A stretch of DNA of 64,000 nt, from NCBI GenBank assembly GCA_019695115.1, contig JAIBAP010000029.1:1-64000 (forward strand). Direction: 5' to 3'. How positions within the stretch are numbered: position 1 is the first letter of the stretch; each line of letters starts with the position of its first letter. The translations under genes and the position numbers were made by a program. The notes under the pieces were generated by a model that searched no databases, was not told the origin of the DNA, and worked only from the letters and a program-made list of their open reading frames with translations. This DNA comes from Caldilineales bacterium (GTDB taxonomy: Bacteria > Chloroflexota > Anaerolineae > J102). Below are positions 1 through 64,000 of this stretch, piece after piece.

Positions 1-210
1 GGCGGATTGCTAGGACGGGCGGATGAGCGGATGGGGAGGGTGGGCGGATTGCTAGGACGGGCGGATGAGCGGATGGGGAGGGTGGGCGGATTGCTAGGAC
101 GGGCGGATGGGCGGATGGGGAGGGTGGGCGGATTGCTAGGACGGGCGGATGAGCGGATGGGGAGGGTGGGCGGATTGCTAGGACGGGCGGATGGGCGGAT
201 GGGGAGGGTG
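1..210. repeat. Tandem array of five 42-bp units
   Basis: Five consecutive 42-bp units start at 1, 43, 85, 127 and 169. They are almost identical; the visible variant is gatgagcgg (units 1, 2, 4) against gatgggcgg (units 3, 5). The array runs off the left window edge, so its true size is unknown. 42 is divisible by 3, so an 80-codon ORF runs through it, but that ORF only reiterates a 14-residue unit and is not convincing. A TATGAT hexamer at 245-250 lies just downstream and could be the -10 of the next gene. Confidence 0.9.
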
Positions 211-330
211 GGTATTGTAGCGAAGCGGGGGGGAAGGGGCCAAGTATGATAGTGGCCCCGCAGCCCGGCAGCGGGCGACCCTTGCTCGCCCGACTTGCCA
301 ATTTCGCTCAACCCCGCGACAATCGCCGCC

Positions 331-2673
<2,343 letters not shown>

Positions 2674-2680
2674 CAAAATA

Positions 2681-2713
2681 GAGTTGCCAACTTTTCCGAA
2701 AAGTTGGCAACTC
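2681..2713. terminator. Perfect inverted repeat between convergent genes
   Basis: A 16-bp arm at 2681-2696 is repeated in inverse at 2698-2713 around a one-base centre, so the real loop includes the A/T-rich middle. It lies between the stop of the transglutaminase gene (2673) and the stop of the PspC gene (2729) and probably ends transcription from both sides. A related but weaker hairpin (gccaacc/ggttggc) lies at 45859-45881 before glgC. Confidence 0.75.
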
Positions 2714-2728
2714 TTGATCAACTCTTGA

Positions 2729-3520
2729 TCACACTACCTCCACATCAGTGACATCGATCGCCGCCGGCGCGTCTTCGGGCATGATCAGGGCGGCGATGAC
2801 GTAGACGATGACGCCTGTGCCCAGGCTGCCGAGGGCAAACAGCGCCCACAGCAGTCGCACTACGGTGGCGTCGAGCCTGAAGGTGCGGGCCAGGCCGCCG
2901 CAGACGCCGAGCAAAATCCGGTTCTCGCGGCTGCGCTTGAGCGGGAGCCGCTGGCGACCGTCCTTCAACGTTTGTTTGACGGTCTCGGCATCCGGCCAGC
3001 GCGCCTGCATGTCGGCGGTCAACGAGCGCCCGTGGCGATTGTGGCGCAAGATGGCGATGCCAACGACCACCAGCACGGCCGGCCAGAACAGAATGCGGAT
3101 CAGCGTCCACAGCCCGGCCCACAACGGGGCCAGGATGCCGATATTGGCCAGAAGCCACAGCAGGCCCAGGCCCACCAGCCCGTAGGCCAGCCAGCGCCGA
3201 CCGTTTTCGCCGAAATCCAGCCGCGCCTGCCCCTGCTTGCCGGCAGCCTGAGAGCCGACCGGGAGCAACAGCCACAAAAGACCATAGGCGATCAGCGAGC
3301 CGCCCAGGGTGAGGACGGCCGTCGCCGCCCACAGCAAGCGCACCAGGGTGGGGTCGGTGTCGAAATAGTCGGCCATGCCGCCGCAGACGCCGCCCAGCCG
3401 TTTTTCGGTCGGATGGCGGTAGAAGACGCGTCCATCGCCGGCGACCCCGGCTGTGGAGGCTCGCCCTGGCAGCAGGCTGGCTGCAGGCGGCGGTGTCGTA
3501 GATTGAGGGGAAATGGTCAT
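2729..3520 (-). CDS. PspC-domain membrane protein with two PspC domains
   Basis: A 263-residue protein with two PspC domains. The first is near residues 35-95 (KRLGGVCGGMADYF, then a hydrophobic pair) and the second near 200-255 (NRILLGVCGGLARTF). Further membrane segments lie between them. PspC proteins are inner-membrane components of phage-shock or envelope-stress responses; whether this one acts that way here is inference. The start at 3520 is fixed by AGGAGGT at 3526-3532. An upstream in-frame ATG at 3568 has no such site. Two fused PspC units is an uncommon but known arrangement. Confidence 0.9.
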   Translation of the reverse strand: MTISPQSTTPPPAASLLPGRASTAGVAGDGRVFYRHPTEKRLGGVCGGMADYFDTDPTLVRLLWAATAVLTLGGSLIAYGLLWLLLPVGSQAAGKQGQARLDFGENGRRWLAYGLVGLGLLWLLANIGILAPLWAGLWTLIRILFWPAVLVVVGIAILRHNRHGRSLTADMQARWPDAETVKQTLKDGRQRLPLKRSRENRILLGVCGGLARTFRLDATVVRLLWALFALGSLGTGVIVYVIAALIMPEDAPAAIDVTDVEVV

Positions 3521-3614
3521 TTGCGACCTCCTGAAAGTGGTATCGTGCAACAATAGGCTGGTCTGCACTACGAGGTGGGGGAGCGCCGGGTTTCAGACCC
3601 CCTGCCGGGCCTGG

Positions 3615-3643
3615 TTTTTGCCTTCATCCACCTGTGGTACAAT
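3615..3643 (+). promoter_or_regulatory. Putative promoter of citrate synthase gene
   Basis: TACAAT at 3638-3643 is a good -10. TTTTTG at 3615-3620, 17 bases upstream, is a weak -35. The predicted transcript starts near 3650, leaving a leader of about 95 bases before gltA. Confidence 0.45.
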
Positions 3644-3745
3644 TCCTGCTTGCGGCGCCCATCGGCCTGGCTGGATTTGCCAGACACGAGTGCGCCGCAG
3701 CCAAATCAACGATATCCCCACCCCTTTTCTTGAGCGAGGACCTCT

Positions 3746-5035
3746 ATGGCCGCTGAGAGTCTGACTATCATCGACAACCGCACCGGCAAATCCTACGAGC
3801 TACCCATCCAAGATGGCACCATCAATGCCATGGACCTGCGTCAGATCAAGGTCGATACCGGCGACTTCGGTCTGATGGCCTACGACCCGTCGTATCTGAA
3901 CACCGCTTCGTGCCGCAGCACCATCACCTACATCGATGGCGCCCAGGGCATCCTGCGCTATCGCGGTTACCCGATCGAGCAACTCGCCGAGAAGTCGACC
4001 TTCCTCGAAGTCGCCTATCTCATCCTCTACGGCGAACTGCCCACTCAGCAGCAACTGGATCAGTGGGTCTGGGACATCACCCACCACACCCTGGTGCACG
4101 AAAGCCTGCGCATCCTGCTCGATGGCTTCCGCTATGACGCCCACCCCATGGGTATCCTCATCAGCGCCGTCGGCGCCCTCTCGACCTTCTATCCTGAAGC
4201 GCGCAATGTGGCCGATTGGGCCTCGGTCGAATTGCAGACCCGGCGACTGGTGGCCAAGATGCCATCGATCTCGGCCTATGCCTACCGCCACGCCATGGGC
4301 CTGCCCTACATCTACCCCGACAATGACCTGTCCTACACCGGCAACTTCTTGAACATGATGTTCAAGATGACCGAGATGAAGTACAAACCCAACCCCGTCC
4401 TGGAGCGGGCGCTCGACATCCTCTTCATCCTGCATGCCGACCACGAACAGAACTGCTCGACCAGCACCATGCGCATGGTCGGCAGTTCGCTGCCCGACCC
4501 CTACGTCTCGGTGGCGGCGGCGGCCGCTGCTCTCTACGGCCCCCGCCATGGCGGCGCCAACGAAGCCGTGGTGCGCATGTTGACGGAGATCGGCTCGGTC
4601 AAGAACGTGCCCGAATTCATCGCCAGCGTCAAACGCCAAGAGCGCAAGCTCATGGGCTTCGGCCATCGCGTCTACAAAAACTTCGACCCGCGCGGCATCA
4701 TCATCAAGCGTGCGGCTTACGATGTCTTCGAGGTGACGGGACGCAGCCCCTTGCTCGATGTCGCCCTGGAACTGGAGCGCATCGCCCTCGAAGATGACTA
4801 TTTCATCAGCCGCAAACTGTATCCCAACGTCGATTTCTACAGCGGCATCATCTATCAGGCCCTCGGCCTGCCTACTACCATGTTCACGGTCATGTTTGCT
4901 ATCCCCCGCACCGTCGGCTGGTTGGCGCAATGGCGCGAACTGTTGCAGGATGCCGACCAGAAAATCGCCCGCCCGCGGCAGATCTACGATGGCGTCATGC
5001 TGCGCGACTACGCCTCCATCGAAACGCGCTCCTAA
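3746..5035 (+). CDS. gltA: Citrate synthase
   Basis: Condenses acetyl-CoA with oxaloacetate to citrate, the entry step of the TCA cycle, in the cytoplasm. The 429-residue length is typical of type II bacterial citrate synthase. Signature residues are present: HADHEQNCS at 230-238, the active-site His in GPRHGGANE (268), His in GFGHRVYKNFDP (307) and Asp in PNVDFYSG (363). The start at 3746 follows GAGGACC. It stands alone, with a hairpin downstream. Methylcitrate synthase is a related possibility, but no prp genes are nearby. Confidence 0.96.
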   Translation: MAAESLTIIDNRTGKSYELPIQDGTINAMDLRQIKVDTGDFGLMAYDPSYLNTASCRSTITYIDGAQGILRYRGYPIEQLAEKSTFLEVAYLILYGELPTQQQLDQWVWDITHHTLVHESLRILLDGFRYDAHPMGILISAVGALSTFYPEARNVADWASVELQTRRLVAKMPSISAYAYRHAMGLPYIYPDNDLSYTGNFLNMMFKMTEMKYKPNPVLERALDILFILHADHEQNCSTSTMRMVGSSLPDPYVSVAAAAAALYGPRHGGANEAVVRMLTEIGSVKNVPEFIASVKRQERKLMGFGHRVYKNFDPRGIIIKRAAYDVFEVTGRSPLLDVALELERIALEDDYFISRKLYPNVDFYSGIIYQALGLPTTMFTVMFAIPRTVGWLAQWRELLQDADQKIARPRQIYDGVMLRDYASIETRS

Positions 5036-5082
5036 GCCGCCAAGCGCAGTCGCGGAAAATGCGGGAAAGCTGACACAATGTC

Positions 5083-5107
5083 CGCCCCCGGCCCTGTACC
5101 GGGGGCG
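5083..5107 (+). terminator. GC-rich hairpin after gltA
   Basis: Nine-base arms cgcccccgg (5083-5091) and ccgggggcg (5099-5107) enclose a seven-base loop. There is no T-run, so it is either a factor-assisted terminator for gltA or a leader hairpin 20 bases before the next start. Confidence 0.4.
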
Positions 5108-5127
5108 GTGCGCGCCCCCCCACCGTC

Positions 5128-6408
5128 ATGACCAGCAAACGCCGGCTCTTTTTTATCCTTGCCGTCTTCCTGGGGCTGGTGCTGCTGTCTGGCATCGGCG
5201 CCGGCGCCGCGGCCACGCGCGCCTGGCGCCAGTTCAACCAGTCCACGCCACTCGAGCAGGCCCTCGCTCCGGCCGTACGCGCTTGGCGATTCGACCTGCT
5301 GCGTTATGAGATCGGGGCGGTGTCCGGCAAGGTCGGCGACCTCTTCCGGCGCCCTGGCGTCCGGCTGAATGAAGACGAACAACGCCGCCTGGTGGAGCAA
5401 TACCAGCAGCGGGCGCTGACCATCCGCCGCCTGCAAGACGAAGTCGAGCGCCGCTATGCCGACCCGGCTGCGGTCGACCCGGCCGCCATCACCGCCGACG
5501 CCCGCGCCCAAATCGACCACCTGAACGATCTTCAGTCCCAACTGCGCCCATTGGTCGAGGGCATCCTCCAGCAACAGACAACCCAGGTCATCGGCGAGAT
5601 GGGGCTGACCACCGCCGGCCTGGTCTGGCCGCCCGTGCGTTTCGACTTCAGCGCCCTGCCCAACTATCTCATCGTCTCGCCCCGCGACCGCATCGAGGTG
5701 GAGGCGGGCATCTATCTGCACGCCGACCTCGATCTGCCCCAGATCGAGGCCCTCGAAAACGACATCGCCAGTGAGTTCGGCAAGTCGACCCTGATCGAAG
5801 GCTTGGGCGGGTTAGGCGTCTGGCCGACCCTGGTGCTGGATCAAGCCGGCCTGGGCTGGATTGCCGAGACCATCGCCCACGAATGGGTGCACAACTATCT
5901 CGTCTTCTACCCCCTGGGCCGGCGTCTGAACGACAGCGGCCAGATGAACACCATCAACGAGACAGTGGCCACCATCGTCGGCGAGGAAATCGGCCAGAAA
6001 GTGGCGCACGATTTCTACGGCATCCCCTATCCGCCCCCGCCCGCCATTGCCGATCAACCGCCGCCGCCGCCCGACCCCGACCGTTTCGACTTCGACGCCG
6101 AGATGCGCCGCACCCGGCTGCACGTCGATGAACTCCTGGCGGCCGGCAAGATCGAAGAAGCCGAAACCTACATGGAAGCGCGCCGCCAGATTTTCGTCCA
6201 GAATGGCTATCCCCTCCGCAAACTCAACCAGGCCTACTTCGCCTTTCATGGCTCCTATGCCACCGGCGCTGCTTCCACCGACCCCATCGGCCCCAAACTA
6301 CAGGAACTGCGCCGTCTGACCCCCGACCTGTCGGTTTTCGTCGCTGCGGTGCGCGAAATCGCCCAGCCATCTGATCTCGACCGCCTGCTGAATGAGTGGG
6401 GAGGGTGA
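5128..6408 (+). CDS. Membrane-anchored HExxH metallopeptidase-like protein
   Basis: A 426-residue protein of unknown family. One N-terminal membrane anchor (residues about 7-29) is followed by an Arg/Glu-rich coiled-coil-like stretch (about 85-150) and a domain with a zinc-protease signature: HEWVHN at 251-256 and a downstream Glu in NETVATIVGEEIG (278), as expected for a gluzincin. A proline-rich loop follows. The active site probably faces the outside. No substrate can be named. There is no obvious partner gene: it follows gltA by 92 bases and precedes a repeat region. Confidence 0.65.
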   Translation: MTSKRRLFFILAVFLGLVLLSGIGAGAAATRAWRQFNQSTPLEQALAPAVRAWRFDLLRYEIGAVSGKVGDLFRRPGVRLNEDEQRRLVEQYQQRALTIRRLQDEVERRYADPAAVDPAAITADARAQIDHLNDLQSQLRPLVEGILQQQTTQVIGEMGLTTAGLVWPPVRFDFSALPNYLIVSPRDRIEVEAGIYLHADLDLPQIEALENDIASEFGKSTLIEGLGGLGVWPTLVLDQAGLGWIAETIAHEWVHNYLVFYPLGRRLNDSGQMNTINETVATIVGEEIGQKVAHDFYGIPYPPPPAIADQPPPPPDPDRFDFDAEMRRTRLHVDELLAAGKIEEAETYMEARRQIFVQNGYPLRKLNQAYFAFHGSYATGAASTDPIGPKLQELRRLTPDLSVFVAAVREIAQPSDLDRLLNEWGG

Positions 6409-6411
6409 GGC

Positions 6412-6620
6412 GTGTTCCGGGTTCTGGGTTCCGTGTTCCGTGTTCCGTGAATGATCTAGCGGAGTGAGCACGCCTACGTGCGAACGGGCGGCGTAAGACG
6501 TGTTCCGTGTTCCGGGTTCCGGGTTCCGTGTTCCGTGGATGGCGGGGTGAGCACGCCTACGTGCGAACGGGCGGCGTGAAACGTGTTCCGTGAAACGTGA
6601 GGCATGAAACGTGAAAAGAA
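6412..6620. repeat. Intergenic GTTCCGT repeats with two 31-bp hairpin repeats
   Basis: The 250 bases between convergent genes consist largely of iterated ttccgtg/ttccggg heptamers. A 31-bp direct repeat occurs at 6464-6494 and 6547-6577, and each copy contains the hairpin GCACGcctaCGTGC. The end holds acgtgaa and tccgcgttca iterations. No gene is visible. Confidence 0.8.
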
Positions 6621-6658
6621 TCCGCGTTCATCCGCGTTCATCCGCGTACCTTAACCCC

Positions 6659-8044
6659 TCACGGGCATTGCACGACGCCTTGCGCCCACAGGCAGCCGCC
6701 GCAGGCCGGGAACTCGTTGCCCAGACAATCTTCCTCGTTAGCCAGCGACATATCGCAGCCGCCGCAGAACGTGCAGGGCGGGAAGGCGAAGCTCTGCACC
6801 CGCTGGCGGTAGGCCACATAGTCGGGGTCCAGCCACAGATCCAGCAGCGCCTGCTGGCGCACATTCCCCACCACATGCCGCTTGTTCAGCCGCGGCTTGC
6901 GGTGCAGGAAACTGGTGTGGGTGTGCATCAGCGGCCAGCAGGGGCTGACATCGCCGTTCCAGGCGATCGTCATCGAGCCGTTCTCGATGTAATTGCAGAC
7001 ATCGTTCGTGCCGCCCCAGTTGGCGCCGGCATAACTGACATTGTAGCCGCTGTTGAAAGCCTGGAACAGCGCCTCGCGCGTCAGCTCATTGAAATCCATC
7101 TTCGGCAGGCTCAGATGCGGCACTCTGACCGACGGCATGTAGGTGGTGGCTTTGAGGGTGCGGGTATACAGCATCTCTTCCTGCATCTCCGGCGAGATGG
7201 GGAGGACGTTGCTAACCGAAAAGTACTGCGCGCCCAGCCGCCGCCCCAACTTGAGCACCGCCGGCAGGTCGTCGATGTTCCGCTTCATGGCTACGAAGGC
7301 GATGCCGATCTCGGGCTGTGGGCGGTGCCAGCCCCGCCGCAGCCGCCGGAACCGCTCCATGTTCTCGATCACCCGCGGCAATTCGGCCCCCAGCCGCACA
7401 TCGGCGTAGCTTTCGGGCGAGGCGCCGTCGATGCTGACCCACAGCAAATCCAGCCCGGCCGCGATGATCTCCTGGCTGCGCTTTTCGGTCAACATCGTGC
7501 CATTGGTGATCATCTCCACCCGCGCCCCTGTCTGTTTGGCGGCGGCGATCCAGGCGGGCGTGCGTTTGTGGAAGAGCGGTTCACCAATGCCGCCAAAATA
7601 GACGGTTGGCTTCTGTTCCAAGTCCCTCACCCCTGAAAGGATGGCCTCGAACGTCGCCTCGGACATCCGTCCCATCGGTGCATCCCAGGCATTGCGAAAA
7701 CAGGTGCGGCAGGCGATATTGCAGTCGTCGGTCGGCTCGACATAGACCTTGGCCAGATGGGTGACGGGGCGGTGCAGCTTGAGACCGTTCTTTACTTCTT
7801 CCAGCCGCACCTGCGCGCCCGGCTTCAGCCCCAGGCGGTTCACCATCTCTGGCGGCAGCACCAGGCGGCCCTCGTCGTCCACATAGCCCCAGGCGTCCGC
7901 TTGCTGCGCCGCCCCCGACGAGATGATCATGAAGTTGTCGCCCTGGCTGGCGGCGGTTCGGTCATGGCCGTTGGCCTGATGGCCGTTGGCCCCGTTGCCG
8001 GCGGGCATGGTGTCGGTGCGGTCGAGGAGTTGGATGGCGGGCAT
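6659..8044 (-). CDS. Radical SAM/SPASM protein with AbrB-like N-terminus
   Basis: A 461-residue protein. Residues about 52-92 resemble a SpoVT/AbrB swapped-hairpin domain (LVLPPEMVNRLGLKPGAQV). The radical SAM core begins with the CxxxCxxC cluster C108-C112-C115 (CNIACRTCFRNAWD). The C-terminal 130 residues hold many Cys (CTFCGGC, then a CGGC near the end), as in SPASM domains binding extra Fe-S clusters. Such proteins modify peptides or mature enzyme cofactors. The C-R-T-C-x-R-N-x-W-D stretch recalls radical SAM maturases of tungsten oxidoreductases, but no oxidoreductase gene is present here, so that is only a suggestion. An in-frame ATG at 8008 is an alternative start. Confidence 0.8.
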   Translation of the reverse strand: MPAIQLLDRTDTMPAGNGANGHQANGHDRTAASQGDNFMIISSGAAQQADAWGYVDDEGRLVLPPEMVNRLGLKPGAQVRLEEVKNGLKLHRPVTHLAKVYVEPTDDCNIACRTCFRNAWDAPMGRMSEATFEAILSGVRDLEQKPTVYFGGIGEPLFHKRTPAWIAAAKQTGARVEMITNGTMLTEKRSQEIIAAGLDLLWVSIDGASPESYADVRLGAELPRVIENMERFRRLRRGWHRPQPEIGIAFVAMKRNIDDLPAVLKLGRRLGAQYFSVSNVLPISPEMQEEMLYTRTLKATTYMPSVRVPHLSLPKMDFNELTREALFQAFNSGYNVSYAGANWGGTNDVCNYIENGSMTIAWNGDVSPCWPLMHTHTSFLHRKPRLNKRHVVGNVRQQALLDLWLDPDYVAYRQRVQSFAFPPCTFCGGCDMSLANEEDCLGNEFPACGGCLWAQGVVQCP

Positions 8045-8118
8045 AGGGCGCTACCTTGTACAGCGATTGTGTCGATGGAGAAATGATAGCCCATCGCCCC
8101 CCCATCCTCCAACCCGAC

Positions 8119-8166
8119 TTGTTCAACAATCAACAATCAACAGTCAACAATCAACAGTCAACGAAG
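8119..8166. repeat. Short tandem repeat of tcaacaatcaacag type
   Basis: About five copies of a 9-10-bp unit (caatcaaca/cagtcaaca) lie upstream of the radical SAM gene. This is one of several short-period intergenic arrays in the window. Confidence 0.7.
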
Positions 8167-8238
8167 AACCCGCCCCCGCCTGCCACCTGCCATCCTTCGC
8201 TGTGCTCAGGACAGGCTCTGCGACCTGCCCCCTGCGAC

Positions 8239-8268
8239 TTGCACACTCCGCCCACCCTGTGCCATAAT
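8239..8268 (+). promoter_or_regulatory. Promoter of small transcript
   Basis: TTGCAC (8239-8244), an 18-base spacer, then CATAAT (8263-8268). Transcription is expected from about 8275 toward the terminator at 8402-8430. Confidence 0.6.
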
Positions 8269-8328
8269 CCACCCAACGGCCTTGCAGCCGTCCTCCTGCG
8301 CCATCCCAATCATCAGGAGGTGATGTCA

Positions 8329-8382
8329 ATGGACTTAGGTAGTAAGTTCAGCGCCGTGGCATCACCTCGCACCAGCGACTAA
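8329..8382 (+). CDS. 17-residue small ORF with strong ribosome site
   Basis: Encodes MDLGSKFSAVASPRTSD. The near-perfect anti-16S sequence AGGAGGTGAT at 8315-8324 precedes the ATG by four bases. It has no signal peptide or hydrophobic stretch and no family that I recognise. It lies inside the small transcript and its ribosome site can pair with 8361-8367 within the ORF, so translation may be structure-controlled. Confidence 0.4.
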   Translation: MDLGSKFSAVASPRTSD

Positions 8383-8401
8383 GTGCCACGGCGCGACAAG
8401 C

Positions 8402-8430
8402 AAAGGGCCTCCCGGATAGGGAGGCCCTTT
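8402..8430 (+). terminator. Intrinsic terminator of the small transcript
   Basis: A perfect 12-bp stem, 8402-8413 with 8419-8430, five-base loop ggata, followed by gtcgtttgtg on the plus strand. The stem ends in AAA/TTT, so it could also act on the minus strand. Confidence 0.75.
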
Positions 8431-8441
8431 GTCGTTTGTGG

Positions 8442-8476
8442 CCAACAAAAACACCCGGTCATGAAACGACCGGGTG
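8442..8476 (-). terminator. Intrinsic terminator of the tRNA cluster
   Basis: A nine-base stem (8452-8460 with 8468-8476), loop of seven, followed on the minus strand by TTTTTGTTGG. It lies 17 bases beyond the last tRNA of the cluster, facing the terminator of the opposite transcript. Confidence 0.85.
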
Positions 8477-8493
8477 GCTTGGGATGTGAAGAG

Positions 8494-8567
8494 GGTGACC
8501 ACCGGGATTTGAACCCGGAACCTCCTGGGCCACAACCAGGCACTCTGCCAGTTGAGCTATGGCCACC
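8494..8567 (-). tRNA. tRNA-His (GTG)
   Basis: A full cloverleaf with anticodon GTG in the loop TTGTGGC. The extra 5' G characteristic of tRNA-His is encoded at 8567 opposite discriminator C (8494). The 3' CCA is not encoded. Last gene of a six-tRNA cluster. Confidence 0.95.
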
Positions 8568-8603
8568 ATGCTGCGCCAACCTGCTGGCCCCGAAAGACCG
8601 TGA

Positions 8604-8675
8604 CTGGGGGACCAGGACTCGAACCTGAACTAGAGGATCCAAAGTCCCCTGTCCTGCCAATTAGACGATCCCCCA
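8604..8675 (-). tRNA. tRNA-Gln (TTG)
   Basis: Cloverleaf with loop CTTTGGA giving anticodon TTG. It has the U1-A72 first pair and discriminator G typical of tRNA-Gln. CCA is not encoded. Confidence 0.94.
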
Positions 8676-8688
8676 AAGCATCCTACAG

Positions 8689-8761
8689 TGCCGAGGCCCA
8701 GACTTGAACTGGGGACACCGCAATTTTCAGTCGCGTGCTCTACCAACTGAGCTACCTCGGC
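8689..8761 (-). tRNA. tRNA-Phe (GAA)
   Basis: Acceptor GCCGAGG/CCTCGGC with discriminator A. The anticodon loop CTGAAAA gives GAA. CCA is not encoded. Confidence 0.95.
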
Positions 8762-8818
8762 GAACATAGAAAGAGGGCTGAGGAATGACGGCGCTTGATC
8801 ACTCAGCCCTCCTGGTGC

Positions 8819-8892
<74 letters not shown>

Positions 8893-8928
8893 ATGAAACA
8901 TCGAAATTGTTGGCGCTGGCCTGAAAGG

Positions 8929-9000
8929 TGGACCCGGTCGGATTCGAACCGACGATGTCCTCCTTGCAAAGGAGGCGCCTTCCCGCTAGGCCACGGGCCC
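8929..9000 (-). tRNA. tRNA-Ala (TGC)
   Basis: Acceptor GGGCCCG/CGGGTCC with discriminator A; loop TTTGCAA gives anticodon TGC. The other two alanine isoacceptors of the window lie at 27.7 and 28.2 kb. CCA is not encoded. Confidence 0.94.
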
Positions 9001-9022
9001 GTGGCCCCAACCGCCAGGTGAG

Positions 9023-9105
9023 TGCCGACGAGAGGACTTGAACCTCCACGACCTGGGGTCAACAGATCCTAAGTCTGTCGCGTCTGCCAATTCCGCCACG
9101 TCGGC
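9023..9105 (-). tRNA. tRNA-Leu (TAG)
   Basis: A class II tRNA with a long variable arm; loop CTTAGGA gives anticodon TAG. Acceptor GCCGACG/CGTCGGC, discriminator A. It lies 30 bases downstream of rnpB on the same strand, so it may be co-transcribed with it. Confidence 0.95.
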
Positions 9106-9135
9106 CAGGCACGGCAACGGCGAAATGGCGCCAAA

Positions 9136-9564
9136 CAAGCGGATAATACCCCCGATTCTGTCTCAACCGTCATCTATCTCGCCCAATTCGGGCGGCGTCG
9201 CCTGGCCTGCCGGGTGTGACCCGGCCTCACCGGCGCTCGCTGCGACGAGACCAAACCCAGGCCATCGGCCCGGACCCGGCCCACTCGCCTTGCTCCCGGT
9301 TGCACGCTCACCCAGCCGACCGTATTGCTACGAATCGCTGGTAGGCTCTTACCCTACCGTTTCAGCCCTGACCCGCACCAAACGCTGCTTGAGAGCGCCG
9401 GCCGCTGGCGGGAATGCTTGCTGTTGTGGTTGTAGTCGCCCGGCCGTTGCCAGCCGGACGCCCTCACTTGCTGTTTCGTGAGGCAACCTGACCTTGTTGC
9501 GAAGGTTTGGGAGTCGGGAAGTTCCTCTGCCAGCCTGCGGCCAGCAGCGACGGTTCTCCGCTTG
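9136..9564 (-). ncRNA. rnpB: RNase P RNA
   Basis: The catalytic RNA of RNase P, which trims tRNA 5' ends. Recognised on the minus strand by a P4-type 5' element (GCAGAGGAACTTCCCGACTC, near 9517-9536), the internal GGTAGGGTAAGAGCCTACCA region near 9334-9353, and the 3' P4 strand ACAGAATC near 9154-9161. P1 is formed by CAAGCGGA (9564-9557) with TCCGCTTG (9143-9136), which sets the ends to within a few bases. Length of about 430 nt fits a type A RNA with some divergence. The tRNA cluster follows in the same direction. Confidence 0.88.
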
Positions 9565-9607
9565 CATCCTGACGATGCCGTCTGAGTTGTTAACGAACGA
9601 TGACCGG

Positions 9608-9636
9608 ATCATAGCAGCGCGCACCCATTTTGTCAA
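9608..9636 (-). promoter_or_regulatory. Consensus promoter of rnpB
   Basis: On the minus strand, TTGACA (9636-9631), a 17-base spacer and TATGAT (9613-9608). Predicted start is near 9601, about 37 bases upstream of P1, implying 5' processing. Confidence 0.85.
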
Positions 9637-9681
9637 ATCGTCCGGGAATGGGGAACCGGCCAGCGGACGGGTGAGCGGAGC

Positions 9682-12171
9682 TTACAGCGTCAATGACCAG
9701 ATATCGAGCAGGGCCAGCGCCACCAGCAGGGCCAGCGCCAGCCACACGGGCCAGGCCGGCTGCACATCGGCCTGGCCGCCCAGAAGACGCCGCACACGAG
9801 CGCGGGCCACCAACAGCCGCAACAGGGCGACGATGGGGATGAAGCGCAACCCCCAGATATTGATCTCCGCCAGCGCCGTTGTCAGCGGGAGATCGTAGAC
9901 CGAACCATCCGCCAGCACGAGCGACCAGATGGCCAGCTCATGTTCGGGGCGATCGAGAACCCCCAGGATGGTGACGAGCGCCATCGCCAGCGTGAGCGCC
10001 AGGGCGAGCAGCAGCCACGGGCTGCGCAGGAAAGAAAAGCTCAGGTCGAGCCTCACCTGCCGGCGCTTGGCGTTGCTCAGACGCCCAAAGATGTCGCGCT
10101 GGCAGTCCTCATAAGCATCGACGATGCCCTCGACCGGCAGCACGCGTTCGTCCGTCAGCAGCGCCAGCCGCGAGAACAGGGCGCTGGGCCGCCGCCACCA
10201 GCTGACATCCATCTGCACACACCGCTCCACCGCCGCCCATGCCATCTCGTCCTGTCCGCCCGTCCCTTTTCGCACGATCCCGGCGGGCGTTGTGACGATG
10301 TAGGCCGGGCCGACCTCGGCAAAACTGCCGCCCCGCAACCGTCTGACGAACCACCAGCCAGCCGTGGCATAGATCAGTTCGTACAGCCAGAGGCTGAGCA
10401 GCGGCACGAAGACGAGCAGCCCCAAATTGCCCAGCCATTCGAGCGGGCGGATGGCCCCGGCCGGGATGGCGGCCGCCCCCGATTCCAGCGCCAGCCCCAG
10501 GCGTCGCACCTGCCCGGCCAGCAGATAGATGAGCAGATAGGCCAGGGGAACAGCGACGTACAAGGCCAGCCCCTGCAGACGCCGGTGCAACCGGCCGGGG
10601 AAACGGACGATGTAGCCGCGGCGCTGCAGTCGCTGCTCGCCGGCGGCGATGTGGGCGCGGGACGTGGGGCCGAGCGGGGATCGTTCGGCCAGCCGGTGCA
10701 TGAGCGAGAGCGCATGGGTGGCCTCGATCCGTTCGTTGGCGGCCAGAGCGTGGTCGATGCCGGCGGCGAGCGCCGCCACGGCGGCCTCGCTGTCCGCTCT
10801 GGCGGCCTCGGCGCGCCCCAACAGAAACTGTGTTCGAGCCAGGGCCGAGCGGTCGGCGTAGTGCTCGAAGACGGGTCGCGCCCTCTCCAGAAGCTGAACG
10901 GCCTGGCCGGGGCGGTTCTTGCCCAGCGCCGCCCTGGCCTGGGCAAGCTGCAACACCGCCTGCCGGTAAGCATCCGTCTGCAGGGCGGGTCGTGCGTCCA
11001 GGCGAGCGAAGAGCTGGTCTGCCGCAGCCCATTCGCCCAGGCGATGGCGCAGGTCGGCCAGCCGGATTTCGATATCGAGTCGAAGCCTCTCCAGGCCCCC
11101 CTCCTGGCGGTCGTCCGGGTCGGGGGGCGACTGGTCGAGCTGCCGGGCCGCCTGTTCATAGTCGTCGATGGCCTGGTAGCAAAGACGGATGATCAGCCAG
11201 TCCTGATAATTGCTGCCGAAATAGAGATTGGGCAAGAAGGCCAACCGCCGTGAGAACCAACGGTAGAGCAAGAACGGCGCCTGTTGCAGGCCCTGAAGCC
11301 AGCGCTGAAGCCGGGGCCTGGACTCGCCGGCTTCGCCAGGAAGTCCGCCCAGGCGTGTGGCCAGCAGCAGCACGGCGTCGCCCTGCGCCAACCACAGCCG
11401 GGCCGCCGCTGCGAAGTCGTGGTTGGCGCGGAACTGAGCCAACGCCTCGGCCAAGCAAGCGTTGGCCTCGTCTTCACGGCCGCTGGTGTGCAGCAGCTGG
11501 GACAGTGCGGCCAGGGCCTGCCCGCGCAACGCCGGTTGGGCCGATGTTCGCAGCGTCTGCAAGCGCGCTGCCGCCGCCTCGTCGCGCCCAAAGGCCAGAT
11601 CGACCCGCGCCTGCAAAAAGCTCAGCCACTCCCGCGTCCTGGCCTCCAGCGCCGGGCCGTGTTCGCTTGCGGCCATAACCACCGCTTCGGCTGCGCCCCA
11701 CTGCCGCTGCGCCGCCGCCCGCTCGAACGGCGTCCGCATGGCGGCGATGCTTTCCTCTCCCCCGGCGCCCATCTGATGATAAAGCGCCTCCCGCCCGGCC
11801 TCGTCCTCTGCCTCGCTTTGGGCGCGGTAGTGGGCGGCGGCGATGCTGTTCCAGCGGCGATAGGCGTCGGGGCCATCGGTTTGGGCGCGCTGCAACAGCA
11901 GGGGGCGGAGCAGGGGCTGAACGGCGAAGCGACCGGGGGCGAGTTCGGCCACCAGCCCGGCGCGGCGCAGGCTTTCGATCCTCTGCCCCACCGCCTCGTC
12001 GGCGCCGAGCAGCGCCGCCAGCAGGCTGGCGTCGAAGGCATGGGGCACGGCGGCCCGGCTCAGAGCCTGGGCCAGGTCGGGCGGGGCCTGGGCCAGCCAA
12101 TCCTCCAGGAAACGCGACAGCGCCGCCGTCGGTTCGGGCCTATCCTTTGGGCCGGGTGCGGATGCGGTCAC
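9682..12171 (-). CDS. Winged-helix/TPR-like membrane protein (second half of a split STAND)
   Basis: An 829-residue protein. The N-terminal ~90 residues look like the winged-helix domain that follows the NTPase in STAND proteins. A long Ala/Arg-rich helical repeat region follows (about 100-540, TPR-like, many A-x-A-L helices), then several membrane spans in the last ~290 residues. It starts at GTG 12171, overlapping the TGA of the upstream NTPase gene as GTGA, with GGAG just upstream; this implies translational coupling. The in-frame ATG at 12204 would overlap the NTPase by 37 bases and lacks a better site. Inference: this is the sensor/membrane effector arm of a two-protein STAND machine. 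No exact family is recognised. Confidence 0.7.
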   Translation of the reverse strand: MTASAPGPKDRPEPTAALSRFLEDWLAQAPPDLAQALSRAAVPHAFDASLLAALLGADEAVGQRIESLRRAGLVAELAPGRFAVQPLLRPLLLQRAQTDGPDAYRRWNSIAAAHYRAQSEAEDEAGREALYHQMGAGGEESIAAMRTPFERAAAQRQWGAAEAVVMAASEHGPALEARTREWLSFLQARVDLAFGRDEAAAARLQTLRTSAQPALRGQALAALSQLLHTSGREDEANACLAEALAQFRANHDFAAAARLWLAQGDAVLLLATRLGGLPGEAGESRPRLQRWLQGLQQAPFLLYRWFSRRLAFLPNLYFGSNYQDWLIIRLCYQAIDDYEQAARQLDQSPPDPDDRQEGGLERLRLDIEIRLADLRHRLGEWAAADQLFARLDARPALQTDAYRQAVLQLAQARAALGKNRPGQAVQLLERARPVFEHYADRSALARTQFLLGRAEAARADSEAAVAALAAGIDHALAANERIEATHALSLMHRLAERSPLGPTSRAHIAAGEQRLQRRGYIVRFPGRLHRRLQGLALYVAVPLAYLLIYLLAGQVRRLGLALESGAAAIPAGAIRPLEWLGNLGLLVFVPLLSLWLYELIYATAGWWFVRRLRGGSFAEVGPAYIVTTPAGIVRKGTGGQDEMAWAAVERCVQMDVSWWRRPSALFSRLALLTDERVLPVEGIVDAYEDCQRDIFGRLSNAKRRQVRLDLSFSFLRSPWLLLALALTLAMALVTILGVLDRPEHELAIWSLVLADGSVYDLPLTTALAEINIWGLRFIPIVALLRLLVARARVRRLLGGQADVQPAWPVWLALALLVALALLDIWSLTL

Positions 12172-13100
12172 TTGCCATCTCCACGGCCATGGCGCGCTTC
12201 CCAATTATCTGCCATCAAGGCCAACACGCCAGGGATGCCACCGCTCAAATCGCTGGCATTGTCAACGACCTCGATCCCTAGCCCTCGCTTCTCCACCCAG
12301 AAAAGGGCGATGACCTCGCGCGGGAAAGGCGCCAACGGCTGCAGTTCGAGGCGATGGCGCCAGGAGGTGATTTCATCTTGCAGGGGCAGGCTGCGCCCGG
12401 CCACCACCACCCACAGCTTGTCGAATCCACCGGCGCCATTGCTCCCGCCTTCGAGATGAAGCCCCAGCAGCTGTCGTCGCAGCCAAAGCCCGGCTGCGGA
12501 CGAGGCTTGTTCGAAGTGATCGAAGAACAACACCAGCGGCCCTTCGCCCAGGGCGGCGGTCAGGGCGGCGCGAAAGGCCGTATTGCGGCGGGTTTGCGCT
12601 TCAGCCTGGCCCAGGTCGAAGCCGCCGTTGGGGTTGAGGACGATGGTGGGGTTGGCGATGGTGATCTTGTCGCCGCCGACCACGTCGCCGCCGATCTCCA
12701 CCTGCCCCGCCAGGCTGATGTGATGCCCCCCACCGGCGCCCTGGCTGGCGCCGGCCAGCCAATTGACCAGGAGCGGGGCCGCCGCCACCGGCGCAAAGTC
12801 CTGCCGCAGCTGGGTTTCGGCTTGCTCCAATTGGCGGGCAAAGACGCCGCCCATTTCTTCGCGCAGGGTCAGGATGATCTGCTCGGGCTGACTCAGGGCG
12901 GCATCGCGGCGAAAATCCACCAAGGCCGTCCGCACCTGGCGCTGGTGGCATTCGTAGCGCAGGCGCTGCACCAGGCACGATTTGCCCATCGCCTCGCGCC
13001 CCTGCACCAACAGGATGCGCCGCGAGCGATGGCCCAGCATCGCCTCGAAGGCGGCGATGGGCGACTCGCGGTTGACGAATTGACTCAGGTCGCAACTCAT
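12168..13100 (-). CDS. P-loop NTPase of split STAND type
   Basis: A 310-residue protein. Walker A-like GREAMGKS is at 34-41 (one residue differs from GxxxxGKS norms only in context), and Walker B-like LVLFFDHFEQ at about 189-198. The STAND-type GxP signature GGIPGVLAL lies at 287-295, so the ORF ends where a winged helix should begin, and that domain starts the next gene. Residues 136-147 carry GGDVVGGDKITI, inserted between the Walker motifs; a close copy ends the CHAT protein of the same operon. It starts six bases after the fasciclin gene. Likely role: a nucleotide-driven switch in a conflict or signalling system. Confidence 0.75.
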   Translation of the reverse strand: MSCDLSQFVNRESPIAAFEAMLGHRSRRILLVQGREAMGKSCLVQRLRYECHQRQVRTALVDFRRDAALSQPEQIILTLREEMGGVFARQLEQAETQLRQDFAPVAAAPLLVNWLAGASQGAGGGHHISLAGQVEIGGDVVGGDKITIANPTIVLNPNGGFDLGQAEAQTRRNTAFRAALTAALGEGPLVLFFDHFEQASSAAGLWLRRQLLGLHLEGGSNGAGGFDKLWVVVAGRSLPLQDEITSWRHRLELQPLAPFPREVIALFWVEKRGLGIEVVDNASDLSGGIPGVLALMADNWEARHGRGDGK

Positions 13101-13106
13101 GGCGTC

Positions 13107-14381
13107 CTAGCTGGCCTGGCACGCAGCTTTGGTCGACCAATCCGGCTCGAGTATCTGCTCTATGAAACCACAGCGATGGCAGAAACAGCCGGAATTGTTG
13201 CAGTCCTTGCACCAGCGCGTGCCATAGAAGATGGCGGCGGTGGGGATGTCGGCGATGAAGCTGGCGGGGTCGTAGTCGACCTCCAATTGCTCCGCGACCT
13301 CGCCCCCTCGGTCCACCAGCTGGACGGACCACAGGTCTTCATTGGCGCCGGGATCTACCACCAGCCGCTGGATGTAAGGCCCTGGCCCGCCCTTCAGATC
13401 GGTCCTGCCCTCCACCACCAGCAGGCCGATGTCGTAGCCGCCTTGTTGGGCCATCGCTTTCAATTTTTCGAAATCGGGGACGCTCTCCGGCCCGACTGGC
13501 GCCAGATGCGTCGTCTCCCCTTGCTCGCCCAGCTGCACGGCGCGGGCGATGTTGATGACTGTCCCCCGCGCCTTGAGTTGTTCCCCTATCGCCTCGACCC
13601 CGGCGCGGATTATCGGGTCGCCGGGGACCAGTTCGGCATCGCCGATGGGCAAAGGTTCGCCGGGCGCGTAGGGCAGCCAGGTTTCGCTCTCGCTCAAGTT
13701 GGTCGGCTTATCACCAAAGGCGGGCAGGGCGAGGGGTGTGAGCACGGCGTCGATGACCTGCACCATCTGCTCATTCACCTGTCTGTCGGCGGCGATGATG
13801 GTGGCGTAATCGATCCTGGCCTCGTCTTGCCACAGGGCCACCGTGGCCCTGTGGCCGGGCAGATTCAGGGCGCGGGTGCTGGTCTCGACGGCCATCGTGC
13901 TGATGGCTTGCTCGAAGGTCTGACCTGCCTCGATCTGCGGGCCGGCGTTTTTGGCGAGGGCCTCGATGCTGATGAACTCTGGCGACATGTGGTAGAGCAA
14001 GACGTACTTGAGCAGGTCGGGCTGCCTGAGCAGTTCGGCCCGGGTGGCGTCGGGCAGGCGCAGGAAGGCCTCATCGGTGGGCGCAAACAGGGTCTTCACC
14101 TCGCCGCTCGCCAACAGGTCGGTCAGTCCGGCGCCGTCGAGGGCTTCGAGCAAGAGTCTAAAGCGGCCCTGCTCGTGTAGCCAGGTTGCCAGGGTTGGCT
14201 CGATGCTGGGGTGAGGGGTAGGCGTCGGCTCGACCGCAACCGTCTCGACCTGGGTGGGGGCCAGCGTGACAACCACTGTTGGCTGCCCAGGTGTGACGGT
14301 CGGCGTCGCCGGGACGCAGGCTGCCGCCAGCCCTGCCAACAACAGGGCGGCGAGAAGAAGCGCAGAAGAGAGACGAAGCAT
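13107..14381 (-). CDS. Fasciclin-domain lipoprotein
   Basis: A 424-residue secreted lipoprotein: hydrophobic signal, lipobox ending at C22 (LAAAC), a Thr/Pro linker, then a FAS1 domain at about 60-200 (FAPTDEAFLRL and a typical C-terminal helix). The C-terminal half is OmpA-like in feel (a GLLVVEGRTDLKG stretch) and ends with a Cys-rich tail (CKDCNNSGCFCHRC). AGGAGGT at 14386-14392 fixes the start. It lies 17 bases after the CHAT gene. FAS1 domains mediate adhesion; an extracellular lipoprotein inside an intracellular protease/NTPase operon is unusual and may provide an envelope sensor. Confidence 0.8.
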   Translation of the reverse strand: MLRLSSALLLAALLLAGLAAACVPATPTVTPGQPTVVVTLAPTQVETVAVEPTPTPHPSIEPTLATWLHEQGRFRLLLEALDGAGLTDLLASGEVKTLFAPTDEAFLRLPDATRAELLRQPDLLKYVLLYHMSPEFISIEALAKNAGPQIEAGQTFEQAISTMAVETSTRALNLPGHRATVALWQDEARIDYATIIAADRQVNEQMVQVIDAVLTPLALPAFGDKPTNLSESETWLPYAPGEPLPIGDAELVPGDPIIRAGVEAIGEQLKARGTVINIARAVQLGEQGETTHLAPVGPESVPDFEKLKAMAQQGGYDIGLLVVEGRTDLKGGPGPYIQRLVVDPGANEDLWSVQLVDRGGEVAEQLEVDYDPASFIADIPTAAIFYGTRWCKDCNNSGCFCHRCGFIEQILEPDWSTKAACQAS

Positions 14382-14398
14382 GGCTACCTCCTGAAGGC

Positions 14399-15595
14399 TC
14401 ACGGCGTCGGGCCGCTGATGATGGTTTTGTTTCCGCCCACGATATCGCCGGTGATGTGGACGGCGCCGCTAATGGTGATGGTGTTGCCGCCCTGCGCCCG
14501 CCCGCCCGGCGCTTCCTCTCGTTCCGCCCAGATCACTCCCTCCGGCGCTCGCATGAATAGAGCCGGGATGCCCCACTGCCCGCCGTCGGCTGACAGGAAC
14601 ATGGCCCGACGGGCCTCGGTCATGGCTGCGTCCACCGGCCAGCCATCGCCCAGGGCGCGGTAGAACGTGCGTGCAAACGCGACCGCCTGTGTGTCGCCGA
14701 TCGGGAACTGCATCGCCGCCACCGCCGGCAACCCGGCCCGCACCAGGGCCTGGGCCACGCCGGCGTAGGCGTTGTCGGAACCGGCCGTGGCGGTCTCGCA
14801 GGCGTTCAGCACGGCCAGCCCCACGCCCGAAGAACGCAGCAAGGTGGCCAGGCGGCTGCCATCGACGGCGACGCCGCTGCCATCTTCCTGCTCCAGGATG
14901 AGATAGCCGTTGGCGGTGGCGGCATCGTAGCTGCCGTGGCCGATGAAGTGGAAGACATGGGCGCCGCGGCGCAGATGGTCTGGCAGCGATTCCAGGCTGG
15001 CGCTGCCTTCGCTGACATCGATCTCCACCCGGCCGGCGGCAATCGCTGCGGCCAGGGCGCCCCGGATCTGTTCTCGCTCGCGACCGACGTCCAGGTCGGG
15101 CCAGTCGTTTGGCGTCGCGATCATGATCAGCAGCCGGACGGGGCCAGAAGTGGCCAGGGGCAGGGGCGAGAATGCCAGGGGCAGGTAGCGGACGATGGGT
15201 GTGCGCGGGTCGAGGGCGAGGAAGCTGTCGTTCTCCGGGTCGTAGCAATATTCCCACGGCAAAGCCGCCAACTCGGGCGGGTCGAGGCGGAGTCGCAGGC
15301 GCAGCCCCTCGCTGGCAGAAAGACGAGCCAGGGCCGCGCGGTAGAGCGTCCAGATGGGCGGGGGCAGGAGCCGGTCGCGCAGCCATGTCCCCAGCGCCTG
15401 TAAGGTTTTCGGCGGCTGAGTGAAGGCTTTGAGTGACTCCAGCCCTTGTACCAGCGCCGCCTCGTCGAGGTTGATCGTCACCGGTGTGGCCTGTGCGGTT
15501 TCGCCAACCGGCGAAGCCAACACCTCGGCCAGGTACTGGTCCTTGCCATCCTGCCGCACCCTGAGATCGAAGTTCTGGTAGTGCAGACGACGCAT
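14399..15595 (-). CDS. CHAT-domain (caspase-like) protease
   Basis: A 398-residue protein with a CHAT protease domain in the C-terminal two thirds. The catalytic His is in FHFIGHGSYD (H220) and the catalytic Cys in VLNACETA (C266). The last 20 residues contain HITGDIVGGNKTI, a near copy of the motif in the NTPase gene two positions downstream. CHAT proteases are effectors in bacterial conflict and regulated cell-death systems. The start is taken at ATG 15595 after AAGGGA. The reading frame stays open further upstream to 15901, but that part crosses the promoter and a heptamer repeat and is not coding. First gene of the four-gene operon. Confidence 0.85.
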   Translation of the reverse strand: MRRLHYQNFDLRVRQDGKDQYLAEVLASPVGETAQATPVTINLDEAALVQGLESLKAFTQPPKTLQALGTWLRDRLLPPPIWTLYRAALARLSASEGLRLRLRLDPPELAALPWEYCYDPENDSFLALDPRTPIVRYLPLAFSPLPLATSGPVRLLIMIATPNDWPDLDVGREREQIRGALAAAIAAGRVEIDVSEGSASLESLPDHLRRGAHVFHFIGHGSYDAATANGYLILEQEDGSGVAVDGSRLATLLRSSGVGLAVLNACETATAGSDNAYAGVAQALVRAGLPAVAAMQFPIGDTQAVAFARTFYRALGDGWPVDAAMTEARRAMFLSADGGQWGIPALFMRAPEGVIWAEREEAPGGRAQGGNTITISGAVHITGDIVGGNKTIISGPTP

Positions 15596-15643
15596 ACGAA
15601 CGGGTCCCTTGCCCCGATCTGAACGACTGCCGACGGTGGCTTT

Positions 15644-15673
15644 ATTGTACGAAGGCATTACAGCGCTTGTCAA
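15644..15673 (-). promoter_or_regulatory. Consensus promoter of the CHAT operon
   Basis: On the minus strand TTGACA (15673-15668), 18-base spacer, TACAAT (15649-15644). It lies about 50 bases before the CHAT start and also shows that the upstream ORF extension is not translated. Confidence 0.8.
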
Positions 15674-15734
15674 AGCGGTGTGCGGGGGGGCGACGTAAAG
15701 ATGGCTAGATGAAGAAATGATACTCGGTCCTGAA

Positions 15735-15872
15735 ACGTGATGCGTGATGCGTGGTGCGTGATGCGTGGTGCGTGATGCGTGATGCGTGGTGCGTGATGCG
15801 TGGTGCGTGATGCGTGATGCGTGGTGCGTGGTGCGTGGTGCGTGATGCGTGGTGCGTGATGCGTGATTCGTG
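15735..15872. repeat. Heptamer array (gtgatgc/gtggtgc)
   Basis: Roughly twenty 7-bp units alternate between two variants, followed by degenerate tcacgtttcacg units to about 15912. It fills most of the gap between the divergent CHAT and pentapeptide-repeat genes. Confidence 0.9.
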
Positions 15873-16036
15873 AAAATCGCCGACGTTTTCTCACGTTTCA
15901 CGCTTCACGGTTCATGACCTTCATAACAAATCAACCTGGCGATCAATAATGACGATAGGCCAGGGGCGACCTGCCCGCCTGTCCGCAGCATGGGCTATCA
16001 TCTACCGCCTCTTCGGGCGGAGAGACGCCGGCGCAA

Positions 16037-16066
16037 TTGACAGCGTCTTTCGCCGTGGGGTAACAT
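16037..16066 (+). promoter_or_regulatory. Promoter of the pentapeptide-repeat gene
   Basis: TTGACA (16037-16042), 18-base spacer, TAACAT (16061-16066). Confidence 0.75.
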
Positions 16067-16105
16067 AGCCGCATCCTAACCAGCCATCATCCCCAAGGAG
16101 ACGAC

Positions 16106-16888
16106 ATGGGCGTTCAAGACATCGCCACCCTCAAACAAGACCTCCGCCGGCAGATCCTGTCCGGCGATACCAGCGGCCTGGCCGGGGCGAATCTGAGTTC
16201 GCTGGAACTGGCCGGCGCCGATTTCAGCGGCGCCAATTTGCACGAGGTCAATCTGTGGCAGGCGGACTTGTCCTATGCCAGTTTCGTGGGCGCCAATCTG
16301 CTGGAGGCCGACCTGCGGGGGAGCAACCTGGTAGGCGCGGAGCTGGCGGCGGCGACGATGCAGAAAGCCGCCCTCTTGCGCGCCAACCTGGAAGGCGCCA
16401 CGCTGGTGGGGGCGCGGCTGGAACGGGCGGAGCTGGAAGAAAGCAATCTGCGAGCGGCGAACTTGCGCGGGGCCAATCTGCGCCGGATCAACGGCCTGCA
16501 CGCCGACTTTGCCGCCGCCGACCTCTCGCACACGGTGCTGGACGGCGCCGATTTGGGCCATGCGCGGCTGGGACGGGCGAGTTTGAACGACGCCGACCTC
16601 AAGGCCGCCAGGCTGCGCCAGGCCGACCTGGCGGGCGCGCAGCTGATGCGGGCCGATTTGTCTGGCGCCGATCTCAGCGGCGCCGATCTCTCTGGCGCCA
16701 ATCTGTCGCGGGCGACTCTGCGTCAGGCCAACTTCGCCAACGCCGACCTGACCAGCGCCGACCTGACCAAAAGCGACCTCAGCGGCGCCAGGCTGAAGGG
16801 CGCCATCCTGGCCGGCGCCCGCTACGACGCCCACACCGTCTGGCCTGCCGATTTCGACCCCAAAGCCGTGGGCGCCAACCCCGCCTGA
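16106..16888 (+). CDS. Pentapeptide-repeat protein
   Basis: A 260-residue protein made almost wholly of A(D/N)LxX pentapeptides from about residue 24 to 240. These fold into a right-handed quadrilateral beta-helix. There is a short helical N-terminus (DIATLKQDLRRQILSG) and no signal peptide, so it is cytoplasmic. Some family members mimic DNA and protect gyrase; nothing here identifies such a target. AAGGAGA sets the start. It is followed 10 bases later by the SRAP gene. Confidence 0.9.
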   Translation: MGVQDIATLKQDLRRQILSGDTSGLAGANLSSLELAGADFSGANLHEVNLWQADLSYASFVGANLLEADLRGSNLVGAELAAATMQKAALLRANLEGATLVGARLERAELEESNLRAANLRGANLRRINGLHADFAAADLSHTVLDGADLGHARLGRASLNDADLKAARLRQADLAGAQLMRADLSGADLSGADLSGANLSRATLRQANFANADLTSADLTKSDLSGARLKGAILAGARYDAHTVWPADFDPKAVGANPA

Positions 16889-16898
16889 GAACTGCGCC

Positions 16899-17570
16899 AT
16901 GTGCGGTCGCTTCACCCTCACCACCCCCACCCAAGACCTGGCGACGCTGTTCGACCTGGAGAGCGCGCCCTCGTTGGAGCCGCGCTACAACATCGCCCCC
17001 ACCCAGGCGGTGGCTGTGGTGCGTCTGACGCCCGCAGCCCAGCGCGAGTTCACGCTCATGCGCTGGGGGCTGATCCCCTCCTGGGCCAAAGACCCCGGCA
17101 TCGGCAATTCCTTGATCAACGCTCGCGCCGAGACGGTGGCCGAGAAGCCCTCTTTCCGTTCGGCCTTCAAGCGTCGGCGATGTCTGATCCCCGCCGACGG
17201 CTTTTTCGAGTGGCAGAAGCTGGAGAAGCGCAAGCAGCCGTATTTCATCGGGCTGAAGGATTACCGTCCGTTCGCCTTCGCCGGGCTGTGGGAACACTGG
17301 GAGGGCGGCGATGGCAGCGTGGTCGATAGCTGCACCATCCTCACCACCACGGCCAACGAGCGGGTGCAGATGCTGCACGACCGCATGCCGGTGATCTTGC
17401 AGCCGGCCGATTACGCCGACTGGCTGGCCCCAACCACCCCGGTCGATCTGCTGTTCCACCTGCTGCGCCCCTACGCCGCCGAGGAGATGATCGCCTTCCC
17501 GGTCAGCGCCATCGTCAGCAACCCTGCCAACGACCTCCCCGAGTGCGTCACACCCCTGGAATGGAGTTGA
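16899..17570 (+). CDS. SRAP domain protein (YedK/HMCES family)
   Basis: A 223-residue protein that forms a protective covalent crosslink to abasic sites in single-stranded DNA. All family signature residues are present: catalytic Cys2 (after Met removal), N74 in SLINARAET, E104 in GFFEW and H160 before DRMP. It lies in a compact run with the pentapeptide-repeat gene upstream and the Trm112-like gene one base downstream, so it is probably part of an operon. Confidence 0.95.
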   Translation: MCGRFTLTTPTQDLATLFDLESAPSLEPRYNIAPTQAVAVVRLTPAAQREFTLMRWGLIPSWAKDPGIGNSLINARAETVAEKPSFRSAFKRRRCLIPADGFFEWQKLEKRKQPYFIGLKDYRPFAFAGLWEHWEGGDGSVVDSCTILTTTANERVQMLHDRMPVILQPADYADWLAPTTPVDLLFHLLRPYAAEEMIAFPVSAIVSNPANDLPECVTPLEWS

Positions 17571-17571
17571 G

Positions 17572-17805
17572 ATGCCCTTTCTGCCCAGTCTCCTCACAAT
17601 TCTCCGCTGTCCGGCCTGCGCGCCCGACCCGGGCGACCGCGGCCAACTGAACTGGACGAGCAATGTCTGGCTGGTGTGCCAGACGTGCGACCGCAAATAT
17701 CCGATCCGCGACGACATCCCAATCATGTTGATCAGCGAGGGCGACCGTTGGCAGCAGACGGCCCTGGCTGCTCTGCCGGCCCAACCGCCAGAACCTGCGC
17801 TTTGA
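17572..17805 (+). CDS. Trm112-family zinc-ribbon-like protein
   Basis: A 77-residue protein of the Trm112/YcaR type. It shows the LLTILRCPAC start, a second pair CQTC and the conserved YPIRDDIPIML segment. Family members activate methyltransferases or accompany glycosyltransferases. It starts one base after the SRAP stop, and its stop overlaps the next start (TTGA). Confidence 0.85.
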   Translation: MPFLPSLLTILRCPACAPDPGDRGQLNWTSNVWLVCQTCDRKYPIRDDIPIMLISEGDRWQQTALAALPAQPPEPAL

Positions 17806-18575
17806 GCACCTCCCTGCAATCTTATTTCGATTTTGCGGTCGAGACCGCCTGGTTGGCCGGGCGGCTGACCCTGGCCTATTTCCAGGCCGGCGTTCGGCCT
17901 GACTTCAAGGCGGACGAAAGCCCGGTCACCGTCGCCGACCGCGGGGCCGAAGAGTTGATCCGCCGCCGCATCGAGGAGCGATACCCGGCCCATGCTATCG
18001 TTGGCGAAGAATTCGGGGTGAAGGAGAGCGCCGGGGCGACGTTTCGCTGGTTCATCGACCCCATCGACGGCACCAAAGCCTTCATCCGCGGGCTGCCGAT
18101 TTACAGCGTGCTGTTGGGGCTGGAGATCGAGGGCCGGGTGGAGGTGGGCGCGGTCTGTTTCCCGGCCCTGGGCGAGATGGTGGCCGCAGCGACGGGGCAG
18201 GGGTGCTGGTGGAACGGCCGGCGGGCGCAGGTCTCGCCAGTGGCCGATCTGAAACGGGCTTTTATGGCCCACTCCGACGCCGCCAGTTACGACGGCCTGG
18301 GCCGCGGGGGAGCCTGGGCGCGGCTGCTGGCGGCCACCTATCATCGCTCAGGCATGAGCGACGCCTACGGCCATGCGCTGGTGGCCACCGGCCGGGCGGA
18401 GATCATGCTCGACCCCATCCTGAATGCCTGGGATTGCGGCCCCTTCCCGGTTATCCTGAGCGAAGCCGGCGGCTATTTTGGCGATTGGTCGGGGAATGTG
18501 ACCATCTACGGACGGGAAGCGATCTCGACCAATAGAAGCCTGTTGGAGACGGTGTTGCGGATGATCGAGGGGTGA
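17802..18575 (+). CDS. Inositol-monophosphatase family phosphatase (histidinol-phosphatase-like)
   Basis: A 257-residue Mg-dependent phosphatase. Metal-site motifs are GEEFG (about 66-70), DPIDGTKAF (about 86-94) and AWDCGPFPVI near the C-terminus. Closest in style to HisN-type histidinol-phosphate or inositol phosphatases; the substrate is not decided by sequence. The probable start is TTG 17802, overlapping the Trm112 stop as TTGA, because earlier in-frame codons lie inside that gene. Confidence 0.85.
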   Translation: MSTSLQSYFDFAVETAWLAGRLTLAYFQAGVRPDFKADESPVTVADRGAEELIRRRIEERYPAHAIVGEEFGVKESAGATFRWFIDPIDGTKAFIRGLPIYSVLLGLEIEGRVEVGAVCFPALGEMVAAATGQGCWWNGRRAQVSPVADLKRAFMAHSDAASYDGLGRGGAWARLLAATYHRSGMSDAYGHALVATGRAEIMLDPILNAWDCGPFPVILSEAGGYFGDWSGNVTIYGREAISTNRSLLETVLRMIEG

Positions 18576-18635
18576 GGGGCGCAGCGGCCATCATCAAGAC
18601 GGGAGCAGAACTGAAGTCCTGGCACTGACGTGGGT

Positions 18636-19655
18636 TTAGCGCCGGCGCAGAAGCGGCCAAAGTAGCGCCAACGCCACCGAAAGGACAACCAGATAGCCGG
18701 TGGCGATTTGGGGGGCGGCGAGCACAAAAAAGACCGGCAACAAGGCCTGAGCGAGGAAGACGAACAAGGTGACTTGGGCGCTGGCGCGTCGATAGAAGCC
18801 CTGGTCCTCGACCTGGATGGCCCCTGCCTGCACCTTGAGACCGCCGGCATAGGCAAAGATGACGCCCGCGCCCAAGACCAGGAAGGAAAGCCAGCGTGCG
18901 GGTGAGAAGCCGACGATGACCTGCACAAAGGCGCCGGTGAAGAACAGGACGCCCACCGCCACCATCACCCCCGCCGCCACCCCCGACAGCCGGTAGAGTT
19001 TGCGCCAGAGCCACTCGCTACCGCTCTGTCCATGCTCGGCGCTGCTGGGCGGCCAGGCGAGCAGCAAGTTGGTCAGCCACTGCGCCGGGATGAGCAGGGC
19101 CGCCGCGAGGGGATGGTTTTGCCATTGGGCCGGAAATCGCCAAGCCGCAGCCAGCAGCAGCGTGGAGACGATGATCACGCCCGTTGCCTGACGCGTTTCG
19201 AGCCGCGCGAAGGGCTGTAGAAAGTGCTCGACACTGGCGATGAGCCGCCCCGCCCACGCTTCATCTGGCGAGTCAGGCGCTCCTCGAGACTTCTGGCCGT
19301 GGTCAGGTCGGTCTGACTGGCCCTGGGTCTCACTTCCACGCTCAGCGGCGAGATCGGGCAGCCAAAGACCGATTTCATCGTCATGCAGCGCTCCCTGCTC
19401 CGCCGCTCTGAGGAGCCGATTGGCCGCCGCCGCCGAAGGCAAAGCCCCGGCGTCGTGCAGTACCCGGCAGAGGGCCAGAAAAATGTCGCGCCCGCGGGGC
19501 AAGGTCTCGCCGCGACACCAGTAGGAGACCGTTTGCTGATTGATGCTGATTTTCAGCGCCTCGCCAACGCGGTCGGCCAGTTCTTGTTGCGTCAGATGGG
19601 CGCTTCCACGCGCCTGCTCCAATTCCTTAGCAAAGTCGGGCCATTTCTTCGTCAT
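18636..19655 (-). CDS. XRE-type regulator fused to membrane domain
   Basis: A 339-residue protein. The N-terminal helix-turn-helix is at about residues 8-75 (LTQQELADRVGEAL, then INQQTVSYWCRGE). A charged linker is followed by six or so hydrophobic segments in the C-terminal half. The architecture suggests a membrane-tethered DNA-binding regulator sensing an envelope signal. The ATG at 19655 is preferred over the one at 19751 because the HTH begins there. Gene pairs of this type next to small secreted peptides (here at 19833) may be functionally linked; that is inference. Confidence 0.75.
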   Translation of the reverse strand: MTKKWPDFAKELEQARGSAHLTQQELADRVGEALKISINQQTVSYWCRGETLPRGRDIFLALCRVLHDAGALPSAAAANRLLRAAEQGALHDDEIGLWLPDLAAERGSETQGQSDRPDHGQKSRGAPDSPDEAWAGRLIASVEHFLQPFARLETRQATGVIIVSTLLLAAAWRFPAQWQNHPLAAALLIPAQWLTNLLLAWPPSSAEHGQSGSEWLWRKLYRLSGVAAGVMVAVGVLFFTGAFVQVIVGFSPARWLSFLVLGAGVIFAYAGGLKVQAGAIQVEDQGFYRRASAQVTLFVFLAQALLPVFFVLAAPQIATGYLVVLSVALALLWPLLRRR

Positions 19656-19832
19656 ACAAACTACTCTTGTGTGAGATACAAACGCGAAACGCTGGAACAT
19701 AGGGCAATGATCGGCTAGAACGTGATTGTGCTGCAGACACAAATCGAACAATCAACCAACGAGCAAGCGAGTGCTCCCGGGATGAGGTAGCTACCCACTC
19801 GACGAAGCTCATCACTCTCCCTTCGGAGGTGG

Positions 19833-20024
19833 ATGATGAATCGTCGCACGAGTTCTCGTCTTCGCCAAACATGGCGCCGCCAGCTGGCGCTCGCCCTCCT
19901 GCTGCTGGGGCTGGCCCTGGGCAGCCTGGGCCTGGCCGGGCCGGCGGCCGTGGCGGATGACGCCACGCCCACCCCCACGCCCATTTCTCAGGGCAGCGGC
20001 AATGGCACCGGCGGCGGGGGCTAA
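19833..20024 (+). CDS. Small secreted peptide
   Basis: A 63-residue protein. It has an Arg-rich N-terminus, a strong hydrophobic core (LALALLLLGLALGSLGLA), a probable signal peptidase site near AVADD, and a short Thr/Pro and Gly-rich mature part (GSGNGTGGGG). GGAGGTGG immediately precedes two consecutive ATGs. Divergent from the XRE-membrane gene, and its stop overlaps the convergent TPR gene by four bases. No family recognised. Confidence 0.55.
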   Translation: MMNRRTSSRLRQTWRRQLALALLLLGLALGSLGLAGPAAVADDATPTPTPISQGSGNGTGGGG

Positions 20025-21166
20025 GAGGCTGTCGAGTCTGGCGGCGGCTCCATCTGTTCTTGAGCCGCCGTCAGGCTCTCCCGGCATTTCCGCAGCAGCT
20101 CGAGCCGGGTGGTTTCAGCCAGGGTCGGGTCGTTCTCGACGGCTGCGGCCAGTTGGCGGAGTGTGCGGCAGGTGGTGGCCACATAGAGCAGTTTGCCCAT
20201 CTGCAGCCGGCCTTCCAGCGCCTGATGGAAATGTTCATAGGCCAGCTCATAGTCGCACAGGCCCAGGTGGGCCTCGCCGAGGTGCTGATGGGCCATAGCC
20301 AGGCGATCGAGATCGCCACTCGCCCGCGCCTGCACCAGGGCGCGGGTCGCCAGTTCTTTGGCGAGAGGGTAGTCGCCGCGGGCGTAGGCATTGAAGGACT
20401 GGTTGAGGTCGGCGCGGAGCAGGCCGGAGGGGTCGTTGGCCAGCTGGTAGTGGCGCCGCGCGGCCTGGTGGTGAGCGACGGCGGCCTCGTGTTGGGCCAG
20501 GTCATCGAGCGTCATCGCCAGGCCGCCCTCGGTCAGGCCCCGAAGCCAGGGATGATCCAACTGGACGGCCACGGCAATGGCTTCTGTGAACGCGGTCACG
20601 GCCTGCTCGAACTGGTCGCGGGTGTAGTACAACTCGCCCAGGTTGTTGCGAATGGTGCAGACGAGAACCAGGTCGCCTGCCGCCTGCGCCGCCGCCAGAC
20701 CCGACTGGAAGGCCGCCTGCGCCGCCTCGTATTCGTCGTAGCTCCAGAGCAAATAGCCGCGGCGGTTGTGCAGCCGGCCGGCCAACAGGTGCGTCTGGGC
20801 ATGCGGCCAGGCCGCGGCCAGGACGTCTTCGGCCTCGGCCCGCCGGCCCTGTCGCGTCAGTATGCGCGCCCTTTGCTCGGCCAGATTGACATGGCGTTCG
20901 CCGGGCAGGTCTTCGTGCGCCAGCACGGCGGCATAGTTGGCATCCAGGCGTTCCAGGTGGCTTTCGCGCTGTAGTTGCGGGCCGAAGTGTTCGAGCAGGC
21001 GGGCAGCGCTGTCGATGTCGCCCAGGCCCTGGGCTTTCTCGACCAGCGCCAACACCGTCTCGGTCAGCCGCTCGGAACTGATGGCGGGCGTGGGGGCCTC
21101 GTCGAGCAGCCGGTCGGCGAAACGGCGGAGAATGACCTGCGATTGGCGGCGTAGGTCGTCGCTCAT
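20021..21166 (-). CDS. TPR-repeat protein
   Basis: A 381-residue helical repeat protein with tetratricopeptide-like units across residues 85-350 (for example NNLGELYYTRDQFEQAVTAF and HQHLGEAHLGLCDYELAYEH). No enzymatic domain. It begins 21 bases after the NB-ARC ATPase gene on the same strand, so it probably supplies the sensor repeats that most STAND ATPases carry in the same chain. Confidence 0.8.
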   Translation of the reverse strand: MSDDLRRQSQVILRRFADRLLDEAPTPAISSERLTETVLALVEKAQGLGDIDSAARLLEHFGPQLQRESHLERLDANYAAVLAHEDLPGERHVNLAEQRARILTRQGRRAEAEDVLAAAWPHAQTHLLAGRLHNRRGYLLWSYDEYEAAQAAFQSGLAAAQAAGDLVLVCTIRNNLGELYYTRDQFEQAVTAFTEAIAVAVQLDHPWLRGLTEGGLAMTLDDLAQHEAAVAHHQAARRHYQLANDPSGLLRADLNQSFNAYARGDYPLAKELATRALVQARASGDLDRLAMAHQHLGEAHLGLCDYELAYEHFHQALEGRLQMGKLLYVATTCRTLRQLAAAVENDPTLAETTRLELLRKCRESLTAAQEQMEPPPDSTAS

Positions 21167-21187
21167 GGCGGCATGTTCAACGCCATC

Positions 21188-22639
21188 CTACAAGTCTGCC
21201 AGGCTTTTGGGGTCTTGCATCCCCATTTGCGCCGCCAGGAAGGCGTAGGTCAGGCGGTGGAGGCTGTAGGTGGGCGTCTGGTCGGGGTTGTGGCCCACCT
21301 GAACCAGGTTCAGCCCGGTTAGTTCGGCGATCACGCGCTCCAGCCAGGCGTCATCCGGCAGCGCCCCGGCGGACGCGGCCACCCGCAGCCCTTCCCAGGT
21401 GGCGCCGGCCGGCGGCAGGAGGAACATCCCCAGCAAGGCCTGTTGGGCGGCGGGGGTGAGCAGATGCCAGGAGATGGCGTAGATGTGGGCGAAAAGTTCC
21501 TGCGCCGTCTGCGTTGCCGCCTCGAATCCACTCAGAATCTGGTGGGCCGGCAAAAGCGCCAACTGCGCCGCCACCAGCTTCAGGGCCAGGGGATTGCCGC
21601 CCACCGCCCCGAAGATCTGCCGGCCCAGGCTTTCCGTCAGGTCGCAACTGCTCAGGCGTGCACATTCCAGCGCCAACAAACGCAGCGCCTGCGGCTCTGG
21701 CAGTTCGCTGAGCGAGATCAGGCGGCCGGTGGGGAGTTCCAGCCGGCGGCGGCTGGTGATGATTACCTGGGCGACGGGGCTGAGGTTTTCGGCCAGGGTC
21801 AGCGCCACCTGCGCTTCGTCTGGCGTCTCGATGTTGTCGATGACGACGATGGTGGAGGCTTCTTGCAGCCGTTTCGCCAGCGTCCGCAGCCGGCGTTCGT
21901 TGGTGGGGAGGGCGTCGACCGGCTCCTCTATTTGCTTGCCCAGGTCGCTCAGCACCTGGTCGAGGGCGTAGCTGCGCCGCTGCGCCTGTACGCCTTCGGC
22001 CCCCCAAAGCGTCGCCTGCACCACCGCCACCCAGGCCACCCTCTCCACCGGCGTGCGCTCATCCTGCAGCCAGGTGAGCAGGGCCTCGCGCGTCAAACTC
22101 GTCTTGCCGATCCCCCCCAGCCCGGTGATGAACAAGGGTTGGCCCAAACTGGCGTCGGCGGTATCGAGGGCTTCTCGCAGGTCGTGAAGATAAGGCTCGA
22201 ACCCCACCAATTCCTGATAGCTGGGCGCCGGCAGCATCAGAGCCAGCGCCCGGCGTCGCGTCTTCGCTTCCTCTTCTGCTTCCCATCGGATGATAATCGA
22301 GGCCAGCATCTCCATCGCCCGTCGCTGATGGTCGTTCAGGGTCGAGATGGGCATGCCCCTGGCCTGATGAAGTTGTTGGGTGGTGAGATCTTCGAGGAAA
22401 CGCTGGCGTAGCAGAGCGGCTGCCTGGGGCCGGGTTGCCGCCAGCGCTGCCAGGGCGCGGTCGAGCAGGGTTTGTACGGCCAGCCCGGTGGCGCGGACAG
22501 TCAGCCAGGGTGTTGTGGCATCGGTGGTCAGGGCGTCGACCAGACGCAACTGGCGGAGTTGGCTCTGTTGCAAAGCCTCGAGGTCGTGGTAGTTTCGCAG
22601 GGCCTCGTGGATGGCGGCGCGCCAGTCGAAGTCGGGCAT
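21188..22639 (-). CDS. NB-ARC/STAND ATPase with sigma-like N-terminus
   Basis: A 483-residue protein. Residues about 75-120 resemble a sigma region-4-like helix-turn-helix (LLRQRFLEDLTTQQLHQARG). The NB-ARC core has P-loop GLGGIGKTS (near 163-171), Walker B TIVVIDNIE, a TSRRR sensor and the GGNPLALKL signature. A winged-helix-like segment ends the protein. STAND ATPases act as ligand-gated oligomerising switches. TPR repeats are supplied by the next gene. The TTG at 22645 is a possible start two codons earlier. Confidence 0.85.
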   Translation of the reverse strand: MPDFDWRAAIHEALRNYHDLEALQQSQLRQLRLVDALTTDATTPWLTVRATGLAVQTLLDRALAALAATRPQAAALLRQRFLEDLTTQQLHQARGMPISTLNDHQRRAMEMLASIIIRWEAEEEAKTRRRALALMLPAPSYQELVGFEPYLHDLREALDTADASLGQPLFITGLGGIGKTSLTREALLTWLQDERTPVERVAWVAVVQATLWGAEGVQAQRRSYALDQVLSDLGKQIEEPVDALPTNERRLRTLAKRLQEASTIVVIDNIETPDEAQVALTLAENLSPVAQVIITSRRRLELPTGRLISLSELPEPQALRLLALECARLSSCDLTESLGRQIFGAVGGNPLALKLVAAQLALLPAHQILSGFEAATQTAQELFAHIYAISWHLLTPAAQQALLGMFLLPPAGATWEGLRVAASAGALPDDAWLERVIAELTGLNLVQVGHNPDQTPTYSLHRLTYAFLAAQMGMQDPKSLADL

Positions 22640-22773
22640 CGGCAAGGGGGTGGCAGGCGGCTCGAAGTGTCCCCGCTATGGTATCACCGTCTGCACCTGG
22701 GCGCAAGGCCATCCCTTTGCGCCTGTTCTCAAAGTCGTATATTTCTTGGAGATCATCCGTCTCGCAACCGGGC

Positions 22774-22880
22774 TATACTAATGGCATCGGCAATTCATGG
22801 TTGTTGCAGGCTGGTATCTTCGACGAGAGCAGGTAGCCGAAAGAGAGCGCCGGGGAGGCGAGACCCGGCGCTCTCGCTTG
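22774..22880 (+). other. Structured intergenic RNA-like region, possible T-box fragment
   Basis: After a TATACT (22774-22779) the plus strand has GAGAGCAGGTAGCCG and then a hairpin AGAGCGCCGGG/CCCGGCGCTCT (22844-22875). This order recalls the 5' half of a T-box stem I. No antiterminator or downstream plus-strand gene follows; the dispersed palindrome at 22883 and the end of leuS come next. It may be a remnant or an unrelated hairpin. Confidence 0.3.
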
Positions 22881-22882
22881 CT

Positions 22883-22915
22883 AAGTGCGACGCACCTCAC
22901 AGGTGCGTCGCACTT
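22883..22915. repeat. Dispersed GTGCGACGCAC palindrome, copy A (short form)
   Basis: Fifteen-base perfect arms (22883-22897, 22901-22915) around CAC. The core gtgcgacgcac recurs at 34.0, 41.7, 43.0-43.1 and 45.4-45.5 kb. This copy begins three bases after the leuS stop codon and may serve as its terminator. Confidence 0.85.
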
Positions 22916-22917
22916 CT

Positions 22918-25434
22918 TTATGCGACGATATTCACCGTCCGCCCCGGCACGACGATGACCTTGCGCACGGTTTTGCCGTCCAACCATTTCTGCACGGCGG
23001 CGCTGGCCAGGGCGGTCGCCTGGATGTCGGCTTCGGCCAGGTCTGCGGCCACTTCGATGCGGTCGCGCACCTTGCCGTTGACCTGTACGGCCATCTCGAC
23101 GACATCTTCTTTGGCCAGGTCGGGGTTGGCTACGGGCCAGGGCTGTTGGTGGATGCTGTAGGGGCGCCCGATGCGTTGCCACAGTTCTTCGCTGATGTGC
23201 GGCATGGCTGGGGCCATCAGCAGCAGCAGGGTGGAGATGGCCTCGTCCCAGGCGGCTGTGCCGAAGGCGGGCGTGGTCTTGGCCTCGACCAGCGTGTTGC
23301 TGAAGCCCATCAGGGCGGCGATGACGGTGTTGAACTTGAACTGCTCGATGTCGGCCGTCACTTTTTGGATGGTCTGATGGGCGGCGCGGCGCAAAGCCCG
23401 CACTGAGCTTGCCGAAGTGTCGGGGCTGCGTTGGGCGGGAGCATCCACCACCAATGACCACACGCGCTGTAAGAAACGCTGGACGCCTTCGATGGCGCGC
23501 GGGTTCCAGGGGCCGCCCATCTCCCAGGGGCCGATGAACATCAGGAAGGCGCGCACGGTGTCGGCGCCGTATTTGCCCACGTAGTCGTCCGGGTTGACGA
23601 CGTTGCCGCGGGACTTGGACATCTTCTCGCCATCTTCGCCCAGGATCATGCCCTGGTTGAACAGCCGCAGCATGGGTTCGTCGAAGTCCACCAGCCCGGC
23701 ATCGCGCATGGCCTTGGTGAAGAAGCGCGTATACAGTAGGTGCATGGTGGCGTGCTCGATGCCGCCGGTGTACTGATCGACGGGCAGCCAGATTTTGCCC
23801 TCGGCGGGGTTCCAGGGCGTGTCGTCGGGGCTGAGCGGCTGACCGGTCTTCCAATACGGCGTCAGATAGGCGTACTGGTACCACGATGAGCACAGGAAGG
23901 TGTCCATCGTATCGGTCTCGCGCTCGGCGTCGCCGCCGCACTGCGGGCAGGTGACGTAACGGAATTCCTCATGATACTTCAGCGGGCTTTCGCCGGTGGG
24001 TTTGAATTGGGCGTCTTCGGGCAGCAGCACCGGCAGGTCGGCATAGGGCACGGGCACAGTGCCGCAGGTGGGGCAGTAGATGATGGGGATGGGCGCGCCC
24101 CACATCCGTTGGCGGCTGATCAGCCAGTCGCGCAGGCGGTAGTTGACTTTGCGCTCGCCGGCGGCGTGTTCCACCAACCAGGCGGCAGTGGCGTCGAAGC
24201 TGGCCGGCCACGGCGTGCCATCGAACTGGCCGGAGTTGACCATGACACCACCCTCTTTGAAGGTGAAGGCGGCGGGCAGCGCCCAACCGGCTTCCTCGCT
24301 CCAGGCGCTGGCTTCGCCAGAGCGGTAGGCGTCCTCGCCGACGATCACGATCGGTGTGGGCAGCCCGAACTTGCGGGCGAACTCGAAGTCGCGTTCGTCG
24401 TGCGCCGGCACGCCCATGATGGCGCCGGCGCCGTAGCTCATCAGCACATAGTCGGCGATCCAGATCGGCACCGGCTGGCCGTTGACCGGGTTGATGGCGT
24501 AGGCGCCGGTGAAGATGCCGGTCTTTTCGCCCGCTTGCTCCTGGCGCACCAGCTCGCTCTTGCGTTTGGCTTCGGCCACATAGGCCTCGACCGCCTGGCG
24601 CTGTTCTGGCGTCGTGATCGGCTCGACCAGGGCGTGTTCGGGGGCCAGCACGGCAAAACTCATGCCGAAGGTGGTGTCGGGGCGGGTGGTGAAGACGCGA
24701 AAGCTCAGGCCCTCGTGTCCTTGCACCTTCATCTCGAACTCGACGCCCTCGCTGCGTCCGATCCAGTTGCGCTGCATGGTTTTGACCCGCTCCGGCCAGT
24801 CGATCGCGTCCAGCCCGGCCAGCAGTTCATCGGCATAGTTGGTGATGCGGAACTTCCACTGGGCCAGGTTCTTGATGATCACCGGTGTGCCGCAGCGTTC
24901 GCAGTGCCGATCCTCGCCCCACACCTGCTCGCGGGCCAGGGTGGTGTTGCAGTGCGGGCAGAAATCGACCGGCGCCTCCTCGCGATAGGCCAGACCCATG
25001 TCGTAGAATTTCCTGAAGAACCACTCGGTCCACTGGTAGTAGCCGGGCAGGCAGGAGATGGCCTCGTGCTCCCAGTCGAACATCGTGCCCATCTTCTGCA
25101 GTTGCGCCCGCATGGCGGCGATGTTGCCCATCGTCCATGTGTGCGGGTGGGCGCCGTGTTTGATGGCGGCATTCTCGGCCGGCAGGCCGAAGGCGTCGAA
25201 GCCGATGGGAAACCAGACGTTGAACCCCTGCATGCGCTTGTAGCGGGCGGCCGCATCCGACGGCGACATGGCGTACCAATGCCCGGTATGAAGATCGCCG
25301 CTGGGGTAGGGGAGCATGGTCAGGAAGTACCACTTGGGCGCGGACGAAGCATCATCGCGGCGGTACAGCCCGGTGGCTTGCCACTGCTGCTGCCATTTGG
25401 GTTCGATTTGGGCGGGATCGTAGCGGGTGGACAT
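22918..25434 (-). CDS. leuS: Leucyl-tRNA synthetase
   Basis: Charges tRNA-Leu with leucine. 838 residues, usual for bacterial LeuRS. The HIGH motif appears as HTGH at 49-52 and the KMSKS motif is intact at 604-608. An editing (CP1) domain lies between about 220 and 410, and a Cys-rich zinc-like element is present (CPHCNTT, CERCG). It ends with the usual C-terminal VVPGRTVNIVA type segment. No T-box is seen in its short upstream region, which instead has a gattgg-type repeat. Confidence 0.98.
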   Translation of the reverse strand: MSTRYDPAQIEPKWQQQWQATGLYRRDDASSAPKWYFLTMLPYPSGDLHTGHWYAMSPSDAAARYKRMQGFNVWFPIGFDAFGLPAENAAIKHGAHPHTWTMGNIAAMRAQLQKMGTMFDWEHEAISCLPGYYQWTEWFFRKFYDMGLAYREEAPVDFCPHCNTTLAREQVWGEDRHCERCGTPVIIKNLAQWKFRITNYADELLAGLDAIDWPERVKTMQRNWIGRSEGVEFEMKVQGHEGLSFRVFTTRPDTTFGMSFAVLAPEHALVEPITTPEQRQAVEAYVAEAKRKSELVRQEQAGEKTGIFTGAYAINPVNGQPVPIWIADYVLMSYGAGAIMGVPAHDERDFEFARKFGLPTPIVIVGEDAYRSGEASAWSEEAGWALPAAFTFKEGGVMVNSGQFDGTPWPASFDATAAWLVEHAAGERKVNYRLRDWLISRQRMWGAPIPIIYCPTCGTVPVPYADLPVLLPEDAQFKPTGESPLKYHEEFRYVTCPQCGGDAERETDTMDTFLCSSWYQYAYLTPYWKTGQPLSPDDTPWNPAEGKIWLPVDQYTGGIEHATMHLLYTRFFTKAMRDAGLVDFDEPMLRLFNQGMILGEDGEKMSKSRGNVVNPDDYVGKYGADTVRAFLMFIGPWEMGGPWNPRAIEGVQRFLQRVWSLVVDAPAQRSPDTSASSVRALRRAAHQTIQKVTADIEQFKFNTVIAALMGFSNTLVEAKTTPAFGTAAWDEAISTLLLLMAPAMPHISEELWQRIGRPYSIHQQPWPVANPDLAKEDVVEMAVQVNGKVRDRIEVAADLAEADIQATALASAAVQKWLDGKTVRKVIVVPGRTVNIVA

Positions 25435-25558
25435 GGGAGGGTTCAGGGAGAGATTGGGGATTGGAGATTGCTAGTGCGTAGTGCGTATTCCGTAAGCTTG
25501 CGCGGTAAGCTCGCTTGTGTGTGAGTGTGTATGAAACCTGAGCCAGAGTGAGAAGGGA

Positions 25559-25786
25559 TCACAACTTCTCCATGAAGTCGTCTGGTGAAATCTTGGCCTG
25601 TCTCAAGATGCTGCGTAGAGTGCCAACGGCAAGCTCGCGATGTAACGGCACCACGCATCCAACATCGCCGTCTTGTCCTGGTTTCATCAAAATGACGTGG
25701 CTGCCGCGTTGTCGAACCTGGACGAACCCAAACCGTTCTAGCGCACGGATAGCTTCGGCGCCCGACACGCGTTGGAGCTTAGGCAT
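25559..25786 (-). CDS. hicA: HicA-family toxin
   Basis: A 75-residue mRNA interferase-like protein of the HicA/YcfA family. It has a double-stranded-RNA-binding fold with catalytic His at position 30 (RQRGSHVILMK) and the downstream VVPLHRELAVGTLRSIL segment. It overlaps the antitoxin gene by eight bases, typical of co-translated toxin-antitoxin pairs. Confidence 0.92.
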   Translation of the reverse strand: MPKLQRVSGAEAIRALERFGFVQVRQRGSHVILMKPGQDGDVGCVVPLHRELAVGTLRSILRQAKISPDDFMEKL

Positions 25787-25997
25787 AGACGGGTATTTCA
25801 GCCTCGAAGGTGGTCAGAAGAGGATGGGTTACATCAGGGAAAGGAAACACTTCCAGGTAAAGCTCGGTGGCTTCCCTCAGATTGAGCAGCGCTTCCTCGA
25901 TGGTGTAACCCTGGCTAACAGTGCCAACTTCGGGGCAGTCGGCGACGAAGATATCTTCTTCGCGGTGCAAAATGGCTGTGAACATTCGTATCGCCAC
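25779..25997 (-). CDS. hicB: HicB-family antitoxin
   Basis: A 72-residue partial RNase-H-fold antitoxin (EEDIFVADCPEVGTVSQGYT, then EEALLNLREATELYLE). It is the short form without an added DNA-binding domain. The GTG at 25997 is supported by GGAGGT seven bases upstream. Antitoxin precedes toxin. Confidence 0.9.
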   Translation of the reverse strand: MAIRMFTAILHREEDIFVADCPEVGTVSQGYTIEEALLNLREATELYLEVFPFPDVTHPLLTTFEAEIPVYA

Positions 25998-25999
25998 GG

Positions 26000-26152
26000 T
26001 CAGACCTCCACAAGTTCAGCAAGTGTTCTTTCGGTAATTTTTGGAACGCGGATGCTCTCCGGTCCCGCTGGCGTCAGCAGTCAGATATCCTTCGGTTCGA
26101 TAATCTCAAGGCTGACTGTTTCTTTGGTCAAGTTCTGACTGGATTCTTGCTC
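26000..26152 (-). pseudogene. Possible remnant of a small gene upstream of hicBA
   Basis: On the minus strand the frame reads SLEIIEPKDI, a TGA, then LLTPAGPESIRVPKITERTL to a stop at 26000-26002 overlapping the hicB ribosome site. It looks like protein sequence with an internal stop, but I recognise no family. Confidence 0.25.
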
Positions 26153-26179
26153 CCTCGGTTGTCATGTGACTGTGGCTGG

Positions 26180-26500
26180 CTAGCGGTATTCCTCCCGCGG
26201 TGGGCAGAAGACCTCGACCAGTTTGGAAGGGGCCAGGAAGCGGGCAGAATGTTGGACATGGCCGGGGATAGCATAGGCACAGCCCGGTTCGGCGATGAAG
26301 GTCTCGCCGCCGCAGACGAACTCCACCCGGCCTTCGATCACATACCCGACCTGTTCGTGCGGGTGGCTGTGCAGGGGGATGAACACATCTGCGGCGGCGG
26401 TGAATTCACAGAGCATGGCGCGTTCGCCCTCGGCCAAGGTGCGGCGGAACAGGCCAGGGATCATTTCGACAGGGGTGACGTCGTTCGGAATTCGGAACAT
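26180..26500 (-). CDS. Small cupin-domain protein
   Basis: A 106-residue single cupin barrel. Metal-site motif HSHPHEQVGYVIEG (about 44-57) and the second His in PGHVQHSARF (about 79-88). Cupins of this size are often metal-dependent sugar or small-molecule isomerases or dioxygenases, or have unknown roles. It lies 44 bases downstream of ilvE on the same strand, so it may be co-transcribed. No substrate can be named. Confidence 0.85.
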   Translation of the reverse strand: MFRIPNDVTPVEMIPGLFRRTLAEGERAMLCEFTAAADVFIPLHSHPHEQVGYVIEGRVEFVCGGETFIAEPGCAYAIPGHVQHSARFLAPSKLVEVFCPPREEYR

Positions 26501-26544
26501 AATCAGTTATTCGCTCCTTGTCTACTTGTTTCCTTGTCTACTTG

Positions 26545-27486
26545 CTACGCGCCCGGCCACTCGCCTTCAGCATAGACATAGTCCAGCCAGCCGTGCGGGT
26601 CGAGCTTGCCTTCGGTGATGGCGAAGAAGCGTTCCTGGATGGCCTTGGTGATGGGGCCGCGGCTGCCGGAGCCGACGGCGATGCGATCCACCGAACGGAC
26701 GGGCGTGATCTCGGCGGCGGTGCCGGTGAAGAACAACTCGTCGGCGATGTACAGCATCTCCCGCGTCAGGTAGCCGTATTGCACCTCGTAGCCCAGGTCG
26801 CGGGCCAGGGTGATGGCGCAGTCGCGGGTGATGCCGCTGAGGATGGAGGCGGAGAGCGGCGGGGTGACGATGGCGCCGTCGCGGATCAGGAACAGGTTCT
26901 CGCCGGAGCCTTCGGAGACATAGCCGTGGATGTCGAGGCTGATGCCTTCGTTGAAGCCGCCGTCGTGGGCTTCCATGGCCACATATTGGCTGTTGACATA
27001 TTGGCCGCCGATCTTGCCCAGCGGCGTGAGCGAACCGGGCGGCATCCGGCGCCACGAACTGACGTGTACATCCACGCCCTGTTCGATGGCCTCTGGCCCC
27101 AGATAGCGACCCCAGGGCACGGTGCCGATGGCGATCTCGACCGGGCATTTGCGGCCATCGACGCCCAGGGCCTCGTAGCCGCGAAAGACGATGGGGCGGA
27201 TATAGCAGGAATCCTGCTTGTTAGCGCGAATGGCGGACTTGGTGGCGGCAATCAAGTCATCGACGCTGTATTGCAGGGGGATGCGCATGATCTTGCACGA
27301 ATCGTGCAGGCGGCGCATGTGTTCGCGACCGCGGAAGATGGCGGGGCCGCGCGGGGTGCTGTAGGCGCGAATGCCTTCGAAGGCGCTGGAGCCGTAGTGG
27401 AGTGCGTGGGTGAAGACATGGACATTGGCCTGATCCCACGGGATCAGCGAGCCGTTCATCCACATCCAATCTGCGCGCATGGGCAT
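26545..27486 (-). CDS. ilvE: Branched-chain amino acid aminotransferase
   Basis: Transfers the amino group from Glu to the keto acids of Leu, Ile and Val (last biosynthetic step). 313 residues, fold-type IV PLP enzyme. The PLP Lys is K158 in PLGKIGGQYVNS; the cofactor phosphate and substrate motifs EGISLDIHGYVSEGSGEN and TGTAAEITPV are intact. The start at 27486 follows AAGGA. Regulation is visible: a T-box antiterminator and terminator lie 140-190 bases upstream, consistent with control by uncharged branched-chain tRNA. Confidence 0.95.
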   Translation of the reverse strand: MPMRADWMWMNGSLIPWDQANVHVFTHALHYGSSAFEGIRAYSTPRGPAIFRGREHMRRLHDSCKIMRIPLQYSVDDLIAATKSAIRANKQDSCYIRPIVFRGYEALGVDGRKCPVEIAIGTVPWGRYLGPEAIEQGVDVHVSSWRRMPPGSLTPLGKIGGQYVNSQYVAMEAHDGGFNEGISLDIHGYVSEGSGENLFLIRDGAIVTPPLSASILSGITRDCAITLARDLGYEVQYGYLTREMLYIADELFFTGTAAEITPVRSVDRIAVGSGSRGPITKAIQERFFAITEGKLDPHGWLDYVYAEGEWPGA

Positions 27487-27535
27487 GGGTTGTTCCTTGT
27501 AAAGAGAGAAATTGGAGAGTAGGGGGTAGGGATTA

Positions 27536-27622
27536 GGGATTAGAGATTGGTTATTGGTTATTGAATCTCCAATCTCCAATCGCTAATCTCCAATAACCAA
27601 TAACCAATAACCAATAACCAAA
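27536..27622. repeat. Tandem repeats gattgg and ttggttattg types
   Basis: Units of aatctccaatc and ccaataacca fill the ilvE leader between the terminator and start codon. The same two motifs occur upstream of eno (35958-36010) and, in short form, before leuS (25453-25475). Confidence 0.9.
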
Positions 27623-27623
27623 C

Positions 27624-27658
27624 AAAAAATCCCCTCGTCCAGACAGGGACGAAGGGAT
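27624..27658 (-). terminator. Intrinsic terminator of the ilvE T-box
   Basis: On the minus strand a 12-bp stem with one G-U pair (27658-27647 with 27640-27629), loop of six, then TTTTTTGTT. It overlaps the 3' strand of the antiterminator, the classical T-box expression platform. Confidence 0.92.
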
Positions 27659-27720
27659 CTCCGCGGTGCCACCCTGGTTGTCGGAAAGGGTGGGGCGTGG
27701 AAACCACGCCCCAAGAAATG

Positions 27721-27796
27721 TGGTGGAGCAGAAGGGACTTGAACCCATGACCCCCACAATGCCATTGTGGTGCTCTCCCAGCTGAGCTACTGCCCC
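27721..27796 (-). tRNA. tRNA-Ala (GGC) inside the T-box leader
   Basis: Acceptor GGGGCAG/CTGCTCC, discriminator A, loop ATGGCAT giving anticodon GGC. Unlike every other tRNA gene here, the 3' CCA is encoded (27723-27721). It lies between stem III and the antiterminator of the ilvE T-box and is followed by the hairpin ggggcgtgg/ccacgcccc. Processing of this tRNA would cut the leader in two. Confidence 0.95.
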
Positions 27797-27851
27797 AAAA
27801 GGGATTTCCGACCACTCGACGCTATAACGGGCTGACCCGTCGCCGACTAGG

Positions 27852-27998
27852 CAGGGCGTGGAGACCACACACCAGGGCGTGGAGACCACACACCAGGGCG
27901 TGGAGACCACACACCAGGGCGTGGAGACCACACACCAGGGCGTGGAGACCACGCACCAGGGCGTGGAGACCACGCACCAGGGCGTGGAGACCACGCCC
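27852..27998. repeat. Seven tandem 21-bp repeats (cagggcgtggagaccac...)
   Basis: Units begin at 27852, 27873, 27894, 27915, 27936, 27957 and 27978. The core ggcgtgg-aga-ccacgcc is palindromic; early plus-strand copies have cacacac and later ones cacgcac at the end. A related palindrome, ggggcgtgg-aaa-ccacgcccc, lies at 27692-27712. The array sits between stem I and stem III of the T-box leader. An ORF through it has no other support. Confidence 0.95.
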
Positions 27999-28156
27999 CT
28001 ACGTTCATCGGCGCCGCTCCCAGGCGAGTTCGGCCTTTGCGGACTCGTGACCGCCTTTGCCAGGCTTACACTCTCCCTGGCTCGCTGTCGAGTTGGCTTA
28101 CTGCTCCTGTTCGCTGCGATGTTGTTGTGAGATTGTTGCCCGGGGTGCCAGGCTAG

Positions 28157-28229
28157 TGGAGCTGAGGGGATTCGAACCCCTGACTTCTACAGTGCGATTG
28201 TAGCGCTCTCCCAGCTGAGCTACAGCCCC
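28157..28229 (-). tRNA. tRNA-Ala (CGC)
   Basis: Acceptor GGGGCTG/CAGCTCC, discriminator A, loop ATCGCAC giving anticodon CGC; CCA is not encoded. A strong promoter precedes it and the T-box stem I follows within about 20 bases with no terminator, so it appears to head the transcript that runs into ilvE. Confidence 0.95.
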
Positions 28230-28241
28230 GGAGTGAGTGTT

Positions 28242-28270
28242 AGTCTAGCCGGGGTGGGGGCTTTTGTCAA
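28242..28270 (-). promoter_or_regulatory. Promoter of tRNA-Ala(CGC) and probably the ilvE leader
   Basis: On the minus strand TTGACA (28270-28265), 17-base spacer, TAGACT (28247-28242). No second promoter is evident between this tRNA and the T-box. Confidence 0.8.
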
Positions 28271-28304
28271 GAAAAAGAAGCGGAGCGCGCGCAAGGTTCT
28301 GCGC

Positions 28305-29894
28305 CTACATCCCCCAAACCGTGATTTCCCGCCCCTCGTGTCGCTCCTCGCGGCGAAACAGCTTATTTTCCCACGGCTTGCCGGGCGTGCGATCGAAGAT
28401 GATGAGGTGTGATTCTTCGGCTCCGCAGCGGTCGGCATAGGCCCAGGTTTGGGCCAGGCCCTCGGCCACGGTTGCTTCTAGCGATCCGTGCAACAACTTG
28501 AGTTCTATCACCACCCGCTGCACTGGCTTACCCGCCCCCAGTTCTCCGGCCAACGGCCAGAGAATGAGCAGATCCGTTCGTTTGCGGCCCAGACCATACT
28601 CGCGTTCGATGCGACCGCCCCCGTTCACAATCCGCTGCAAGAATGCCTGCATCAGCAGTTGCGGGCCTGCTTCGCGATAGTTGAATCGTTCCACCCAGCT
28701 TTCGGAATGCTCGCGGAAGAACTGTTGGAAAGCCGAAAGCAGCTCATCCATGTTCAGCCGGCCATCTGCCCGCACATACCAGGCGGCCTGCTGCACCATC
28801 GTGTCCTGGGTCACGCTGGTGAGGGTGCGCGGGATGATCTCGCGATAGATGGGGTTGGCGATGGCTACATGGGGTTTGCGCCGGATCAAGCCCAGATCGA
28901 CGACGTATTGCAGGTCGTCTTCGGGCACGTTGGCCGGCATGCCATCGCCCACCAGCAGAGCTTCGATCACCTGACGCACGCGCGCCTCGAGCAGTTTATC
29001 GGCCAATTGGTCGAGATGCACCTCCCGTCGTTCGATCAGGTTCTCTTTGGCCCGAAAAACCAGCTCGACGCTGATCGACCGGCTGCGATCGCGGCCTTCG
29101 CGCATCTGAAAACAGCTTTCGTAGGCCAGAGCATTTACCAGCCACGGCTGCCCTTGCGTCAAATCCCAGATTGCGGCCATTGCTTCCGGCTCGAATCGCT
29201 GCCCGGTCTCGCTCGTGTGCTGCATCAACAGTCGCTCCGTATCCTCGCGACTGAAGTCGCCCAGCCGCAGGGAGGCGGCCTTGATATTGAAGGCGCTGCC
29301 GCCGGTGATGATCTGCCTGGTGCTGTCCGAGCGGATGCGGTAATCCCGGACATCGCGCACACCGCAAAGAATGACGCTTTGGGGGAAGGCTTGCGGCCGG
29401 TCGAGACAGCCTGCGCGCAGTTGACGAAGGACGGTGATAAGGAGGTCGCCTACGAGGGCATCGATTTCGTCGATCAGAAGAACGGTGGGCTGGTCCGAAG
29501 CTCTGCACCAGCGACTCAGAAAAACGCTCAGTGAGGGTGCAGGCCGGGCGATCATCTCAGCGGCAATGGCTTCGGCCGTGGTGTCGCCCAATGTCAGGGC
29601 CGCTTTCTCCCCGATCTCGCGTAACAGAACCGTCACGCCCTCGCTTACGTTCTGACGATAGCCTTGCGCCACCTCGAAATTGACATAAAGACAGCGAAAG
29701 CGTCTTTGATGATTCAGGTGCACCATCAACGCCTTCAGGGTCGAGGTCTTGCCTGTCTGTCGGGGGGCGTGGAGGACGAAGTACTTCTGTTGGTCGATCA
29801 GGGTCATGACGTCTTCCAGATCGATGCGATCCAGGGGTGGGAGGCAATAGTGTTCGTCGCATCGAACCGGGCCGACGGTGTTGAAGTAGCGCAT
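28305..29894 (-). CDS. AAA ATPase fused to PD-(D/E)XK-like domain
   Basis: A 529-residue protein. P-loop APRQTGKTST (43-52), Walker B TVLLIDEIDAL (about 137-147) and sensor region VILCGVRDVRDY form an AAA domain of the archaeal-like ATPase/AAA_35 type. The last ~130 residues look like the nuclease-fold domain often attached to it (RKRTDLLILWPL, then VVIELKLLHGS, matching D-x(n)-ExK). Proteins of this kind are common and multicopy in some bacteria and are suspected of mobile-element or defence roles; the function is not established. It has its own promoter at 29936-29965. Confidence 0.8.
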   Translation of the reverse strand: MRYFNTVGPVRCDEHYCLPPLDRIDLEDVMTLIDQQKYFVLHAPRQTGKTSTLKALMVHLNHQRRFRCLYVNFEVAQGYRQNVSEGVTVLLREIGEKAALTLGDTTAEAIAAEMIARPAPSLSVFLSRWCRASDQPTVLLIDEIDALVGDLLITVLRQLRAGCLDRPQAFPQSVILCGVRDVRDYRIRSDSTRQIITGGSAFNIKAASLRLGDFSREDTERLLMQHTSETGQRFEPEAMAAIWDLTQGQPWLVNALAYESCFQMREGRDRSRSISVELVFRAKENLIERREVHLDQLADKLLEARVRQVIEALLVGDGMPANVPEDDLQYVVDLGLIRRKPHVAIANPIYREIIPRTLTSVTQDTMVQQAAWYVRADGRLNMDELLSAFQQFFREHSESWVERFNYREAGPQLLMQAFLQRIVNGGGRIEREYGLGRKRTDLLILWPLAGELGAGKPVQRVVIELKLLHGSLEATVAEGLAQTWAYADRCGAEESHLIIFDRTPGKPWENKLFRREERHEGREITVWGM

Positions 29895-29935
29895 GGTTGA
29901 ATCTCGACTGGGGGCAGGGAGGGCCTGGGACTGTA

Positions 29936-29965
29936 ATTATAGGCCCATAGGCGGCGGGCTGTCCA
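29936..29965 (-). promoter_or_regulatory. Promoter of the AAA ATPase gene
   Basis: On the minus strand TGGACA (29965-29960), 18-base spacer, TATAAT (29941-29936). Confidence 0.7.
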
Positions 29966-29994
29966 TCTGTTGGACTCGGCGGTGTGATCGTGTG

Positions 29995-30023
29995 TTGACA
30001 GCCTCACCCACCGGTGCTATCGT
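29995..30023 (+). promoter_or_regulatory. Promoter of the lipoprotein gene
   Basis: TTGACA (29995-30000), 17-base spacer, TATCGT (30018-30023). It is divergent from the preceding minus-strand promoter. Confidence 0.65.
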
Positions 30024-30082
30024 GGAGCAGACCTTGTTTCCGGTTGTGTCCGTCATAGGAAGGTAGTTGGCGAAGAGGCAAG

Positions 30083-31345
30083 ATGAATCGCAATGCTCTC
30101 CGCACCGCTGTCGGGGCGATGCTGGCAGTAACGGTAGCCGTGGGTTTGCTGGCAAATTGTGGCGCGCCCAGCTCACAGGCGCCGACTCTGCCTGCCCCAA
30201 CGGTTTGGCTCACCGAAACTCCAGGGGTGGAGCCAACGCGTTGGCTCACCGAGACCCCATCGGTGACGGCAACGCTCCTGGCGACGGCGGCGCCACGGCC
30301 AAGTCCTACTGCTACGGCTCTCGCAACCCCCCACCCCATCACCCAAGCCACCGGCGGCCAAAACCCCACCCCCACCCCCCCGCCCGTTGAAATCGACGCT
30401 GAAGACACCCGCCCCCCAACCCCAGAACCACCCCCCTACGCAGGCGTTCCGGCAACCGTTGGCAAAGGAGTGATTGTCTATCAATCGATGTGGGCCGATG
30501 ATGCAGGGAAAAAACTTACCCTTCCCGAAAACGCCCAGGTGCAAGTCCTTTACACCGACTCAAATGAGTATGATTCAATACACGATTGGTATCTGATTAG
30601 CTACACTGATACCGACGGAAAAACCCGTGTTGGCTATATTCCCAAGAATCGCATCCGAAATGTCACCAGCGTCAAACCGATTACAGCTGCTCAAAGTAAT
30701 CTTACCAAACAGGCAGAACTCCGCGCCCTTCCCGCCCCACGACCCGGTCATCAAATAGCTGATGATCAAGGCCACACAATCAACCTGCTTGGCGAAGCCT
30801 GGACACCACAAGAAATAAATCTGCTCAAAACAAGACTCGAGTGGATCAAAGCCAATGATCCGGTTCTATACGCAAAGCTTTTTGCCGGATTCAGCGTAAT
30901 TGAAAAAGGAACTCAAAACACTGTCTTGAAAGACGTAGGAGTTTGTACTGGAGAAGCTTGCACTGGTATAGCAAAAGATGGATCTATTGCTATGGTTGCA
31001 CCCGATGTTGAGAGATTTCTTAACTGGGGTGATACACTCTCTTCCAGCTTATCATTTCATGATATGCTTTGGCACGAATTCGCAAGAAGATATTATTTAA
31101 CCAATGATCCCAGTTATCGAGATTTTCAGGGAATTCCCAAAAGCAATGCTGAAAAATTCAACCAATTAGCATCTGCATTGGGCTGGCTTGCGATTGACAA
31201 AATGGAAAAAAGATATGGAGTCACATCAGATTCAATAAAACTAAAAAATTATCAATTAAGATATGTCGGCCTGCCAGATGGTACCGATCTCTCCCATCTT
31301 ATCAATGATCCGGGCATCCGGGCAAGCGGCATACTCGGCCAATAG
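30083..31345 (+). CDS. Putative lipoprotein with Thr/Pro linker and SH3-like segment
   Basis: A 420-residue secreted protein. Signal peptide with lipobox LLANC (C26), a low-complexity Thr/Pro-rich stretch to about residue 125, an SH3-like segment (about 128-195), then a globular domain with no recognised family. The globular part contains WHEFARRYYL, which resembles but does not match a HExxH protease motif. From about 30480 the coding sequence becomes visibly AT-richer than its neighbours, which suggests acquisition of the C-terminal part from another source. Confidence 0.65.
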   Translation: MNRNALRTAVGAMLAVTVAVGLLANCGAPSSQAPTLPAPTVWLTETPGVEPTRWLTETPSVTATLLATAAPRPSPTATALATPHPITQATGGQNPTPTPPPVEIDAEDTRPPTPEPPPYAGVPATVGKGVIVYQSMWADDAGKKLTLPENAQVQVLYTDSNEYDSIHDWYLISYTDTDGKTRVGYIPKNRIRNVTSVKPITAAQSNLTKQAELRALPAPRPGHQIADDQGHTINLLGEAWTPQEINLLKTRLEWIKANDPVLYAKLFAGFSVIEKGTQNTVLKDVGVCTGEACTGIAKDGSIAMVAPDVERFLNWGDTLSSSLSFHDMLWHEFARRYYLTNDPSYRDFQGIPKSNAEKFNQLASALGWLAIDKMEKRYGVTSDSIKLKNYQLRYVGLPDGTDLSHLINDPGIRASGILGQ

Positions 31346-31429
31346 ATTTACCCTCTGCCGATATCACTTGACCGATTTAAGTTGTTATTCTCTTTGCAAA
31401 CATAGTAGGATTAAACTATCTAGATTACT

Positions 31430-32293
31430 ATGCAACCATTGTCGATAAACCGGTATTTTTTGCTGAGGCATTTCGTTGTATTGCTCTTGCTTCTTATTAT
31501 CTTTGGTTTTGTCAGGGTTGATCTGGCTAACGCAGCCTGTGAACCAAAAGAGTGCCAGATGGGTCAGCCTGCGCCTCTCGGTTATACCTGCGAAAACTGG
31601 TGTCTTATTCCCAGACCAACCGCAACACCAATACCTCAACCATCCAAAGAACCAACCCTTCCCCCCGGCACCACCGCTACCCCGGCAACCACTCCGGTAA
31701 ACACACCCACTCCGGCGCCGACCTCCATCTGCTCAATCGACTGCAACAAAGAAGTCTGTGTCGAGGTTTCCGGCTCTTGCTCCGGCTCCAACCTCACCCA
31801 GTGCAGCCCCCAGGCCAATACCTGCCGCAACGGCAAGTGCAGTAAGTGCTCCAACCCCGGCACGGCCTGTTGCGGCTACTGTGTGCCCCAGGGCTGGGGC
31901 TGTTCGGGCGCCATCCAGGACCCGGGCGCCGCCGCCCTCACCGGTGACTTTGCCAACAATAGCGCCGGCTCAAACACCGAAGCCTATTATCAGGTCAACT
32001 TCAACATCGAGGCGGGTCTCGGGAACGTCTGCCCCGCTGGCTATTGGGCAGGCAGCAGGCAAAGCTACATCCAGAACACCGCCAACAACAAAACCCTGGC
32101 CGGGTGTAGCAACATCAACCTCAATAACGGCTACTCGCAAGTCTCCTGCACCAGCGGCCCAAACAGCGGCCAGGCCGCCCAATCAACCGACGCCGCCTGC
32201 TTTCAGAACGATGATGTTTATCGCCGCCTTTGTGTCATCTTTGTGGTCTTTGAGCCTTTGTGTTTTCCTTTCTCTCCCCAAGTGCGGTTGTAG
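31430..32293 (+). CDS. Cys-rich secreted protein, probably truncated at its C-terminus
   Basis: A 287-residue ORF. Signal peptide (hydrophobic core at about 11-30, cleavage near ANAAC), Thr/Pro linker, then a Cys-rich region with many CxxC-like spacings (CSKCSNPGTACCGYC). The last ~25 residues (VIFVVFEPLCFPF) are encoded by a ctttgtg/gtctttg low-complexity stretch (32227-32265) found elsewhere between genes, so the true C-terminus is probably lost. AT-rich start, GC-rich middle. No family recognised. Confidence 0.55.
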   Translation: MQPLSINRYFLLRHFVVLLLLLIIFGFVRVDLANAACEPKECQMGQPAPLGYTCENWCLIPRPTATPIPQPSKEPTLPPGTTATPATTPVNTPTPAPTSICSIDCNKEVCVEVSGSCSGSNLTQCSPQANTCRNGKCSKCSNPGTACCGYCVPQGWGCSGAIQDPGAAALTGDFANNSAGSNTEAYYQVNFNIEAGLGNVCPAGYWAGSRQSYIQNTANNKTLAGCSNINLNNGYSQVSCTSGPNSGQAAQSTDAACFQNDDVYRRLCVIFVVFEPLCFPFSPQVRL

Positions 32294-32367
32294 TATTAAG
32301 CGCTGATAACGGTTGTATCGAGCGCAGAGCGCCGATAGCGGTCCCTTCCTGAGGCCATTCACCCACG

Positions 32368-34605
32368 GTGCCGGTCCACGATCTCTCCAGTCTCCCCTGG
32401 CAGCTCGCCTCCACCCCTCGGCTCTCCTGGGACGCCGCGCTGGACGACCCCAACCGGCTGCGCGACTGGCTGCCGGCGCGCGTGCCGGGCAGTATCCAGC
32501 GCGACCTGATGGCCGCCGGTCGCCTGCCCGATCTCTATCAGGCGCTGGATCTGGATGCCGTCCTGAAAGGGGTGGATGCGCAGGACTGGTGGTATCGGGC
32601 CGAACTGCCGGCCATCCCGCCCGGCCAGCGCGCCTGGCTGCGCTTCGAGGGCATCGACTACCAGGCCGCCGTCACCCTCGACGGCGTCGAGTTGGGCCGC
32701 GGGGCGGGGATGTTCGCCCGCCGCCAGTGGGAAATCACGCCGTGGTTGGCGGGCGGCCCGGCGGGGTTGGCGGTGCGCGTGTGGGGCGGCGGCTCGCTCC
32801 CGCGCTGGCCCGCTTCCCGGCGTCTGCGGCTGCAACGGCGTCTGTTTGACCGCCTGCAAAACGGCATCCCCGCCTTCTCCGACCGCTTGTTGACGCTCAA
32901 GGCCCCGCTGCACTTTGGCTGGGATTTCGCCCCCCGGCTGTTGGCGGCGGGCATCTGGGACCAGGTGTCGCTGCACACGGCCAGGGGCGCGGCCATCATC
33001 GATGTGTGGGCGAGGGCGGAATGGGGGCCGGAGCGGGGGCTGGTGATCCGGCTGGAGGTGGACAGCGAGCGGGCAAGGCGGGCGCAGGTGGGGGCGAGCT
33101 TGATCCCGGCGAATTTCAGCGGCGATGGGGAGGAGAACCGAGAGTGGGAAGTAGAGATCGGGTCGGGCTTGCAGGTCCTCCATCTGCGCTGGCCCGAGGC
33201 GCGGTTGCAGCCTTGGGCGACGCACGACCGCGGCTTTCCCCATCTCTACCGGCTGCGTCTGTGGCTGCACGATGCCGACGGCCTGCTGGACGAGGCCGAG
33301 ACGCGGGTGGGGGCGAGGACGGTGGGGTGGGAGGGGACGGGCGTCGTCCTGAATGGCGAACGGTTGTTTTTGCGCGGGGCCAACTGGATTCCGCTGGATT
33401 TGCTGCGCGGGGATGAGGCTGAGGATGAGCGTTATCGGGCCTTGTTGTCGGCGGCGGTGACGGCGGGGGTGAACGCCCTCCGGGTGTGGGGCGGCGGTGG
33501 GCGCGAGCGCCAGCGGTTCTATGATCTGTGCGACGAGTTGGGGCTGCTGGTCTGGCAGGAGATGCCCATCGCCTGTGTCTTTTTCGACCATCTGCCCCAC
33601 GATGCCGCTTTTCTGGCCCTGGCGCAGAACGAGACGGCCGGGATCATCCGCAAATTGAGGGGGCATCCCTCGGTGTATGTCTGGGGCGGGGGCAACGAGT
33701 GGGGGCCGGGCCGGCACAGGCGGCTGGCGTCGGCCCTGGCCGAAGTTGCCCATCTGCACGACCCCGGCCGGCGCTGGCTGCCCGCCTCGCCGGGGCCGGG
33801 CGATAGCCACAACTGGCAAGTGTGGCACGGCAAGGCCCCGCCCACTGCCTATGCCTCCGACCCCGCTCCTTTGCTGAGCGAGTTCGGCCTCGCCGCCCCG
33901 CCGTCGGTGGAAACCCTGGCCCGGATGCTGCCCCCAGACCAACTCTGGCCGCCCGGCCCGGCCTGGCAGGCGCGCAAGGCCGAGGTGGGGAAGTTGTGGC
34001 ACTACGCGGCAGGTGCGCGAGGTGCGACGCACTTACAAAGTGCGTCGCACCTACATCCGTTCGTTTCCGCCAGCCAGCAGGCGCAGGCCGATGGGCTGCA
34101 GACGGGGATCGAGGTCTATCGGCTGCGCGAGGGCGCGGCGGGCTGCTTCATCTGGCAGTGGAACGAACCCTGGCCGGCCATCTGTTGGAGCCTGATCCCC
34201 TACTGGGGGCCGCCGAAGCCGGCCTATGCCCAGGTCGCCCGCTCCTACGCGCCCCTGGCCCCGCTGGCCCGGCTGCTCCCCGACCGCATCGAGCTTTGGC
34301 TGGTGAACGACAGGCTGGAATCGCCGGGTGTCTGTAGGCTGGTCGTCCGGCTGGAAACCGCCGGGGCGGGGGAGGTTTTGTGGGAAGGCGAGGTGGCGCC
34401 GCCGGCCAACAGACGGGCGAGGGCGGCCGTCATCGCCCGTCCGGCCGTTCGGGCGCAGGAGGACGCCCGTCTCCACCTGCATCTGACCGGCCCCAGCCTC
34501 GATGCCGGCAACAGCTATGACCTGACCCGGGCCTGGCCCTCCCCTTCTGGCTGGCCGCCGCTCGGCTGGCTACGCTCGCGGGTGAAAGCCTGGCTGCTGC
34601 GATAG
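32368..34605 (+). CDS. Glycoside hydrolase family 2, beta-mannosidase-like
   Basis: A 745-residue enzyme with the GH2 order: sugar-binding beta-sandwich (about 10-165), immunoglobulin-like domain (about 170-320), TIM barrel (about 325-600), then a C-terminal sandwich. The acid/base Glu is E444 in GGGNEWG and the likely nucleophile E505 in LLSEFGL. NGERLFLRGANWIPLD matches beta-mannosidases. GTG start at 32368; no signal peptide, so probably cytoplasmic. A dispersed palindrome is inserted in frame at codons about 551-562 (see 34020-34052). Confidence 0.88.
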   Translation: MPVHDLSSLPWQLASTPRLSWDAALDDPNRLRDWLPARVPGSIQRDLMAAGRLPDLYQALDLDAVLKGVDAQDWWYRAELPAIPPGQRAWLRFEGIDYQAAVTLDGVELGRGAGMFARRQWEITPWLAGGPAGLAVRVWGGGSLPRWPASRRLRLQRRLFDRLQNGIPAFSDRLLTLKAPLHFGWDFAPRLLAAGIWDQVSLHTARGAAIIDVWARAEWGPERGLVIRLEVDSERARRAQVGASLIPANFSGDGEENREWEVEIGSGLQVLHLRWPEARLQPWATHDRGFPHLYRLRLWLHDADGLLDEAETRVGARTVGWEGTGVVLNGERLFLRGANWIPLDLLRGDEAEDERYRALLSAAVTAGVNALRVWGGGGRERQRFYDLCDELGLLVWQEMPIACVFFDHLPHDAAFLALAQNETAGIIRKLRGHPSVYVWGGGNEWGPGRHRRLASALAEVAHLHDPGRRWLPASPGPGDSHNWQVWHGKAPPTAYASDPAPLLSEFGLAAPPSVETLARMLPPDQLWPPGPAWQARKAEVGKLWHYAAGARGATHLQSASHLHPFVSASQQAQADGLQTGIEVYRLREGAAGCFIWQWNEPWPAICWSLIPYWGPPKPAYAQVARSYAPLAPLARLLPDRIELWLVNDRLESPGVCRLVVRLETAGAGEVLWEGEVAPPANRRARAAVIARPAVRAQEDARLHLHLTGPSLDAGNSYDLTRAWPSPSGWPPLGWLRSRVKAWLLR
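34020..34052. repeat. Dispersed GTGCGACGCAC palindrome, copy B, in frame within GH2 gene
   Basis: Fifteen-base perfect arms 34020-34034 and 34038-34052 around ACA. Its length (33) keeps the reading frame and it encodes GATHLQSASHL inside the GH2 barrel region, between WHYAAG and PFVSAS. Confidence 0.9.
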
Positions 34606-34607
34606 CA

Positions 34608-34640
34608 AGCGGTCGGAGCGCTCGCAGCGCTCCGACCGCT
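34608..34640. terminator. Bidirectional hairpin between GH2 and eno
   Basis: A perfect 15-bp inverted repeat (34608-34622, 34626-34640) with loop CGC, starting three bases after the GH2 stop and ending 11 bases before the eno stop. There is no T-run. Confidence 0.65.
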
Positions 34641-34651
34641 GAACCTGAACC

Positions 34652-36085
<1,434 letters not shown>

Positions 36086-36088
36086 AAC

Positions 36089-37162
36089 TCACGCCACATA
36101 CTCATCCAGCACGCCGAACAGCTCTTCCATGTCCCCCACCGTTAGTTCGCCCATGTGGGCGAGGCGGAAGGTGTGGTTCTTGAGCTTGCCATAGCCGTTG
36201 CCGATGACCAGGCCGCGCGTTTTGGCGTGTTTCACCATCGCCGCCACGTCGATCTGGCGGGTGTTGCGCACGCAGGTGACGGTGGCAGATTCGTAGCCGC
36301 GTTCGGGGAACAGATCGAGGTCGTGTTTGGCAGCCCAGGCGTGGGTCAGGGCCATCATCTGCTGGTGGCGGGCAAAGCGCGGGGCCAGACCCTCGGCCAC
36401 CATGCGGTCGGTTTGCAGGTCGGCGGCAAAAAGCAGGCCGATGGCGGGGGTGGCGGGGGTGGTTTTGCCTTCGCTGAAGTATTTCTCTAGCAGGAGGAGG
36501 TCGAAATACCAGCCGCGGTGGGGCACAGCCTGGGCGCGGGCCAGCAGCCGGTCGGAGACGGCGGCGAAGGCGAGGCCGGGCGGCAGGGCGAAGCATTTCT
36601 GCGAGGAAGTGAGGAGCATGTCCAGGCCCCAGGCATCGAAGGGCAGATCGACGCCGCCCGCCGATGAGACGGCATCGACCAGGAGCAGGACATCGGGGAA
36701 GCGGGCGCGCACCAGGCCGGCCAGGGTGCTCACATGGCTCATGACGCCGGTGCTGGTCTCGTTGTGGACGATGGCCACGGCGTCGAATCCACCCGCGGCC
36801 AGCGCGGCTTCGATAGCTTCCGGGCGGATGGGCTGGCCCCAGGGCAGGTCGAGCGGCACGGTCTCGCAGCCATTGCCGGCGGCGACTTCGGCCCAGCGTT
36901 GGCTGAAGGCGCCGTGGACCGGGACCAATACCTTGCGCCCAGGGCGTACGGTGTTGCGGACGGCGGCCTCTTGCAGGCCGGAGCCGGACGAAGTGGAGAT
37001 GTAGATGTGCTGCTCGGTCTGAAGCAGTGTTTTGAGCTTGCCGGCGATGCGGTAGAACAGATCGGCGAACTCGGCGCTGCGATGGCCGAGCATGGGGCGG
37101 ATTTGGGCGGCCATCACCTCGGCGTTGACTTCGGTGGGGCCTGGGATGTAGAGGCGGGGCAT
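36089..37162 (-). CDS. Class V aminotransferase (serine-pyruvate/alanine-glyoxylate type)
   Basis: A 357-residue PLP enzyme. N-terminal YIPGPTEVNAEVM and substrate region MLGHRSAEF, cofactor-binding Asp in LLLVDAVSSAGGV, and PLP Lys in TSSQKCFALPPGLA are typical of alanine-glyoxylate/serine-pyruvate or small-subunit phosphoserine-like aminotransferases. The start is ATG 37162 (MPRLYIPGP). The frame is open much further upstream, but that part is antisense to the TerC gene. It lies upstream of eno on the same strand. Confidence 0.88.
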   Translation of the reverse strand: MPRLYIPGPTEVNAEVMAAQIRPMLGHRSAEFADLFYRIAGKLKTLLQTEQHIYISTSSGSGLQEAAVRNTVRPGRKVLVPVHGAFSQRWAEVAAGNGCETVPLDLPWGQPIRPEAIEAALAAGGFDAVAIVHNETSTGVMSHVSTLAGLVRARFPDVLLLVDAVSSAGGVDLPFDAWGLDMLLTSSQKCFALPPGLAFAAVSDRLLARAQAVPHRGWYFDLLLLEKYFSEGKTTPATPAIGLLFAADLQTDRMVAEGLAPRFARHQQMMALTHAWAAKHDLDLFPERGYESATVTCVRNTRQIDVAAMVKHAKTRGLVIGNGYGKLKNHTFRLAHMGELTVGDMEELFGVLDEYVA

Positions 37163-37348
37163 GGTAGGGGCGAAGGAAGGTCGAGCGGTTTCGTTCAGCG
37201 ATGCACAAGCGGTGCACAGAAGGATAGCAGATTGCGTTGTTGCTGGCAATCCAAGATCAGAGATCGGCGGTTGGGGGGGTATCCGGCGGAAGTGGTATAG
37301 TGCGGGCCTGTCGGTCCCGGCCACCCCACTCTGGATGAACCAACTGCC

Positions 37349-38266
37349 GTGTCTGCTAGCGAAATCCTCTTTGTCGTCGCCCAACTGATCTTCCTCGAGG
37401 GCATCCTCTCCATCGATAATGCGGCGGTGCTGGGCGCCATGGTGTCGGTGCTGCCGGCCAACGAGCCGATCCCGTGGCCGCGCTCGCTGGCTTTCATGCA
37501 TGGCTGGGGCGACCGCGTGTTGGGCGGCCAGCGGGCAGCGGCGCTCAAGGTGGGGCTTCTGGGCGCCTATGTGGGTCGCGGCCTGATGCTGCTGCTGGCC
37601 ACCTGGGTCATCCGCAATCCGTGGCTGCGTATCCTGGGCGCGGCCTATCTGCTCAAGCTGGCAGTCTCGCATTTGGGTGGCGATCAGCACGCGGGCGAGG
37701 AGGACGGCGCAGACCGCAAGGGCAGTTTCTCGGAGACGGCCTTCTGGCGGGTTGTCGTTGCGGTCGAGTTGGCCGACCTGGCCTTCAGCCTGGACAATGT
37801 GGTGGCGGCGGTGGCGCTGAGCGACCGCTTCTGGGTGGTGATGCTGGGCGTGGCGCTGGGCATTTTGACCATGCGTTTCGCCGCCCAGCTCTTCACGGTG
37901 ATGATCGAGCGTGAGCCGGTCTTGGTGACGGCGGCCTATATCCTGGTCTTCAACATCAGTCTGGAATTGCTGATTGCCGATATCTCGCCCTATTTGTGGT
38001 CGCACGAGATCGACTTTGTGGCCTGGCAGAAGTTCCTGATCTCGGTCCTCACCCTCGTCCTCTGTGTGATCTACGCCCACACACCCTGGCTACGGCAGCT
38101 GTTGCGCCCGGCCCTGCGGCTGATCGCGCGCTTTTTTGGCTTGCTCGATGCCATTTTCGACTATCTCCTGCTGCCCCTCAAGTGGCTGTGGCAGGGTCTG
38201 ATGCTGATCGCTCGCGCCCTGTTTGCCTGGGCGGCGCCTAAACACGCCGGTGATGCTGGCTCTTAG
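37349..38266 (+). CDS. TerC-family membrane protein
   Basis: A 305-residue integral membrane protein with the TerC signature EGILSIDNAAVLGAM near the start and a second LAFSLDNVVAA segment in the middle; about eight spans. TerC proteins take part in metal (manganese) export or tellurite resistance and metalation of secreted enzymes. GTG start at 37349; TATAGT at 37296-37301 is a possible -10. Its 3' end overlaps the convergent prepilin peptidase gene by four bases. Confidence 0.9.
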   Translation: MSASEILFVVAQLIFLEGILSIDNAAVLGAMVSVLPANEPIPWPRSLAFMHGWGDRVLGGQRAAALKVGLLGAYVGRGLMLLLATWVIRNPWLRILGAAYLLKLAVSHLGGDQHAGEEDGADRKGSFSETAFWRVVVAVELADLAFSLDNVVAAVALSDRFWVVMLGVALGILTMRFAAQLFTVMIEREPVLVTAAYILVFNISLELLIADISPYLWSHEIDFVAWQKFLISVLTLVLCVIYAHTPWLRQLLRPALRLIARFFGLLDAIFDYLLLPLKWLWQGLMLIARALFAWAAPKHAGDAGS

Positions 38267-38691
38267 CCGCCGAGGAGGAACGGCAGGGCGCCGAGGGCCA
38301 GGTAAGGGGCGTAGGCCAGGGTGCGGGTGTGGCTGCGGGCCAGTGACAAGGTCAGGGCGACCAGCCCGGCCGCAATCATGCCGAAAAGCAGGGCGAAGAT
38401 AACCTGGGGGAAGCCGAGCATCAGGCCGATGACCCCGGCCAGTTTGACATCGCCCATGCCCAAGGCGCCGGGCCGGATACGAGCCAGCAGCAGGAAGGCG
38501 GCCAGTCCCGCGGCCCCGCCCACCACAGCCGCCGCCGGCGGAGGCTGACGGAAAATCAGGCTGGCCGCGGCGACGATGAGGGCGGTCAGGGCCAGCAGGC
38601 GGTTGGGGATACGATGCTGCCGGAGATCGAAGAGGCTGATCGCCAGCAAGAGCATCGACTCCAGCAGGGTGATGAGGCCGGCGCTGCTCAT
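38263..38691 (-). CDS. Type IV prepilin peptidase (A24 family)
   Basis: A 142-residue aspartic membrane peptidase. Both catalytic Asp motifs are visible: FDLRQHRIPN (D22) and GALGMGDVKLA (about D80). It has about five spans and lacks the N-terminal methylase domain, as in short CpaA-type enzymes. The start overlaps the stop of the upstream GT39-like gene (ATGA). No pilin gene is nearby. Confidence 0.9.
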   Translation of the reverse strand: MSSAGLITLLESMLLLAISLFDLRQHRIPNRLLALTALIVAAASLIFRQPPPAAAVVGGAAGLAAFLLLARIRPGALGMGDVKLAGVIGLMLGFPQVIFALLFGMIAAGLVALTLSLARSHTRTLAYAPYLALGALPFLLGG

Positions 38692-40718
38692 GGCCAGGGC
38701 AGGGTGGTCAGGGTGATGGCGTCGCCGCCGCCGACGAGGGGTAGGCGGGCGCCGTCGGCTTCGTCGTAGAAGCCGGTGATGAGCCGATACTCGCCCGGCG
38801 CGAGGCGGGCGGGCAGGTCGAGGACGAAGGTCGTTTCCACGATCTCGCCGGGCTGCCAGGTGGTGGTGGGGAGCGAACCAAGACCGGGGAAGCCATCCTC
38901 TTGGGCGACGATGCTTCCATCGGGGCCGATCAGTTGGTTGAAGAGCTTCCAGGAGCGGTCGATGGGGCCGCGGCGCTGCCAGTAGAGCGTCAGGCGCAGA
39001 GGCCAGCCGGCTGCAACCGGGGCCAGGTCGTAGCCCAGCAGCCGGATGCCGCCGGTGGTTTCGGCCTGGAGCCGGTGGCCGATGATGGGCGGCTGCGGGC
39101 GCGGTCCCTGGGTGGTGCGCCAGCCCTGCACGCGCACGAACGTGCCGCCGGGGAAGACCTGGTCGTAGACGAGCTGGCCGTGCTCGCTCAGCCAGCCGCG
39201 GATGAAGCCCTGGGGGTCGTTGACGGTGTCGTAGCCGCGCAGCAGCCAGACGGTGTTAGCCGCGGCGAAGAGCTGGCTCAGGCGGGTGGCTGTGTCTTTG
39301 CTGCTGATGGCGTAGAAGTCGCTGGTCGGGTCGCCGCCGCCGACGGTGGCCGGGTCGCCGTCGATGTGGCCGCTGAGGACGACGGCGGGGCCGGGTGGAA
39401 GCGGGTCGGGGGGTGGGAAGTTGCTCAGGCGTCCGAGCCAGCCGATCTCGCCCGGCCAGTAGTAGAGGAAGGCGGGGTAGAGATAGCCGGCGTCGATGAG
39501 GACGGCATCGCGGGGGCCGAGACGGTCGTCGATGGCCCCGACGGCCCCGCGCAGGTCATCAGCGGCTTCATAGGCGAAGCGGTTGGTGGTGTAGTTGCGC
39601 AGGCTGAGCAGGCTGGCAATGATGAGTCCTAGCCCCAGCCCCGTCGCCAAAACCAGTCGCAGTCTCGGCCAGGGCCACGGCGCCCGGACGATGGCGATCA
39701 GCCCGGCCGCCAGCAGGATGGGGAAGGCGCCGCTGTAGAGGGCCAGATAGCGGACGTGGTAGAGCGGTGTGAACAGGATCGAGGCCAGCAGGATCAAGGC
39801 CAGCGGCCCGGCGACGGTGAGCCAGAGGAGCAGGGTCCCGGCCCAGGGCCGCCGGCGGTTGAAGCGGGAGGGGAGGGCGAAGGCGAGCAGGGCGAGGACG
39901 ACGCCCGCAATCGCCCACGGCTGCCAGCGGCCGGGATCGACCGACTGCCCGGCCACGAGGGCGGCGCTGCCTTCGACCCAGGCCCGGCGGAGGAGTTCGA
40001 GCGGGGGCAGGGCGGCGCGCCAGGGGGGGACGGGGGGGTGGAGAATCTGGCGGAGGGCGATGGGCAGCCAGGGGAGGTAGAGCAGGAGGGCGCCGATCTG
40101 CGCCAGCAGCCACGGTCGCAGGCGCCGCCGCTCTCGCCGCCACAGCCAGGGGATGAGGAAGAGGTTGAGGGCGATGAGGTCGAAGCCGGTGTAGTAGAGC
40201 GTCCACAGGCTGAGGGCAGAGAGGATGGCGATGCCGGCCGCCAGGCGCGACGCCGATCCCTGGCCGCCGGCCAGTCGCCAGGCCAGGATGAGCAGCCCCA
40301 GCAGCCAGCAGATCCCCAGCGTGTACATGCGCACTTCCTGGCCGTACCACACAGCCAGGGGGCTGAATGCAACCAAAAAGGCGGCCAGCAGCCCGACGGC
40401 GGGGCCATAGCTGCGCCTGCCCAGGTGAGCGATGAGGGCGACAGCGATGACGCCAAAGAAGAGGGAGAGGAAAGCGAGGGCGAATTCGCTGCGCCCGGCC
40501 GCTGCCATCCAGAGGTGCAAAAGGGCGTAGTAAAGCGGCGGGTGGATGTCGCGGGCGGTGTGCGCCCACATCGCCGCCAGTGGTTTAGCGGCCAGCAGGG
40601 CGCTGACGGTCTCGTCGTACCACAGGCTGTCGGCGCCCAGGCGGTGCAGCCGCAGGCCAAAGGCAAGGAGCAGCGCCAGGAGGAGAGCCAGGCGCTGGCG
40701 AGAGGTGGAAAGGGTCAT
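38688..40718 (-). CDS. GT39-like membrane glycosyltransferase
   Basis: A 676-residue multispanning GT-C protein. The first loop has SLWYDETVSALL, holding the acidic pair typical of dolichyl-phosphate-mannose mannosyltransferase-like enzymes (ArnT/PMT family), followed by DIHPPLYYALLHLW and ten or more spans. A C-terminal soluble domain (about 490-676) resembles a beta-sandwich. The enzyme probably transfers a lipid-linked sugar to a cell-surface acceptor. ATG 40718 is preferred to TTG 40739. Coupled to the prepilin peptidase by a four-base overlap. Confidence 0.85.
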   Translation of the reverse strand: MTLSTSRQRLALLLALLLAFGLRLHRLGADSLWYDETVSALLAAKPLAAMWAHTARDIHPPLYYALLHLWMAAAGRSEFALAFLSLFFGVIAVALIAHLGRRSYGPAVGLLAAFLVAFSPLAVWYGQEVRMYTLGICWLLGLLILAWRLAGGQGSASRLAAGIAILSALSLWTLYYTGFDLIALNLFLIPWLWRRERRRLRPWLLAQIGALLLYLPWLPIALRQILHPPVPPWRAALPPLELLRRAWVEGSAALVAGQSVDPGRWQPWAIAGVVLALLAFALPSRFNRRRPWAGTLLLWLTVAGPLALILLASILFTPLYHVRYLALYSGAFPILLAAGLIAIVRAPWPWPRLRLVLATGLGLGLIIASLLSLRNYTTNRFAYEAADDLRGAVGAIDDRLGPRDAVLIDAGYLYPAFLYYWPGEIGWLGRLSNFPPPDPLPPGPAVVLSGHIDGDPATVGGGDPTSDFYAISSKDTATRLSQLFAAANTVWLLRGYDTVNDPQGFIRGWLSEHGQLVYDQVFPGGTFVRVQGWRTTQGPRPQPPIIGHRLQAETTGGIRLLGYDLAPVAAGWPLRLTLYWQRRGPIDRSWKLFNQLIGPDGSIVAQEDGFPGLGSLPTTTWQPGEIVETTFVLDLPARLAPGEYRLITGFYDEADGARLPLVGGGDAITLTTLPWP

Positions 40719-40744
40719 CGGCCGGCCAGTTTTCGTCAAAGCCG

Positions 40745-41668
40745 TTAGAAGTACCCCTGGCCGAGAACCCTATCCACGTCTGGTGCTGCTTCGTCGATCA
40801 TCGCTTGTATCTTGTCAACCATACGCTGAAACACATCCGCATAGTATCTGGATGAATCGAGGAATTCGACGTACTCCTGTCGATATCTCCGACGCTCATT
40901 GGCGCTGCGGTATTCCTGCCTTACATGCGATGACATCCGCTTCGCTTTGCGAACGATGAGCACATCATCGATGTGAGTAGATGTGATCGAAACAGGGGTC
41001 ATATCCAGGAATTCGCATATCAGAAAATACAACGAGGATGGCACCGCCATCTTGAGATCGCGACTTGTGGCAACGGCCTCTTGAAACATCGTCTTGTCAA
41101 GGTTTGTCTTGCACTCTGCGCAGACGTAGCCAAGATGGGCCTCGACAGTCTCGGCTGCCTTGAATTCCCTGTCAAAGGAGGTCATCATGTAAAGCCGTTT
41201 GCCCAAAATGAAGTCCTGATCTTTGGTTCGTAGCCTGGGCTTTCCTCCATCTCCTGAGTCAGCCAGCGATGCGCCGAAGCTCAAGCCAGAAAACGTCTTA
41301 TGTGGGCCGAGATCAAAGGCTTGACCGCCAAAATAAACACTTCGAAATACAAGCTGTGGCAGAAACTCCTCCAGAATCGTGTTGTCAAGTTTCAGTTGTC
41401 CCTTTTGCCTGTAGAGGAAGTCCTCTGGGCTATCAAAAATGAGTTCAAGCTCAATGAACTTCTTGTAAACATTTGTGGCATGAACGAGCTTCTCTACGAC
41501 ATTGTCTCTCTCTTGTCCCGCCGCTTCCAGTGCTTCGATCCACTGATGGTATCGCTTGATGGCTCCCTCTACCCTTATCTTGTCCACATGAGGCAGCCGA
41601 GAGTTTCGCAATAGTGCGTCAAGTTTATCCAAATGAGGTGTTGGGAGTTTTGGCGCCATTGCGTTCAT
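40745..41668 (-). CDS. Probable restriction endonuclease
   Basis: A 307-residue protein. It contains a PD-(D/E)XK-like site with E185 and K187 in VCAECKTNLDKTMFQEAV and an upstream acidic residue in TKDQDFILGKR. This segment resembles Bpu10I-type restriction enzymes, a family memory that I cannot verify here. It lies 122 bases downstream of a DNA methyltransferase on the same strand, which strongly supports a restriction role. Lower GC than the flanking chromosome suggests transfer. AGGAGATACT precedes ATG 41668. Confidence 0.7.
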   Translation of the reverse strand: MNAMAPKLPTPHLDKLDALLRNSRLPHVDKIRVEGAIKRYHQWIEALEAAGQERDNVVEKLVHATNVYKKFIELELIFDSPEDFLYRQKGQLKLDNTILEEFLPQLVFRSVYFGGQAFDLGPHKTFSGLSFGASLADSGDGGKPRLRTKDQDFILGKRLYMMTSFDREFKAAETVEAHLGYVCAECKTNLDKTMFQEAVATSRDLKMAVPSSLYFLICEFLDMTPVSITSTHIDDVLIVRKAKRMSSHVRQEYRSANERRRYRQEYVEFLDSSRYYADVFQRMVDKIQAMIDEAAPDVDRVLGQGYF

Positions 41669-41697
41669 AGTATCTCCTGAGTTCTCTTTGAGTTAGT

Positions 41698-41790
41698 GTT
41701 CACCTTAGAGGTGCGACGCACTGCGCTGGCGTAGATGATTCGGGTTCACAATACAAGTCGTGAAGTCGCTCAAAGTGCGTCACACCTGAA
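41698..41790. repeat. Dispersed element, copy C (long form, inverted to copy D)
   Basis: About 93 bp whose reverse complement matches copy D: terminal aggtgcgacgcact / agtgcgtcacacct, inner gcgacttcacgac and gtagatgattcgggttc. It fills the gap between methyltransferase and endonuclease genes and abuts the methyltransferase stop codon. Confidence 0.88.
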
Positions 41791-43020
41791 CTAATACGCC
41801 CTGTTGAATATCGGTGTACCTGAAATGCTTGATATATGGTCGATAGCATCGAATAGAAGTTGCCTATTGTTGTCAGGCACTCTTTCTAGTGCATCGTTCA
41901 GTGATAAATGAGCTATTGCCCTTCCAACACGACATGATAGTGTTTCATCGTGTGTATTAGTAGCTTTGGCAAAACTGAGAATATCTTCTCGTATTGATTC
42001 GCCAAATCGATTGATGAAAACCCGTCTCTGGCGCTGAACAAGAGAAAACATCCCTGATGTAACAGCAATCTGTTCAATGATATCCGCATTATAGAAGGAT
42101 GTGCCGAGTACCTTAGACTCGTAACCAACAACCAAGACTGTTCTTGCTTTTGGTCTCAGTACTCGGGCAAGCTCTTGAAGCATTCTTGTCATATCAATGC
42201 AATACTGGACAACTGTATAAAGCCTATTTGAGCGGTTGGCTCGATTTGACCCGATTTCGGACCTTGCAACGCGCAATAGATCCCACCCGAGAATCTCAGC
42301 CGAGCGTCGGTAATTTTGGTGATAATTGAATACATTGATATACGGTGGCGATGTGATAGCGAAATCAACCGACTCGTCCTCAAGTGGAAGTGCTCGGGCA
42401 TCCTGCAAATCAGCCTTGATCCTTTGAGTGGAATAGGGCAACTGCTGGACCAATCGAGTCAGGGCCGTGAATTTCCTCATCACGAAGTCGTTGGTTGGCT
42501 GGTTGCTGTGAAGATCAAGCAGCATTACAAGCGCGTTGCAGAGTATTTTCGCCCGTTCGCTACTCGCAGCGCCTATTCGGATCACCCTTTCCTCCACCGC
42601 GTTTCCTGACAGCTCCTGATCCGAGAAAAGTGCACCAGGGAATTCCTCTTCTATTCTGGCTCGCAGTTCGTTGACGATGAGTCTTCTCATCTCAGGAGGT
42701 ATATTGGTGAACTCGTAGACCTTGCTGAAGCTCCATGCAGATGGGTTGATCTCGAAACCGTACGCAGGCAGAGACATAACTGCCGCTTCATAGAGAACCG
42801 TACCACTTCCCACAAAGGGATCCAGCACCACGGACCCTGGAAGACAGTAGGCGTCAAGCAGGCACTCGATCAATTGGGGGGAAAACTGTCCTCGCCAGGC
42901 GAACAGATTGGAACGCTGTTTGTTTTCTATATCCAGGATCTGTTGTGGTAGGGGTTTGTCGAACTCCTTCACGGCTAACCCTCTTGAAAATATGCCATTC
43001 ACGGTGGATATTGAATCCAT
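41791..43020 (-). CDS. DNA methyltransferase (N4-cytosine/N6-adenine type)
   Basis: A 409-residue site-specific DNA methyltransferase. S-adenosylmethionine motif I VLDPFVGSGTVLYEAAV (DPFVGSGT at 67-74) and catalytic motif IV ITSPPYINVF (TSPPY at 223-227). The SPPY form is most often N4-cytosine. Motif I precedes motif IV. GGAGG upstream sets the start at 43020. Both flanks carry inverted copies of the same ~95-bp element, and the gene is AT-richer than the surroundings, consistent with a mobile cassette. Confidence 0.92.
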   Translation of the reverse strand: MDSISTVNGIFSRGLAVKEFDKPLPQQILDIENKQRSNLFAWRGQFSPQLIECLLDAYCLPGSVVLDPFVGSGTVLYEAAVMSLPAYGFEINPSAWSFSKVYEFTNIPPEMRRLIVNELRARIEEEFPGALFSDQELSGNAVEERVIRIGAASSERAKILCNALVMLLDLHSNQPTNDFVMRKFTALTRLVQQLPYSTQRIKADLQDARALPLEDESVDFAITSPPYINVFNYHQNYRRSAEILGWDLLRVARSEIGSNRANRSNRLYTVVQYCIDMTRMLQELARVLRPKARTVLVVGYESKVLGTSFYNADIIEQIAVTSGMFSLVQRQRRVFINRFGESIREDILSFAKATNTHDETLSCRVGRAIAHLSLNDALERVPDNNRQLLFDAIDHISSISGTPIFNRAY

Positions 43021-43042
43021 CAGGTCAGCCTCCGGCGGATCA

Positions 43043-43140
43043 GTTCAGGTGTGACGCACTTTGAGCGACTTCATGACCTGCATGGTGTTGAGACCCGAGT
43101 CATTTACGCTCGCGCAGTGCGTCGCACCTTAAAGGTGAAC
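43043..43140. repeat. Dispersed element, copy D (long form)
   Basis: Starts gttcaggtgtgacgcact and ends agtgcgtcgcacctt plus aaaggtgaac. The inner part has gcgacttcatgacctgcatgg and gagtcatttacgct. It lies just upstream of the methyltransferase start, inverted relative to copy C and parallel to copy E. The rest of 43141-43340 holds no gene, only a TATAGT (43292-43297) that may be the -10 of the next gene. Confidence 0.9.
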
Positions 43141-43340
43141 ACTTAGCCTGCGGCCAACCTTTTTGACTTGTTTTTGATTCTAGCGCCCTATGCTTTTCGG
43201 AGCAAATATCTGGCGTCCAGCATCCGCCAAGCGAATACCCGCACCCTAACATCGGCATCCCACCCACTGCCCCCGCGCCGCCAGTGCTGTATAGTGCAAG
43301 CCACCATCGATTCCCAGTCTCGCTCCCCCGCACTCCCCCC

Positions 43341-44096
43341 ATGCCCGATCCCCGCCCCACCATCCTCATCTATACCGCCGACCTGTTCTTCGGTCTCCGC
43401 ATCCAGGATGTCGTCGAGAAGCTGGGCGGCCGGGCGCTGGCCGTTTCCTCGGCGGCGGAGCTGGCCGCCGGGCTGGCCGATGTCCCGGCCCTGACCATCA
43501 TCGAGCTGGGGGCCGATCAGGGCTGGGTTGCCGCCGTGCATGAGGCGCGCAAACGGACGCGCGGCGCGCCCATCGCCGCCTTTGGTTCGCATGTCGATAC
43601 GGCGGCGCTGGCGGCGGCGCGGCAGGCGGGCTGCGACTATGTGCGGACGAAGGGCCGCTTCATGGAGGAATTGCCCGCCCTGGTCGAGCGCCATCTCCGA
43701 CCGGCCGCCGATCTCCCCGGCTGCGCTGAGACCCCGAACGAGTTGGTGCGGGAGGGTCTGCGGCTGTTCAACCTGGGTCAGTACTACCCCTGCCACGACG
43801 CCCTGGAAAAAGCCTGGGTCGCCGAAGATCGCCCCTGTCGCGCCCTCTACCAGGGCATCCTCCAGCTTGCCATCGCCCTGCACCACATCGAGGGCGGCAA
43901 CTACGACGGCGCCGACAAGATGCTGCGCCGGGCTACGGCCAAATTCCAGCGGCTGCCGGCCACATGTCAGGGCATCGACGCCGCCGGACTGCTACAAACG
44001 TGCCGCCGGTTGCAGCAGACTCTGCTCGAACTTGGCCCCGCCGCTCTCGCTGCTTTCCCGCGCCACACCTTCCCCACCATTCCCATTCCGGGCTGA
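43341..44096 (+). CDS. Receiver-like N-terminus fused to DUF309
   Basis: A 251-residue protein. Residues 1-110 look like a degenerate response-regulator receiver (TILIYTADLFFGLRIQDVV, then TIIELGAD). Residues about 130-215 match DUF309 (EGLRLFNLGQYYPCHDALEKAW, then YQGILQLAIALHHI), a small helical domain with conserved His and Glu of unknown activity. The start at 43341 is chosen because the upstream frame overlaps the putative promoter. The 3' end overlaps the convergent regulator by 105 bases. Confidence 0.75.
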   Translation: MPDPRPTILIYTADLFFGLRIQDVVEKLGGRALAVSSAAELAAGLADVPALTIIELGADQGWVAAVHEARKRTRGAPIAAFGSHVDTAALAAARQAGCDYVRTKGRFMEELPALVERHLRPAADLPGCAETPNELVREGLRLFNLGQYYPCHDALEKAWVAEDRPCRALYQGILQLAIALHHIEGGNYDGADKMLRRATAKFQRLPATCQGIDAAGLLQTCRRLQQTLLELGPAALAAFPRHTFPTIPIPG

Positions 44097-44822
44097 AGCC
44101 GCGAAAAAAAAGCGCCCGACCGCCTCTCCCAGTTCATCGGCCGGGGGAGGCCCGTCGTCGCCGGCCGGCGGGGGCGCGAAGCGATAGCCGACCCCGGCCT
44201 CGGTCAGCAGATAGATCGGCTCCTGCGGCGCCGGTTCGATCTTGCGGCGGACGCGATTCACCAGCCCCTTGACCAGGTGGCGGTCGCCATCGCCGCTGTA
44301 GCCCCACACCGCCTCGACCAGCGCCTCCAGGGGGAAGACGCGGCCCGGCCGGCTGAGCAGGGTGGCCAGCAGCCGGTATTCGAGCGTGGAGAGACGGAAA
44401 TGGCCGGCGGGCAGGACGATGGACTGGGTTTCGGGGTCGAGCAGGGGGTGGGGCGCGGGCATGGCCGGGATGACCGAGGCTACCCGGCTCAGGGCAAGGG
44501 CCTGAGCGGCCACCAACCGCAGATCGCTCGGCTTCAGCGCCACCAGCGTCGCCCCGTTCAAGTAGAGGTCGAGCAGCGATTCTTCGTCGGCCGGCGGGCA
44601 GTGCACCAACACCGGGGCTGAGGTCAGCGTACGCAAGTCATGCAGGGCTGCCAACGCCGCCTTGACCCCGCTCACATCCACCACCAGAACCGAGACATCG
44701 CCCAACTGGTGCGAATTGGGCGGCGGCGTGCGGCGGACGATGCCGCGTAGACCCACCTGGCGCAAGGCCACGGTCAGTAGCTCGGCCAGCCGTTGTTCTT
44801 CGCAGATGATGAGTGCGTGCAT
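43992..44822 (-). CDS. OmpR-type winged-helix response regulator
   Basis: A 276-residue protein. The N-terminal receiver-like fold has an Asp in SVLVVDVSG (about 49). The C-terminal OmpR/PhoB winged helix runs at about 135-225 (FRLSTLEYRLLATLLSRPGRVF and VKGLVNRVRRKIEP, then YLLTEAGVGYRF). A ~50-residue low-complexity tail follows, encoded within the overlap with the opposite gene. No histidine kinase is adjacent, so it may be an orphan. Confidence 0.85.
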   Translation of the reverse strand: MHALIICEEQRLAELLTVALRQVGLRGIVRRTPPPNSHQLGDVSVLVVDVSGVKAALAALHDLRTLTSAPVLVHCPPADEESLLDLYLNGATLVALKPSDLRLVAAQALALSRVASVIPAMPAPHPLLDPETQSIVLPAGHFRLSTLEYRLLATLLSRPGRVFPLEALVEAVWGYSGDGDRHLVKGLVNRVRRKIEPAPQEPIYLLTEAGVGYRFAPPPAGDDGPPPADELGEAVGRFFFAASARNGNGGEGVARESSESGGAKFEQSLLQPAARL

Positions 44823-44976
44823 CCTGATGTGCGCCCAAAGGAAGTAAAGGACTGCATTGTAGGCAAGCGCGCACCGACCAGCAAATAGACCGCGGCCCCA
44901 AACGATCGTTCCTCAACCCAGGGGAAAGGCAGGGCCGGTGAATGTGCTTCTGCTCTGCCGGCCCTGCCCCTCCCGC

Positions 44977-45231
44977 TCAATAGTCTTCTTCTTCGTCTTC
45001 CTGCCACTCTTCCTCATCTTCGTCCCACTCTTCCTCATCGTCATCCCAGTCGTCGAGGTCATCGTCCTCGTCGTCATCCGACCAGAAGCTAAAGGCGTCG
45101 CCGGGAGCGCCACACTCAGGGCAATGGATAGGGCGATTGCGCAGCGAGCCGCGGCGGGTATAGCCGCATTCATCGCATTCCCATTCGCCGGTGACGGCGC
45201 CAGACGGAGCGCTGCGGGTAGTGGTAGACAT
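44977..45231 (-). CDS. Rubredoxin-like zinc-ribbon protein with acidic tail
   Basis: An 84-residue protein. Two CxxC pairs (CDECGYTRRGSL and CPECGAPGDAF) form a rubredoxin/zinc-ribbon knuckle, followed by a tail of about 35 residues that is nearly all Asp, Glu and Trp. GGAGGAAGGAAC precedes ATG 45231. Function unknown; the acidic tail suggests binding to a basic partner. Confidence 0.75.
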   Translation of the reverse strand: MSTTTRSAPSGAVTGEWECDECGYTRRGSLRNRPIHCPECGAPGDAFSFWSDDDEDDDLDDWDDDEEEWDEDEEEWQEDEEEDY

Positions 45232-45441
45232 GTTCCTTCCTCCGACAGAAACTGATTTCACCGCTCAATTCGTGCGAAAGAGTGCAAATACTTGGTTTCG
45301 CCAGCGACCCGACCGGTGTTCGAGCAACAGGTCAATCGCTGCTATCGTAACAATCGAAGGTAAAAAACGGGTTGCAAGTTGTGTATCAACTCGGTGGCAG
45401 AGCTGCTGCTTTGGTGTCAGACGGGTATAAATGGCGTATCG

Positions 45442-45543
45442 GTTCAGGTGCGACGCACTGCGAGCGACGCACTACGCGCGACTTCATGACCTGCATGGCG
45501 CTGAAACCCGGGTCATCTACGCTGGCGCAGTGCGTCGCACCTC
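45442..45543. repeat. Dispersed element, copy E (long form)
   Basis: Same design as copy D: aggtgcgacgcactgcg start, gcgacttcatgacctgcatggcg and gggtcatctacgct interior, gcgcagtgcgtcgcacct end. It ends about two bases beyond the stop of the SEC-C gene. The remaining intergenic sequence 45232-45441 shows no gene. Confidence 0.9.
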
Positions 45544-45544
45544 T

Positions 45545-45682
45545 TCACTTTTTGCTCTGGTCTTTGCCGAGATGGCAGAGCTTGTATTTCTTGCCGCTGC
45601 CGCACCAACAGGGGTCGTTGCGGCCCCAGCGGGCCAGTTGTTCGGGCGCGGGTTTCTTGGTCTGGGGAAGGAGCTTCAACAT
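45545..45682 (-). CDS. Small SEC-C motif protein
   Basis: A 45-residue protein ending in the SEC-C zinc-binding motif [16 protein letters not shown] (CxC-x8-CH), as found at the C-terminus of SecA and in many small stand-alone proteins. A GAGGT sits seven bases before ATG 45682. The stop is followed at once by repeat copy E. Too short for standard ORF thresholds but the motif is complete. Confidence 0.85.
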
Positions 45683-45913
45683 GGACAAACCTCAGTGCAA
45701 ACAGAAGCCTGCCGGCTGACTGTTCACACAAGTCGGGCCGGCAGGCGAGGGGAAGTTGGACAAACCGGCGGACTGTACGTCAAAACCACCCGTGGCGCAA
45801 ATCTCTGCGCCCATTCGTTTGCGCCTTCGTTTGCTCTTTGCTAAAGTTAGGCGAAATTGCCAACCTTTCCAAACGGTTGGCTACTCTGCTACCCATTTCT
45901 CTGAGGTGCGCCC

Positions 45914-47239
45914 ATGCGTGTCGTAGCCATGATCATGGCGGGCGGCGAAGGTTCGCGGCTGACGGTGTTATCCGAGCAGCGAGCCAAACCCTCCGTCCCT
46001 TTTGCCGGCAAATACCGGATCATCGACTTTACGCTCTCCAATTGCGTCAATTCGGGCATCTATGATGTCGCCATCCTGACGCAATACCGGCCGCATTCGC
46101 TCAACGAGCATATCGGCATCGGCCGGCCGTGGGACCTGGATCGACTGACCGGCGGCGTGCGCTTGCTCCAGCCCTACCAGGCGCGCGGGTCGCAGGGCTG
46201 GTATCAGGGCACCGCCGACGCCGTCTATCAGAACATCGACTTTCTGCACAACCGCGACGCCGACCTGGCCCTGATTCTCTCTGGCGACCACATCTACAAG
46301 ATGGACTATCGCCGGATGATCGACTTCCACGAGGAGAAGAACGCCGACCTGACCGTGGCGGTGATGAACGTCCCCCTGGACGAAACCGACCGCTTTGGCA
46401 TCATGACCACCAACAAGGGCGGTCGCGTGACCGAGTTCCACGAGAAGCCGAAGCATCGCGACAAGGGCACCCTGGCCAGCATGGGCATCTATATCTTCAA
46501 TGCCGAGAAGCTGATCGACCGCCTGGTCGAGGGCCACAAACGCGAGCCGAACCTGGACTTCGGCAAGCACGTCATCCCCGGCATGATCAGCGACGACAGG
46601 GTCTATGCCTACCAGTTCGATGATTATTGGGTGGATGTGGGCACGGTCGATGCCTATTGGCGCACCTCGCTGGAACTGTGCGACCCACACCCCCTCAACC
46701 TGTGGGACCCGGGCTGGGTGATCCGCACCCTCAGCCAGGAGCGACCGCCGGTGAAGTGCAGCGCCCAGGGCCAGGTGGTGCGCTCGTTGGTCAGCAATGG
46801 CTGCACCATCCACGGCCGGGTCGAGCATTCGGTGCTGTCGCCGGGCGTCTATGTCTCGGCGGGGGCGGTGGTGCGCGATGCGGTGGTCATGAACGATGTC
46901 TGGATCGGCCCCGGCGCCGTGGTGGACAGGGCCGTGGTCGATAAACAGGTGGTGGTGGGGGCGGGCGTGCAGCTGGGCTGGGGCGACGACGAGCGTCCCA
47001 ACTTCGAGATGCCCGACCGCCTGGACACCGGCGTGACGGTGGTGGGCAAGGGCGCCCACATCGCCGCCGGCGTGCGTGTGGGCCGCAATGTCCTCATCCA
47101 GTCGGATGTCGATGAAGATGCCTTTCGCCGTGCGGCCGGCAGCCTGATCCCCAGCGGAGCCACGGTCAAGCCCGGTGAGATCGTCCTCCCACCCGCCGAA
47201 CCCCTCCCCACTCCCACCCCCGAGGAGAGCGCAGCATGA
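45914..47239 (+). CDS. glgC: Glucose-1-phosphate adenylyltransferase, catalytic subunit
   Basis: Makes ADP-glucose from glucose-1-phosphate and ATP for glycogen synthesis. 441 residues. The nucleotide loop [23 protein letters not shown] and catalytic GDHIYKMDY (D125) are intact, and a C-terminal left-handed beta-helix follows. It overlaps a paralogue by ATGA. A weak hairpin (45859-45881) lies in its leader. Confidence 0.95.
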
Positions 47240-48474
47240 ATGTCCTGGCGATGATCCTGGCCGGCGGCGCCGCGCCCGGCCTGCACGTCCTCACGGCCAG
47301 CCGCGCCGAAGCGGCCGTGCCCTTTGGCGGCAAGTACCGCGTGATCGATTTTTCACTTTCCAATTGCGTCAATTCCGGCATCTTCAACGTCGCCCTGCTG
47401 ACGCAGTACATGCCGCGCTCGTTGAACGAACACATACGGGCCGGGAAACCGTGGGATCTGGATCGCGGCCAGGGTGGAGTGCGCCTGCTCCAGCCCTACC
47501 AGAGCAACGCCGACGACCGGGGAACCTGGCAGGAAGGCTCGGCCGACGCCATCCGTTTCAATCTGGATGTGGTGCGTGGGACCGAGCAGGTGGTGGTGCT
47601 GGCGGGCAACCACATCTACAAGATGAACTACCAGCCGATGGTGGAGTTCCATCGCCGCCGCAAGGCCGATGTGACCGTGGCGGTGGTGGCGGTGCCCTCG
47701 CACCAGACCCATCGCTTTGGCATGGTGACGGCCGACAACGATGGCCGTATCACCCGTTTCGAGGAAAAACCCCGCCGCACGCGCTCGATCCTGGCCAGTA
47801 TGGGCGTCTATGTGTGTGAACCGAATGTGCTGGCCGATGTGCTGGCCGGGCCGGGCCGGGAGCACCGCAACCTGGGCGCCGAAACCATCCCCTGGGCGGT
47901 GCGGCACAAACGCATTTTCGCTTACGAGTTCGAGGGCTACTGGACCAATGTGTCCACCATCCCCGCCTATTACGAAGCCAACATGGGTTTGTTGGCCGAC
48001 ATCCCCGCCCTCGACCTTTCGGACCCGCGCTGGGTGATCCACACCCAGTCTCGCCAGCTCCCACCGGCCCTGCTCGGCCCCGATGCGCGCGTGGGGGGCA
48101 ACCTGCTGTGTGATGGCGCCCGCATCGAAGGCACGGTGCTGCGTTCGGTCATCGGCCCAGGCGTGCACGTGGCCGAGGGCGCAGTGGTGCAAGATAGCAT
48201 CATCATGGATGACACGGTCATCGCCGCCGGTGCGAGGGTGGACCGGGCCATCGTCGACAAACAGGTGTCAGTCGGCGCCGAAGCCCGGCTGGGGTGGGGC
48301 GACGATAACACCCCCAACCATCACCCGGCCGGCGTGCTGAACACCGGCATCACCCTGGTCGGCAAGGGCGCGCAGATACCAGCCGGCGCGGTGATTGGCC
48401 GCAATGTCATCATCCGTCTCAAAGCCGCGGCAGAGGATTTCGCTGCTGAGACGCCGAGCGGGATGAGCGTGTAA
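47236..48474 (+). CDS. GlgC paralogue with degraded active site (GlgD-like)
   Basis: 412 residues, collinear with the upstream GlgC, but the nucleotide loop reads [23 protein letters not shown] (GEGSRL and the conserved K lost) and the catalytic GDHIYKMDY reads GNHIYKMNY (N125). The beta-helix is intact. By analogy with GlgC/GlgD pairs of Firmicutes, it is probably a regulatory or modulatory subunit of a heterotetramer, translationally coupled through the ATGA overlap. Confidence 0.88.
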
Positions 48475-48610
48475 GCGCCGCAGCGACCATCGCCGGTTCG
48501 AACCAAGGAGATTGCCTATGGCCCAATTTGCCTGACCGATTCTCCCTGCGCAATCAGCATCCACAACTGAATTGCGCAATATCCGCCACACACACTGAGG
48601 AGAAATCGCA

Positions 48611-49438
48611 ATGCCTATCTTTTGCTTTCACACCCTCGCCAACGGCGAGACCTACGGACGCGGATTCTTCGAGTACCCTGACTCCCTCGGCAAGGGGCCA
48701 GGGACAGCGGTGACCAGCGTTACACGGTTTCACTATAGCGCACCGGATACGGGCGAGCTGAACGAGGTGCAGAACATTCATTTCGTGATCGGGGTGCATG
48801 AAAATGTCAGTCAGCTGAACCTGGTTGCGGCCTCGCCCGACCGCCTGCGCTCGTTGGTCGCGGGACCGGCTCAGCCCCACCGGCTCGGCCCGGTGAGCGG
48901 CGGCGCGGGGCTGCAGTTGGAATGGCCGCGCGAGGTCAGCTCGACCGACGAGTGCCTGGGCGCGCCGCAGCCTGCCGTTCAGCCGGCGGAACCGCTGCCT
49001 ACCCCTCAACCCACACCTGCCCCATCGCCGCAACCTGAACCGCAGCCGGCGCCGCATCTCGAACCTCAACCGGCGCCACAACCAGAGCCGGCGCCCATGC
49101 CGATGATGGCGAGGGTGGTCATCACCACCATCTTCTACGACGGGGTGACGAAGTTCACCGAGGCCGATGAGTACATCGAGATCGGCAATCAGGGCAACGC
49201 CCCGGCTGACATCTCTGGCTGGCGGGTGTATGCTGACGATCGTAGTCAGGACTTCTCCTTCGCTGCCGGCACGGTGCTGCAACCCGGCCAGATCGTCCGC
49301 ATCTACACCAACGAGATTCACCCCGAAAGCGGAGGTCTCAGCTTCGGCAGCAGACGGGCGATCTGGAACAACAAAGGCGACACCGGCTATCTCTACGATG
49401 CTTCTGGGCAGGTTGTCTCCAGCTTTCGCTACCCATGA
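48611..49438 (+). CDS. Lamin-tail domain protein
   Basis: A 275-residue protein. An N-terminal ~110-residue region of unknown fold begins with MPIFCFHTLANGETYG, then a Pro/Gln/Glu-rich linker (about 120-165), then a lamin-tail immunoglobulin-like domain (ADEYIEIGNQGNAPADISGW, then AIWNNKGDTGYLYD). There is no signal peptide. GAGGAG precedes the start. In bacteria LTD domains are usually extracellular; its location here is unclear. A five-codon ORF with a good ribosome site lies upstream at 48518-48535. Confidence 0.75.
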   Translation: MPIFCFHTLANGETYGRGFFEYPDSLGKGPGTAVTSVTRFHYSAPDTGELNEVQNIHFVIGVHENVSQLNLVAASPDRLRSLVAGPAQPHRLGPVSGGAGLQLEWPREVSSTDECLGAPQPAVQPAEPLPTPQPTPAPSPQPEPQPAPHLEPQPAPQPEPAPMPMMARVVITTIFYDGVTKFTEADEYIEIGNQGNAPADISGWRVYADDRSQDFSFAAGTVLQPGQIVRIYTNEIHPESGGLSFGSRRAIWNNKGDTGYLYDASGQVVSSFRYP

Positions 49439-49505
49439 GCCGAGACCCGCGGCAGAGCGCTTCATTGCTGAGACAAGGAATGGGGCCAGGATGTGAGGCT
49501 GTTTC

Positions 49506-49979
49506 ATGAACGATAACGATCTCCAGCACCTGCGCGCTGCCATTGCCGTTGCCTGGCGCGCCCGCGAGCATGGCAACCATCCCTTTGGGGCCGTGCTCGT
49601 GGGCGCGGACAGCCAGATCCTGCTGGAAGCGGAGAATACGGTGACCACGGCGCGGGATGCCACAGGCCATGCCGAAACCAATCTCGTGCGGCTGGCGACG
49701 CAGCGGTTCACGCCAGAACAATTGGCGGGCTGCACCCTCTATACCAGCACCGAGCCGTGCGCGATGTGCGCCGGCGCCATCCATTGGAGCGGGATCGGCC
49801 GCGTCGTCTATGCCCTCAGCGAAGTCGATCTCTACAACATCGTTGGCCCCTCGCCCGACCACCTTTTGCTACCCTGCCGGGAGGTCTTCGCCCGCAGCCA
49901 GCGCCCTGTCGTGGTCAGCGGCCCCGCAGCGGCATTGGATAGCGAGGCCCGCGCCGTGCATGAGGGCTTCTGGATGTGA
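49506..49979 (+). CDS. Zinc nucleoside/nucleobase deaminase
   Basis: A 157-residue cytidine-deaminase-fold protein. Zinc ligands and catalytic Glu: H55-A-E57 and P84-C85-A-M-C88. TEPCAMCAGAIHWSGI and the N-terminal HPFGAVLVG match the guanine deaminase/TadA-like group. Lack of a basic tRNA-binding surface motif and separate location argue mildly for a nucleobase substrate, but this is not decided. Confidence 0.88.
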   Translation: MNDNDLQHLRAAIAVAWRAREHGNHPFGAVLVGADSQILLEAENTVTTARDATGHAETNLVRLATQRFTPEQLAGCTLYTSTEPCAMCAGAIHWSGIGRVVYALSEVDLYNIVGPSPDHLLLPCREVFARSQRPVVVSGPAAALDSEARAVHEGFWM

Positions 49980-50110
49980 CCTGTAATGAAAGCAAGTACA
50001 ACGTGTCGATGTGGTCCTATCGGCTCGATGAGAATGACGGCTGGACGAACCTTGTAACTGGACAGGTCGTCGAAAGGAAACGGAACAAGGACGACCTTAC
50101 CTCTCATCAT
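49970..50110 (-). pseudogene. Truncated MazF/PemK-type toxin
   Basis: The first ~47 residues match MazF/PemK (GKVVLVPFPFDDLSSYKVRPA, then HRHVVLAFIT). Homology stops where the opposite-strand deaminase gene ends (49979); the rest of the frame is antisense to that gene. A full MazF needs about 110 residues, so the toxin is inactivated. It overlaps the antitoxin-like gene. Confidence 0.75.
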
Positions 50111-50351
50111 TGAAGGGTTTCCCATCATCGACTGAGTAGATATCTTCCGCTGCCTCCTTCAAGTAGGCGAAGGCAGGATTGCGGGCTGCGGCGTACAACC
50201 ATTCTGTTTCATCCCACGTTTCGACCTGGGGATAGAACACGATCACCCGTACTCGCTTGGGGCCAGCAATGGGCAGTAGATCATCTAGTTGCAGTTGCCG
50301 GCGCTCGTCTATGACGCCCGTCATTTCGATAGCATTCATCATAGCTTCCAT
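50097..50351 (-). CDS. Antitoxin-like small protein
   Basis: An 84-residue protein with a short N-terminal beta segment (MTGVIDERRQLQLDDLLP) like AbrB-type antitoxins paired with MazF, and an acidic C-terminus. GAGGAGG precedes ATG 50351. It overlaps the truncated mazF. It may be a surviving antitoxin whose toxin has decayed. Confidence 0.6.
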   Translation of the reverse strand: MEAMMNAIEMTGVIDERRQLQLDDLLPIAGPKRVRVIVFYPQVETWDETEWLYAAARNPAFAYLKEAAEDIYSVDDGKPFNDER

Positions 50352-50513
50352 CAGCACGCCTCCTCATGGCAAACAGCCTTGTGAGAGCTATTATAAGCCT
50401 CACTCTATGAGCCATCCAAGTAATGGGCGGAGCCACCATCATTCACTCTCGGCCATTGCCGGCCACGCGCTCATGAAGATACTCTTAAATCTATCGATCA
50501 CGACCCGCACGCG

Positions 50514-50542
50514 TTGTCAGCATGCACTCCTTGTTGTATGAT
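50514..50542 (+). promoter_or_regulatory. Promoter of the MITE-disrupted gene
   Basis: TTGTCA (50514-50519), 17-base spacer, TATGAT (50537-50542). The 265 bases from 50352 to 50616 show nothing else. Confidence 0.6.
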
Positions 50543-50616
50543 AGAACTTGAAGTTCAGCCGTTGAGCAGTCAGCATCATTTGACGCCATAAGCCTTCATG
50601 AACTGGATGGCTTCGC

Positions 50617-50904
50617 ATGGACTTTGAAATCATTGGCGAAATCACGTACATAGAATCTATCGCAGTCGAACGATCCATCCGCGATTTGGCGCGCTTACGC
50701 AAGAAATACGGTCCGGGTCGTTGGCGCGTAACAGTTCACGTTCTGTCATTGCGAGGGGCGACAGCCCCGAAGCAATCCCCAAATCGCATGAGAAGGTTGG
50801 GGATTGCTTCGGCCTACGGCCTCGCAATGACAGACAAGGTGAACTCTTACACTCATGGCATCGGTAGGAAGGAATTCAAGTTGAGGCTTCCATTTCTGGA
50901 CTAA
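50617..50904 (+). pseudogene. Small hypothetical gene disrupted by a palindromic repeat
   Basis: The first ~40 codons (MDFEIIGEITYIESIAVERS and RDLARLRKKYGPGRWR) look like a conserved small hypothetical protein ending in a basic stretch. The frame then enters the repeat at 50743-50833, which replaces its natural C-terminus. Confidence 0.55.
50743..50833. repeat. MITE-like palindrome (tcattgcgag family)
   Basis: Inverted arms ctgtcattgcgagg...ccgaagcaatcccc (from 50743) and ggggattgcttcgg...cctcgcaatgacag (to 50833) with a central spacer near 50783-50796. This type of repeat is widespread in bacterial genomes. Confidence 0.88.
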
Positions 50905-50913
50905 GTGATAATT

Positions 50914-51174
50914 ATGAGCAAAAGTCGCCCATCTGCACCCTACTTCGCTATCTGCCTCAATAACGATAACTACCCGGCTTCGCTCGAGGTCGGCAAACTT
51001 TATCGCGTCATCCCCGACGAAGATGCAGCAAGCCATGGCTACGTCCGTGTCATCGATGAAAGCGGTGAGGATTATGCCTATTCGACCGATCGGTTCTACC
51101 CCCTTGCCTTGCCCGCAGCCATAGAACAAACACTGGTGCTTGCCAATCTCCGATCAGGCGTCTCCCTGCGATAA
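50914..51174 (+). CDS. Small conserved hypothetical protein
   Basis: An 86-residue protein (MSKSRPSAPYFAICLNNDNY, VGKLYRVIPDE, YVRVIDESGEDY). It has an SH3-like beta feel (short strands, conserved Gly/Asp) and no signal peptide. I do not know its function. A GTG at 50905 is a possible start three codons earlier. It lies between the MITE and dnaE on the same strand. Confidence 0.6.
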   Translation: MSKSRPSAPYFAICLNNDNYPASLEVGKLYRVIPDEDAASHGYVRVIDESGEDYAYSTDRFYPLALPAAIEQTLVLANLRSGVSLR

Positions 51175-51201
51175 GCCTGCCGGAGCGCGCCTTCCAACGG
51201 C

Positions 51202-51230
51202 TTGGGGCAGGCGGTTGGCCGGGCTATAAT
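51202..51230 (+). promoter_or_regulatory. Promoter giving a leaderless dnaE transcript
   Basis: TTGGGG (51202-51207), 17-base spacer, perfect TATAAT (51225-51230). The dnaE ATG begins at 51238, seven bases after the -10, so the transcript would begin at or next to the start codon. Confidence 0.75.
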
Positions 51231-51237
51231 ACGGGGC

Positions 51238-54200
51238 ATGCCCGCCGAAGATTTCGTTCACCTGCACGTCCATAGCGAATTCTCGTTGCTCGATGGCCTG
51301 ACCAGCGTGGAAGGGCTGGTCAAACGCGCGGTCGAGCTGGGCCAGCCGGCCATGGCCATCACCGATCACGGCGTTATGCACGGCGTCGTTCCCTTCCATC
51401 GAGCGGCCAAGAAGGCGGGGATCAGGCCGGTGATCGGGATGGAGGCCTATATCACCGTGCCGGGGCGGCCGATGAACGGGCGGGATGTGGATCTGGACAA
51501 GGACAATCACCATCTCTTGCTGCTGGCGGCCGACCAGACCGGCTACAAAAACCTGGTCAAGATCGCTTCCGCCTCGCAAACCAATGGCTATTACTACAAA
51601 CCGCGCGTCGATTTCGACTATCTATCCGCCCATGCCGACGGCCTGATCACCACCACCGGCTGCATGGCCGCCACCGTCCCCAGCCTGCTGAACGCCGAGA
51701 ACGGGCCGGGCGACGAAAAGAAGGCGCTGATCTGGTTCCGGCGCTTCCGCGACCTCTTTGGCCCGGAGCGTTTCTTCGTCGAACTGCAAGAACACAACAT
51801 CGGCGCCCTGCGCGATATCAACCGCACCCTCCTGGCCTGGGCCGATGAGCACGATGTCCCCCTCCTCGTCACCAACGACGTCCACTACGCCCGCCAGACC
51901 GACTACGACGCCCACGACACCCTGCTCTGCGTGCAGACGGGGGCGATGAAGAGCGCCGAGAAGCGCCTGCGCTACCCCGACCCCAGCTATTTTCTCAAAT
52001 CGCGCGCCGAACTGGAGGCCACTTTCCGGCCCCTGTTCGACCTCCCCGACGAAGCCTTCACCAACGCCGTGCGCATCGCCGAGATGTGCAGCGTGGATGT
52101 CGAGGACAAGAGCTTCCACCTGCCCAACCTGGAGGTCGCGGACGGGCACACTTACGAATCCTTCCTGCGGCAGCTCACCTTCGAGGGGATGAAGGAGAAA
52201 TACGGGGCGCGGGCCAGCGACCCGGCCGTGGTGGAGCGGGCCGAGAAGGAGCTGCGCATCATCCACGAGATGGGCTTCGATGTCTATTTCATCATCGTCT
52301 GGGACCTGTGCCAGACGATGAAGCGGCGCAACATCTGGTGGAATGTGCGCGGGTCGGGGGCGGGGTCGATCGTGGCCTACGCCACCGGCATCACACTGAT
52401 CGACCCGCTCGAGCACGACCTGATCTTCGAGCGTTTCCTCAACCCCGGCCGCATCTCCATGCCCGATTTCGACCTGGACATCCCCGACGACAGCCGGGAA
52501 GAGATGATCCAGTACACGATCGAGAAGTACGGCCCCGAACACGTGGCCCAGATCGTCGCCTTTGGCCGCATGAAGGCCCGCGCCGCCGTACACGATGTGG
52601 GCCGGGCGCTGGAACTGACCCCCACCGATGTCGCCCGCATCGCCCGCCTGGTTCCCGCCGTCCCCGGCAAGAACATCACCCTGCAGAGCTGCCTGGAAGA
52701 GGGCAACGAGTTCTACTCGGCAGAGCTCAAGCAGGCTTATGAGACGGACGCCACGGTGCAGCGGGTGATCGACGCCTCGATCCAACTCGAAGGCGTCGCC
52801 CGCCACGCCTCCACCCACGCCGCCGCCGTCATCATCGCCGACCAGCCGCTGACCGAGTACATCCCGGTCATGCGGCCGCAGAAAGCCGTCGTCACCGAGA
52901 CGGTGGCACAGTTCGAGTTCCCGATCTGCGAGTCCATCGGTTTGCTGAAGGTGGATTTTCTGGGGCTGGCTACGCTCTCGATCATGCGCGAGGCGTCGCG
53001 GCTGATCAAGGAGCGGCACGGCGTCGAGTACACGCTGCAAAACATCCCCGCCCACGACCCCGAAGCCTACAAGCTGCTGTCGGGCGGTGAGGTGACCGGC
53101 ATCTTCCAGGTGGAAAGCCCGGGGATGAGGCGCATCCTGACCGAGATGCGCCCCAGCCGCTTCCAGCACATCACGGCCGTGGTGTCGCTCTACCGGCCGG
53201 GACCGATGCAGTACATCCCCAACTTCATCGCCCGCATGCACGGCAAAGAGGAGGTCGTTTACCGGCATCCGGCCCTGGAGCCGATCTTGTCCGAGACCTA
53301 TGCCATCTGCGTCTACCAGGAACAGATCATCGATATGGCCAAGCGGCTGGCCGGCTATTCGCTGCCCGAAGCCGACGAGATGCGCAAGGCTGTCGGCAAG
53401 AAGATCAAGGAGAAGATCGACGCCCATCGGGCCAAGTTCGTGGCCGGGGCGGTGCAGAACGGCATCCCGCAGAAGACGGCCGAGGACATCTACTCGGACA
53501 TCGAATACTTCGCCCGCTACGGCTTCAACAAAGCGCACGGGGCCGACTACGCCCTCATCACCGTGCAGACGGCCTTCCTGAAGGCGCACTATCCGCTGGA
53601 ATACATGGCCGCCATGCTTTTGGTGGAGCGGGACAAGACCGAGAAGGTGGTCAACACCATCACCGAATGCCGGCGGATGGGGATCGAGGTGCTGCCGCCC
53701 GACATCAACCAGAGCGGGATGGACTTCACGCTGGCGGCGCTGCCGGCGAACATGAAAGCGCCCGAACGCGACCCCCGGCTGGGCTATCCCTTCCCCGTGC
53801 CCCCGCGCTCGGCCATCCGCTACGGCCTGGGGGCGATCAAGAATGTGGGCGAGGGGCCGGTGGGCGAGATCCTGCGCGCCCGCGGCGAGGGGCCGTTCAC
53901 CACCCTGGAAGATTTCTGCCGCCGCGTCGATCTGCGCCAGATCAACAAGCGGGTCTTGGAGTGCCTGATCAAAGTCGGGGCGTTCGATGCGCTGGTCGAG
54001 CGGGCGAAGGCGCTGGCCGTGCTCGACCGCATGATGACGTTCTCGGCCCGGACCTGGGAGGCGCGCGATGTCGGCCAGGGCAGCCTGTTCGACCTGTTCG
54101 AGTTTGTAGAGGAGCCGGCGGCGGCGGATTCGCTCTTCGACCCGCCCCCCACGATCGAGCCGGTCCCGGCCAAGCAGGCGCTGGACTGGGAGAAAGAACT

Positions 54201-55122
54201 GTTGGGCGTCTATGTTTCCGAGCACCCCTTGCGCCGGGTGACGGCCAACTACCAGCGGGCGATCACCTGCCTGTGCAACGAGGTGACGCCGCTGATGAAG
54301 GGCAGGGGCGTGACGCTGGCCGGGATGGTGGCGGGGGTGCGCAAGTTGTTGACAAAGAATGGCGATTACATGGCCTTCGTCACCCTTGAGGACCTGCAAG
54401 GCAAGTGCGATCTGACCGTCTTCCCCCGCACCCTGGAGGCCACCCCGCCGCAGTTGCTGGAAGAAGGCAGCATCGTGTTGGTGCGCGGCAAGGTGGATGT
54501 GCGCAACGACCGCGTCAGCGTCATCGCCGATGGTATCAGCGACAGTTTTGCCTATGCCCTACCCGCCAGCGAGCAGGAGGCCCTGCCTGCCTTTGCTGCG
54601 CCGCCGCCCGCCGATGTTTGGGAGGATGACGGCCTACCCCCCGCCGCCATGCTCGCCCCTGCGGACGAGGAGGACGACGAGTTCATGGCCGGCTTCATGG
54701 GCGGCCCCCTGCCCAGCCTGGCCGAGCCGCCGCCCGTCTTTCTGGCGACGACGCCCGCCCCTGCTGGCAATGGCAGCGCCGCGCCGCCCGCGCGCGGCAA
54801 CGGCCATGCCCAGCCCCACGCCCATCCTCCGGCGCCGCCCGTTCTCGCGCCCCCTCCCCCGCCTGTCGCCCCGCCGCCCGCCCCGCTCCCCCCGCGGCTG
54901 GTGCGCGTCAACTTCCGGCGCAGCGGCGACGGCCCCGACGACAGCCGGCGGCTGCACCAGGCCATCGCGGCCATCCGGCGCTATCCCGGCCAGGATCGTT
55001 TCGTGATCCGCGTGAGCAACGAGATGGAGTTCGGCTTCCCCAACGAGACCACAGGCTATTGCGAGGCGCTGGCGCGGGATTTGCAGGGGGTGTTAGGGGA
55101 GGGGTGTTTGGAGGTGGGGTGA
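51238..55122 (+). CDS. dnaE: DNA polymerase III alpha subunit
   Basis: The replicative DNA polymerase, 1294 residues. N-terminal PHP domain ([15 protein letters not shown], about 5-20), palm with the catalytic [10 protein letters not shown] (about 408-417), beta-binding and helix-hairpin-helix region, and C-terminal OB fold (about 1025-1065, [20 protein letters not shown]). A Pro/Ala-rich linker of about 65 residues (about 1154-1218) is inserted before the C-terminal domain. The start at 51238 is the first codon giving the usual N-terminus and fits a leaderless mRNA; the earlier in-frame start at 51202 would overlap the -35. Confidence 0.97.
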
Positions 55123-55128
55123 GGGGTA

Positions 55129-56112
55129 TCAGGCCAAAAACACGCGGATGTCTTCCTGGCGCAGCGTCGCCGCTTCTTCCGAGATGGAAACTCCCTCCAT
55201 CAACCAGGCGATGGGGTATTCGATGTCAGCAACCGTTGCCAGGGCGGCGCCGGACACCGGCTTCCCAAGCAGCATACGCGCGAAATCAAGGAAACGAGTA
55301 TCGCGTTCTTCAAACTCACCCAGAAAAGCGAATCGTTCCAAAACGGCGCCGCATGCCTCCGCCCAGTCGAAGTCCTGCCCCACACGGATCAGACCGCGCA
55401 CATCGTCGGCGAAACCATGATGCCGAAGCTTCTCTTCCACGTTGGCGAGAAATGTGGGGTGGTGGAACACCATCTTTGCATGATAGAAGTAATAGAGCGT
55501 GAGTTTGCGCACGGCCCGCTCGTTGAGATCGAGGCCCGTGATCCGCCAGAGATCGTAGATATCGCGCCCTTTGCGGCGGGCATAGAGCGCACGTAGCTTC
55601 GTTGCCGTCAGTTCTTCCAGATAATAGGTTGCGATGGGAGCAGAAGAACCATCGGGCAGGATCAGATTTCTCGCCGTTCGCCCCAAGATGGGGACACGCT
55701 CGACAGTGGAGATTTCCAGCTTCAGGCGTTGCCTCGACCCACCACTGAGCGGGGTGTACTGAGCGACGATGTTCGTCTGTTCGTAGCGATAGTCGTGCGT
55801 AACAGTGTAATCGGCGTTCTGCGCGGCAAACAGTGTTTCCAGTCGCGAGATAATCTGGCTACGCTCGGCCAGCACCTGCGCCTTCAGGCCAACGGCGTTG
55901 AAATCGAGGTCTACGGACAGGCGGCTGAGCGCGGGGAAGTATAGCTTGTTCAAGACCGTGCCCCCTTTCAGGCAGAGCCGCCCGGCCAAAAAGGGGTCGC
56001 GATAGATCGCTGCAAGCGCATACGTCAGGCGATAGTCGAGTTCGGCCACAATCAGATCCGGGATAGCCCGTTCGTCTGCCCAGTTTCGGATCAAGCGCAA
56101 GGTAAGGTTCAT
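55129..56112 (-). CDS. AbiEii-family nucleotidyltransferase toxin
   Basis: A 327-residue toxin of the AbiE type IV toxin-antitoxin/abortive-infection system. Nucleotidyltransferase motif LKGGTVLNKLYFPALSRLSVD: GG at 50-51 and catalytic D68, D70. A third acidic residue lies in RQRLKLEIST. AbiEii-type enzymes transfer nucleotides to inactivate tRNA or other targets during phage infection. The start codon directly follows the antitoxin stop (TAAATG). Confidence 0.9.
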   Translation of the reverse strand: MNLTLRLIRNWADERAIPDLIVAELDYRLTYALAAIYRDPFLAGRLCLKGGTVLNKLYFPALSRLSVDLDFNAVGLKAQVLAERSQIISRLETLFAAQNADYTVTHDYRYEQTNIVAQYTPLSGGSRQRLKLEISTVERVPILGRTARNLILPDGSSAPIATYYLEELTATKLRALYARRKGRDIYDLWRITGLDLNERAVRKLTLYYFYHAKMVFHHPTFLANVEEKLRHHGFADDVRGLIRVGQDFDWAEACGAVLERFAFLGEFEERDTRFLDFARMLLGKPVSGAALATVADIEYPIAWLMEGVSISEEAATLRQEDIRVFLA

Positions 56113-56946
56113 TTAAGCAGCCATGAACAGAGAGATGTTCTGCCGAATATGCCAGCGTGGGTGTATCGGGCCTTCACTGGCGCCATGTGGATCGAGAAGA
56201 TACAAGTTGGGACCAACCTGCTGCGCCAAACCGTTCATCAAGGTAGCCGACACACTCTGAGTTGCTGACGAGCTCTCGAGAATCAGGCCCAATCGCTGGG
56301 TCATGGCCTGGTTTCGCATGCGCGCGGTATATTCCAACAAGCGTTCCTGATCGACTGTGGGCAAGAGGCGCTCGATTGTCTTTGCCACCTCGTCGATGCC
56401 GCCGCAGAGATCGAACCTTTCCAGACAGTCCAGGATCGTCTTCTCTCTGTCCGAGATCTTGAAGGCGGCGTCATGATAGCGAAAAGTCCCAATGCCGAAG
56501 AATCTGTCGCTCCGCACCTGGATTGGCAGGATTTCAGCCTGGCCGAGGTCAATCGGGCGTCGTTGGCGCGGGACGGCCACCATGACCGTCTGAGGCAGCT
56601 GGTCGGCCGCGCCGTAGAGGAAGGCTGCGCTTTGATAGGCGACATAGTAGTCGCTTCGCCCAGCGGAGATCATGAGGTCATCGATCACCTGGAAGGGATC
56701 GGCGACAAAAGCGCGGCGACCATAGAGAACATCGGAGGGAATGACAACGTAGCGACCCCGGCCCACGCGATGAATCGCTCCCTTGCGCGCCATGCTGGCC
56801 AGGAGCTTGGCCGCATGGGAGCGGCTGACCGTCACCAGGCCGGCAAGGCGACCGATGTCCAGGACGCCGACCCCGGCGCGCAGGGCAGCGAAGTAGATGG
56901 TCTGTTCGAGGTGGCTGAGTGTGATTTTTTGTGGCGTGGTAGTCAT
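56113..56946 (-). CDS. AbiEi-family antitoxin
   Basis: A 277-residue protein. N-terminal winged helix (VLDIGRLAGLVTVSRSHAAK, then GAIHRVGRGRYVV), then the AbiEi C-terminal domain (FFGIGTFRYHDAAFKISDRE, KTILDCLERF). AbiEi represses its own promoter and neutralises AbiEii. The upstream inverted repeat at 56952-56992 fits an operator. Confidence 0.9.
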   Translation of the reverse strand: MTTTPQKITLSHLEQTIYFAALRAGVGVLDIGRLAGLVTVSRSHAAKLLASMARKGAIHRVGRGRYVVIPSDVLYGRRAFVADPFQVIDDLMISAGRSDYYVAYQSAAFLYGAADQLPQTVMVAVPRQRRPIDLGQAEILPIQVRSDRFFGIGTFRYHDAAFKISDREKTILDCLERFDLCGGIDEVAKTIERLLPTVDQERLLEYTARMRNQAMTQRLGLILESSSATQSVSATLMNGLAQQVGPNLYLLDPHGASEGPIHPRWHIRQNISLFMAA

Positions 56947-56951
56947 GATCA

Positions 56952-56992
56952 GATATGCATAGAATAACGAATTCAGTTATATTGTGCATATC
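56952..56992. promoter_or_regulatory. Probable AbiEi operator
   Basis: gatatgca (56952-56959) and tgcatatc (56985-56992) form an inverted repeat immediately upstream of abiEi. A third copy of gtgcatatcaa lies at 57171-57181. AbiEi is known to bind inverted repeats before its operon. Confidence 0.5.
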
Positions 56993-57004
56993 AAAACCAT
57001 TATC

Positions 57005-57136
57005 CTATGGGCTGGGCAGTTTGTCAAGGAATCCACTTCGCACAACTTCCAGTTGCAAAACATCGTCATAGAACCGAATCATGGCCTCAGCATTGTGCGT
57101 GCGAACACCGAGCCATCCCAGCGAGCGAACGGTCAT
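57005..57136 (-). pseudogene. Truncated VOC/glyoxalase-family gene
   Basis: A 43-residue fragment with normal start and ribosome site (GAGGAGAAGCC before ATG 57136). It reads MTVRSLGWLGVRTHNAEAM and IRFYDDVLQLEVV, the classic N-terminal half of one VOC beta-alpha-beta module. It then ends within a few codons where the AbiE upstream region begins, so the remaining ~70 or more residues are lost. Confidence 0.75.
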
Positions 57137-57201
57137 ATTGGCTTCTCCTCTAAAACCCAAGTTAGTTCGTAGTGCATATCAACCCCGCTGCCATCCGTCT
57201 G

Positions 57202-57777
57202 CTACTTCGTGGCCCATAACAAGGCGATGCCGATTACCAGGGGCGCGGTGTGGTGCGCGAAGGGATAGTAGATGTCTCTCGGCCTGAAGATCGCAAAACC
57301 GGTCAGCCACGCCATGTTCCACGCCATCGTTGCCCAACCAATCCACGCCGCGACCAAGCCCGATTGAAGCAAGGCGACGCCGATGATTGCCTGCGCCAGA
57401 AATGCGGTGATGACATAGACGCCGATGAGGTTGATGACTTTGTCGAAGCCCAGTGTCAGGGCAAGCGCCTCGGCGGCCACGATCAAAACGCCGGCGAACA
57501 GGTAGCCCGTGGCGCCGATGCTCGCCAGCACGCGGCCGGCGCCGTCTGGCATCGCCTGGGCGAGCAGCTCGAATCCAATCGCCGTGACGACGACCGCAGC
57601 CATGACGAAACTGCGCTCCGTGACGAAGTAAGTGCGGCTTGGCGGTTCGCCGCCGTGCATGCCGCCTCGAAGCCAGAACATCGTGATGCCTGGAAAGAGA
57701 ACGGCCACACCCAGAATCAGCACAAGCCCAGCTGCGTGTTCGATGCTCCAATATTGTGGATCAATCATCGGTTTCAT
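57202..57777 (-). CDS. Small multispanning membrane protein
   Basis: A 191-residue protein with about five hydrophobic segments (GLVLILGVAVLFPGITMFW, SFVMAAVVVTAIGFELL and others). No family recognised. ATG 57777 (MKPMIDPQYW) is chosen; ATG 57768 has the better ribosome site spacing. It lies in a series of minus-strand membrane-protein genes from 61 kb down to 57 kb. Confidence 0.6.
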   Translation of the reverse strand: MKPMIDPQYWSIEHAAGLVLILGVAVLFPGITMFWLRGGMHGGEPPSRTYFVTERSFVMAAVVVTAIGFELLAQAMPDGAGRVLASIGATGYLFAGVLIVAAEALALTLGFDKVINLIGVYVITAFLAQAIIGVALLQSGLVAAWIGWATMAWNMAWLTGFAIFRPRDIYYPFAHHTAPLVIGIALLWATK

Positions 57778-57929
57778 CCTTTCCATCAAGTGACAGTCGG
57801 CTCTATGGCGTTCGCCTGCACGGGTCCTACTGCAGTGAACCCCAAGCGAGTATCGTTCCGCGTCAGGCGCTCGCGTAGCGCAGTGAAGCATAGCGGAACG
57901 GAGCGAAACGCGTCGCCTGCACGCGGGGG

Positions 57930-58562
57930 TTAGGTGCGGCCGGAACGGACAAAGCTCTTCCTTTCCAGCACTGCGAAAAGTGCGGCGTAAACCGACCCGA
58001 TGCTCAAGACGAGAGCGAACAACTCCGCAACTAGGTAGAGGGCGCTTCTGGGGATGTTCACCAAGCCGATGATCGATACGTTGAGGCCCAAAAACGCGAC
58101 CAGCACTGTGCAGGCGAGGAGGATAGCGCCGAAGCCTCGCCAGCCGCGTCGGTAGAACAGGCTCAGGATGACAGAGGTGGCAATCGTAAAGGCGGCGGTC
58201 ATGGCGAGTGCCTGCCTGAATAGTTCAGTGGGCGGCCCGTGTAATTGGAACAAGGCCGGAATGGTGGTAACTGGCTGGAAGAGAAGCACCGAGGTCAATC
58301 CCAGGAGAGCCAACATAGCGACCAGGAGAGCGTTGAAGCGAAGCCAACTGGCGAGCGAGGGTCTGGTGGTGACAACTGCGAAGCTCCAAGCGATGCACAG
58401 CCCGCACAGCGCGCCGGCGGTCATCAGCGGGACGACGGAGAACCAGATGTTGCTTATGAACAAGGCGTGGATGAGCGCGAAGCTAAGGGCCGCCAGCGCA
58501 CCGGCGATGACGCCAGACCGAAGAAAGCTTGTGACATTGACGGAGGGTAAAGGCTGTGTCAT
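57930..58562 (-). CDS. Integral membrane protein
   Basis: A 210-residue protein with six hydrophobic stretches and few polar residues. No catalytic motif. Its start overlaps the stop of the upstream gene as ATGA (58559-58562), so the two are translationally coupled. Function unknown. Confidence 0.65.
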   Translation of the reverse strand: MTQPLPSVNVTSFLRSGVIAGALAALSFALIHALFISNIWFSVVPLMTAGALCGLCIAWSFAVVTTRPSLASWLRFNALLVAMLALLGLTSVLLFQPVTTIPALFQLHGPPTELFRQALAMTAAFTIATSVILSLFYRRGWRGFGAILLACTVLVAFLGLNVSIIGLVNIPRSALYLVAELFALVLSIGSVYAALFAVLERKSFVRSGRT

Positions 58563-58855
58563 CCGTGTTGCTCCCGGTACCATGGTCTGAAAGACAAAGC
58601 ACCTAACCTGGCATTCCACAGCCAGTAGCCGGCCATGATCTTCAGCGCACTGACCACGACGAACACCAGACCCGCCACCATGAGGGCGTCGATGCCCAGC
58701 GACTCGAAAGGCCCGCCCAGGAGCCTGATGCCGCCCATGGTCGGAAGAGCCCGATGCCGGAAAGCATAGCCCAGCGTGGGAACCAGGCCGACGAGCCAGA
58801 CAAAACTATCGATAAAGATCAAGATAGACGCCATCGTTGTTGAGGAAGTGCGCAT
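58559..58855 (-). CDS. Small membrane protein
   Basis: A 98-residue protein with two to three spans (ILIFIDSFVWLVGLVPTLGY; VAGLVFVVVSALKIMAGYWL). GGAGGTAGAT precedes ATG 58855. Coupled to the next gene. Function unknown; the arrangement suggests subunits of one membrane complex. Confidence 0.65.
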   Translation of the reverse strand: MRTSSTTMASILIFIDSFVWLVGLVPTLGYAFRHRALPTMGGIRLLGGPFESLGIDALMVAGLVFVVVSALKIMAGYWLWNARLGALSFRPWYREQHG

Positions 58856-59002
58856 ATCTACCTCCAATTTATCTGCCCGCCTGCCGTAGCAGTGAAGAAG
58901 AGCTTCTCAGTCCGGGGAAGTTTCGGTGTTTTCCGTGATAGATGAATGTGCTCAGAATGGGAGTGGCGCCCGTAATCGTCGCTAGGTTCATTTCTGAAAT
59001 CC

Positions 59003-59665
59003 TCACTGCTGCGGGATGAGATCAAGCTGCTGTTGCCCTGTTTCAAACTTCTCGGCTTTGAGCAGCACGCGTCCCAGCCAGATGACCCAGACAGGATAAC
59101 CGAAGTATACCGTCAGGAAGACGATGGCGCTTATGACCGTGAGCAGAGGATTCGACATGTACGCACTCCAATCAGCCCCGCCCACGACGAACACAATCAC
59201 CGGCTCCAACACGAAGGCCGCGCCCACGGCCATGCCCAGCCAGGCCAAACGCGACGGCAGACTCCGCTGGCGCCGACCCACATCGTTGGCTGCCATCAAC
59301 CACACGCCCACCAGCCCAAAGGCAACCAACAGGGGACGGACTTCCTGCTCGAACGGCAAGACGTCCATCCGCAGAAGCACTTGCAAAACGATGACACCGG
59401 CCATGCCCGCCATGCCGATGACGGTGGCAATCAGGCTCAAGCGTGGAGCTGCGGCTCGGTGGGCGAGATACAACGTACGGGCGACGACGAGCAGCAGGGC
59501 CATCTGGATGATGGGGAAGAGGTCGCTGAGCGGCCCCCAAAGATGTTCGCCACCCGTATTGACCTCGATGGCAAAGAACAAGACCAGTGTGACTAGCGCC
59601 AGGATGGCGGCGACGCCGCTGAGCACGGCGGCCCAGCCGGCACTACGATAGTGTTGGGGTTTCAT
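59003..59665 (-). CDS. Membrane protein of unknown family
   Basis: A 220-residue protein with about six spans (AAVLSGVAAILALVTLVLFF, LIATVIGMAGMAGVIVLQ and others). AAAGGAGAC precedes ATG 59665, 16 bases after the cytochrome c gene stop, so both are likely in one operon. It may anchor or assist the cytochrome, but this is only from position. Confidence 0.65.
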   Translation of the reverse strand: MKPQHYRSAGWAAVLSGVAAILALVTLVLFFAIEVNTGGEHLWGPLSDLFPIIQMALLLVVARTLYLAHRAAAPRLSLIATVIGMAGMAGVIVLQVLLRMDVLPFEQEVRPLLVAFGLVGVWLMAANDVGRRQRSLPSRLAWLGMAVGAAFVLEPVIVFVVGGADWSAYMSNPLLTVISAIVFLTVYFGYPVWVIWLGRVLLKAEKFETGQQQLDLIPQQ

Positions 59666-59681
59666 GTTCTGTCTCCTTTCT

Positions 59682-60683
59682 TCATCGAGCCGGCCCTTCC
59701 ACCGCCGGCAGGCTATGCAGATAGTCATAGATCGCTTTCAGATCGTCGTCCGTGGTCGCGGCGCGCACCATCGGCCAGGGCATACGTGGCTCGCTGAAGC
59801 CGCTGGCCAGGGTGATGATGGGCGTCGCCGTCCCGTCGGGCCGTATGCCGGTGTTGAAGAAGGCCATGAACTCCGCCTCGCTCCATTGCGGCACGATTTG
59901 GGTCAGGTTGGGGCCAGGCGGCGGGCCGGGTTGCCCGTTATCTGCGCGTCCCTGCAACTGATCGCCATGACATCCGGTGCAACCGAGCACGCTCACCATG
60001 TACTTGCCATACTCCGGCGTACCCGCCTGGGGCATGGCCACGTTGGCGACGGGCGGCTGCGCACTAAGGAAACCAAACAAGGGCGTGACCAGCGCGCCGA
60101 GCAGGTTGAGCCGCGTCGGCGGCAGGGCTTCACCTGTACTGGGTTGCGAACGCAAGTAAGCGACCAACGCCTGGGCGTCTTCGTCGCTCAGATGCCGGTA
60201 AACCTCTGCCGGCATGATCAGCAGCGAGCGGCCGTTCTTGTGTACGCCCTCGCGGATCGCCCGCACCACCTCGCCGTCGCTCCAGTCATCGATGTTGCCG
60301 CCGGGCGTGAGGTTGGGTGCATAGATCGCACCGAACGTGGTCATATCGAACTTGACGGCGGCGTTCGAGCCGGAGAGCGGCGGGGCGCTGCCCGGCGAAT
60401 GGCAGCTGGCGCAAGCGTTAGCCAGTCTTCCGCCGCGGGCGATCTGCGCCGGCGTGGCGGCGACTCCGACATCCGCTACGGGGTTGTCGTGTTTCAGGTT
60501 GATCTTGTAGAACCCGAACAATCCGGCCACCAGCACCGCCGCCGCAAGCAGGGTCAGCAGCCCGGCGATGGCGGCGCCGGCCCACTTCAAGATGCGATTT
60601 CTCGACCGCCAGGTGCGCAGGGTCAGGAACGCAAACAGAGCGACGAGAGCAGCAACGATCAGGACACCGACAAAATCGAACAT
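59682..60683 (-). CDS. Membrane-anchored diheme cytochrome c
   Basis: A 333-residue protein with two hydrophobic segments in the first 60 residues, then an extracytoplasmic region with heme-binding CASCH (C91, C94, H95) and CTGCH (C235, C238, H239). Likely Met ligands lie in IMPAEVYRHLSDEDAQALVAYL and in RMPWPMVRAATTDDDL, typical of c-type domains. It probably transfers electrons at the membrane surface. AAGGAGGC sets the start at 60683. Confidence 0.88.
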   Translation of the reverse strand: MFDFVGVLIVAALVALFAFLTLRTWRSRNRILKWAGAAIAGLLTLLAAAVLVAGLFGFYKINLKHDNPVADVGVAATPAQIARGGRLANACASCHSPGSAPPLSGSNAAVKFDMTTFGAIYAPNLTPGGNIDDWSDGEVVRAIREGVHKNGRSLLIMPAEVYRHLSDEDAQALVAYLRSQPSTGEALPPTRLNLLGALVTPLFGFLSAQPPVANVAMPQAGTPEYGKYMVSVLGCTGCHGDQLQGRADNGQPGPPPGPNLTQIVPQWSEAEFMAFFNTGIRPDGTATPIITLASGFSEPRMPWPMVRAATTDDDLKAIYDYLHSLPAVEGPAR

Positions 60684-60749
60684 CGGAAGCCTCCTTGTCA
60701 ATCAGAGCCGCTTACGGGCGGAACTGGAAAGAACGTGCGATAATCCCGC

Positions 60750-61178
60750 TCAGGCCGAGCGCGGCGGGGGAATGACGCCGAGCTGCTGCATGAGGCCCAG
60801 GGTATCTGTTTCTATCCAGTGCTCGACGATCTTGCCATCCGCGATCCGGTTGATGTCGATGAAGCCCCATTTCACACGCCTTCCGGTCGGGGCGAGGCCC
60901 ATCAGCGGTCCCAGATGGGTGCCCTCGAGTTCCATCCGGCTGACGACTTTGTCGCCTTCGGCGATCATATCCAATACCGTGGCGCGCACGTCGGGGAAGG
61001 CTGCGATCTGCCCCTTGAGGAACTGGCGGCTGCTCTCCATCCCTGGCGGCGTTCCTGGGGGCAGGCCGTGGTCGATCACGCCAGGGCTACACAGGGCGAA
61101 GGCTCCCTCGACATCGTGGGCGTTCAGCAGCTCGCCAAAGCGGCGAAGCAAGGCTTTGTTCTGTTCGGTTGACATCAT
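60750..61178 (-). CDS. SnoaL-like/ester cyclase family protein
   Basis: A 142-residue alpha+beta barrel protein (MMSTEQNKALLRRFGELLN, DHGLPPG, GRRVKWGFIDINRIADGKIV, EHWIETD). This is the NTF2-like SnoaL-type fold; some members are polyketide cyclases, many are uncharacterised. AAGGAGAGAT precedes ATG 61178. It is downstream of the LuxR regulator and upstream of the cytochrome operon on the same strand. Confidence 0.85.
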   Translation of the reverse strand: MMSTEQNKALLRRFGELLNAHDVEGAFALCSPGVIDHGLPPGTPPGMESSRQFLKGQIAAFPDVRATVLDMIAEGDKVVSRMELEGTHLGPLMGLAPTGRRVKWGFIDINRIADGKIVEHWIETDTLGLMQQLGVIPPPRSA

Positions 61179-61260
61179 ATCTCTCCTTGATGAGTGTTCG
61201 TCGCAGACGATTGTTCTCGTCCTGCGGAAACCAGTATCGAGGAAAGGGCGCGGGAAGTCA

Positions 61261-61290
61261 TGCGTGCGCGCACGTATTCGCACACGTATT
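61261..61290. promoter_or_regulatory. Direct repeats, possible operator
   Basis: Read on the minus strand, ATACGTGTGCGA is followed by ATACGTGCGCGC, two near copies about 13 bases apart, within the 192-base gap between the LuxR and SnoaL genes. They could bind the adjacent regulator; no promoter hexamers are clear. Confidence 0.3.
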
Positions 61291-61370
61291 TCATGCGCCG
61301 GCGCTTGCCTACGTAAAACAAAAAGGGCGGCTGCGCCCCACACACACCCGCCCGTCGATGCACCCGGAGG

Positions 61371-63809
61371 TTATCGCGATGACGGGTTTTCCCGTCGGCC
61401 TTGTTCGATGGCCCAGCGCACGATCTGGGCGCGCTGCGTGAACCCCAGTTTGGAGAAGATGTTGCTGATGTGCTTCTCGACCGTACGTTTGCTCAACACC
61501 AACGTAGCGGCGATTTCATCGTTCGACTTGCCCTGCGCGATCAAGAACACAACTTCGCGCTCGCGCGCTGTCAAGCCACCAGGCTCCACTTGTGCTCCAA
61601 GCGGGGTCGTCTCCCGTACCAGAGGCAATGCCAATGCCAGATCGATGGCCTGATCGATCGTCAGCGTGCGTCCTTCTCTTGCTGCATCTTTGAATGCCTG
61701 ATCGGTCAGTTCCGTTTGCGCCGCTGCCAGTGCTTCTCGATAGGCCAATCGCTCCCCTGGATAAGCTTCCAAGATGCTCTCCGCCGCCCACGTGACTGCA
61801 ACCGTGAGAAGGCGAACCGCCTGGGTCGGCAATCCTTGAACTGCCGCCAGCGCTCCGAACCCGAGTAAGCACTCTGCCATGCCACGCTCGTTTCCCACGG
61901 CGCGTTGGGCCATCAGACTTTCGTTCAGCAGTGCGTGGGCGTGCTCGACCTGTCCCAGGTGCAGGTCGGAATGAGCCAGGCCGATTAACACGCTGGCGAC
62001 ATCTGGTGTTGGCTCGAGTTCGCGATAGATGGAGAGACTCTGCTCATAAAGTTGTCTCGCTTCGACATCGGCTTGCTCACCGCGCGCCAGATCGCCCAAT
62101 AGCTTGAGGACCTCGGCAGCCCGATGAGTATTACCACCCACCTCACGAATGATCGCCACACTTTCATCGAGAAACTGGCGACCCAGGTCGCGCTTTCCTG
62201 CCGCCGTGGCATTGATGGCATGAATGGCCAGCGATTCGGCCATTTCTGCAGGACTGTTCCAGCTACGCATGATCTCAATATAGCGCTGGCCGACATCGAA
62301 CGCGGCCGCGTAATCGCCTGTCGCCCGGAGGTTGTGTGCCAGGCCGACCATTGAAAAAGCCAGGCTGTACTTGCCCGCCTCGCCTGCCTGCTTTGCCAGG
62401 GCTATGCCGGCCTCTGCCTGTGCCTTGCCGGCAGCATGATCGCCCACTTGCCATGAGATATGGCAGACAATCGAATAGGCCTGCGCCCGGAGCGCGATGG
62501 GAACGTCATCACCAGCTGCGCTGAGCAACCGCTCAAACCAGGTTTGTCCATCACGCTGATAACTGCGGAAAAACCAAAACTCAAAAAGGGCGTTCACCAG
62601 TCGCAAGCCTGCTTCGATGCGGCCACTCTCCAACGACCACGTCAAAGCGGCGCGCAAGTTGCCCAGTTCGCCTTCAAGCCAGGTCATCCAAAGTCGCTGA
62701 TAGGCTCCGCTCAGTTTCGGCGCGATTTCTTCAAAACGGGCGACAAATACGTCGAGATGACGATCGCGCAGCTGCGCCTCTTCGCCTGAGGCGGTCAGTT
62801 TTTCAAGCGCATATTGGCGGATGGTCTCCAACATGCGATATCGGGCCTCGCTGCTCTGCAGCATCTCGGCCACGACCAACGATTTGTTGACCAACGACGT
62901 CAATAAACCAAGCACTGCGTCGCCTTGGATAGATCCCCAACCGCAGACTGCTTCGGCAGTGCTGAGGGTGAAACCGGCGGCGAACAACGCGAGTCGTTGC
63001 AACAAGATGCGTTCTGAGGAAGACAACAGCTCAAAACTCCAGTCGATGGCAGCGCGCAAGGTGCGATGCCGCTCATCGGCGCGGGTGGTCGAGACGAGCA
63101 GATCGAAGCGCCGATCGAGGCGCTCCTGAATCTGTTTCACGCTCAAGACATTCACACGGGCGCTGGCCAGTTCGATGGCTAAGGGAATGCCGTCGAGGTC
63201 GCGGCAGATCGAGGAGATGCTTTCAGCGTTGTCCGGCGTCAGGCTAAAGTTGGGCACGATGTTTCGCGCCCGTTCGACAAATAAGCGCACCGAATCGACC
63301 TGTCTGATCTCATCAACAGAGAGGCCCGCGGCGGGAAGCGCCAAAGGCGGCACCGGATAAAGCGCCTCGCCGTTGACGCCAAGCGGTTCACGACTTGTGG
63401 CCAGAATGGTCAGGAATGGACACCCGGCCAACGCCTCAACCAGTTGCGCACAGGCTGCCAACAGATGTTCACAGTTGTCGAGAACCAACAGCGTTTGCCC
63501 TTCGCAGAGCGAATCCAGCAGCGAGTCCATCAAGGGTGTTCCTGGCTTTTCGACTACGTTCAAAGCTTTGGCGACGACCTGAGCAACCAGCGTTGAGTCA
63601 GTGAGCCGGGCCAGATCCACCCAGATTACGCTCTGATTGGGTTGGTCGCAAAGTTCCGCCACACGCAGCGCCAGACGCGTCTTGCCGCAGCCGCCGGCGC
63701 CTATAAGCGTGACAAGGCGTGACGAAGACGCCAGGCGCTTGATTTCCAGCAGTTCCTGTTTGCGCCCAACAAAACTCGTCAGTTTCACCGGCAAATTAGT
63801 GAGTTTCAT
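61371..63809 (-). CDS. LuxR-family STAND transcriptional regulator
   Basis: An 812-residue regulator. N-terminal NB-ARC-like ATPase with P-loop IGAGGCGKTR (36-45), Walker B LLVLDNCEHLL and sensor ATSREPLGV. A TPR-like middle (about 400-680) is followed by a C-terminal LuxR helix-turn-helix (LTAREREVVFLIAQGKSNDE, then RTVEKHISNIFSKL). It probably senses an inducer through the repeat region and activates the downstream genes. A paralogue ends 41 bases upstream and shares an almost identical HTH at the DNA level. Confidence 0.9.
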   Translation of the reverse strand: MKLTNLPVKLTSFVGRKQELLEIKRLASSSRLVTLIGAGGCGKTRLALRVAELCDQPNQSVIWVDLARLTDSTLVAQVVAKALNVVEKPGTPLMDSLLDSLCEGQTLLVLDNCEHLLAACAQLVEALAGCPFLTILATSREPLGVNGEALYPVPPLALPAAGLSVDEIRQVDSVRLFVERARNIVPNFSLTPDNAESISSICRDLDGIPLAIELASARVNVLSVKQIQERLDRRFDLLVSTTRADERHRTLRAAIDWSFELLSSSERILLQRLALFAAGFTLSTAEAVCGWGSIQGDAVLGLLTSLVNKSLVVAEMLQSSEARYRMLETIRQYALEKLTASGEEAQLRDRHLDVFVARFEEIAPKLSGAYQRLWMTWLEGELGNLRAALTWSLESGRIEAGLRLVNALFEFWFFRSYQRDGQTWFERLLSAAGDDVPIALRAQAYSIVCHISWQVGDHAAGKAQAEAGIALAKQAGEAGKYSLAFSMVGLAHNLRATGDYAAAFDVGQRYIEIMRSWNSPAEMAESLAIHAINATAAGKRDLGRQFLDESVAIIREVGGNTHRAAEVLKLLGDLARGEQADVEARQLYEQSLSIYRELEPTPDVASVLIGLAHSDLHLGQVEHAHALLNESLMAQRAVGNERGMAECLLGFGALAAVQGLPTQAVRLLTVAVTWAAESILEAYPGERLAYREALAAAQTELTDQAFKDAAREGRTLTIDQAIDLALALPLVRETTPLGAQVEPGGLTAREREVVFLIAQGKSNDEIAATLVLSKRTVEKHISNIFSKLGFTQRAQIVRWAIEQGRRENPSSR

Positions 63810-63850
63810 TGCAATCTGTTCGCATGATCGGCGGCTGATGATGGCGGTGC

Positions 63851-64000
63851 TTAGTTCGATCCCTGTACCAGCCCTTGCTCAATCACCCAGCGCACGATCT
63901 GGGCGCGCTGCGTGAACCCCAGTTTGGAGAAGATGTTGCTGATGTGCTTCTCGACCGTGCGTTTGCTCAACACCAACGTATCGGCGATTTCATCGTTCGA
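63851..64000 (-). CDS. Second LuxR-family regulator, partial (3' end)
   Basis: Only the last 49 codons lie in the window: SNDEIADTLVLSKRTVEKHI then SNIFSKLGFTQRAQIVRW, ending LVQGSN and a stop at 63851. This is nearly identical to the C-terminus of the neighbouring regulator at both protein and DNA level, so the two genes are tandem duplicates. The rest lies beyond the right edge. Confidence 0.9.
   Translation of the reverse strand, partial: SNDEIADTLVLSKRTVEKHISNIFSKLGFTQRAQIVRWVIEQGLVQGSN

Follow-up and report, generated by a model that had tools for sequence, protein, structure and literature searches.

A Leu-specific T-box leader with a tRNA-Ala(GGC) gene in the apical loop of Stem III

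The leader preceding ilvE in the stretch of Caldilineales DNA analysed here (64,000 nucleotides, referred to as the window) is best read as a Leu-specific, transcription-attenuating T-box in which the apical loop of Stem III is replaced by the genome's tRNA-Ala(GGC) gene, usually its only one. The RNA would have a dual function, as regulator and as tRNA precursor. Judged from sequence comparison, we put the probability of this reading at roughly four in five. A composite T-box/tRNA leader had been proposed in the preliminary description of this DNA, and it proved to be real: the leader can be aligned over the full length of the Rfam T-box model RF00230 and more than 100 genomes show the same arrangement.

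Leader anatomy and T-box identity

On the minus strand between 28270 and 22918 the order is a promoter-like site, tRNA-Ala(CGC), the T-box leader, ilvE, a cupin-like gene, a hicAB-like pair and leuS (Table 1). The leader is complete and Leu-specific, with Stem I, Stem II, Stem IIA/B, Stem III, antiterminator and terminator. The T-box sequence and the U-tailed terminator reported in the preliminary description are present, the terminator re-employing the 3' strand of the antiterminator. The intact tRNA-Ala(GGC) that it had reported was also found, and the eight-base inverted repeat GTCGGAAA/TTTCCGAC does close the insertion into a helical arm. The naming of the helices has to be revised. The hairpin at 27846-27814, described as stem III, is Stem IIA/B with its F-box and the inverted repeat is the true Stem III; the tRNA, said to lie between stem III and the antiterminator, is actually inside Stem III. 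Published T-box motifs, as given in PMC7583486, have the order 5'-RRRxG-Stem III-AA-3' and locate the F-box in Stem IIA/B. The window reads GAGUG-GUCGGAAA...UUUCCGAC-AA-CCA-GGGUGGCACC, that is Stem III and its flanks, and the MFE fold of 27822-27676 has a closed 8-bp Stem III around the acceptor stem, D arm and anticodon arm of the tRNA and an extra hairpin.

Table 1. Features of the T-box leader and its operon in the window
Feature	Position	Strand	Basis
Sigma-70-like promoter TTGACA-17-TAGACT, 5' of the first tRNA	28242-28270	-	Promoter scan
tRNA-Ala(CGC), 5' of the T-box, without encoded CCA	28156-28229	-	Kept in Chloroflexota leaders
T-box Stem I (AGUA motif, distal AG bulge)	28014-28117	-	RF00230 alignment
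Specifier CUC (Leu), context GAA-CUC-G	28026-28028	-	RF00230 alignment and related leaders
Stem II (CGCCGAUGAA...UAGUCGGCG), S-turn motifs retained, array in apical loop	27841-28013	-	RF00230 alignment, 155-nt insertion
21-bp tandem array in Stem II apical loop, 6.8 copies (about 7), 99% match	27852-27994	-	
Stem IIA/B with F-box CCGUUA (27830-27825)	27825-27841	-	Anatomy according to PMC7583486
Stem III 5' arm GUCGGAAA, purine string GAGUG directly before	27805-27812	-	Alignment; arms covary in relatives
tRNA-Ala(GGC) in Stem III apical loop; G3.U70, A73, CCA encoded	27721-27796	-	
Hairpin GGGGCGUGG...CCACGCCCC, between tRNA and Stem III 3' arm	27692-27712	-	
Stem III 3' arm UUUCCGAC, then AA	27680-27687	-	
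T-box sequence AGGGUGGCACCGCGG, bulge UGGC	27661-27675	-	
Antiterminator	about 27676-27644	-	
U-tailed intrinsic terminator, mutually exclusive with antiterminator	27625-27662	-	
ilvE, branched-chain amino acid transaminase	26545-27486	-	NCBIfam TIGR01122/NF005146 above cut-off
leuS, leucyl-tRNA synthetase, farther 3'	22918-25434	-	TIGR00396 above cut-off

RF00230 aligned full length (model 1-219) to 28123-27642 with 45.7 bits (E 9e-9), and the 5' half, on which the preliminary description had made its assignment depend, scores as a T-box in this alignment. Two large insertions, 272 nt together, interrupt it: the array accounts for 155 nt in one helix loop, and tRNA-Ala(GGC) for 117 nt in that of the last helix 5' of the antiterminator. 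The leader stays under the gathering score of 93 bits, an operational cut-off that does not define the structure, evidently on account of the insertions. Because the score falls below this cut-off, a default scan of the window lists the tRNAs alone. Other tRNA-bearing leaders are above the gathering score (Desulfallas, 129 bits; S. palmitatica, 121; S. wolfei methylbutyratica, 105.5; Thermomicrobiaceae, 105; Dictyobacter, 104). In all five the tRNA match is nested in the last helix, and they contain the tRNA and lack the array. The S. palmitatica alignment skips 90 nt in the loop of that helix, which is filled by a separate 68-bit tRNA match.

The individual T-box features agree with the model. 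The Leu specifier CUC in Stem I matches the downstream ilvE and leuS, and the corresponding motif AACTC[AG] is found in 130 of 133 related leaders among the matches listed. Stem II and the putative Stem IIA/B pseudoknot with its F-box are recognised both by sequence motifs and by the alignment, the terminator excludes the antiterminator, and the RRRxG-Stem III-AA motif is followed by a UGGN bulge, both flanks being retained in 127/133 leaders among the matches listed. The bulge is UGGU in 120 of the 134 leaders among these matches; the UGGC of the window, which gives a C-A mismatch to the tRNA-Leu discriminator and so speaks against the Leu reading, occurs in 10 other leaders. The predicted cognate ligand, tRNA-Leu(GAG) with A73, is encoded elsewhere in the same genome (G000:C11). 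An Ala specifier (GCC overlapping GAACUCGCC) was considered and rejected, as the sequence in two related leaders (L055 and L060) is GAACUCACC and the genes behind are Leu genes. With a Leu specifier (CUC), the leader does not have tRNA-Ala as its sensed ligand.

The 21-bp array reported in the preliminary description is present but is not part of the device. The close relatives L038 and L039 do not have it in their Stem II loop, and the palindrome that makes up its unit (GGGCGUGGUCUCCACGCCC) is dispersed through the genome in about 20 exact copies; from these comparisons the array is taken to be a recent repeat insertion outside the conserved structure. The other T-boxes of this genome (L001-L005) contain 7-bp ATTGGTT-type repeat stretches, some of them inverted repeats. 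Several of these stretches lie between Stem I and Stem III, so the regions between the two look like tolerated insertion sites.

Distribution, the embedded tRNA and Stem III pairing

Comparison with related ilvE leaders, a check suggested at the outset, gave the same order in all nearest relatives having the leader 5' of ilvE. GTDB genomes were searched for any standard T-arm followed by a T-box core within about 26-85 nt, and at least 120 stretches matched. The great majority of the matched stretches listed carry tRNA-Ala(GGC) as identified by ARAGORN; with other loci added and duplicates removed, there were at least 134 non-redundant leaders with an embedded tRNA-Ala(GGC), from several phyla, so that the rarity implied in the preliminary description does not hold. 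Five further leaders among the matches listed carry other tRNAs and lack T-box sensor parts. Embedded Arg, Thr and Glu tRNAs (L111, L159, L167 and L187) were set aside as chance, there being no T-box parts 5' of them.

The carriers in Bacillota are Syntrophomonas, Thermosyntropha, Desulfotruncus and Desulfallas, and the other carrier phyla are Chloroflexota (including Ktedonobacteria, Thermomicrobia and Caldilineae), Armatimonadota and Atribacterota; a few taxon labels (Proteobacteria and Desulfovibrio MAGs) are possibly misbinned. Isolates are found among the carriers in Syntrophomonas, Desulfotruncus and Dictyobacter. When phyla were sampled evenly, the pattern was found in 41 of the 399 genomes from Chloroflexota and in 49 of the 398 from the S. 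wolfei phylum, the matched 3' ends being Ala-like with one exception, and the reversed pattern matched none of the 797 genomes of the two samples. Leaders of the Atribacterota type (L129, L135, L145 and L173) have the embedded tRNA-Ala(GGC) together with a divergent Stem I (AAACTCACC context) and no recognisable F-box.

The first gene after the leader is leuS in 102 and ilvE in 24 of the 134 leaders among the matches listed. In relatives leuS stands directly behind the leader, unlike in the window, where hicAB-like genes and a 745-bp gap part it from the upstream genes and it may therefore have its own promoter. The small HicA/HicB-like pair (25559-25997, recognised by eye), which follows the ilvE-cupin genes and precedes leuS, may be what cut leuS off from the T-box operon. 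In Desulfotruncus and a Peptococcaceae MAG (L081 and L131, both Bacillota) the gene behind the tRNA-bearing Leu T-box is not leuS but one resembling an AMP-binding ligase, a possible extension of the regulon.

The embedded tRNA of the window has a cloverleaf, a GGC anticodon, G3.U70 and A73, and it is, as originally noted, the only one of the window's eight tRNAs with an encoded CCA. G3.U70 and A73 are alanine identity elements, and both are present in 134/134 embedded tRNAs of the leaders among the matches listed, of which 92 encode CCA and 42 do not. It is the only tRNA-Ala(GGC) gene found in the window's genome. By a general sequence pattern, which a divergent gene could escape, exactly one copy, the embedded one, was counted in 59 of the 64 distinct carrier genomes with a match, and two in the remaining five, which are large Ktedonobacteria-type genomes. 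Because the embedded gene is usually the sole copy, maturation of tRNA-Ala(GGC) from the leader is most likely required, and the same circumstance suggests that the tRNA is processed, aminoacylated and active in translation.

A generic duplex-energy swap test of the Stem III arms discriminated poorly, as any GC-rich pairing counts, and was replaced by an anchored test in which both arms were placed by their flanking motifs and not by pairing. Across 94 distinct arm pairs, standard pairs filled 76% of cells compared with 53% after shuffling (maximum 57% in 1000 shuffles), and at most 47% were paired when the arms were slid by 1-3. Five or six pair types were found at every position, and we conclude from this test that the pairing around the tRNA is kept by compensatory change. 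Between the tRNA 3' end and the Stem III 3' arm, L038-L051 have a family-specific hairpin of the GACCGGTCG...CGACCGGTC type, possibly a processing or mRNA 5'-end element; the window genome has a palindromic repeat at this site, compared with an GACCGGUC-type hairpin in other family members.

Proposed regulation and alternative readings

We propose that the tRNA(s), the sensor and the operon share one promoter. The site at 28270-28242 is the sole promoter-like site within 27500-28400, where shuffled sequence gives 0.2, and in the 133 loci among the matches listed promoter-like sites were found 5' of Stem I in 69 compared with inside in 6; against the proposal, only about half of the loci have a strong match. 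The tRNA-Ala would already have been transcribed when RNA polymerase arrives at the terminator and, because the tRNA precedes the attenuator, every transcript would yield tRNA-Ala(GGC). Uncharged tRNA-Leu(GAG) would bridge Stem I and the antiterminator and allow read-through into ilvE or leuS, and charged tRNA-Leu would lead to termination; RNase P and 3' processing would free the tRNA both from leaders that have terminated and from read-through mRNAs. The regulated terminator would in this way separate a constitutive stable RNA from a conditionally expressed mRNA. Stem III may tolerate the tRNA because only its base and the flanking purines contact the discriminator, the helix holding these together. 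The sequences establish the anatomy, its conservation, the covariation, the gene content and a mostly single gene copy, whereas we infer co-transcription, maturation and antitermination as steps of this scheme.

A more far-reaching version, which we regard as possible though clearly tentative, is that the leader is an ancient two-in-one RNA, riboswitch and obligate tRNA precursor, in which processing of tRNA-Ala and the leucine-starvation decision are mechanistically coupled and affect each other. RNase P cutting before the decision could sever the sensor from the antiterminator and force termination; alternatively, Stem III stacked on the acceptor stem, with leader and trailer paired, could delay processing until the decision has been made. 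Such coupling would fit the short distances between tRNA and Stem III (medians, arms included, of 12 nt 5' and 18 nt 3' of the tRNA), the continuation of Stem III directly into the acceptor stem in some Bacillota (Desulfotruncus, with spacers of 0-2 nt), and the conservation of embedding over several phyla even though a tandem layout would suffice for co-expression. However, the tandem relatives described below retain the T-box without embedding, family f1 has long spacers and an extra hairpin, and at customary elongation rates the decision is expected within seconds after tRNA synthesis. If the coupling is true, it would link synthesis of one tRNA to control of the synthetase for another amino acid.

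It is rather unlikely that the tRNA came into the Stem III loop by accident and is a passive passenger, kept as the sole copy, expressed from a hidden internal promoter and without regulatory meaning. The Stem II and Stem III loops do accept insertions, as seen in the repeat-filled T-boxes of this genome and noted in PMC7583486, and the gene is mostly single copy. A hidden promoter does not agree with the window leader, where no promoter-like site was detected between Stem I and the tRNA (an internal promoter having been an early concern), or with the 6/133 loci elsewhere; accidental placement does not account for compensatory changes that maintain Stem III or for the joining of the same tRNA with the same Leu T-box in distant phyla.

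Still less probable, and in our view very doubtful, is an action of the embedded tRNA-Ala as a cis ligand or structural mimic whose own CCA end or charging acts on the antiterminator as an alanine signal. The tRNA is only 12-59 nt away from the UGGN bulge and CCA is encoded in most of the leaders, but the specifier is Leu, 42/134 embedded tRNAs have no encoded CCA, and an unprocessed CCA end carries a 3' extension that should block the bulge like an amino acid; the AlaRS identity elements are kept as in a working tRNA. Finally, the assembly of the window's genome comprises 135 contigs and, like its nearest named relatives, it is probably a MAG, but a chance neighbourhood or the assembly joining error considered in the preliminary description can be dismissed given isolates, single-contig and many other independent assemblies among more than 100 genomes, and the failure of the reversed pattern to match.

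Origin and relation to known systems

Other Anaerolineae-type genomes (L244-L250) have the order tRNA-Ala(CGC)-tRNA-Ala(GGC)-T-box-leuS with a short Stem III loop, the empty Stem III of L244 being GCCGGGAAA-UUUUC-UUUCCGGGC. A Thermomicrobia-like locus (L265) has tRNA-Ala(GGC)-T-box-leuS, and still other genomes lack the T-box and have tRNA-Ala(GGC)-leuS, or have the T-box and lack the tRNA. As the relatives with an empty Stem III keep the tRNA upstream, on the same strand and before the terminator, the position before the attenuator seems to be what is conserved. On a LeuRS tree the embedded state occurs to either side of the midpoint, tandem and empty forms branch from within it, and it requires 9 changes compared with 27.6 when shuffled; the sample is enriched for embedded cases, and direction and ancestral state on this tree are suggestions only. 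A single old origin, by descent or early transfer, is favoured because tRNA, specifier, position and gene are invariant.

Partial arrangements were also seen. In an Anaerolineales MAG (L157), tRNA-Ala(CGC) lies 15 nt before an antiterminator/terminator 5' of ilvE with no Stem I, which looks like the remnant of a T-box that has lost its sensor and the GGC tRNA. Upstream of another ilvE (L064, in G033) a tRNA-Ala pair is followed by what is apparently the terminator half of a T-box alone, which suggests that the T-box decayed while the tRNAs remained. In the window's genome a tRNA-Val(GAC) is directly 5' of a compact T-box-like match (L003, G000:C60:19212-19523) and is not embedded.

In the textbook view, a T-box binds its tRNA in trans. 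A T-box that also holds a tRNA within its discriminator domain, and is often the only source of that tRNA, would combine the functions of regulatory RNA and tRNA precursor, and it raises the question of the order of riboswitch decision and RNase P processing; its conservation in several phyla and presence in cultured species make it directly testable. It is also a warning that automated annotation lists the tRNA and may miss a T-box that, as in the window, is below the Rfam cut-off. The preliminary description knew of no T-box with an embedded tRNA, and none was found in the literature searched, which did not cover two older T-box surveys where earlier notice is possible. The conserved nesting of a tRNA in a T-box is apparently undescribed, and absolute priority is not claimed.

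In tRNA-mRNA polycistronic transcripts and attenuator-ended tRNA operons, a tRNA shares its transcript with a protein gene downstream and is released by processing, whereas here the tRNA interrupts, and is folded within, the RNA controlling that gene. With the class I Leu T-boxes (RF00230; leuS and ilv-leu leaders of Bacillota) the leader shares the CUC of Stem I, the S-turn of Stem II, the F-box of Stem IIA/B, the purine motif of Stem III, the UGGN bulge, the terminator and the leuS/ilvE target; it differs in the complete tRNA-Ala(GGC) in the Stem III apical loop and in doubling as a tRNA precursor. The tandem relatives have the same tRNA, T-box specificity, gene and strand and also carry the tRNA before the attenuator, but place it before Stem I and have an ordinary short Stem III loop. 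Insertions in Stem III, helix A2 or Stem II have been noted without an assigned function in PMC7583486, and the passages on them make no mention of an embedded tRNA. As in those T-boxes, a large insertion in a peripheral loop leaves the core preserved; here, in contrast, the insertion is a defined, working-type tRNA and the same one in several phyla. Stem III is seen to be extensible that far, and one Stem III insertion of reportedly unknown function gains a definite identity.
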